Shown here piece by piece: positions 1 to 32,402 of a DNA stretch of 32,402 bases. This stretch comes from Mycobacterium sp. Marseille-P9652 (GTDB taxonomy: Bacteria; Actinomycetota; Actinomycetes; Mycobacteriales; Mycobacteriaceae). Under the pieces are notes generated by a model. That model saw only the letters and a program-made list of their open reading frames with translations. It was not told where the DNA came from and made no database searches. The stretch spans positions 1 through 32,402 of the forward strand of contig NZ_CACRUY010000053.1 of assembly GCF_902652685.1 (NCBI RefSeq), written 5' to 3'. Made by a program: the position numbers and the translations under genes. Within the stretch, counting starts at the first letter, position 1, and each line of letters starts with the position of its first letter.

Positions 1-179
1 GGCGGGGGCTGCACCCGCAGGGACGGGTCGGAGGGATAGGGTCGCGGCACCGTGGCCGGCGCCGGGTCCGGATGGGCCGGACTTGACGGCGCGGATAGCC
101 TGCCCACCGACCGGGCCGGTGGCCCCGCCGGGCGAGCTGGCTGTTGAACGGCTCCGCGAAGTGAACCGCGGTTGTTCAT
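1..179 (-). CDS. Possible N-terminus of a Pro-rich protein, cut by the window edge
   Basis: On the minus strand an ATG at 179 opens a frame that stays open for 59 codons to the window edge. It begins MNNRGSLRGAVQQ, becomes proline- and alanine-rich, and ends near PRPYPSDPSLRVQPPP. Third codon positions are strongly G/C in the last 40 codons but poor in the first 15, so coding may begin later than the ATG. Pro-rich N-termini of this type precede membrane or secreted domains in many mycobacterial proteins, but no family can be named from this fragment. It does not resemble the start of gatB, which lies beside pfkA in M. tuberculosis. The ATG sits between two CCGCGG palindromes and has only a weak purine stretch upstream. 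Confidence 0.35.
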   Translation of the reverse strand, partial: MNNRGSLRGAVQQPARPAGPPARSVGRLSAPSSPAHPDPAPATVPRPYPSDPSLRVQPP

Positions 180-188
180 AACCGCGGT
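164..188. repeat. Paired AACCGCGGT palindromes
   Basis: AACCGCGGTT (164-173) is a perfect 10-bp palindrome, and AACCGCGGT recurs at 180-188 with the same phase 16 bp later. The pair brackets the ATG at 179 on the minus strand. Further short dyads follow at about 191-220 (ACCAC/GTGGT and TGTGGT-N4-ACCACA). This looks like a regulator binding region rather than coding sequence. Confidence 0.4.
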
Positions 189-234
189 ATAACCACTCTG
201 TGGTGTGGTGGAAACCACAAAATCCAGCCGACCT

Positions 235-255
235 GGTGAAAGCGGCTTTTTCACC
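235..255 (-). terminator. Stem-loop downstream of pfkA
   Basis: GGTGAAA (235-241) and TTTCACC (249-255) form a perfect 7-bp inverted repeat around a 7-nt spacer, 57-77 bp past the pfkA stop. No U-tract follows on the minus strand. If it terminates transcription it would be the stem-only type common in mycobacteria. It could equally be an operator. Confidence 0.35.
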
Positions 256-311
256 GGCAAAGTTAAACCGACGTTCAGACGGCGCTACCCGCAGTTTGCC
301 GGAACCCTGGG

Positions 312-1343
312 TCAGCCGAAGAAAGCCGCCGCGTCGTCGTACCGGCTCTCGGGCACCAGCTTCAACTGGCGCACCGCGTCAGCCAGCGGCACCCGGCCGA
401 TGTCCTGCCCGCGCAGCGACACCATCTGGCCGTACTCCCCGGCATGCGCCGCGTCGGCCGCGTTGACGCCGAAGCGGGTGGCGAGCACCCGGTCGTAGGC
501 GGTCGGGGTGCCGCCGCGCTGGACGTGGCCGAGCACCGTCACGCGGACCTCCTTGTTGATCCGCTTCTCCACCTCGAAGGCCAGCTGTGCGGCCACCCCG
601 GTGAAGCGCTCGTGGCCGAATTCGTCAATTCCGCCCTCGCGCAACGTGATTGAGCCTGCGACGGGCTTGGCGCCCTCGGCGACGACACAGATGAAGTGCG
701 AATCCCCCCGCTGGAAACGGCGTTTGACCAGCCGGCACACCTCCTCGACGTCGAAGGGCTGCTCGGGGATGAGCGTCATGTGCGCGCCCGAGGCCAGCCC
801 GGCGTTGAGCGCGATCCACCCGGCGTGCCTGCCCATGACCTCCACCAACATCACCCGCTGGTGGGATTCGGCGGTGCTGTGCAGCCGGTCGATGGCGTCG
901 GTGGCCACGGTGAGCGCGGTGTCGTGGCCGAAAGTCACGTCGGTGCAATCGATGTCGTTGTCGATGGTCTTCGGGACCCCGACGACGGGCACGTTCTCCT
1001 CCGACAGCCAGTGCGCCGCCGTCAGCGTGCCCTCGCCGCCGATGGGGATGAGGACGTCGATGCCGTTGTCGTCCAGGGTCTGCTTGATCTGGTCCAGCCC
1101 GGCCCGCAGTTTGTCGGGGTGCACCCGCGCGGTGCCCAGCATCGTGCCGCCCTTGGCCAGCAGCCGGTCGTTGCGGTCGTCGTTCTGCAATTGCAGCCGC
1201 CGGTTCTCCAGCAAGCCGCGCCAGCCGTCCTGGAAACCGACGACCGACGAGCCGTACCGGGAGTCGCACGTGCGCACCACGGCCCGGATGACGGCGTTGA
1301 GCCCGGGGCAGTCGCCGCCGCCGGTGAGAATTCCGATCCGCAT
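312..1343 (-). CDS. pfkA: ATP-dependent 6-phosphofructokinase PfkA
   Basis: This 343-aa protein phosphorylates fructose 6-phosphate to fructose 1,6-bisphosphate, the committed step of glycolysis, in the cytosol. The N-terminal nucleotide loop GGGDCPGLN is at residues 8-16. GGEGT (102-106) has glycine at the position that separates ATP-using from PPi-using enzymes. PKTIDNDI (124-131) carries the catalytic aspartate, and MGRHAGW (170-176) binds substrate. Lys in PKTIDND is usual in PPi-type enzymes, but together with GGEGT it fits the mixed actinobacterial group of ATP-dependent PFKs (family knowledge). Length matches the M. tuberculosis enzyme. The ATG at 1343 is the natural start, directly preceding the [11 protein letters not shown]-terminus. 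It follows gatA on the same strand but is separated from it by a strong hairpin, so it probably has its own promoter. Confidence 0.95.
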
Positions 1344-1410
1344 CCCCTAATCTTGCCCCCCGCCCCGCTCACGCGGCGCCAGCTGGGGGTACCTCCCGCT
1401 TGCGGGGGAA

Positions 1411-1452
1411 CGCAAAAGCACACAAAAGACCCCGTTTTGAGGTGCTTTTGCG
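1411..1452 (-). terminator. Strong hairpin terminator after gatA
   Basis: CGCAAAAGCAC (1411-1421) and GTGCTTTTGCG (1442-1452) are perfect 11-bp arms. The inner CAAAA/TTTTG can extend the stem. It starts 12 nt past the gatA stop codon and contains A/T runs in both arms, so it can work as an intrinsic terminator for the gatCA transcript. Its arm sequence is shared with the hairpin at 22480-22521. A further GC-rich near-palindrome (TCCCGC-TT-GCGGGGGA) sits just beyond, around 1394-1409. Confidence 0.75.
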
Positions 1453-1463
1453 TCTTCTCGGCG

Positions 1464-2945
1464 TCAGATCGCGGTGGGCAGCGGGCCGCGGACGGCCTCG
1501 TATGCGGCGCCCACCCGGTAGAGGCGGTCGTCGGCCAGGGCGGGCGCCATGATCTGCAGGCCGACCGGCAGGCCGTCGTCCTCGGACAGCCCCGACGGCA
1601 CGGACATGCCGCAGTGGCCGGCCAGGTTCAGCGGCAGCGTGCACAGGTCGAACAGGTACATCGCCAGCGGGTCGTCGACCTTCTCGCCCAGCGGGAACGC
1701 CGTCGTGGGCGTGGTGGGCGACACCACCACGTCGACGGATTCGTACGCCCGGTCCAGGTCGCGGGCGATCAGCGTGCGCACCTTCTGCGCCTGGTTGTAG
1801 TAGGCGTCGTAGTAGCCGGCCGACAGCGCGTAGGTGCCGATCATGATGCGGCGCTTGACCTCCGGACCGAAGCCCGCCGCCCGGGTCAGCGCCATCACCT
1901 CCTCGGCGCTGTGGGTGCCGTCGTCGCCCACCCGCAGCCCGTAGCGCATCGCGTCGAAGCGGGCCAGGTTGCTCGACACCTCCGACGGCAGGATCAGGTA
2001 GTAGGCCGCCAGCGCGTACTCGAAGTGGGGGCAGTCGACCTCGCTCACCTCGGCGCCCTGGGCGGTGAGCTGCTTGACCGCCGCCTCGAACGACGCCAGT
2101 ACGCCGGGCTGGTAGCCCTCCCCGCGCAGCTGCTTGACGACGCCGACGCGCACCCCGCGCAGGTCGCCGGACGCGCCGGCGCGCGCGGCGCCGACGACGT
2201 CGGGGATGTCGGCTTTCACCGAGGTGGAGTCGCGGTGGTCGTGTCCGGCGATCACCCGGTGCAGCAGGGCGGTGTCGAGCACCGTGCGCGCGCACGGGCC
2301 GCCCTGGTCCAGCGACGACGCGCACGCCACCAGCCCGTACCGGGACACCGTGCCGTAGGTGGGCTTGACGCCGACGGTCGCGGTCAGCGCGGCCGGCTGG
2401 CGGATGGATCCGCCGGTGTCGGACCCGATGGCCAGCGGCGCCTGGAACGCGGCCAGCGCCGCCGCGCTGCCCCCGCCCGACCCGCCGGGCACCCGGTCGA
2501 CGTTCCACGGGTTGCGGGTGGGCCCGTAGGCGGAGTTCTCCGTCGACGAGCCCATCGCGAACTCGTCCATGTTGGTCTTGCCGAGGATCGGGATGCCGGC
2601 GGCGCGCAACCGGACGGTGAGCGTGGCGTCGTACGGCGACCGCCAGCCGTCGAGGATCTTGGATCCGCACGTGGTCGGCATGTCGCTGGTCGTGAAGACG
2701 TCCTTCAGCGCCAGCGGCACCCCGGCCAGCGCCGACGGCAGCCGGTCCCCGGCGGCCACCGCGTTGTCGACCGCAGCGGCCGCCGCGAGCGCCTCGTCGC
2801 CGGCCACGTGCAGGAACGCGTGGTACTGGTCGTCCGTCTGGTCGATCTGGTCCAGGCAGGCCTGGGTGACCTCGGTCGACGACACCTCCCCGGCGGCGAT
2901 GCGCGCGGCCAGGGTCGCGGCGTCGGATCGGATCAGATCGGTCAC
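1464..2945 (-). CDS. gatA: Glutamyl-tRNA(Gln)/aspartyl-tRNA(Asn) amidotransferase subunit A
   Basis: A 493-aa amidase subunit of the GatCAB complex. It releases ammonia from glutamine for conversion of Glu-tRNA(Gln) to Gln-tRNA(Gln), and probably Asp-tRNA(Asn) to Asn-tRNA(Asn). The amidase-signature Ser-cisSer-Lys triad is visible as K81 (LALKDVF), S156 (PGGSGGGS) and S180 ([13 protein letters not shown]). The GTG start at 2945 was chosen because it overlaps the gatC stop as GTGA and gives the usual N-terminus [16 protein letters not shown]. The reading frame is open further upstream but that extension only shadows gatC. gatC and gatA are therefore translationally coupled. gatB is not inside this window. 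The transcript probably ends at the hairpin 1411-1452. Confidence 0.96.
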
Positions 2946-3241
2946 TCGCTGTCCCCCAGGATCTGCGGGACGGCGAAGCGCCCGTCGACGGCCTCGGGCG
3001 CCTCGGCCAGCGCCTCGGACTGCTTGAGGCAGGGTGTCGGCTCGTCGGGGCGCGTGACGTTGACGTCCTTGAGCGGGTTGCCGGTCGCTTCGACGCCGGT
3101 GACGTCGACGGCCTGCACCTGGCTGACGTGGCTCAGGATGGCGTCGAGCTGACCGGCGAAGCTGTCGAGTTCGCTGTCGGTCAGCGCCAGCCGGGAGAGC
3201 CGGGCCAGGTGCGCCACCTCGTCGCGGGAGATCTGGGACAC
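2942..3241 (-). CDS. gatC: Glutamyl-tRNA(Gln) amidotransferase subunit C
   Basis: A small 99-aa subunit that wraps around GatA and stabilises the GatCAB complex. The N-terminus [20 protein letters not shown] is the classic GatC helix, followed by the segment with [16 protein letters not shown] and the conserved [11 protein letters not shown] tail motif that contacts the amidase. Length is typical for the family. The GTG start at 3241 matches the family N-terminus. There is no Shine-Dalgarno sequence in front of it, but a TAGGCT -10-like element ends 8 nt upstream, which suggests a leaderless mRNA. It overlaps gatA by 4 bp. Confidence 0.94.
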
Positions 3242-3249
3242 GAGCGCAA

Positions 3250-3255
3250 AGCCTA
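3250..3255 (-). promoter_or_regulatory. Candidate -10 element of gatCA (leaderless)
   Basis: On the minus strand TAGGCT fits the mycobacterial TAnnnT -10 pattern. Only 8 nt separate it from the GTG of gatC, so transcription would begin at or next to the start codon. No ribosome binding site is visible, which agrees with leaderless translation. Confidence 0.45.
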
Positions 3256-3274
3256 GTGGAGCGCCGTGCCCGGC

Positions 3275-4105
3275 TCATTCCTGGTTGTCGCCGTAGGCGT
3301 TGGCGTTGTCGAGCAGGGTCCGCAACCGGTCCAGCGGGTCACCCGGGCCCAGGCGGTGGCCCGGCGGGGTCCCGTTGTCGACGACGGGGAGGCGGTCGGG
3401 CGAGATCGGGGCGAAGCCGCCCGGGGATCCCTGGTCGCCGGCGTCCGCGGACGTGCCCGGGGCCGACGGCGGGCTGGGTGACGCCGCGGGCGGCGGCGCC
3501 GGCGGCGCGCCCGGCGGCGGCGCGACGGGCGGCGGGGGGTGGCGCAGCGCGTCGAGTTTCTGTTGCAGCCGCGGCATCGCCTGGTCCCGGACAGCGCGGC
3601 GATCGGGATCGGGGTCGGCGTTGCCCGCAAAGCAGGCGGGCGGCGCCTCGGCGGCCACGCCGACGGCCGCGGTGTAGAACCGTTCCGCGCCGGCGGCGTC
3701 GCCCGCCCGGGCCGCCAGGTCTCCCCGCGTCTCGCGGACGAGGAGCAGGTTGATCCGCACCGGGCACGAGCGATTCTGGTCGGTGCGCGACAGTGACTCG
3801 CCGAAGCGGTCGTCGGCGTCGCCCAGGCGGCCCTCGAGCACGTTGAGGTCGCCCGCGGCGAACGCGGTCTTGCCGGGGTCGACGACGTCGACGACCCGCA
3901 GCCACGCCACGTCGCGGCGCAGCCCCTCGATGTCATGATGCGTGAAATCCGTTGCGGCCCAATGCCCGACGACGCCGACGCTGATCACCTTGGCGGCGGC
4001 GGACACGAGCACCAGGGCCGGCGGCGCGGACAGCAGGCACAGGCGCCGGCGCAGCCGGCCACGCGCCGAAACCGGGTGCCCCGACGGCCTCCCCCGCGGC
4101 ATCAT
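3275..4105 (-). CDS. One-TM protein with TPR-like repeats and Pro-rich tail, last gene of the MoxR operon
   Basis: 276 aa, function unknown. Arg-rich N-terminus, one membrane helix at about residues 24-46 ([20 protein letters not shown]), then helix-turn-helix pairs of TPR character (around [19 protein letters not shown] and [19 protein letters not shown]). A proline/alanine-rich segment at about 183-230 and a charged tail follow. The ATG at 4105 overlaps the stop of the upstream VWA gene as ATGA, which fixes the start. In Bacteroides-type bat operons a TPR protein (BatC/BatE) also follows the VWA proteins, so a scaffold role in a MoxR/VWA complex is inferred from position, not from sequence identity. 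The two cysteines about 50 residues apart in the repeat domain (CPVRIN and PPACF) could form a disulfide if that domain lies outside the membrane. Confidence 0.8.
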
Positions 4106-5154
4106 CGGCCGACATCCCGCGTCGACATGCGGTTACGCCGGTACTCCCGCGCCGTCAGCACGACCTCCACCAGCAGCAGCGCCGCCGCCGCCAGCGCGAA
4201 GACCCAGTAGAGCTCGAGGCGCCCGATGAACACCGTCGACTGCCGGTCGCGCTCGCCCTCGACGTTGGCGCTCCGGTTCGGCGCGGGCGCGATGCCGCTG
4301 ATCGGCTGGCCGCTCTCCCGGTGGAAGTAGGGCACGTCGAGCTGAGCGGCGATGCCTTGCAGCCGGCCTTCGTCGATCGCGGACGTCAGCGGCCCGCCGC
4401 CCGGGCCGGCCTGATATCGCTTGCGGCCGTCCACCCATCCCTCCGGGACCGGGCCCCCCGCGGGGGTCCCGTACCCGAGCACCGCCCCGCCGGCAATCTT
4501 GGCCCGCCCGAGGTCGATCGGCGCGGCGGGCGCGCGGGAGCCGGGCGCCCCCTCGCCGAAGTAGAACACGAACGTCTGCGCGCCGGGGAAGACGGTCGCC
4601 GCCTCGCCGACCTTGTCGCGCAACAGGTCCCGGGCGGCGACGGGGTTGGCTCGGTACACCGCGTCCGGCGGCGCCACCGTGTAGGGCGAGAGTCCCTTGA
4701 CGAACGATTGCAGGCTCCACGCGTCGTCGGACAGCGGCCAGTCGAGGGTGGCGTTGGCGGCAAAGGAGATCAGCGCGAACCGTGCGTGCGGGTAGGAGTC
4801 GATCAGCGCCCCCATGTCGGCGCGCATCCCCGACATCCGCGACGCGCCGTCGCCGAAGTCCTCCACGCGTGAGTTCACCGACCGGTCGACGACGAAGAAC
4901 ACGTTGACGTTGGTGTCGGCCTTCGGCGCGTCGGCGGAGGCGCCCGCGGGGTCGGCGTCGAATCCGGGGCGGCAGGCGGCGATCAGCAGCAGGATGACCG
5001 CGAATGTCATTGCGCTCCAACGCAACACCACGCGGCGCAGCCGGCCCGCGGGGGTGCGCAGCAGCAGCCGGTACAGGGCCACGATCCGAATGGTGACCAG
5101 GACGGCGCCGAGGACGACGATCCAGATCGCGGGCAGCACCGGGTAGGCCGTCAT
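4102..5154 (-). CDS. Membrane-anchored VWA-like protein (second of pair)
   Basis: 350 aa. Two N-terminal membrane helices (about 8-32 and 46-62), an extracytoplasmic or cytoplasmic VWA-like domain (about 82-290), and a C-terminal membrane helix (about 317-335): the BatA/BatB architecture. The metal-site motif is altered. VVDRSVNS (88-95) offers D90-x-S92, but the third ligand position is Asn94, with Ser95 one residue late, so metal binding may be weak or lost. FALISFAANATL (126-137) and FVFYFGEG (195-202) look like inner strands of the fold. LLLIAAC (55-61) resembles a lipobox but lies after a first TM segment, so lipidation is doubtful. The ATG at 5154 overlaps the upstream stop as ATGA. The longer open frame upstream is shadow sequence. 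Confidence 0.85.
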   Translation of the reverse strand: MTAYPVLPAIWIVVLGAVLVTIRIVALYRLLLRTPAGRLRRVVLRWSAMTFAVILLLIAACRPGFDADPAGASADAPKADTNVNVFFVVDRSVNSRVEDFGDGASRMSGMRADMGALIDSYPHARFALISFAANATLDWPLSDDAWSLQSFVKGLSPYTVAPPDAVYRANPVAARDLLRDKVGEAATVFPGAQTFVFYFGEGAPGSRAPAAPIDLGRAKIAGGAVLGYGTPAGGPVPEGWVDGRKRYQAGPGGGPLTSAIDEGRLQGIAAQLDVPYFHRESGQPISGIAPAPNRSANVEGERDRQSTVFIGRLELYWVFALAAAALLLVEVVLTAREYRRNRMSTRDVGR

Positions 5155-6245
5155 CGCCGCAGCACCGCCAGGGCGAGGGACAGCAGCGCCGCCGCCGCGA
5201 CGCTCGCTATCAGCAGCGCCTCCGGCGAGTCCGCGGACATGCGGGTGATGACCTTTCCGCCGGGCAGCTCGGCGTTCGGCGCGTCGGCCCCAATCCGGTC
5301 GAGGTGGTGGGCCAGGGTCGGGTCGATGGCGGATCCGGTTGCAGGCGCGGGGTTGTACGGGAAGAAGGCGCCGCCGGTGGCCTCGGCGGTGGCGCGCAGC
5401 GAGTCGGTGTCCGCCGTCGACGACGCGGCGACGTCCGACCGCGCGATGACGTTGACCTGGACGCCCTCCTGCTCGGCCAGCCGCCTGAGGCTGTCGGCGG
5501 AGAACAGCGACGGTCGGTGATCGCCCGGCTCGCGAAAGGTGCTGTAGCCGAGGTAGATCAGCTGCCGGCGGTGCCCGCGCTCGGCCTCGTACGAGGGGAA
5601 GCCCGTCAGGCACAGGGCGAGCACGTCCTCGGCCGAGGGTGCGTAGTCGACGTAGGTGACCGGGCGGGAGAACGCCTCGACGCCTGTTTGCAGCGCGGCG
5701 CGCTCGGCGTCCGGGACGGGCCTTCGCGCGTTGACCTGCGCCTGGATGCCGGCGAGCCGCGACAGCGATTCCAGCCGGTCGGCCACGAACCCGTGGTCGC
5801 GGGTCACCGGGATGACCCGCAGCGTCGTCGAGGTCAGGCCGATCCGGCGCGTGTCCCGCGGCGCCATCCGCCGCGCGTCGTCCGCGTAGTACCGGAGGAA
5901 CCCGGCCGTCGCGGGGTCGGTCGCGGGCTGACCGGCGCACAGCATGACGTCCTCGGGGTGTGCGGCGTCGAACGCGCGGCGCGACGACGCCATGCCGGTC
6001 GGGCGCGCACCGGCCGTCAGCGCCGTCAGGAAGGTGGCCAGCAGCAATACCCCGGTGACCAGGACCGACACCAGGTACGCGCGGTGCACGCGAACGTATT
6101 CGGGCAGGCGGGTGAGCCGGTCGACGTGCGCGAGCGGCCGAAGCGTCCTGCGCACCCGGGCCATCGGCGTCAGCGCCGCGGCCGCGACCGCGACCGCCAG
6201 GCAGAGCAGCCCGGCGTCGAGCACCGGCCACCACTTCAGTTCCAC
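5151..6245 (-). CDS. Membrane-anchored VWA-like protein (first of pair)
   Basis: 364 aa. Membrane helices at about 8-28 and 57-79, a large domain (about 85-335) and a C-terminal membrane helix (about 341-361). The domain has alternating strand and helix segments like a VWA fold (EDVMLCAGQ, RQLIYLGYSTF, VQVNVIARSD), but the DxSxS metal motif is not recognisable, so this is a degenerate VWA-like domain assigned partly by context. The GTG start at 6245 gives MELKWWPVLDAG and overlaps the end of the preceding gene by 10 bp. Its own stop overlaps the next start (ATGA). Extending the frame further upstream produces Arg/Pro-rich shadow sequence only. The arrangement of two VWA membrane proteins behind MoxR and DUF58 matches bat-like operons. 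Confidence 0.82.
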   Translation of the reverse strand: MELKWWPVLDAGLLCLAVAVAAAALTPMARVRRTLRPLAHVDRLTRLPEYVRVHRAYLVSVLVTGVLLLATFLTALTAGARPTGMASSRRAFDAAHPEDVMLCAGQPATDPATAGFLRYYADDARRMAPRDTRRIGLTSTTLRVIPVTRDHGFVADRLESLSRLAGIQAQVNARRPVPDAERAALQTGVEAFSRPVTYVDYAPSAEDVLALCLTGFPSYEAERGHRRQLIYLGYSTFREPGDHRPSLFSADSLRRLAEQEGVQVNVIARSDVAASSTADTDSLRATAEATGGAFFPYNPAPATGSAIDPTLAHHLDRIGADAPNAELPGGKVITRMSADSPEALLIASVAAAALLSLALAVLRR

Positions 6246-6712
6246 GCCGAGATCAGCTCCTCCGCGGACCGCCCCAGCGCCGCGACGTCCGCGCGCGCCG
6301 AGGGGTTGAAGCGGGCGTCGTTCAGCCCCTCCAGCAGGGGCCCCGCCGCCGCGAGCCGGCCACCGGCCAACTGCTCGACATGCATGTACTGCGCCCTGAT
6401 GCCCGTCGCGACGTAGAGGAAGCTGCGCACCGTGCGGCTGATCGCGGCGCTGGCCTGGGCGGGGGTGAGGTCGCCGTCGCGGTACCGGGCGCCGATCCTG
6501 CGGACGGCGCGCGCGAACCGGCGCCGGTTGACCCACGCGTGGATGTCGGAGACCACCGGCATGCGACGCAGCGTCGCCGGCGGCAACGTCCACACGAAAA
6601 CCGTTGCATACCAACCGATGACGGCGGTCAGCAGCAGGCAGCCGAGGACCGGCCACCACGCGGAGAACGCCGGCGGACCGCCGATGAAACGCAGCAGGCC
6701 GTCAGCCGGCAC
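6236..6712 (-). CDS. Small single-TM protein of the MoxR operon
   Basis: 158 aa. A membrane helix at about 20-43 (WPVLGCLLLTAVIGWYATVF) is followed by a basic cytoplasmic stretch (RRRFARAVRRIGARY, about 63-77) and a helical C-terminal domain. In many MoxR operons a protein of this size and topology (DUF4381-type) sits between the DUF58 and VWA genes. The sequence is compatible with that but I cannot confirm the family. The GTG at 6712 overlaps the DUF58 gene by 11 bp and gives MPADGLLRFIGG. Its end overlaps the next gene by 10 bp, so the operon is tightly coupled. Function unknown; probably an assembly or anchoring partner of the VWA proteins. Confidence 0.8.
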   Translation of the reverse strand: MPADGLLRFIGGPPAFSAWWPVLGCLLLTAVIGWYATVFVWTLPPATLRRMPVVSDIHAWVNRRRFARAVRRIGARYRDGDLTPAQASAAISRTVRSFLYVATGIRAQYMHVEQLAGGRLAAAGPLLEGLNDARFNPSARADVAALGRSAEELISAWN

Positions 6713-7571
6713 GGCGGTACGCCTCGGTCAATTCGACGATTCGGGGCCGGATCTCGTCGCTGCCCGCGATTCGGGCGAAGCGCACCCGGTGCGAGGTGAG
6801 GAAGCCGTCCAGCTGCGCCGAGCGCTTTTCCTCGGCCGCCCTGTAGGCGGCCACCACGCGCGGGCCGAGCGCGGTGCCGCCGAGCACGAAACGCCCTGTC
6901 GCGACGTCGAATCCGTCCAAACCGTCTCCCGGCCCGAGGGCGGGCATGTCGCTGATCATGAGCCACAGCAGCTCGTGCCGCCCGCTCAGTCGCGTGAGGA
7001 CCTCGTCCAGCGCGGGCGTCACGTCGGGTTCGTCGGACACCACGACGAGCAGGAGGCGGTGGCGGTGGGCCCGGGACACGAAGTCGAGCCGGCCGACGAT
7101 GTCACTGGTCCCGGGGTCGCGGACGCAGGCCGTGTAGTAGCGGTCCAGCATGCTCTCGACGTGCGTCTCACCGCGCCGGCCGGGAATGGTGACCGAGCCG
7201 CGGGAATCGCCGTACACCATGCCGATCTCGTCGCTGCGGCCGATCGCGACGAGCCCGATCGCGCCCATGGCGTTGGTGGCCACCTCGCGCTTCACCTCGC
7301 CGCCCGCCGCCAGGGCGGACATGTTGCGGCCCGAGTCGGCCACCAGGAGGATCTTGTGGTGCTTCTCCGAGACGAAGCGTTTGATGAGCACCGAGCCCGA
7401 GCGCGCCGAGGCCTTCCAGTCAATGTCGCGCACGTCGTCCCCGGGAACGTAGGGGCGCAGGTCGTCGAGCTCGAGGCTGCGGGTGTGCAGCAGCGCGTAG
7501 CGGCCGCCCTCGAGGAGCCGGCGGGTGTCGGTCCCGAAATGCGACTTCGCCTGGTTCAGGTGCCGGCCCAT
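6702..7571 (-). CDS. DUF58 domain protein
   Basis: 289 aa, cytosolic. It carries the DUF58 signature LRPYVPGDDVRDIDWKASAR (38-57) followed by the basic FVSEKHHKILLVADSGRNM region, in which DSGRNM (79-84) is a VWA-like metal-site remnant. DUF58 proteins are almost always encoded directly after a MoxR ATPase and are thought to be its VWA-type adaptor (family knowledge). The ATG at 7571 lies 4 nt after the moxR stop. There are no membrane helices, unlike the long DUF58 proteins with two N-terminal TMs. Its likely role is to link the MoxR ATPase to the membrane VWA proteins encoded downstream. Confidence 0.92.
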   Translation of the reverse strand: MGRHLNQAKSHFGTDTRRLLEGGRYALLHTRSLELDDLRPYVPGDDVRDIDWKASARSGSVLIKRFVSEKHHKILLVADSGRNMSALAAGGEVKREVATNAMGAIGLVAIGRSDEIGMVYGDSRGSVTIPGRRGETHVESMLDRYYTACVRDPGTSDIVGRLDFVSRAHRHRLLLVVVSDEPDVTPALDEVLTRLSGRHELLWLMISDMPALGPGDGLDGFDVATGRFVLGGTALGPRVVAAYRAAEEKRSAQLDGFLTSHRVRFARIAGSDEIRPRIVELTEAYRRAG

Positions 7572-7575
7572 GAAG

Positions 7576-8616
7576 TCAGGGCACCCGAACCGATTGCAGC
7601 ACAGCGTCTATGACCATTTCGGGGGTGACGTCGACGGTGACCGCCTCGAAACCCAGGATGAGGCGGTGGCGCAGGACCCGGTGCGCCAGCGCGCGAATGT
7701 CGTCGGGAATCACGTGGTTTCGGCCCGACAGCACCGCCAGCGCCCGGGCCGCCTGGCAGAAGGCGATGGTCGCCCGCGGGCTCGCGCCGTACTCGACCAA
7801 CCGGGCGAGGTCGGAGGGCAGGAATTCGGTCGGGTTTCGCGTGACGTGCACGAGCTCGCTGGCGTAGCGGATCAGCGCCGGGTCGAGGTGCACGTTGCGG
7901 ACGATGTCCCGCAGCCCCAGGATCTCGTCCACCGTCACCACCGGGTGGGGCCTCTCGTCGCGGTCGTAGACCCCGGCGTCGATGCGGGCGATCACCTCGA
8001 CCTCGTCCTCGGGCCGCGGGTAGCGCAGGATCTCCTTGAGCATGAACCGGTCGGTCTGCGCCTCCGACAGCGGATAGGTGCCCTCCTGGTCCACCGGATT
8101 CTGGGTGGCGATCACCAGGAACGGTTCGGGCAGGGGGTAGACCTGGCCCGCGATGGTGGTCTGGCGCTCCTCCATGGCCTCGAGCATCGCGCTCTGCGTC
8201 TTCGCGCTGGACCGGTTGATCTCGTCGAGCAGCACGATGTTCGCGTGCACCGGGCCCAGTTGCGTGGTGAACGTGTTGGTCGAGGAGTCGTAGATCTGCG
8301 TCCCGATGATGTCGCTGGGCAGCAGGTCGGGCGTGCACTGGATGCGCTGGAACGCGCCGGAGACGGCGTCGGCGACGACCCGGGCGGCGGTCGTCTTGGC
8401 CAGGCCCGGAACGCCCTCGAGCAGGATGTGGCCGCCGGTGAGCAGGCCCAGCAGCAGCGATTCGCGCAGGTAGTCCTGCCCGACGACCTTGCGGGCGAAG
8501 GCCCGCGAGACGGCGTCCACCACGTGGTAGGCGTGCTCCATCTCCTGCCGGTCGGGCTGCACTCGGCCGGCGGTCATGCGCGGCCCCCGAACCCCGGCCC
8601 CTGGCGCTGCGGACAT
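7576..8616 (-). CDS. MoxR family AAA+ ATPase
   Basis: 346 aa. AAA+ ATPase of the MoxR/RavA class, chaperone-like enzymes that act with VWA proteins. Walker A GVPGLAKTT is at 68-76, Walker B VLLDEIN at 128-134, sensor 1 ATQNP at 170-174, and YPLSEAQTDRF (181-191) carries the arginine-finger region. The C-terminal lid contains the sensor 2 segment SPRATIAFCQAARALA. The ATG at 8616 was used; an internal ATG 13 codons later (8577) is an alternative. First gene of a six-gene operon (moxR, DUF58, TM, VWA, VWA, TPR) with all junctions overlapping or 4 nt apart. It is divergent from the ACT gene, so the 59-bp gap must hold both promoters. I do not assign it to a numbered M. tuberculosis MoxR paralogue. 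Confidence 0.94.
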   Translation of the reverse strand: MSAAPGAGVRGPRMTAGRVQPDRQEMEHAYHVVDAVSRAFARKVVGQDYLRESLLLGLLTGGHILLEGVPGLAKTTAARVVADAVSGAFQRIQCTPDLLPSDIIGTQIYDSSTNTFTTQLGPVHANIVLLDEINRSSAKTQSAMLEAMEERQTTIAGQVYPLPEPFLVIATQNPVDQEGTYPLSEAQTDRFMLKEILRYPRPEDEVEVIARIDAGVYDRDERPHPVVTVDEILGLRDIVRNVHLDPALIRYASELVHVTRNPTEFLPSDLARLVEYGASPRATIAFCQAARALAVLSGRNHVIPDDIRALAHRVLRHRLILGFEAVTVDVTPEMVIDAVLQSVRVP

Positions 8617-8656
8617 GTCAGAGCGCCTACCCGGTAAAAGTGCACCCCACGCGCCG

Positions 8657-8667
8657 CTGTGTCACAG
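8657..8667. promoter_or_regulatory. CTGTG-T-CACAG palindrome before the ACT gene
   Basis: A perfect 5-1-5 palindrome lies 9 bp upstream of the ACT-domain start and in the divergent promoter region shared with moxR. It is short, so chance is possible. The same gap holds GGTAAAAGTGCA (8633-8644), which recurs exactly at 13741-13752. Confidence 0.25.
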
Positions 8668-8675
8668 TGTTGGCC

Positions 8676-9332
8676 GTGCCGTCCTATCTGTTGCGCATCG
8701 TGCTGGTCGACCGGCCCGGGAGCCTGGGCTCGCTGGCGGTCGCGCTGGGCTCGGTGGGCGCGGACATCCTGTCGCTCGACGTCGTGGAGCGCAGCGCGGG
8801 TCATGCGATCGACGACCTGGTGATCGAACTGCCGCCGGGGGCGATGCCGGACACGCTGATCACGGCCGCCGAGTCGCTGTCCGGCGTCTGGGTCGACAGC
8901 ATCCGCCCGCACACCGGCCTGCTCGAGGCGCACCGCGAGCTCGAGCTGCTCGACCACGTCGCCGCGGCGGCCGACAGCGACGCGCGGCTGAAGGTCCTCG
9001 TCAACGAGGCCCCCAAGGTGCTGCGGGTCAGCTGGTGCATGGTCCTGCGCAGCGCAGACGGGGAGCTGCAGCGCCTCGCCGACAGCCCCGGCACCCCCGA
9101 AACCAAGGCGAATTCGGCCCCGTGGCTGCCCATCGAGCGGGCGACGGCGCTGGACAGCACCGCCGAGTGGATCCCGCAGGCCTGGCGCGACATGGACACC
9201 ACGATGGTCGCCGCCCCGCTGGGCGACCCGCACACCGCCGTGGTGCTCGGCCGCCCGGGCCCGGAGTTCCGGCCGTCGGAGGTGGCCCGGCTGGGATACC
9301 TCGCCGGGATCGTGGCGACGATGCTGCGCTGA
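8676..9332 (+). CDS. ACT domain-containing protein (Rv3013 family)
   Basis: 218 aa. An N-terminal ACT fold (about 2-75) is seen in YLLRIVLVDRPGSLGSLAVA with the following DILSLDVVERS strand. ACT domains bind amino acids or similar small ligands. The rest (about 90-218) is a GAF-like alpha/beta region with no catalytic motif that I recognise. Closely resembles M. tuberculosis Rv3013, which also lies between gatC and ligA on the opposite strand to both. The GTG at 8676 was preferred over the longer GTG at 8640 because it gives the 218-aa length and the PSYLLRI N-terminus known from that family. It converges on the glycosyltransferase with a 7-bp gap. Regulatory role likely; ligand unknown. Confidence 0.88.
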   Translation: MPSYLLRIVLVDRPGSLGSLAVALGSVGADILSLDVVERSAGHAIDDLVIELPPGAMPDTLITAAESLSGVWVDSIRPHTGLLEAHRELELLDHVAAAADSDARLKVLVNEAPKVLRVSWCMVLRSADGELQRLADSPGTPETKANSAPWLPIERATALDSTAEWIPQAWRDMDTTMVAAPLGDPHTAVVLGRPGPEFRPSEVARLGYLAGIVATMLR

Positions 9333-9339
9333 GCGCGAG

Positions 9340-10584
9340 TCACGCCGGCACACGGTCCACCAGGCCGTTGTAGATGGCGATGATCTTCTCCGTCTGCCGG
9401 GATTGCCGCGCGGTGTCGCGGTGCGCGCCGACAATCTGGGTCATCGCCCGCACACTGTCGCGGTCCTCGACCAGCGTCCGGATGGCCGCGGCCAGGGCCG
9501 CCGGTGACGGGTCGGCGGCCAGGACGCCGCCGCCCCGCGGGACCGTCTCGCCCAGCGCGGGATCGCAGTAGATCGTGGGTAGCGACATCGCGGCCGCCTC
9601 CAACAGCACCAGGCCCTGGGTGTCGAAGTCGTAGGACGTGAACAGCAGGGCGTCGCTGTTGCGCATCGCGACCAGGCACTCTTCGCGATCGACCCTGCCG
9701 CGCAAGCGGATTCGGCCGGACAGACCCCCAGACTCGATCGTCTTGCGGATGGCCGATTCCAGGTGTCCCTCCCCGTAGATGTCCAGCACGCAGTCGTCCA
9801 CCCGGGCGACCGCCTCCACCGCGGCGAGCGCCCGCTTCTCCGACGACAGGCGCCCACACCAGATCAGGCGCAGCGGCTCGCCGTCGGAGGGCCGCGGCGC
9901 GTCGACGGCACCCGCGCGGTCGATGACGTCGTCGTCGACTCCGTTGGAAACGACCGAGATCGGGCGGCTGACGCCCCGGCTCGCCAACGACTGCGCGAAG
10001 TGCCGCGTCGGCGTGATCTCGTGGTCGACGGCCTGCGCGTGCGCGACCATGAGCCGCCAGGCCAGGCGGGAGGCCATGCCTTCTTTCGCGGGAGTCAGCG
10101 TGAATTCCCTTGACAGGTAACGCTTTTGCATCTGGGCGAACAACACGGCCAGCGGCAGCGGGGTGGCCGTGGCCTGCTCGAAGTAGACGTCGAAGCGGGT
10201 GTGCTTGGTCTGCACCACCGGAACGCCGTGGCGGCGCGCGGCGGCCACGCCCGCGATCGCCACGCCCAGGTCGCCATGGGTGTGCACGACGTCGATCGGC
10301 TCGCCGGCGGTGAACGCCCCGTCGATGATCGCGCGGTTCACCTTCGACGGCCAGACGAACATGAAGTCGTCGTGCCGGCCCAGCCTGCGCAGCAACGGCG
10401 CGACCACCGGCACCGGCTTCAGCTCCACCACGCACGGGTCCCGGTCGACCGCCTTGGGCAGCGGCGCGGTGAACACGGTGACCCGGTGCCCGCGCTGCTC
10501 AAGCGCGCGGCGTTGGGTGGCCACCGAGACCTGCGTGCCCCCGAGGCTGTCGGGGTGAAGATCGGTGAAGAGCGCGACATGCAT
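9340..10584 (-). CDS. GT4 family glycosyltransferase, possibly lipid-directed
   Basis: 414 aa, GT-B fold. The N-terminal acceptor domain starts HVALFTDLHPDSLGGTQVSV, with the glycine-rich SLGGT loop and VVHTHGDLG (99-107). The nucleotide-sugar domain begins near LRLIWCGRLSSEKR (238-251). The usual E-x7-E motif is DTQGLVLLE (321-329), so the first Glu is Asp. A T-Q-G-L-x-x-x-E arrangement also occurs in bacterial diacylglycerol glucosyltransferases, which makes a lipid acceptor plausible (inference). The ATG at 10584 was chosen over a frame starting 31 codons earlier because GAGAGG lies 8 nt upstream and the GT4 N-terminus begins right there. It lies downstream of ligA on the same strand with 145 bp between the coding sequences. 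It is not the MGLP glucosyltransferase, which is at 27006. Confidence 0.87.
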   Translation of the reverse strand: MHVALFTDLHPDSLGGTQVSVATQRRALEQRGHRVTVFTAPLPKAVDRDPCVVELKPVPVVAPLLRRLGRHDDFMFVWPSKVNRAIIDGAFTAGEPIDVVHTHGDLGVAIAGVAAARRHGVPVVQTKHTRFDVYFEQATATPLPLAVLFAQMQKRYLSREFTLTPAKEGMASRLAWRLMVAHAQAVDHEITPTRHFAQSLASRGVSRPISVVSNGVDDDVIDRAGAVDAPRPSDGEPLRLIWCGRLSSEKRALAAVEAVARVDDCVLDIYGEGHLESAIRKTIESGGLSGRIRLRGRVDREECLVAMRNSDALLFTSYDFDTQGLVLLEAAAMSLPTIYCDPALGETVPRGGGVLAADPSPAALAAAIRTLVEDRDSVRAMTQIVGAHRDTARQSRQTEKIIAIYNGLVDRVPA

Positions 10585-10729
10585 CGGCAAACCTCTCGAA
10601 AGTCGGTGAAAGCGGCCCGCGGGCACTGATCGGCGACGTACGACCGCCCTGTCTGCCCACCCCCGCAGGAAGGTCAAGTAGTCGCGGCGTCCATGCTACT
10701 GAGCGCCCCGCGACCCGCCTGCGAATCCG

Positions 10730-10743
10730 CCGCTGAACAGCGG
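10730..10743 (-). terminator. Short hairpin at the ligA stop
   Basis: CCGCTG-AA-CAGCGG forms a 6-bp perfect stem immediately after the ligA TAA on the minus strand. No U-tract follows. It may slow transcription or protect the 3' end of the ligA mRNA. Confidence 0.35.
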
Positions 10744-12837
<2,094 letters not shown>

Positions 12838-12901
12838 CTATCGAAGGGCGCCGACAGCAGCCCCGGCGCGCCCGGCACGGTCACGGCGGCGCGCGCGGCG
12901 C

Positions 12902-13225
12902 TCACTCCTCCACGTAGGCGCGTAATCGCTCGATGGCGGCGTCCCATCGCCGGGACAACTGCGTCAGATAGTCGCTGGCCTCCGTCAGGTGGTCGGACTC
13001 CACCGTCCAGACGCGTTCGCGTCCGCGCCGTTGGCTGCTGACCAGCCCGGCGGACGCCAGTAACAGGAGGTGCTTGCTCGCCGCCTGCCGGCTGACCGGG
13101 ATGCCCCGCGTGACTTCGGTGGTCGAACTCGGGCCGTGGTCGCAGAGCCGGACGACGATGCGCAGCCGGTTGGGATCACCCAGCGCGTCGAACACCGTCG
13201 CGGCGACCGCCCCGGCGGCGCTCAC
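12902..13225 (-). CDS. ArsR family transcriptional repressor
   Basis: 107-aa winged-helix repressor. FDALGDPNRLRIVVRL (12-27) is the typical ArsR entry helix; SRQAASKHLLLLASAGLV (45-62) is the DNA-recognition helix-turn-helix, and RRGRERVWTV forms the wing. No metal-binding cysteine pair (ELCVCDL-type) is present, so it is not a classical metal sensor. The GTG at 13225 overlaps the stop of the SRPBCC gene as GTGA. ArsR plus an AHSA1/SRPBCC protein in one operon is a common actinobacterial pair (family knowledge). It probably represses its own operon through the twin palindromes at 13703-13720 and 13749-13766. Confidence 0.9.
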   Translation of the reverse strand: MSAAGAVAATVFDALGDPNRLRIVVRLCDHGPSSTTEVTRGIPVSRQAASKHLLLLASAGLVSSQRRGRERVWTVESDHLTEASDYLTQLSRRWDAAIERLRAYVEE

Positions 13226-13701
13226 ACCCGTGCGTTCTCGGTGTAGCGGCGCACGAGTTCGGTCTGCATGGCCCAACCCTCGGCGTTGGCGTCGAACGAC
13301 GAGCGGCGGCGCGCCTCGGGTAGGGATTCGAAGCCGGATTCGGTGACGGTGAGGAGCACGCCCTCGGGCGTTTCGGACAGGGTGAACTCCACCAGCGTGG
13401 TCGGCTCTCCACCCTCGGGGTCCGGCTCGCCGGCGCAGGGATGCCAGCGGTAGGCGAACCGGCGCCGGGGTTCGACGGCCACGATGTGCCACGTGCTGGT
13501 CGTCCCCGCGTGCGGCTCCTGACGTTTGGCGACCTCGTCGTCCACCACCGTCGGGGTGATCGTTGCGGTGACGGACGTGCCGGCGACGAACGGCCCGTCG
13601 AAGCGGACGCCGAACCAGCGACCAAACTCCGCCGCCTCGCTGACCGCCCGCCACACCCGGTCCAACGACGCGCGCAACACCACGCGCTTCTCGATCTTCA
13701 T
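13222..13701 (-). CDS. SRPBCC (AHSA1-type) protein, partner of ArsR
   Basis: 159 aa, one START-like AHSA1 domain. MKIEKRVVLRASLDRVWRAV opens the fold, EFGRWFGVRFDG follows, and FAYRWHPCAG, TLVEFTLSET and GWAMQTELVRRYTE end it. Such domains bind hydrophobic ligands; the ligand here is unknown. The start was taken at ATG 13701 because AGGAGG lies 6 nt upstream; a TTG two codons earlier is not needed. The Shine-Dalgarno sequence lies inside an 18-bp palindrome, so both repressor binding to DNA and an mRNA hairpin could block expression. The gene overlaps arsR by 4 bp, which makes the two proteins co-translated. Confidence 0.88.
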   Translation of the reverse strand: MKIEKRVVLRASLDRVWRAVSEAAEFGRWFGVRFDGPFVAGTSVTATITPTVVDDEVAKRQEPHAGTTSTWHIVAVEPRRRFAYRWHPCAGEPDPEGGEPTTLVEFTLSETPEGVLLTVTESGFESLPEARRRSSFDANAEGWAMQTELVRRYTENARV

Positions 13702-13702
13702 A

Positions 13703-13720
13703 TGCAACCTCCTGGTTGCA
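13703..13720 (-). promoter_or_regulatory. Operator 1 / RBS-containing palindrome
   Basis: TGCAACCTCCTGGTTGCA is a perfect 7-4-7 inverted repeat. On the minus strand it reads TGCAACC-AGGA-GGTTGCA, so the AGGAGG ribosome site of the SRPBCC gene is split between loop and stem, 6 nt from the ATG. It can serve as an ArsR operator at the DNA level and as an RNA stem-loop at the mRNA level. Confidence 0.7.
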
Positions 13721-13748
13721 CGTCAGTGCATCACGGGCCGGGTAAAAG

Positions 13749-13766
13749 TGCAACCCTTTGGTTGCG
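13749..13766 (-). promoter_or_regulatory. Operator 2, second copy of the ArsR palindrome
   Basis: TGCAACCCTTTGGTTGCG repeats the palindrome of operator 1 with one outer mismatch and a different 4-nt centre. The two centres are 46 bp apart. On the minus strand it precedes the SRPBCC gene and lies immediately past the stop of the MetE-like gene, so the operon promoter should lie between or over the two copies. A TTGCAC within this copy could act as a poor -35. Confidence 0.65.
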
Positions 13767-13768
13767 CG

Positions 13769-14794
13769 TTAGATCGCCTCCGGGTCGTCGGCGAACGCCT
13801 CGGCGGCCGAGCGGGCCAGCTCGATAGCGGTGCGCGCCCACCGCGGCGTCGCACCCGCCAGGCCGCACGCCGGGGTGACGCCTATGCGGTCGCGCAACGC
13901 GGCGCGGCCGAAGCCCAGGCGGTCGGTCACTGCCACCACCGCGCCGGCCACCTGCTCCGCCGACGGGCGCCGCTCGGGCGGCTCGGCGGGGACCACCCCC
14001 AGCACCACGGTGCGGCCGGACTCGACGAAGGCGGCGATGCCGTCCAGGTCGGCGGCCTGCAGCGTGGCCGCATCCACCGAGACGGCTTGAATATCGCTGT
14101 CCCGCAAAATATCCCACGGCAGACCCGCGGCGCAGCTGTGCAGCAGCACCTCGGCGCCCGCCGTGGCGGCGCAGGTGTCCAGGAGCGAGCGGGCCACCGC
14201 CTCGTCGAGCGGGGCGACGGGGCTCAGCGCCGTCACCCCCGTCAACCGGCCGTCCAGGGCACTCGGCAGCAAGGGCTCGTCGAACTGCACGACCACCGGC
14301 GTCTCGAGCCGCCGGGCCAACGCCGCCCGGTGCGCGGCGACACCCTCGGCCAGCGACGCCGCGAGGTCGCGCACGGCGCCGGGGTCGGTGATCGCCCGGT
14401 GCCCGTTGGCCAGTTCGAGACCGGCGGCCAGCGTGACCGGCCCGGGCGCCTGCACCTTGACCACCCGCCCGCCGCCGCGCAGACCCGCCGTCTCCCAGGC
14501 CTCTTCGAGGGCGTCGCAGTCCTCGTCGAGCAGGCTGACGGCGCGCCGCGTGACGGCCCCCGGCCGCGCCGCGATGCGGTAACCGCGCGGCACCGTGTCA
14601 ATCGCGACGTCGACCAGCAGCGCCCCGGCCCGACCGAGCGTGTCGGCGCCCACTCCCCTGGCGGGCAGCTCCACGATGTGCGGCAGCGCCGCCCCCAGTT
14701 CCCCGACGACGATGGCGGCCGCCTCGCGGGCGACGGTGCCGGGCCAGGAGCCGACGCCACTGGCCTGTGCGAACGGACGGGCGAAATCACTCAC
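13769..14794 (-). CDS. MetE C-terminal domain-like protein (Rv3015c family)
   Basis: 341 aa, TIM-barrel protein related to the catalytic half of cobalamin-independent methionine synthase. Zinc-ligand positions of that family are retained: H219-x-C221 in LLHSCAAG and C310 in VTPACGLAG, with the acidic VQFDEPLLP (169-177). VKVQAPGPVTLAAGLELANG (113-132) corresponds to the conserved Gly-Pro-Val-T segment. The N-terminal half of MetE, which binds polyglutamylated folate, is missing, so the methyl donor or acceptor probably differs. The GTG at 14794 yields MSDFARPFAQASGVGSWPGT, the family N-terminus; the frame is open 18 codons further but without family features. Upstream of the ArsR operon on the same strand, as in Rv3015c-ligA order. 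Substrate unknown. Confidence 0.85.
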   Translation of the reverse strand: MSDFARPFAQASGVGSWPGTVAREAAAIVVGELGAALPHIVELPARGVGADTLGRAGALLVDVAIDTVPRGYRIAARPGAVTRRAVSLLDEDCDALEEAWETAGLRGGGRVVKVQAPGPVTLAAGLELANGHRAITDPGAVRDLAASLAEGVAAHRAALARRLETPVVVQFDEPLLPSALDGRLTGVTALSPVAPLDEAVARSLLDTCAATAGAEVLLHSCAAGLPWDILRDSDIQAVSVDAATLQAADLDGIAAFVESGRTVVLGVVPAEPPERRPSAEQVAGAVVAVTDRLGFGRAALRDRIGVTPACGLAGATPRWARTAIELARSAAEAFADDPEAI

Positions 14795-14885
14795 CCGGCA
14801 ACCGTATTCGACGTCACGCCGGCCGGCGCTCGCGAGGGGTCGTCGCACCGGGTAGCTTCAAGCCGAGAAGGGCCCCGAGAAGAGC

Positions 14886-15527
14886 ATGCACATGGCGAAA
14901 TGGGCGCGGCCGGCGCTGGTGTGGAGCGCGGTGCTGCTGACGGCGGCGTGCACCCGGGTGGTGGACGGCACGGCGCTGCCCGGAGTCGGGGCCACGCGCA
15001 AGGCAATCCATGGCGTCAACGTCGACACCATCCTGCTGGACCAGTCGCGCATGCGCGCGATCACCGGCGCGGGTGAGCACCTGACCGTGATCCCGTCGAT
15101 GGACGGCACGAGCCCGGTCGAAATCGACGCGCTCGCCGAGAGCGCCCCGCGGCAGTGCCGGTTCCTCTACGCCGAGACGGCGACGTTCGGGCCCGACATC
15201 GAGGAGTTCCACAAGACCACCTTCCAGGACCCGCCCGACGGCGCGCTCATCTCCGAGGGCGCGGCCGCCTACCGCGACGACGACACGGCCCGGCGCGCGT
15301 TCGGCTCGTTGGTGGGGGCGGTGGGCAGCTGCGCCGGCGACTCGTCGGGCGAATTGCTGGTGGGCGACTGGAAGTCCGAGGCGGGGACGCTGCATCTGGC
15401 CCCGGGCGGCTGCGGCCGCGACTACCGGTTGATGTCCGTGGCGATGGTGGAAGTGACGTTCTGCGGCTTCCCGCAATCGGTGTCCGACATCGTGATGACG
15501 AACATCGCCGCCAACCTGCCGCGCTAG
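14886..15527 (+). CDS. lpqA: Probable lipoprotein LpqA (PknH sensor-like domain)
   Basis: 213 aa. The signal peptide has a basic start (MHMAKWAR), a hydrophobic core and the lipobox LLTAAC with C22 as lipidation site, so the mature protein is anchored outside the cytoplasmic membrane. The mature domain has paired cysteines (QCRFLY, VGSCAGD, GGCGRDY, TFCGFP), as in the PknH-type sensor domains of mycobacterial lipoproteins, which have two disulfides. Name given by position next to the Rv3015c-like gene and by type; paralogues exist. ATG 14886 is used; ATG 14892 is as likely, because GAGAAG is 9 nt from it and only 3 nt from the first. It converges on the DUF4190 gene with 16 bp between. Confidence 0.75.
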   Translation: MHMAKWARPALVWSAVLLTAACTRVVDGTALPGVGATRKAIHGVNVDTILLDQSRMRAITGAGEHLTVIPSMDGTSPVEIDALAESAPRQCRFLYAETATFGPDIEEFHKTTFQDPPDGALISEGAAAYRDDDTARRAFGSLVGAVGSCAGDSSGELLVGDWKSEAGTLHLAPGGCGRDYRLMSVAMVEVTFCGFPQSVSDIVMTNIAANLPR

Positions 15528-15543
15528 CGCGAGGCGGGTCAGT

Positions 15544-15828
15544 TCACCAGTGCGCCGTCGTCAGCAGCTCGAAGTTCGGCCTGCCCCACTGAATCCACAG
15601 CATCACGTGCAGCGCCGTGAAGCCCAACGAGACCGCCAGCGCGGCGATAGCGAGCACGAAGCCGCCCTCCTGGCGGTGCTTGGCCTGGCGCAGCGCGACG
15701 ACGGCGAGCACCCCGCTCACGGCCGGGCTGGCGTACATGCCCATCAGGCTCAGAACGAACGCCGCGATGGCCAGGGCGTTGGTCCGGGCGGTCGGCACCT
15801 CATGAGTCGTGACCTGGTGTGTGCACAC
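15544..15828 (-). CDS. DUF4190 family small membrane protein
   Basis: 94 aa with two membrane helices. TNALAIAAFVLSLMG (about 16-30) begins the first hairpin, SGVLAVVALRQAKHRQEGG is the conserved connecting loop, and FVLAIAALAVSLGFTALHVM (57-76) is the second helix. This pattern is characteristic of DUF4190 proteins, which have no known activity. The GTG at 15828 has AAAGGAA 9 nt upstream. That ribosome site lies at the edge of a 24-nt perfect hairpin (15840-15863). Located where M. tuberculosis carries the esxQ-PPE46-esxR/S-IS1081 segment. Transcribed either from its own promoter or as read-through from mnmA. Confidence 0.8.
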   Translation of the reverse strand: MCTHQVTTHEVPTARTNALAIAAFVLSLMGMYASPAVSGVLAVVALRQAKHRQEGGFVLAIAALAVSLGFTALHVMLWIQWGRPNFELLTTAHW

Positions 15829-15839
15829 GTCTGCTGATT

Positions 15840-15863
15840 CCTTTCCTCGCTGTCGAGGAAAGG
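15840..15863 (-). promoter_or_regulatory. Perfect 10-bp stem hairpin over the DUF4190 ribosome site
   Basis: CCTTTCCTCG-CTGT-CGAGGAAAGG is a perfect inverted repeat between mnmA and the DUF4190 gene. On the minus strand the 3' arm GAGGAAAGG is the purine-rich ribosome site for the GTG at 15828. It could hide the site in mRNA, bind a protein, or end mnmA transcription; no U-tract follows. Confidence 0.6.
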
Positions 15864-15888
15864 TTCGGCGGTGGCCCTTGGCGGATCC

Positions 15889-16977
15889 TCAAAGAATGCT
15901 TGAAACCGACGTGCGGGCGATGGTCGCGCTACCCAGCACCTCGTCGCCGTCGGGGTCGGGCCGGTAGAGCACCAGCGTCTGCCCCCGCGCCACACCGCGC
16001 AGCGGGTCCCCCAGCCGCACGACGAGCTCGTCGCCGTCCAATTCGGCGACGGCGGAGACCATTTCGCCGTGGGCGCGGACCTGCACCGCGCATTCGACGG
16101 GCCCCGCCGGGGCAGCCCCCGCCGTGAAGACGGGATCCCGTCCGACCAGCCCGCGCACGTCGAGGTCGGCCGCCTCCCCCACCTCGACTGTCGCGGTCAG
16201 CGGATCGATCGCGGTCACGTAGCGGGGCCGGCCGTCGGGTCCCGGCCCGGCGATGCCGAGGCCCTTGCGCTGGCCGATCGTGAAACCGTGCACGCCGTCG
16301 TGGGTGGCCAGCACGGCGCCGTCCGCGGTGACGACGCTGCCGGGGCGCACCCCGATCCGCTCGCCGAGGAAGGCCCGGATGTTGCCCGACGGGATGAAGC
16401 AGATGTCGTGGCTGTCCGGCTTGTCGGCGACGGCCAGGCCGCGGCGGGCGGCCTCGGCGCGAATCTCCGGCTTGGGGGTGTCCCCGACCGGGAACGCGGC
16501 GTGGCGCAACTGCCCGGCGGTCAGCACGGCCAGCACGTACGACTGGTCCTTGTCGCGGTCGACGGCCCGACGCAGGCGGCCGCCCGACAGGCGGGCGTAG
16601 TGCCCGGTCGCGACCGTGTCGAAGCCCAGCGCGAGGGCCTTGGCCGACAGCGCCGAGAACTTGATGCGCTGGTTGCACCGCACGCAGGGGTTGGGGGTTT
16701 CCCCGCGGGCGTAGGACTCGACGAAGTCGTCGATCACGTCGGCGGCGAACCGCTCGGCGAAATCCCAGACATAGAACGGGATTCCGAGCACGTCGGCCAC
16801 CCGGCGCGCATCGGCGGCGTCCTCCTTGGAGCAGCAGCCGCGCGACCCGGTCCGCAGCGTGCCCGGCGCGGCCGACAGCGCGAGGTGCACGCCGACCACG
16901 TCGTGGCCGGCGTCGACCATGCGGGCGGCGGCGACCGAGGAGTCGACGCCGCCACTCATGGCGGCGAGGACTTTCAC
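15889..16977 (-). CDS. mnmA: tRNA-specific 2-thiouridylase MnmA (TrmU)
   Basis: 362 aa. Adenylates and thiolates U34 of tRNA(Lys/Glu/Gln) to 2-thiouridine. The PP-loop SGGVDSS is at 8-14. The cysteines expected from the E. coli enzyme are C101 in [12 protein letters not shown] and C193 in [16 protein letters not shown] (125-130) and TIGQRKGLG of the central domain, and the C-terminal beta-barrel, are all present. The GTG at 16977 overlaps the iscS stop (GTGA) and gives [10 protein letters not shown]. Upstream open frame is shadow of iscS. Coupling to iscS fits the chemistry, since IscS supplies the sulfur. Confidence 0.95.
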
Positions 16978-18155
16978 TTCATCGCCCCCGCGGCGGCCAG
17001 GGCGGCCCCGCGGGCCCGCTCGACGGCACCGGGCAGGACGCGCAACACCTCGTCGACGTCCGCGTCGACGCTCGTGTGGCCCAACGAAAGTCGCAAAGAT
17101 CCGCGGGCGCTGGCCGGGTCGGCGCCCATCGCGAGCAGCACGTGCGAGGGCTGCGCGACACCGGCCGTGCAGGCCGAGCCCGTCGAGCACTCGATGCCGT
17201 TGGCGTCCAGCAGCATCAGCAGCGCGTCGCCCTCGCAGTCGCGGAACGTGAAGTGCGCGTTGCCGGGGAGCCGGTGCGGGTCGCGGGCGCCGTTGAGGCT
17301 TACGTCGTCGATGCCGGCGAGGACCCCGTCCACCAGGCGGTCGCGCAGGTTGCGCAGCCGGGCGACGTGGGCGTCGAGCCCGTCGACCGCGATGCGCGCG
17401 GCGGCGGCCATGCCGACGGCGCCGGCGACATCGGGTGTGCCGGAACGGATGTCGCGTTCCTGCCCGCCGCCGTGCGCCAGCGGCACGCAGGCCACGTCGC
17501 GGCGCAGCAGCAGCGCGCCCACGGCCGGGGGTCCGCCGAACTTGTGCGCGGTCACGCTCATCGCCGACAGCCCGGAGGCGGCGAAGCCCACCGGCAGCTG
17601 CCCCACCGCCTGCACGGCATCGCTGTGCATCGGGACACCGAATTCGGCTGCGAGGGCGGCGAGTTCGGCGACCGGCAGCACGGTGCCGACCTCGTTGTTG
17701 GCCCACATCACCGACACCAGCGCGACGTCGTCGTGGTTCTGCAACGTCTCGCGCACCGTCGCCGCCGACACCGAACCGTCAGCGGCGGTGGGCAGCCAGG
17801 TGACCTCGGCGCCCTCGTGCTCGACCAGCCAGCGCACCGAGTCCAGCACGGCGTGGTGCTCGACCTCGCTGGTGATGATGCGCCGCCGCTTCGGGTCGGC
17901 GTCCCGGCGGGCCCAGAAGATGCCCTTGACGGCCAGGTTGTCGCTTTCGGTGCCGCCGGCGGTGAAGATCACCTCCGACGGGCGGGCGCCGAGCTTGTCG
18001 GCGATCAGTTCGCGGGATTCCTCGATCCGCCGCCGCGCCGCCCGGCCGCTGGTGTGTAGCGAGGAGTCGTTGCCGACGGTGCCGAGCGCGGCCGTCATCG
18101 CCTCGACGGCGGCGGGGTGCATCGGGGTGGTGGCGGCGTGATCCAGGTAGACCAT
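16974..18155 (-). CDS. iscS: Cysteine desulfurase IscS
   Basis: 393 aa, PLP enzyme that removes sulfur from cysteine for Fe-S clusters and tRNA thiolation. [14 protein letters not shown] (3-16) opens the protein; the PLP lysine is K205 in [11 protein letters not shown]; the catalytic cysteine is C329 in [19 protein letters not shown] (100-106) and [12 protein letters not shown] (229-240) are further family motifs. The ATG at 18155 gives the 393-aa length of the M. tuberculosis enzyme; the four extra codons upstream are not needed. First gene of the iscS-mnmA pair, 34 bp after the acyltransferase stop. Confidence 0.95.
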
Positions 18156-18165
18156 GACCCGCCCC

Positions 18166-18171
18166 ACGATA
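18166..18171 (-). promoter_or_regulatory. Candidate -10 element of iscS
   Basis: TATCGT on the minus strand fits TAnnnT and ends 10 nt before the iscS ATG, which would leave a leader of only a few bases. A GGGGCGGG stretch between the two could alternatively act as ribosome site for read-through transcripts from the upstream genes. Confidence 0.35.
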
Positions 18172-18189
18172 CCGGGCCGCTCAGGCGTG

Positions 18190-19017
18190 TTACGCCACCA
18201 GGACGTGGCGCGGACCGCGGTGCTGCGGCGCTCCGACGCCCACCGCGGACTGGCAGCGACGGGCCAGCACCCGCCGGTCGGAGCCGGGCAGTTGCAGGGA
18301 TTCGACGTGCACGTGCGCCCAGGTGCGGCGCACGGTCAGCAACCGGCAGATGGCCGCGCCCAGGGTGTCCTCGCCGACGAAGGCCGGGGCGGTCGAGACG
18401 CTCCCGTCGGCGTGGTGATAGGTCAGCCGAAGCGGCTGCACCGGACGGCCCGGGTCGATCGCGGCCTGGAACATGGCGGGATAGAAGGACCCGCACGCGA
18501 CCCCGCACCACGTCGTGCCCTCGGGGAAGGCCACCACCGTCTGACCGGCGCGCAGCCGGTCGGCGACGGTCTCGACCACCCCCGGCAGCCGCCGCAGGCT
18601 GGCCCGCTCGATCGGGATGATCTTGAGCAGGCGCGCCAGGCGCCCGCCGAACATGTCGGCGCGGGCGACGAACGACCCCGGTAGCACCGAGCCGATCGCG
18701 AAGACGTCCAGCCAGGACATGTGCGGGCTGACCACAAGGACCCCGCGCAGGTTGCGGATCGGGGCGCCCGACACCTTGATCCGCACGCCGAAGCAGCGCA
18801 GAACCGCGCGGCAGTAGAAGCGCTGCACCCGCACCCGGCCCGGCAGCGGCATCGCGATCAGCGGCACGAGCGGCGCCAGCAGCAGCGCCAGCGTCAGGCG
18901 AAGCGTCACCCGGAGGGTCACCCGCCACCGCGGGGACGCGGGGCCGGCCCCGACGCAGGTGCTGTCGCACGTCGCGCGCGGCAGCCAGGCGTGGGCGGTG
19001 ACGCCGGGTGCGCTCAT
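18190..19017 (-). CDS. PlsC-type 1-acylglycerol-3-phosphate acyltransferase-like protein (Rv3026c family)
   Basis: 275 aa. A membrane helix at about 36-58 ([20 protein letters not shown]) anchors an acyltransferase domain. Block I is [10 protein letters not shown] with H99 and D104 as the HX4D pair; block III is FPEGT (164-168). [20 protein letters not shown] matches block II. The ATG at 19017 overlaps the stop of the GNAT gene as ATGA, so the two are co-translated. Pairing a PlsC-type enzyme with an OlsB-like N-acyltransferase recalls ornithine-lipid synthesis (OlsB then OlsA), which suggests that the two acylate the same amino-acid-like acceptor in sequence. That is inference; the M. tuberculosis pair has no proven product that I can cite. 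Confidence 0.88.
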
Positions 19018-19862
19018 CGCGCGGCCATCTCGGCCGCCGCCGACACCGAGCGCAGCCGCTTGAGATACCGGGTATCGGCCTTGCGTTTGTCCAGCAGCAC
19101 GCAGAAGTCGCCGACACCGAAGTCGGGGTCGTGCGCGGGCTCGCCGCACACCTGCGCGCCCAGCCGCAGGTAGCCCCGCATCAGCGGCGGAACCGTGGGA
19201 CGCGGCGGAGCCGGGATGTCGTCCAGCGGCACCCCGCCGACGACCACCGGCCTGAACGGCCGCACGCGGTACTGCGGCGGGGCGGCGTGGCGGGCGACGA
19301 TGAAGTCGCGGACCCCGCGCAGTTGGCTGCCGGGGGCGTCCCCGTCGTCGTCACCGCCGATCGGCACCGACACGCAGCCCGTCACGTAGTCGTAGCCGTA
19401 GCGGTCCAGGTAGGCCAGGATCCCGGCCCACATCAGCAGCACCACGCCGCCGTTGCGGTGGCCGTCGCGCACCACGGCGCGTCCCATCTCGACCAGCGAC
19501 GGCCGGAGCCCGTCGAATGCGTGCAGGTCGAATTCCGTCTCGGTGTAGAGCCCGCCGGCCGCGATCGCGCCCGCGGGCGCCAGCATCCGGTAGCAGCCCA
19601 CCAGTTCGCCGGTGTCGTCGTCGCGGACCAGGAGGTGGTCGCAGTACTCGTCGAACCGGTCGACATCGATGTGGCCGCGGCTGCCGTCTGCGGTCGGCAG
19701 GGCGAAGCCCGGGGTGCTGGTGAACACGTCGTACCGCAGCCGTTGCGCGGCCTCGACCATGGCGGGGTCGGTGGACAACAGCAAGGAGTAGTGCGGCCCC
19801 CCGGACGAGCTGGCCGCCGATTCGGCTTTGTCGCTGGCTATCAGGACGGAAGCGATGCTCAT
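19014..19862 (-). CDS. GNAT acyltransferase, OlsB-like (Rv3027c family)
   Basis: 282 aa. Soluble acyl-transferase domain of the hemolysin/OlsB type (Acetyltransf_5). AAQRLRYDVFTS (38-49) is the entry motif, DEYCDHLLVRDDDTGELVGCYRM forms the core strands, and VEMGRAVVRDGHRNGGVVLLMWAGI carries the acyl-CoA or acyl-ACP binding turn. The C-terminal part (VPPLMRGYLRLGAQVCGEPA, DFCVLLD) is the usual extension of this family. It is likely to attach a fatty acyl chain to an amine. The ATG at 19862 has only a weak TTGGGG site. First gene of a two-gene unit with the PlsC-type gene. A 20-bp palindrome lies 46 bp upstream of the start. Confidence 0.85.
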   Translation of the reverse strand: MSIASVLIASDKAESAASSSGGPHYSLLLSTDPAMVEAAQRLRYDVFTSTPGFALPTADGSRGHIDVDRFDEYCDHLLVRDDDTGELVGCYRMLAPAGAIAAGGLYTETEFDLHAFDGLRPSLVEMGRAVVRDGHRNGGVVLLMWAGILAYLDRYGYDYVTGCVSVPIGGDDDGDAPGSQLRGVRDFIVARHAAPPQYRVRPFRPVVVGGVPLDDIPAPPRPTVPPLMRGYLRLGAQVCGEPAHDPDFGVGDFCVLLDKRKADTRYLKRLRSVSAAAEMAAR

Positions 19863-19907
19863 GGCCCCAACGTGTCGCAGTCGGTGAGCGAGTCGGCGTC
19901 GGCGCTG

Positions 19908-19927
19908 TGACGTGTCGGTGCACGTCA
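19908..19927. promoter_or_regulatory. TGACGTG-N6-CACGTCA palindrome
   Basis: A perfect 7-6-7 dyad sits 46 bp upstream of the GNAT gene start, the right place for an operator or activator site on the minus-strand promoter. No regulator gene is adjacent. The 20-bp size with a 6-bp spacer suits a TetR- or GntR-like dimer, which is inference. Confidence 0.5.
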
Positions 19928-20051
19928 GATGACGAATGGGGCGAAATCGCGGCCTTGCCGCGCCGCAGATTGCCGGGATCTGAAATCCGGTGCACGGTTG
20001 GGTGCCGGCGGTGAACGCCGCGAAAACTTCGCTAGGCGGCGCGGGTCGCCA

Positions 20052-20171
20052 TCAACGCTGGGGCGGCGGGGGTGCCTCGACGTCGTCGACACAGGACAGG
20101 GCGATGGCCACGATCGCCCCGAAGGGGATCGGCCAGCCGACGCAGGCGGCGCCAAGTTCCGCGTCAGACAC
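20052..20171 (-). CDS. Candidate small hydrophobic peptide ORF
   Basis: 39 codons from GTG 20171. The peptide starts MSDAELGAACVGWPIPFG, continues AIVAIALSCVDDVEAPPPPQ and ends with R. It has a hydrophobic core flanked by two cysteines and a Pro-rich tail. Third positions are almost all G or C, as in real genes here. Upstream in another frame, ATG 20202 has GAGAGG 7 nt before it and encodes MPAITTVETARV before a TGA at 20164-20166. A +1 shift at GTC-TGA, or a lost or gained base, would join the two parts into about 50 aa; otherwise the GTG overlaps the first stop and could be coupled. I do not recognise the family. It may be real, broken or chance. Confidence 0.3.
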   Translation of the reverse strand: MSDAELGAACVGWPIPFGAIVAIALSCVDDVEAPPPPQR

Positions 20172-20318
20172 GAGCGGTTTCGACCGTCGTGATCGCTGGC
20201 ATGGTCAGACCTCTCGTCCGGGGTGGCCCGTGGATGGATGTCGGGCAGCGTGATCACGCGCGCCACGACGTAGGCAGACGCCGGCGGGTCTCGACGCCTC
20301 GAGCTCGGGTAAGCCCTT

Positions 20319-20377
20319 TAGTGGACTTATCGTTTAGTACTACACGCTTAAGACGGTACTGTAAAGATTGTCCACTA
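20319..20377. promoter_or_regulatory. Nested symmetric dyad upstream of the photolyase-type operon
   Basis: The region is unusually AT-rich for this genome. TAGTGGAC (20319-20326) mirrors GTCCACTA (20370-20377), and AGTAC (20336-20340) mirrors GTACT (20356-20360). Both pairs share the same centre at 20348, with equal 9-bp gaps on each side. TTTAGT also repeats directly at 20317 and 20333. TACTGT (20357-20362) and TAGTACT-like stretches could be -10 elements. This is a strong candidate promoter/operator for the downstream gene, which starts at about 20594. Confidence 0.6.
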
Positions 20378-20593
20378 GCCTGCGCCGGACGCGCCCTGTC
20401 CCGCAGAGCACATGCCGCCGATTCGACCGGGAAAGCTCGCGCAACGATGGCCCCCGTCCCACCGAACCGAGGCGCGCGCCCCCGAACGCGCCGGTCCCCC
20501 GACGTCGCCGCGGGGGTTGAGGGCGGTGCGCCGGGGGTAGTGCATCACCATGCGCTGGGGCGGGCAATCGATCGACCGTCTTCGGCGGCCGAG

Positions 20594-22075
20594 GTGAGCG
20601 CGCCGGGGCGACGGTGGTGTTTCGCCGACCAGTTCGGCCCGCACTTCCTGGACGAGGCCGATCAACCGGTGTTGCTGATCGAGTCCCGGGCGGTGTTCGA
20701 GCGCCGCCGATTTCACCGCCGCAAGGCCCATCTGGTGCTGTCGGCCCTGCGCCACCGCGCGGCCGAACTGGGCGAGCAGGCCGTCTTCCTGCAGACCCGC
20801 ACTTACGCCGAGGCCCTCGAGCAAATCACCGGCCCCATCAGCGTGTGCCAGCCCACCTCGCGGGCGGCCGACCGGTTCGTCCGCTCGATGCCGCGCGTCG
20901 AGGTGTTGCCGGCGCGTGGATTCTGTACTCCGGCAACAGAATTCGAGGAGTGGGCCGGCCGCCAGCGAAGCCTGCTGCTGGAGAACTTCTACCGCGACGC
21001 GCGGCGCAGGTTCGGCCTGCTGATGGACGGGAACGAACCCGCCGGCGGCCGGTGGAATTTCGACGCCGACAACCGCGAGCCGGCCCCCAAGAACGCCGAC
21101 ACCCTCGACGTGCCGCCACCCTGGCTGCCCGAAGAGGACGAGATCGACGAGCGGGTGCGCGCCGACCTGGACCGCTGGGAGCGTGACGGCGCGGTGGCCT
21201 TCGTCGGCCGGGACGGCCCGCGCGAATTCCCGGTCACCGCAAGCGAAGCCCGCGCGGCCTTCGAGGTGTTCCTGCGGGATCGCCTGCCGCTCTTCGGACC
21301 CTACGAGGACGCGATGCTGGCCGGCGACCGGTTCATGGCCCACAGCCTGTTGTCGGCGCCGATGAACCTCGGCCTGCTCGACCCCCTCGAGTGCGCCTAC
21401 GCCGCCGACGACGCCTACCGCGCCGGGCGCGTGGGGCTGGCGAGCGCCGAGGGCTACATTCGCCAACTGATCGGATGGCGCGACTACATCTGGCACGTCT
21501 ACTGGCACTTCGGCGCCGACTATCGGGCGCGCAACGCCCTGCGGGCCCACGCCGGGCTCCCGGAGTGGTTCGCGAGCCTGGACGCCGACGCGGTGGAGGC
21601 GCGGTGCCTCAAAGACGTCCTGGCCCAGGTGCGCGACCACGGCTGGGTGCACCACATCCCGCGGCTCATGGTGCTGAGTAACTATGCGCTGCAACGCGGT
21701 TGGAACCCTGCCGCCGTCACCGACTGGTTCCACCGGTGCTTCGTCGACGGCTACGACTGGGTGATGGTCGCCAACGTCGTCGGCATGTCCCAGCACGCCG
21801 ACGGCGGCCTGATGGCGACCAAGCCCTATGCCGCGGGCGGCGCCTACATCAACCGGATGAGCGACTACTGCGGCGGGTGCACCTACCGCCCCAACGAGCG
21901 GGTGGGCGACCGCGCCTGCCCCTTCACCGGCGGCTACTGGTGGTTTTTGGACCGCAACGAGCAATTGCTCGCCGGCAACCGCCGCATGAGCCAGCCGCTC
22001 GCCGGGCTGCGGCGGCTCAAGGACCGCAACGACGTCGTCGAACAGCAACGCCGACTGGGACAGTCGGCGCCCTAG
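20594..22075 (+). CDS. Iron-sulfur photolyase/cryptochrome-like protein (DPRP family)
   Basis: 493 aa. Belongs to the deoxyribodipyrimidine photolyase-related proteins (FeS-BCP/CryB/PhrB group), which repair UV photoproducts or sense blue light with FAD. RRWCFADQFGPHF (6-18) starts the N-terminal antenna-type domain. Four cysteines expected to hold a 4Fe-4S cluster are C338 (ARCLKD), C426 and C429 (YCGGC) and C442 (ACPF), with family-like spacing of 88, 3 and 13. GWRDYIWHVYW (294-304), WVHHIPRLMV (351-360) and GGAYINRMSDYC are core motifs. The GTG at 20594 was chosen because the family N-terminus begins right after it; no clear ribosome site is present, and GTG 20540 is an alternative. Followed by a coupled SRPBCC gene. 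Confidence 0.88.
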   Translation: MSAPGRRWCFADQFGPHFLDEADQPVLLIESRAVFERRRFHRRKAHLVLSALRHRAAELGEQAVFLQTRTYAEALEQITGPISVCQPTSRAADRFVRSMPRVEVLPARGFCTPATEFEEWAGRQRSLLLENFYRDARRRFGLLMDGNEPAGGRWNFDADNREPAPKNADTLDVPPPWLPEEDEIDERVRADLDRWERDGAVAFVGRDGPREFPVTASEARAAFEVFLRDRLPLFGPYEDAMLAGDRFMAHSLLSAPMNLGLLDPLECAYAADDAYRAGRVGLASAEGYIRQLIGWRDYIWHVYWHFGADYRARNALRAHAGLPEWFASLDADAVEARCLKDVLAQVRDHGWVHHIPRLMVLSNYALQRGWNPAAVTDWFHRCFVDGYDWVMVANVVGMSQHADGGLMATKPYAAGGAYINRMSDYCGGCTYRPNERVGDRACPFTGGYWWFLDRNEQLLAGNRRMSQPLAGLRRLKDRNDVVEQQRRLGQSAP

Positions 22076-22087
22076 GAGGATTCGCGC

Positions 22088-22471
22088 ATGATGCTCACCG
22101 TCGATCGAGCGATCGCGGCGCCCCCGCCCGCGGTGTGGGAGCTACTCGTCGATCTCGACGCGTGGCCGCGGTGGGGACCGACGATCCGGGCGGCGTGGCT
22201 CGACGAGCCGCACACCGGCTTGGCGCTGGGTGTGACTGGCACGGTGCAGACCTCGCTGCTGGTCGAAGTGCCGTTCGTGATCACCGAATTCGACCCGGGC
22301 CGGATGTGGGGCTGGAGGGTGGCCGGTGTCCCGGCGACCCGGCACTGGGTGCACCCCACCGACGACGGGGCGCGGGTGGGCATGGGCGTCCCGTGGTGGG
22401 GCGCGCCGTACGTGACGGTGTGCGCGCTGGCGTTGCGCCGCATCGACGCGATGGCGACCGAGGCGTCCTGA
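22088..22471 (+). CDS. SRPBCC family protein, second gene of the photolyase-type operon
   Basis: 127 aa, one polyketide-cyclase/dehydrase-like START fold: MLTVDRAIAAPPPAVWELLV, LDAWPRWGPTIRAAWLDE, FVITEFDPGRMWGWRVAGV and a C-terminal helix. It should bind a small hydrophobic molecule; which one is unknown. AGGAGGA (22074-22080) overlaps the stop codon of the preceding gene and lies 7 nt from ATG 22088, an ideal ribosome site that implies translational coupling. ATG 22091 is directly adjacent and could be used instead. Co-expression with the flavin/Fe-S photolyase-like protein suggests a shared light- or UV-related response (inference). Confidence 0.85.
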   Translation: MMLTVDRAIAAPPPAVWELLVDLDAWPRWGPTIRAAWLDEPHTGLALGVTGTVQTSLLVEVPFVITEFDPGRMWGWRVAGVPATRHWVHPTDDGARVGMGVPWWGAPYVTVCALALRRIDAMATEAS

Positions 22472-22479
22472 CCGGTAAA

Positions 22480-22521
22480 CGCAAAAGCACGCGACACGCC
22501 GTGCGTGCGCGCGCTTTTGCG
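22480..22521. terminator. Bidirectional terminator between the photolyase-type and fix operons
   Basis: CGCAAAAGC (22480-22488) pairs with GCTTTTGCG (22513-22521), with further pairing of CACGC and GCGTG inside. It lies between two convergent genes, 8 bp past the SRPBCC stop and 13 bp past the etfA stop. A-tracts and T-tracts flank the GC-rich core on both strands. Same length (42 bp) and same first 11 bases as the hairpin at 1411. Confidence 0.75.
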
Positions 22522-22534
22522 AGTGGTGCGGGGC

Positions 22535-23491
22535 TTAGCCCTTGCGCTGCTTGATCGCGTCGGTCAGCTGCGGGCCCACCTTGAACAGGTCGCCGACCAC
22601 GCCGTAGTCGGCGATCTCGAAGATGGGCGCCTCCTCGTCCTTGTTGACCGCGACGATGGTCTTGGACGTCTGCATGCCCGCGCGGTGCTGGATCGCGCCC
22701 GAGATGCCGAGCGCGATGTAGAGCTGCGGCGACACCGTCTTGCCGGTCTGGCCCACCTGGAACTGGCCCGGGTAGTAGCCGGAGTCGACCGCGGCGCGTG
22801 ACGCGCCGACGGCGCCGCCCAGCGAGTCGGCCAGCTCCTCGACGACGTGGAAGTTGTCGGCGCTGCCCACGCCGCGGCCGCCGGACACCACGATGGTGGC
22901 CTCCGTCAGCTCGGGGCGGTCACCCGCGACCGCGGGCTCGCGCTTGGTGATCTTGGTGGCGTTCTCGGCCGCGGCCGGCACCTCGACGGTGACCTGCTCA
23001 CCGGCGCCGGCCTTCGGCTCGGCGTCGATCGCGCCACCGCGCACCGTGACGATCGGGGTGTCGCCACTGACCTGCGCCTCGACGGTGAACGCGCCACCGA
23101 AGATGGAGTGCACGAACTTGTTGCCGTCCTCGACCCCTACGACGTCGACCAGCAGCCCGGACCCGAGGCGGGCAGCGAGCCGGCCGGCGATCTCCTTGCC
23201 GTCGGCGTTCGCGGACAGCAGGACCGCGGCGGGCGAGTTGGACTCGACCAGCGAGGCCAGCACGTCGACGTAGGGGGTGATCAGGTAGTTCTCGGCGTCG
23301 TCGGACTCGGCGACGTAGATCTTCTCGGCGCCGGCCTCCTTGAGCCCGTCGACCAGCGGCGCGGCCGTGCCGGGCTTGCCGATCACGACGGCGGCCGGCT
23401 CGCCCAGCGCGCGGGCGGCGGTGATCAGTTCGGTGGTGACCTTCTTCAGGGCGCCTTCGGCGTGCTCGACGAGCAGCAGTACTTCAGCCAT
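22535..23491 (-). CDS. fixB: Electron transfer flavoprotein subunit alpha (FixB/EtfA)
   Basis: 318 aa, FAD-binding subunit of ETF, which accepts electrons from acyl-CoA and other dehydrogenases. N-terminal domain about 1-190; the C-terminal FAD domain begins with [11 protein letters not shown] (200-210). The signature [18 protein letters not shown] (256-273) and [15 protein letters not shown] (289-303) are intact. Length equals that of the M. tuberculosis protein. The ATG at 23491 opens [13 protein letters not shown]. It follows etfB by 29 bp on the same strand and ends at the bidirectional hairpin. Confidence 0.96.
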
Positions 23492-23520
23492 GGGTGATTT
23501 CGCTCTCTCGTGGGAGGGTG

Positions 23521-24312
23521 TCAGATGATCTTCTGGGCGACCAGGTACTGGGCGATCTGGCTGCCGCCTTCGCCTTCGTCGGTGACCTTCTCGCCTGCGG
23601 TCTTGGGCGGTTTCGGCGTCGACGACAGGACGGTCGACCCGGCGTTGGCGAGCCCGACCTCGTCGGGCTCGACCCCGATCTCGGCGAGGGTCAGCACCGT
23701 GACCTCTTTCTTCTTCGCGGCCATGATGCCCTTGAAGGACGGAAAGCGCGGCTCGTTGATCTTCTCGGTCACGCTCACCACCGCCGGCAGGGTGGCCTCG
23801 AGGGAGAACACGCCGTCGTCGGTCTCGCGCTCACCGGTGACCTTGCCGTCCTCGATGGACAACTTGCGCAGGTGGGTGAGCTGAGGCAGGCCCAGGTACT
23901 CGGCGATGATGGCCGGCACGGCCCCGCCGGAGCCGTCGGTGGACTCGTTGCCGGCGATGACGAGCTCGGTGCCCTCGATGGTGCCCAGCGCCTTGGCCAG
24001 CGCCCACGCCGTCTGCACGACGCACGAGCCGTGCATGCCGTCGTCCTTGAGGTGGACGGCCTTGTCGGCGCCCATGGACAGGGCCTTGCGGATCGCCTCG
24101 GTCGCGCGCTCGGGGCCGGCGGTCAGCACCGTGACCGAGCCCTCGCCGCCTTCCCGCTCCCGGATCTGCAGGGCCTCTTCCACTGCGCGCTCGTTGATCT
24201 CGTCCAGCACCGCGTCGGCGGCCTCGCGGTCCAGGGTGTAGTCGCCGTCGTTCAGCTTGCGCTCCGACCAGGTGTCTGGGACCTGCTTGATCAGAACCAC
24301 GATGTTCGTCAT
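23521..24312 (-). CDS. fixA: Electron transfer flavoprotein subunit beta (FixA/EtfB)
   Basis: 263 aa, AMP-binding subunit that forms the ETF heterodimer with FixB. NIVVLIKQVPDTWSERKL (3-20) is the family start. LVIAGNESTDGSGGAVPAII and AEYLGLPQLTHLRKL form the conserved nucleotide-binding loop, and VTEKINEPRFPSFKGIMAAK contains the signature used to recognise EtfB. The ATG at 24312 is preceded by AGGAGGAAAA, about 14 nt away, which is somewhat far. First gene of the fixA-fixB operon, divergent from the MGLP genes across 221 bp that contain a GTTACC/GGTAAC dyad. Confidence 0.95.
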   Translation of the reverse strand: MTNIVVLIKQVPDTWSERKLNDGDYTLDREAADAVLDEINERAVEEALQIREREGGEGSVTVLTAGPERATEAIRKALSMGADKAVHLKDDGMHGSCVVQTAWALAKALGTIEGTELVIAGNESTDGSGGAVPAIIAEYLGLPQLTHLRKLSIEDGKVTGERETDDGVFSLEATLPAVVSVTEKINEPRFPSFKGIMAAKKKEVTVLTLAEIGVEPDEVGLANAGSTVLSSTPKPPKTAGEKVTDEGEGGSQIAQYLVAQKII

Positions 24313-24391
24313 GGGTGTGGCTTTTCCTCCTCGAAAGAGTCCCGCAGTGTCGGCTGCGGGACCTTGCTACACGTTGGGCACGGACACGCGG

Positions 24392-24407
24392 GTTACCGCC
24401 GGGTAAC
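24392..24407. promoter_or_regulatory. GTTACC-N4-GGTAAC palindrome between fixA and the MGLP operon
   Basis: Perfect 6-4-6 dyad in the divergent intergenic region, 80 bp from the fixA start and 127 bp from the methyltransferase start. The placement suits a repressor or activator of fixAB. The regulator is not encoded nearby. Confidence 0.45.
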
Positions 24408-24518
24408 TTGTGCGGTCTTCTTTCACACCATAGCTGGTCGTCATGCCCGGATTTCCGCCTGGCCACCACCTTCGGCGAGGACGCCCGCTTCGCGGTTCGC
24501 GAATCCGACACTTCGCGT

Positions 24519-24524
24519 TAGCCT
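24519..24524 (+). promoter_or_regulatory. Candidate -10 element of the MGLP operon (leaderless)
   Basis: TAGCCT fits TAnnnT and ends 9 nt before the ATG at 24534. No purine-rich ribosome site precedes that ATG. Transcription could therefore begin at, or within a few bases of, the start codon. Confidence 0.45.
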
Positions 24525-24533
24525 GCCTATGCA

Positions 24534-25346
24534 ATGAGCGCACCGGTACCTCACGTTCCGCCTCCCGCTCCCGGCGACAGTCCGCCGGGGGCCGACGCGG
24601 TCATGATGCTGACCGGTGAGCGCACCATCCCCGGCCTGGACATCGAGAACTACTGGTTTCGCCGCCACGAGGTCGTCTACCAGCGGCTTGCCGGGCTGTG
24701 CGCCGGCCGCGAGGTGCTCGAGGCCGGGTGCGGCGAGGGGTACGGCGCCGACCTGATCGCCGGCGTGGCCGGCCGGGTCGTCGCGCTGGACTATGACGCG
24801 GCCGCCGTCGCGCACGTCCGCGCCCGCTACCCCAGGGTCGAGGTCATGCAGGCCAACCTCGCCGAGCTGCCCCTGCCCGACGGGTCGGTCGATATTGTGG
24901 TGAACTTCCAAGTCATCGAGCACTTGTGGGACCAGCCACAATTCGTCGCCGAATGCGCGCGGGTGCTGCGGCCGTCCGGCCTGCTGATGATCTCCACGCC
25001 CAACCGGATCACGTTCTCGCCGGGCCGCGACACCCCGATCAACCCGTTCCACACCCGCGAGCTCAACGCCGCCGAGCTCACCGAACTGCTCGTCGGCGCG
25101 GGCTTTCGCGACGTGCGGGTGAGCGGCCTGTTCCACGGCCCCCGCCTGCGGGAGATGGACGCCCGCCACGGCGGCTCGGTTATCGACGCGCAGATCGAGC
25201 GGGCGATGGCCGATTCGCCGTGGCCGCCGGAGCTGGCGGCCGACGTCGCCGCGGTCCGCACCGACGACTTCGAGCTCGTGGAGGCGGGCGCCGGCCGCGA
25301 CGTCGACCAGAGCCTGGACCTCGTCGCGATCGCGGTGCGGCCGTGA
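24534..25346 (+). CDS. SAM-dependent methyltransferase of the MGLP cluster (Rv3030 family)
   Basis: 270 aa, class I methyltransferase. Motif I EAGCGEGYG is at 63-71, followed by VVALDYDAAAVAHVR (motif II) and LPLPDGSVDIVVNFQVIEHL (motif IV region). Orthologous in type and position to M. tuberculosis Rv3030, which lies with the glucan genes of methylglucose lipopolysaccharides. It probably O-methylates glucose units of these cytosolic fatty-acyl-binding polymers. Start at ATG 24534, preceded by a likely -10 but no ribosome site. Its TGA overlaps the GTG of the GH57 gene (GTGA), so the two are coupled. Confidence 0.9.
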   Translation: MSAPVPHVPPPAPGDSPPGADAVMMLTGERTIPGLDIENYWFRRHEVVYQRLAGLCAGREVLEAGCGEGYGADLIAGVAGRVVALDYDAAAVAHVRARYPRVEVMQANLAELPLPDGSVDIVVNFQVIEHLWDQPQFVAECARVLRPSGLLMISTPNRITFSPGRDTPINPFHTRELNAAELTELLVGAGFRDVRVSGLFHGPRLREMDARHGGSVIDAQIERAMADSPWPPELAADVAAVRTDDFELVEAGAGRDVDQSLDLVAIAVRP

Positions 25347-26914
25347 GCACGCCGGCGGGCCGGGTGCCCGGTCTCTTCACGCTGGTGCTGCACACCCACC
25401 TGCCCTGGCTGGCCCATCACGGCCGCTGGCCCGTCGGCGAGGAATGGCTGTACCAGTCCTGGGCCGGGGCCTACCTGCCGCTGATTCGCGTCCTGCGGAC
25501 CCTGGCCGACGAGGGCCGCGAGGCCCTGCTGACGCTCGGCGTCACCCCGGTGGTCAACGCCCAGCTCGACGACCCGTACTGCCTCGACGGCATGCACCAC
25601 TGGCTGGCCAACTGGCACTTGCGGGCGGCCGAGGCGGCCAGCGTCCGCTCGATTCCCCGGTCGAAGTCGGCCGGCTACGCGTCGTGCACGCCGGAGGCGT
25701 TGCGGGAGTTCGGGATTCGCGAGTGCAAGGAGGCCGATCGGGCGCTCGACGACTTTTCCATCCTGTGGCGCCACGGCGGCAGCCCTCTGCTGCGCGAGCT
25801 CGTCGACGCCCGAAGCGTGGAGCTGCTCGGCGGCCCGCTAGCGCACCCCTTCCAGCCGCTGCTGGCGCCCAGGCTGCGCGAGTTCGCGCTGCGGGAGGGC
25901 CTGGCCGACGCGAAGCAGCGGGTGGCGCACCAACCGACCGGCATCTGGGCGCCCGAATGCGCCTACGCCCCCGGCCTCGAATTCGACTACGCCGCAGCGG
26001 GTGTCACCCACTTCATGGTCGACGGCCCGTCGCTGCACGGCGACACCGCGCTCGGCCGGCCCGTCGGCGACAGCGACGTCGTCGCGTTCGGCCGCGACCT
26101 TCAGGTCAGCTACCGGGTGTGGTCGCCGAAGTCCGGCTACCCCGGGCACGCCGCCTACCGCGACTTCCACACCTACGACCACCTCACCGGGCTGAAGCCC
26201 GCCCGCGTCACCGGCCGCAACGTGGCCTCCGACGGCAAGGCGCCCTACGATCCCGAGCGCGCGAGCCGCGCCGTCGACGTCCACGTCGCCGACTTCGTCG
26301 AGGTGGTCCGGTCCCGGCTGACGAGCGAGTCCGAGCGCATCGGCCGGCCCGCCCACGTCGTCGCGGCCTTCGACACCGAGCTGTTCGGCCACTGGTGGCA
26401 CGAGGGCCCCGCGTGGCTTGAGCGGGTGCTGCGCGCCCTGCCCGAGGCGGGGGTGCGGGTGGGCACGCTGACCGACGCGATCGCCGACGGGTTCGTCGGC
26501 CACCCGGTCGCGCTGCCGCCCAGCTCGTGGGGCTCCGGCAAGGACTGGCAGGTGTGGGCCGGCGAGCAGGTGGCCGACCTCGTCACGCTCAACGCCGAGG
26601 TGGTGGACACCGCCCTGACCACGGTCGATAAAGCCCTCGCGCACAGCGGCGGCCCGCTGCCGCGCGACCGCGTCGCCGACCAGATCCTGCGCGAGACCCT
26701 GCTGACCGTCTCCAGCGACTGGCCGTTCATGGTGAGCAAGGACTCGGCCGCCGACTACGCGCGCTACCGCGCCCACCTACACGCCCACGCGACCCGCGAG
26801 ATCGCCGGGGCGCTCGCGTCGGGCCGCCGCGACACCGCCGAGCGGCTGGCCGACGGCTGGAACCGCGCCGACGGCCTGTTCGGCGCGCTCGATGCGCGGA
26901 GGCTGCCGCGGTGA
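25343..26914 (+). CDS. GH57 1,4-alpha-glucan branching enzyme-like protein (Rv3031 family)
   Basis: 523 aa. Glycoside hydrolase family 57 fold. LVLHTHLPWL (14-23) is conserved region 1. The nucleophile is E205 in GIWAPECAYAPG and the acid/base is D344 in VAAFDTELFGHWWHEG. The C-terminal helical domain contains WGSGKDWQVW. M. tuberculosis Rv3031, about the same length, is regarded as the branching enzyme of MGLP. The GTG at 25343 overlaps the methyltransferase stop; the upstream open frame is a shadow. All catalytic residues are present, so an active enzyme is expected. Confidence 0.92.
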   Translation: MSTPAGRVPGLFTLVLHTHLPWLAHHGRWPVGEEWLYQSWAGAYLPLIRVLRTLADEGREALLTLGVTPVVNAQLDDPYCLDGMHHWLANWHLRAAEAASVRSIPRSKSAGYASCTPEALREFGIRECKEADRALDDFSILWRHGGSPLLRELVDARSVELLGGPLAHPFQPLLAPRLREFALREGLADAKQRVAHQPTGIWAPECAYAPGLEFDYAAAGVTHFMVDGPSLHGDTALGRPVGDSDVVAFGRDLQVSYRVWSPKSGYPGHAAYRDFHTYDHLTGLKPARVTGRNVASDGKAPYDPERASRAVDVHVADFVEVVRSRLTSESERIGRPAHVVAAFDTELFGHWWHEGPAWLERVLRALPEAGVRVGTLTDAIADGFVGHPVALPPSSWGSGKDWQVWAGEQVADLVTLNAEVVDTALTTVDKALAHSGGPLPRDRVADQILRETLLTVSSDWPFMVSKDSAADYARYRAHLHAHATREIAGALASGRRDTAERLADGWNRADGLFGALDARRLPR

Positions 26915-27005
26915 GGTCTCGCGCTCCCCGCGAGCGTGCATGTTTGTACGACGACACGCCGTACCGGGCGGCATTCTGCGCACGTTCGCGAAGAGTGGCC
27001 CGCGC

Positions 27006-28250
27006 GTGAAAGTCCTCATGGTCTCGTGGGAGTACCCGCCGGTCGTGATCGGCGGGCTGGGCCGGCACGTCCATCACCTGTCGACCGCCCTGGCCGCCGC
27101 CGGGCACGACGTCGTCGTGCTCTCGCGCCGGCCGACGGGCACCGACGCCGGCACGCACCCGTGCACCGACGAAGTCGTCGAGGGCGTCCGCGTGATCGCG
27201 GCGGCGCACGACCCGCACGAATTCACATTTACCGACGACATGATGGCCTGGACCCTGGCGATGGGCCACGCGATGATCCGGGCCGGCATGTCACTCAAGA
27301 AGCCGGGCGGCCGCCGCCCCTGGCGGCCCGACGTCGTCCACGCCCACGACTGGCTGGTGGCCCACCCGGCGATCGCGTTGGCCCAATTCTACGACACGCC
27401 AGTGGTTTCCACGATCCATGCCACCGAAGCCGGCCGGCATTCCGGCTGGGTCAGCGGGGCGACCAGCCGCCAGGTGCACGCGGTCGAGTCGTGGCTGGTG
27501 CGCGAATCCGATTCGCTGATCGCCTGTTCGGCGTCGATGGCCGACGAGATCACCGAGTTGTTCGGCCCCGGACTGGCCGGAATCACGGTGATCCGCAACG
27601 GCATCGAGGTCGACCGGTGGCCATTCGCGCCGCGCCGGCCGCGCGGCGGCCCTCCCGAGCTGCTGTACCTGGGGCGGCTGGAGTACGAGAAGGGCGTGCA
27701 CGACGCCATCGCCGCGCTGCCGCGCATCAGGCGCGCCCACCCCGGCACGACGCTGACCATCGCCGGGGAGGGCACGCAGCAGCGGTTCCTGGTCGAGCAG
27801 GCCCGTAAGCACAAGGTGCTCAAGGCAACTCGGTTCGCCGGGCACCTCGACCACGGCGAGCTGTTGGAGGCGTTGCACCGGGCCGACGTCGCGGTGCTGC
27901 CCAGCCACTACGAGCCGTTCGGGATCGTCGCGCTGGAGGCCGCGGCGGCCGGCATCCCGCTGGTGACGTCGAACATCGGCGGGCTCGGCGAGGCCGTCAT
28001 CGACGGGCAGACGGGCGTGTCGTTTCCGCCGCGCGACATAGCCAAGCTCGCCTCGGCGGTCTGCCGCGTGCTCGACGACCCGGACGCCGCACAGCGCCGC
28101 GCCGCGCAGCCCCGCCTGCGGCTCACGGCGGACTTCGACTGGCGGACGGTGGCCGCCCAGACCGCGCAGGTGTACGTGGCGGCCAAGCGCGGCGAGCGCG
28201 AGCCGCGGCCGCGGCTGCCCATCGTGGAGCACGCGCTGCCCGACCGCTAA
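27006..28250 (+). CDS. GT4 alpha-1,4-glucosyltransferase (Rv3032 family)
   Basis: 414 aa, GT-B fold. The N-terminus MKVLMVSWEYPPVVIGGLGR has the glycine loop GGLGRH (16-21). VVHAHDWLVAH (110-120) and STIHATEAGRHSGW (135-148) are glycogen-synthase-like. LPSHYEPFGIVALEA (298-312) holds the E303-x7-E311 motif. M. tuberculosis Rv3032, also 414 aa, elongates the alpha-1,4-glucan of MGLP and contributes to glycogen/capsular glucan. The GTG at 27006 fits that length; an ATG at 26940 would add 22 residues of uncertain value. The 91 bp before the start are free of any gene I recognise. Likely in one operon with the two preceding genes. Confidence 0.92.
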   Translation: MKVLMVSWEYPPVVIGGLGRHVHHLSTALAAAGHDVVVLSRRPTGTDAGTHPCTDEVVEGVRVIAAAHDPHEFTFTDDMMAWTLAMGHAMIRAGMSLKKPGGRRPWRPDVVHAHDWLVAHPAIALAQFYDTPVVSTIHATEAGRHSGWVSGATSRQVHAVESWLVRESDSLIACSASMADEITELFGPGLAGITVIRNGIEVDRWPFAPRRPRGGPPELLYLGRLEYEKGVHDAIAALPRIRRAHPGTTLTIAGEGTQQRFLVEQARKHKVLKATRFAGHLDHGELLEALHRADVAVLPSHYEPFGIVALEAAAAGIPLVTSNIGGLGEAVIDGQTGVSFPPRDIAKLASAVCRVLDDPDAAQRRAAQPRLRLTADFDWRTVAAQTAQVYVAAKRGEREPRPRLPIVEHALPDR

Positions 28251-28260
28251 CGTTCGAAGC

Positions 28261-29601
28261 ATGGGCCTGGAATATTCGAGCGTCGTCGACGCACCGATCG
28301 ACGACGTCTTCGCCTGGCACGCGAGGCCGGGAGCGTTCGCCCGGCTCTCGCCGCCCTGGCAGCCGATGCGACTGGTCAGCGAGGCCACCTCGCTGCGCGA
28401 CGGGCGCGCGACGCTCGCGCTGCCCGGCGGCTTGCGGTGGGTCGCCGTGCACGACGCGGGAGGCTACGACCCGCCGCACCGTTTCGTCGACACCATCGGC
28501 GGCGACGGCGCGGCCACGCTGCCGACCCGGATCGCCATGCGCTGGCGGCACACTCACGATTTCGAGGACGCCGGCGGTAACCGGACGCGCGTCATCGACC
28601 GGGTCGACACCCCGGTGCCCGGGTCGATGCTGCGCCCCATGTTCGTCTACCGGCACCGCCAGCTGGCCGACGACCTGGCCGCTCACCGGCTGGCCGCCGA
28701 GAACGGCCTGACGCCGAAGACCATCGCCGTCACGGGATCGTCGGGACTGGTCGGTTCGGCGTTGACCGCCTTCCTGAGCACCGGCGGTCACCGCGTGATC
28801 CGGCTCGTCCGTGGGGAACCCCGGGGCGCCGACGAACGCCGCTGGGACACCGGTGACCCGGACCCGGGCCTGCTCGACGGTGTTGACGCGGTGATCCACC
28901 TGGCGGGCGCCTCGATCGCCGGCCGGTTCACCGACAAGCACCGAAAAGACATCCGCGACAGCAGGATCGAACCGACGCGGCGGCTGGCCAAACTCGTCGG
29001 CCGCGCCGGAGGCGTGCTCATCTCCGCCTCGGCGATCGGCTACTACGGATACGACCGCGGCGACGAGATCCTCACCGAGGACAGCGACCGCGGCGACGGG
29101 TTCCTGGCCGACGTCGTCGCGGACTGGGAGGACGCCACCTCCCCCGCCGCATCGTCCGGGGCGCGAGTGGTGCTGGTGCGCACGGGAATCGTGCAATCAC
29201 CCCGCGGCGGCACGCTGCGGCTCATGCGCCCGCTGTTCGGCGCGGGCCTGGGTGGCCGGCTGGGCGACGGCCGGCAGTGGCTGTCCTGGATCGGCATCGA
29301 CGACCTGGTGGACGTCTACCACCGCGCCCTATGGGACACCGCGCTGTCCGGGCCGGTGAACGCCGTTGCGCCGCAACCGGTTCGCAACGCCGAATACACC
29401 CGCACGCTCGCCCGCGTGCTGCACCGCCCCGCGGTGCTGCCCGTGCCGTCGCTGGGCCCGAAGGTCCTGCTCGGCGCGCAGGGCGCGCGTGAACTCGCGA
29501 GCGCCAGCCAACGGGTACTTCCCCACAAGCTCGACCAGGCCGGGCACCGGTTCCGCCAACCCGCGCTCGAGCCGGCGCTGCGTCACCTGCTGGGCCGCTA
29601 G
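28261..29601 (+). CDS. SRPBCC domain fused to TIGR01777-type NAD(P)-dependent epimerase
   Basis: 446 aa, two parts. Residues 1-145 form a SRPBCC/START domain (EYSSVVDAPIDDVFAWHARP, LPTRIAMRWRHTHDF). Residues 154-446 form a TIGR01777 (SulA/YfcH) short-chain dehydrogenase-type epimerase with dinucleotide loop TGSSGLVGSA (158-167), VIHLAGASIAGRF, SASAIGYYG and WLSWIGIDDLVDVYHRAL. Single-domain TIGR01777 proteins are about 300 aa, so the fusion explains the length. The SRPBCC domain could deliver or sense the substrate of the epimerase; the substrate is unknown. The ATG at 28261 follows the glucosyltransferase by 10 bp, so it may be transcribed with the MGLP genes. It ends 4 bp from the convergent epimerase gene. 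Confidence 0.9.
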   Translation: MGLEYSSVVDAPIDDVFAWHARPGAFARLSPPWQPMRLVSEATSLRDGRATLALPGGLRWVAVHDAGGYDPPHRFVDTIGGDGAATLPTRIAMRWRHTHDFEDAGGNRTRVIDRVDTPVPGSMLRPMFVYRHRQLADDLAAHRLAAENGLTPKTIAVTGSSGLVGSALTAFLSTGGHRVIRLVRGEPRGADERRWDTGDPDPGLLDGVDAVIHLAGASIAGRFTDKHRKDIRDSRIEPTRRLAKLVGRAGGVLISASAIGYYGYDRGDEILTEDSDRGDGFLADVVADWEDATSPAASSGARVVLVRTGIVQSPRGGTLRLMRPLFGAGLGGRLGDGRQWLSWIGIDDLVDVYHRALWDTALSGPVNAVAPQPVRNAEYTRTLARVLHRPAVLPVPSLGPKVLLGAQGARELASASQRVLPHKLDQAGHRFRQPALEPALRHLLGR

Positions 29602-29605
29602 GCGC

Positions 29606-30679
29606 TCAGGGCACGTGCCGCGTCGTCAGCGGCCCGGCGGCCACATCGCGGTTGAGGGCGCGGACGAACGACCGCGGCCGCAGCACCGGGCTCTCGGCCC
29701 CGCGGCCGTGCATCATGCCGTCCACAAGCTCGGCCAGCGCGTCCACCGCGTTGTGGCGCGGCGACCAGCCGAGCTCCGCCCGCGCCCGGTCGGTGGCCAG
29801 CAGCGGCACCGCGAACGCGAGGTCCAGCCAGCCGCGGTCGATGGGCTGCAGCCTCGCCCGCCACGAGACGTCCACCAGCGCTCCCAGCAGGCCCGAGGGA
29901 ACGTGAATCGGCCGCGCCCGCAACACCTTTGCGATGTCGTCGCGCCGCACGGGCGGCTCGTCGGCCAGGTTGAACGGCCCCAGCGCGCGACGCTCGATCG
30001 CCCTGACGCAGGCGTCCGCCACGTCGTCGGCGTGGATCATCGGGATGGCCAGCCGGCGGTCCATCGGCAGCACCGGCAGTAACCGGGCCAGGCGCGGGTC
30101 GAGGTAGGCCGGCAGGGTGTAGCGCCGCAATCCGGTTGCGGCGTCGCGCTGCACGATCAGTCCGGGCCGCATGCGGGTGATGCCGACGCCGTCGGGGTGG
30201 CGCGCCTCGTAGTCGTCGAGGATGCGCTCGACGGCCGATTTCGCCCTGCTGTAGGCCGAGGAGGGCAGCCCCGCGGTCGACCACGTCTCGTCGACCTTGC
30301 GGCCGTAGGCCCCCGGCGCGTAGGTGCCGACCGACGACATGTGCACCAGGTGGGGCACCTTGGCGGCGTGCGCCGCGCCCAGCACCGCCGAGCTCCCGCC
30401 GACGGCGACCGCGTCCAGGTACCGCACGTTGCGGGTCGGCTGAAACCCCCACGCCAGGTGCACGACGCACGAGGCGCCGCGAAAGACGTTGCGCAGCTTG
30501 GCTTCCGCGTGCGGGTCCGCCAGGTCCAGCTGATGCCAGTAGACGGACGCGTACTCGCCGTGCGCCGGCGGCTGCCGCCGGGTGATCCCGACGATGTCAT
30601 AGCCGTCGGTGGCGAGCGCGCGCAGCAGCGCGGTGCCGACGTTGCCGCTGGCCCCGGTGATGACGATTCGTTTCGGCAC
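29606..30679 (-). CDS. NAD-dependent epimerase/dehydratase (extended SDR)
   Basis: 357 aa. Rossmann loop ITGASGNVG (7-15), SSVG (115-118) and catalytic Y143-x3-K147 in SAYSRAKSAVE mark an extended short-chain dehydrogenase. VIGITRR-type second strand (IVGITRRQPP) and IPMIHADDVADACVRAI complete the fold. The last 40 residues (after DALAELVDGM) lie outside the core. Substrate unknown; sugar or sterol-type substrates are possible in this family. The GTG at 30679 gives MPKRIVITG; further upstream frame overlaps another gene and lacks features. It lies 2 nt after the stop of the preceding gene, so the two form an operon. Confidence 0.9.
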   Translation of the reverse strand: MPKRIVITGASGNVGTALLRALATDGYDIVGITRRQPPAHGEYASVYWHQLDLADPHAEAKLRNVFRGASCVVHLAWGFQPTRNVRYLDAVAVGGSSAVLGAAHAAKVPHLVHMSSVGTYAPGAYGRKVDETWSTAGLPSSAYSRAKSAVERILDDYEARHPDGVGITRMRPGLIVQRDAATGLRRYTLPAYLDPRLARLLPVLPMDRRLAIPMIHADDVADACVRAIERRALGPFNLADEPPVRRDDIAKVLRARPIHVPSGLLGALVDVSWRARLQPIDRGWLDLAFAVPLLATDRARAELGWSPRHNAVDALAELVDGMMHGRGAESPVLRPRSFVRALNRDVAAGPLTTRHVP

Positions 30680-30681
30680 GG

Positions 30682-31347
30682 CTACTGGGCGTCCCGGCCG
30701 TCGCGGCTGCGCTGGTACGCGCTGGCCCGAAGGCTGGCGAGCCAACCCGGCGAAAGGCTCACGCCGGGTGCGGTGTTGACCACGGGATCGAACGACTGCT
30801 CCCCGTCCAGCATGCGGGTCAGCGTCAGACGACCCAACGGCGTGAAATCGCCTCTGCCACAGGCCTGGTCGAGGGTCACCTCGACCCCGTCCTCCTCGAT
30901 GCGGCGGCGAACAGCGTCGAGCGACAGGCCCAGCCCGTCGATGTCGGTGACGATCCGGACCCGAAGCCACCAGTTGCGCCCCTCGTAGTGCAGGCCCATC
31001 AACGTGGTCAGGGTGTGCCCGGCCCAGGAGGTGACCGGCCGCAGGGCCACCGCGCGGGACAGCACCCCCGAGCCCGAGGAGACCAGCAGGATGTCCCAGG
31101 GGTCAGCCGCGCCCGGCGGCGTCACGCGGATCGCCAGGCCGATGAGATCGGGGAGCGCCCCGGGCGTTCCGGTGGCCTTCGACACCCGCGCGACGACGTC
31201 CGACGAAGGGATCGGCAGGCCCTCACCCTCGGGCGCGGTCCGTTCGATGGAGCCTTCGGCCAGGACGCCAAGCGGGTGGAAAAACCGCTTGCCGCGGATC
31301 GCGGACCCCCACTCGAAGGGCAGGGCGACGATGTCGGAAACGTTCAC
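30682..31347 (-). CDS. Hypothetical protein, catalase-like motif, first gene of the epimerase operon
   Basis: 221 aa from GTG 31347; exact function unknown. RVSKATGTPGALPDLIGLAI (54-73) resembles the segment before the haem pocket in the catalase/peroxidase fold, but there is no obvious catalytic His-Asn pair or proximal Tyr motif, so an enzyme role is not claimed. DPWDILLVSSGSG and LTTLMGLHYEGRNWWLRVRI look like beta-barrel strands, in agreement with a catalase-like or lipocalin-like barrel. No signal or membrane helix. The start is uncertain: ATG 31440 adds a Pro/Gly-rich 31-residue leader, and the frame is open to 31560. Two nt separate it from the epimerase. Confidence 0.65.
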   Translation of the reverse strand: MNVSDIVALPFEWGSAIRGKRFFHPLGVLAEGSIERTAPEGEGLPIPSSDVVARVSKATGTPGALPDLIGLAIRVTPPGAADPWDILLVSSGSGVLSRAVALRPVTSWAGHTLTTLMGLHYEGRNWWLRVRIVTDIDGLGLSLDAVRRRIEEDGVEVTLDQACGRGDFTPLGRLTLTRMLDGEQSFDPVVNTAPGVSLSPGWLASLRASAYQRSRDGRDAQ

Positions 31348-31693
31348 TGGCGGCGGGTTCCCGTTTCCCTCGCCCGGAAACTCTGGCGGCGCCAGGCCGT
31401 GGTCACCCGGGGAACGCCGTCCGGCCGGAGGTTCTCGCATCCAACCGGAGTGCCGCGCCACCCTCCCTGGCTGCATGTCGGTGGCGTTGAGCGACCTTCG
31501 TCCCGCGTGCCCACAGTTGGGCCATTCACCATGGCGGCTCGAGCCGGCACGGGTGGCCAAGCACGGACACAGAACGAAACGCCGACCAACCCTCGGCTAC
31601 CTGAAGTTTGCTGGCACGCGGCTGGCGCGATCGAGCGGCGTTCGATGCAAGCCCGTCCACCGACATACCGCGAGCGCTGTAGAAGAGAGTATT

Positions 31694-31718
31694 CCAAGGC
31701 TTTCCCCGGGAACCTTGG
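31694..31718. repeat. CCAAGG/CCTTGG hairpin followed by a T-rich run
   Basis: CCAAGG (31694-31699) pairs with CCTTGG (31713-31718), with inner TTCC/GGAA pairing and a 2-nt bulge. TTTATTAGTTT follows on the plus strand, as in an intrinsic terminator, but no plus-strand gene ends here. It may close a short unannotated RNA or act as a protein site. Confidence 0.4.
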
Positions 31719-31911
31719 TTTATTAGTTTCGCTCACCACCTTTTTCGCCGTGTTCGCTCCCGGCTCATTTCCCTTGAGGTTTTGAAACTTGAGCTTTCAG
31801 GTGTGCTTAGGCAAGCCTTTGCGATGCCCCCCGGGGTGTGATGAATGCACAGTCCTCAGTTTGCCGGTGACTAGTCAAAATACGAAACATTCGGCGTACA
31901 GTCCGCCGTGA

Positions 31912-31927
31912 CCTAGCCGAAACTAGG
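31912..31927 (+). promoter_or_regulatory. CCTAG-N6-CTAGG dyad before the PE_PGRS gene
   Basis: A 5-6-5 inverted repeat ends 31 bp upstream of the PE start codon. GTACAGT (31896-31902) just before it contains TACAGT, a possible TAnnnT -10 element, so the dyad would lie in the 5' leader or over the start site of transcription. Confidence 0.35.
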
Positions 31928-31958
31928 CATTTTCACGTGTGTGTGACGGGAGCCCCAC

Positions 31959-32402
31959 ATGTCGTCTTTCGTGTTCGTTTCGCCAGATGTCCTGTCGTCG
32001 GCGTCGCAGGATCTCGAGAATCTCGGGACGGCGATTCGGTCGGCGCACCTGACGGCGGCGGGGGCGACGACATCAGTGGTGGCCGCGGCTCAGGACGAGG
32101 TGTCGGCCGCGATTGCGGCGCTGTTCGGCACCTACGGACAGCAGTTCCAGTCGCTCGGGACGCAGGTGTCGGCGTATCACGACCAGTTCGTCGCGGCCCT
32201 GAACTCCGGCGGGCTGCTGTACACGGCCACCGAGGCCGCCAACGCCTCGCCGTTGCAGGCGGCGGCGTCGGCGGCGGCGGGCATCCAGGATGCGATCAAC
32301 GGACCGTTCGTGACATTCACCGGGCGCCCGCTGTACGGGGATGGTGCGAACGGTGCGGCCGGTACGGGGCAGGCGGGTGGCCCGGGTGGCTGGCTGTGGG
32401 GT
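31959..32402 (+). CDS. PE_PGRS family protein, truncated by the window end
   Basis: 148 codons are visible and the frame runs off the window. The first 95 or so residues are a PE domain ([20 protein letters not shown], then helices rich in Ala), which pairs with PPE partners or guides secretion through type VII systems. The name-giving Pro-Glu pair is Pro9-Asp10 here. The linker [20 protein letters not shown] followed by GWLWG is the standard PE_PGRS junction, after which Gly-rich repeats are expected. The ribosome site GGGAG lies 6 nt before ATG 31959. PE_PGRS proteins are surface-exposed or secreted in pathogenic slow growers; the specific role here cannot be inferred. Confidence 0.92.

Follow-up and report, generated by a model that had tools for sequence, protein, structure and literature searches.

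Twin palindromes before a mycobacterial SRPBCC-arsR operon as predicted ArsR operators, and a candidate code relating recognition-helix residues to site letters

Introduction

Two palindromes take up the 67-bp gap 5' of the SRPBCC-arsR operon of Mycobacterium sp. Marseille-P9652, and both are very probably operators for ArsR, the repressor that the second gene of that operon encodes. We base this assignment on the lack of any other copy with 0 or 1 mismatch in the genome, on conservation before orthologous operons, and on the match between the class of the site and the recognition helix of the protein. Comparison with relatives in the Actinomycetota further points to a likely code, in which two residues of the helix would set two letters of the half-site. 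The window examined is a stretch of 32,402 nucleotides (contig NZ_CACRUY010000053.1, positions 1 to 32,402 of the forward strand), on which an earlier note, made from the sequence alone, had drawn attention to the palindromes.

A known system suited to comparison is that of Rv2034 from Mycobacterium tuberculosis, an ArsR autorepressor of the operon Rv2034-Rv2035-Rv2036, for which the published account describes a footprint over inverted repeats 4 bp apart near the start codon (CCGTAAGT-N4-ACTTACGG, half-site GTAAG) and binding tested by EMSA (PMC3338718). In both cases an ArsR-type repressor shares its operon with a polyketide_cyc2-domain gene (here SRPBCC) and the geometry of the site is the same, whereas the half-site is GCAAC here and GTAAG there, two palindromes are found here and one is described for Rv2034, and arsR stands second here and first there (PMC3338718).

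Results

The locus and its two palindromes

The first gene of the operon (13222..13701, on the minus strand, as are all features below) encodes an SRPBCC/AHSA1-like protein of 159 aa (Pfam AHSA1 PF08327, E 1.7e-11), and the second, arsR (12902..13225), a protein of 107 aa matching NCBIfam NF033788 (E 5.9e-20) and Pfam HTH_20; the arsR start codon is GTG and overlaps the SRPBCC stop codon by 2 bases. The downstream neighbor is ligA, encoding an NAD-dependent DNA ligase (10744..12828, limits taken from the reading frame; NCBIfam NF005932, E 2.8e-259), and the upstream neighbor is a cobalamin-independent methionine synthase-like gene (13769..14791; Pfam PF01717, E 6.5e-63), which lies on the same strand and whose stop codon is separated from the operon by 67 bp. 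Read along the coding (minus) strand, this intergenic gap is CGCGCAACCAAAGGGTTGCACTTTTACCCGGCCCGTGATGCACTGACGTGCAACCAGGAGGTTGCAT.

The palindromes that the earlier note had placed before the operon, 46 bp apart, were found there in the form GCAACC-N4-GGTTGC. The predicted downstream operator is the 18-mer TGCAACCAGGAGGTTGCA at 13703..13720 (forward-strand letters TGCAACCTCCTGGTTGCA, 0 mismatches), with an extended 24-bp site at 13700-13723, and the predicted upstream operator is the 18-mer CGCAACCAAAGGGTTGCA at 13749..13766 (forward-strand letters TGCAACCCTTTGGTTGCG, 1 mismatch), with an extended 24-bp site at 13746-13769 that touches the stop codon of the upstream gene. The AGGAGG said to lie inside the perfect-stem repeat, a Shine-Dalgarno sequence, is likewise present, at 13708..13713, six bases 5' of the ATG (13699-13701).

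A loose search of the window, allowing up to 3 mismatches, gave 3 matches against 1.42 expected, and at least 3 were obtained in 18 of 100 shuffles, so the count by itself is unremarkable. The near-perfect pair is remarkable, because the 5.7-Mb genome as a whole has no further copy of GCAACC-N4-GGTTGC with 0 or 1 mismatch. Once up to 2 mismatches are allowed, the genome has no more copies of the pattern than of its reversed control (29 forward and 22 reverse rows versus 32 and 32).

Conservation before orthologous operons

A search with the ArsR protein (E 1e-15) over 198 genomes of the genus, Mycobacterium in the broad sense, gave 74 matches in 73 genomes, and all 74 loci were read; two of them (L088 and L089, about 35% identical), which have no site, were set aside as non-orthologs, leaving 72 orthologous loci. 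The earlier note had proposed to look for the palindromes before orthologous ArsR-SRPBCC operons, where their absence would have spoken against the operator reading; both are present, with at most 2 mismatches each, in 69 of the 72 loci, spaced by 46 bp in 57, 47 bp in 9, 49 bp in 1, and 54 bp in 2. The three loci without the pair are L039, with no site, and L053 and L087, with one site each; in L087 no SRPBCC match was found, and the single remaining site lies directly 5' of arsR. L039 (G029) has lost both operators together with the start of the SRPBCC gene to a G+C-rich stretch at about 1098-1400 on the coding strand; the frames of this stretch look repetitive, and matches to the methionine synthase-like gene, arsR, and ligA are still present.

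When the strict twin pattern was searched for without regard to protein, it was found in 45 of the 198 genomes of the genus (reversed control, 0/198), and 44 of these fall among the 73 genomes with an ArsR match. In the 45th, G175, the sites precede another ArsR-SRPBCC pair, with identities of 41% and 30%. This pair adjoins apparent histidine-biosynthesis genes, named by eye from their translations, and near positions 1968-2031 of its locus (L100) the gene-proximal operator is embedded in a palindrome that greatly exceeds the core site in length, with perfect arms of 20 bp on either side of N4. Genome G150 carries the operon twice (L046 and L065), with about 50 kb between the copies and a pair of operators before each. 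A scan of named genomes with the single protein returned 6 loci, 4 of them mycobacterial, with no close match outside the mycobacteria; the two remote ones, L098 and L099, have no site.

The conserved motif runs 3 bp further out on each side than the palindrome first noted, and the full site in both copies, derived from 62 non-redundant loci, is the 24-bp ANRNGCAACY-N4-GGTTGCNYNT. Its outer letters are fixed in the downstream site and held by a majority in the upstream one (A in 48/62, mirror T in 56/62), and the four half-sites mostly have the outer letters A and R in common, at equal distances. At the inner left base, T replaces C in 13/69 upstream sites (mirror base A in 0) and in 16/69 downstream sites (mirror base A in 2). 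In these alignments, the left/right asymmetry of the inner base is unlike what a pure homodimer site predicts; the Shine-Dalgarno sequence would account for the downstream case only, and the likely -35, which does not reach that base, would not account for the upstream one.

Ribosome-binding and probable promoter signals within the sites

Phylogenetic footprinting places a likely -35 hexamer, TTGCAC, at 13748..13753, mostly within the right half of the upstream operator, and a likely -10 hexamer, TGCACT, at 13725..13730. After the motif TTGCRY, which occupies part of the right half of the upstream site and the bases just 3' of it, T[AG]NNNT comes at a spacing of 17 bp in 52 and 18 bp in 9 of the 69 loci (61/69 in all), and no T[AG]NNNT stands at the right place in the other 8; the strict form TANNNT occurs at 17 or 18 bp in 35/69 and at other spacings from 10 to 25 bp in 2. 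Because TTGCRY thus precedes a -10-like hexamer at 17 or 18 bp, the upstream operator probably includes the -35. This species has a poor -10, and a transcript start placed by it would fall at about 13717-13719.

In loci whose sites are 47 bp apart, the spacer between -35 and -10 is 18 bp in 8/9, and in those with sites 49 bp (L072) or 54 bp apart (L062 and L082) it is still 17 bp (3/3), so the extra bases lie 3' of the -10. It follows from this pattern that the downstream site goes with the ribosome site and the upstream site with the -35; on the evidence of these alignments, each site keeps its place relative to its own signal and not relative to the other site. A cooperative pair of dimers on one face of the helix was also considered and set aside, as the spacings of 46, 47, 49, and 54 bp are out of helical phase; such binding is unlikely, since 46 bp, or about 4.4 turns, lie between the centers, and 54 bp in two species.

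The overlap of operator and ribosome site, which the earlier note had described for this one species, is kept in the orthologs, where AGGAGG occupies the same place in 55 of 69 loci (GAAAGG in 7, GGGAGG in 3, AGGAAG in 2, TGGAGG in 1, and TGATGG in 1). The downstream site covers the Shine-Dalgarno sequence, the start codon, and probably the transcript start. The overlap is conserved, yet it need not imply translational control; the same bases may serve two readers.

ArsR and SRPBCC proteins

The ArsR protein scores 70.9 bits against NF033788 (cut-off 55) and is also above the cut-offs of PF12840 and PF01022; its AlphaFold2 model (mean pLDDT 92.3) has helices and a two-strand wing, and the protein thus combines a match to the ArsR/SmtB family profile with a predicted winged helix-turn-helix fold. 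Its recognition helix reads SRQAASKHL, which includes R46, Q47, and K51; in the model, residues 46-58 form one helix, and R46, Q47, and K51 are at its start, placed as contacts with DNA would need.

Cysteine and histidine residues of an alpha3- or alpha5-type metal site were not found when the alignment of 26 orthologs was compared by eye with the motifs of such sites; the only invariant cysteine among these orthologs is C28 and the only invariant histidine is H52, in the recognition helix. The score of the protein against the CmtR profile (38.9 bits) is far under the 150-bit cut-off, and the likeness to metal-sensing ArsR/SmtB regulators (CmtR, NmtR, CzrA, and SmtB) is at the level of the family only. 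The SRPBCC protein has an AHSA1 profile match in PF08327 (44.8 bits, cut-off 22.1), which places it within the AHSA1 or Polyketide_cyc2 profiles; PF10604 stays just under its cut-off (24.5 versus 27.4 bits), and no NCBIfam profile matched. The SRPBCC fold is known for binding hydrophobic molecules. This partner and the lack of conserved metal-site residues would point to an organic ligand as the inducer.

The nearest solved sequences are 2oqg (possible transcriptional regulator, ArsR family), which we take to come from Rhodococcus, and 3f6o (E 3.9e-10 and 7.5e-10, respectively). Compared by protein sequence, both are only remote relatives; the helix of 2oqg reads SRQAIAKHL.

Sites before non-orthologous relatives

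A profile built from the 26 orthologs and searched over 298 genomes of the order found relatives in 266. Outside the genus, scores reached at most 89 bits within the order and 94 bits within the phylum, below the orthologs, which scored about 115 bits and more. We read 59 non-orthologous loci, namely L100 from the genus and L117-L174 from among the best matches of the order and phylum, and searched 330 bp 5' of the first gene. In 50 of the 59, an SRPBCC gene was detected beside arsR, and GCAAC-N5/6-GTTGC with at most 1 mismatch was present in 44 of these 50 (41 exact), against a shuffle background of 2.2% per locus. Two or more sites, spaced by 24 to 48 bp, were found in 41/50, and one group of relatives has N5, not N6, between the 5-mers. 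The GCAAC-type site, as far as these sequences indicate, is not private to this operon and is part of a family-wide pattern.

The six loci of the 50 without a GCAAC site are L117, L121, L133, L145, L146, and L151; L133 has sites 639 and 667 bp upstream. In the mycobacterial L145 and L146, with the helix IRQPQVSKHL, the palindrome TATTCC...GGAATA lies close upstream and belongs to another site class. Among the 9 loci without a detected SRPBCC gene, 2 have a site inside the searched stretch, 5 have one at 356 to 483 bp upstream (L152, L162, L163, L165, and L174), L170 has GTAAC, and none was found in L173.

Recognition-helix residues and site letters

L117 and L121 have the helix TRQAVTQHL and twin GCAAG sites (the second L121 site with one mismatch). 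Twin GCAAG was found in 5 of the 298 genomes: once as L117, once as L196, where it precedes a distant ArsR with MSRQAISQHL, and three times without a nearby ArsR profile match. The last three are L197, L199 (G390), and L200 (G398); in L199 and L200 twin GCAAG-N6-CTTGC lies at about 1501-1562, and the next reading frame in L199 looks TetR-like by eye. Because of these places, the pattern alone is no proof of an ArsR, and it is a weak pattern, since its reversed control also occurs in several of the searched genomes. The Rv2034-type operator with up to 1 mismatch occurs in 14 of the 118 genomes searched in the genus, and the genome of our species gave 0 matches; the helix here is SRQAASKHL, whereas SRPAVSQHL, as read in the adjoining ArsR at 14/14 of these loci and not in the Rv2034 record itself, goes with that operator. 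A fourth class, in which proline and a basic residue accompany GTAAC, was found in L246, L247, and L253. Written as residues 47..51, the classes are Q..K with GCAAC, Q..Q with GCAAG, P..Q with GTAAG, and P..R/K with GTAAC.

These classes were tallied over 165 protein-found, deduplicated, non-orthologous loci, counting all 16 G[N]AA[N] classes as perfect palindromes only and leaving out the loci found by operator pattern (14 P..Q and L196). GCAAC was present in 53/66 Q..K loci, GCAAG in 2/2 Q..Q, GTAAG in 12/30 P..Q, and GTAAC in 14/19 P..R and 0/2 P..K, both of the latter with L in place of R46; an off-class site occurred in 0 loci of the tally, the shuffle background for any class being 0.39% per locus. 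L228, whose helix the script had not read, has GTAAG and was later read as P..Q, and no other tally locus with another or unread helix has a site. Of the 13/66 Q..K loci lacking a strict site in the searched stretch, 9 have one further upstream or with one mismatch, and L151, L176, L181, and L193 have none even then; among the 18 P..Q loci without a site, 8 have L in place of R46, and 6 of the other 10 show GTAAG once one mismatch is allowed. For the other ArsR genes in the genome of our species, of whose 9 matches 4 reached the tally table, no site of these classes was found.

For a hold-out, the rule was written first, and two further searches then gave 60 loci, 56 after 4 duplicates had been dropped; the loci are new, though some genomes had been searched earlier, and L344 and L345 look like close relatives. 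R46 and a covered residue pair were present in 14 loci, of which 12 have the predicted class (P..Q 6/7, P..R 4/5, P..K 1/1, and Q..K 1/1), 0 have another class, and 2 have no strict site and near ones of the right class. The other 42 loci (6 with L46, 20 with E51, and 16 with other or unread helices) have no G[N]AA[N] site. For the six with L46, the rule without its R46 condition would predict GTAAC and fail. With L in place of R46, no G.AA. site was found in the tally (0/10) or in the hold-out (0/6), and with S or T at residue 47 no strict site was found in either (0/7 and 0/2); such helices are outside the rule.

Two further sets of loci carry other words. Before E51 proteins with RPAVSEHL-like helices (24 among L260, L288, L291, L300, and L347-L373), GTCGG-N6-CCGAC occurs in 15/24 and GTAGG-N6-CCTAC in 3/24, in an exploratory word search for which shuffles give at most 2 for any word, and these loci apparently form a further site class. 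Upstream of the RTAVSQHL helices of L242-L245 and L248, GTCGA-N5-TCGAC occurs in 4/5 (shuffles, at most 1 for any word), and this is perhaps another class.

On a tree of 97 rows, from which the helix columns were left out and in which many forks are unresolved, the independent pairs for residue 51 number 4 on the best tree and 2 on well-supported branches, base 5 changing the same way in 2/2 of the supported, scored pairings, and residue 47 gives 1 independent pair, changing the same way; with so few independent changes at the two residues, a sign test cannot reach significance. The code is correlative, with few evolutionary changes behind it, and linked changes in other residues are possible. 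We nevertheless consider it likely that, in SRPBCC-type ArsR proteins and their relatives in the Actinomycetota, the half-site is G-X-A-A-Y, inverted, with N5 or N6 between, where residue 47 would set X (Q: C, P: T), residue 51 would set Y (K or R: C, Q: G), R46 would read the first G, and E51 would shift the end to GG (GTCGG or GTAGG).

Discussion

In the mechanism that we propose, one ArsR dimer would bind each site, and, without inducer, ArsR would repress its own operon, with RNA polymerase blocked both at the -35 and at the start region. Within the half-site GCAAC, R46 may read base 1 (G), Q47 base 2 (C), and K51 base 5 (C or its pairing G). The repressor would be released by a small molecule that is probably hydrophobic and may be the one bound by the SRPBCC protein.

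Palindromes of this kind could instead act in RNA, the downstream copy being an mRNA hairpin that hides the Shine-Dalgarno sequence, as a thermometer or riboregulator would. The start of the transcript can fold into a stem with the Shine-Dalgarno sequence partly in the loop (-9.5 kcal/mol for a 33-nt form, with 1/200 shuffles as stable, and -13.9 for a 48-nt form, with 7/200), and the C to T changes of the left arm still allow a G-U pair. A start 2 bases later, however, leaves a hairpin of only -2.5 (85/200 shuffles), and the upstream copy overlaps the likely -35 and would not be transcribed. Non-orthologous loci with two sites, moreover, have 42 to 240 bp between the nearer site and the point where the profile match of the first gene begins, so that this site need not touch a ribosome site. 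The sequence itself, not the pairing alone, is fixed, and it tracks the ArsR helix; we regard an RNA element as very improbable.

Recognition by ArsR is also to be preferred to recognition by another regulator, with the target of ArsR lying elsewhere, which we rate as slightly less probable still. Palindromes alone do not name the protein that binds them, and twin GCAAG sites can occur where no ArsR was found (L197, L199, and L200). Against this, the near-perfect site, found nowhere else in the genome, accompanies arsR across the genus and persists in L087, a locus without a detected SRPBCC gene; its letters also vary with residues of the ArsR helix. Least probable of the three is that the conservation reflects mere shared ancestry of a short intergenic stretch with promoter and ribosome signals; part of each site does double as -35 or Shine-Dalgarno sequence, but the left arms are conserved without such signals, conservation is largely absent from the 15 bases that separate the upstream site from the -10, and non-orthologous loci have the same core again, spaced by 24 to 48 bp.

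Autoregulated ArsR operons with palindromic operators are already familiar. In the open literature, titles and the beginnings of abstracts among the matches listed held no account of this operator or code, which is weak evidence of novelty, subscription papers lying mostly outside that literature. What the present analysis offers is a precise predicted operator for an uncharacterized repressor and, with it, a compactly built control region whose predicted operators themselves contain the likely -35 and the ribosome site. Relatives of this ArsR are common, as the profile matches in 266/298 genomes of the order indicate, and, to our knowledge, few of them have a known target. If the code is true, a large group of repressors, most of them unstudied, would have operators readable from protein sequence, regulons and sensor promoters would be predictable from two residues, and the exchange of one residue would call for a set change of one base pair in the site.
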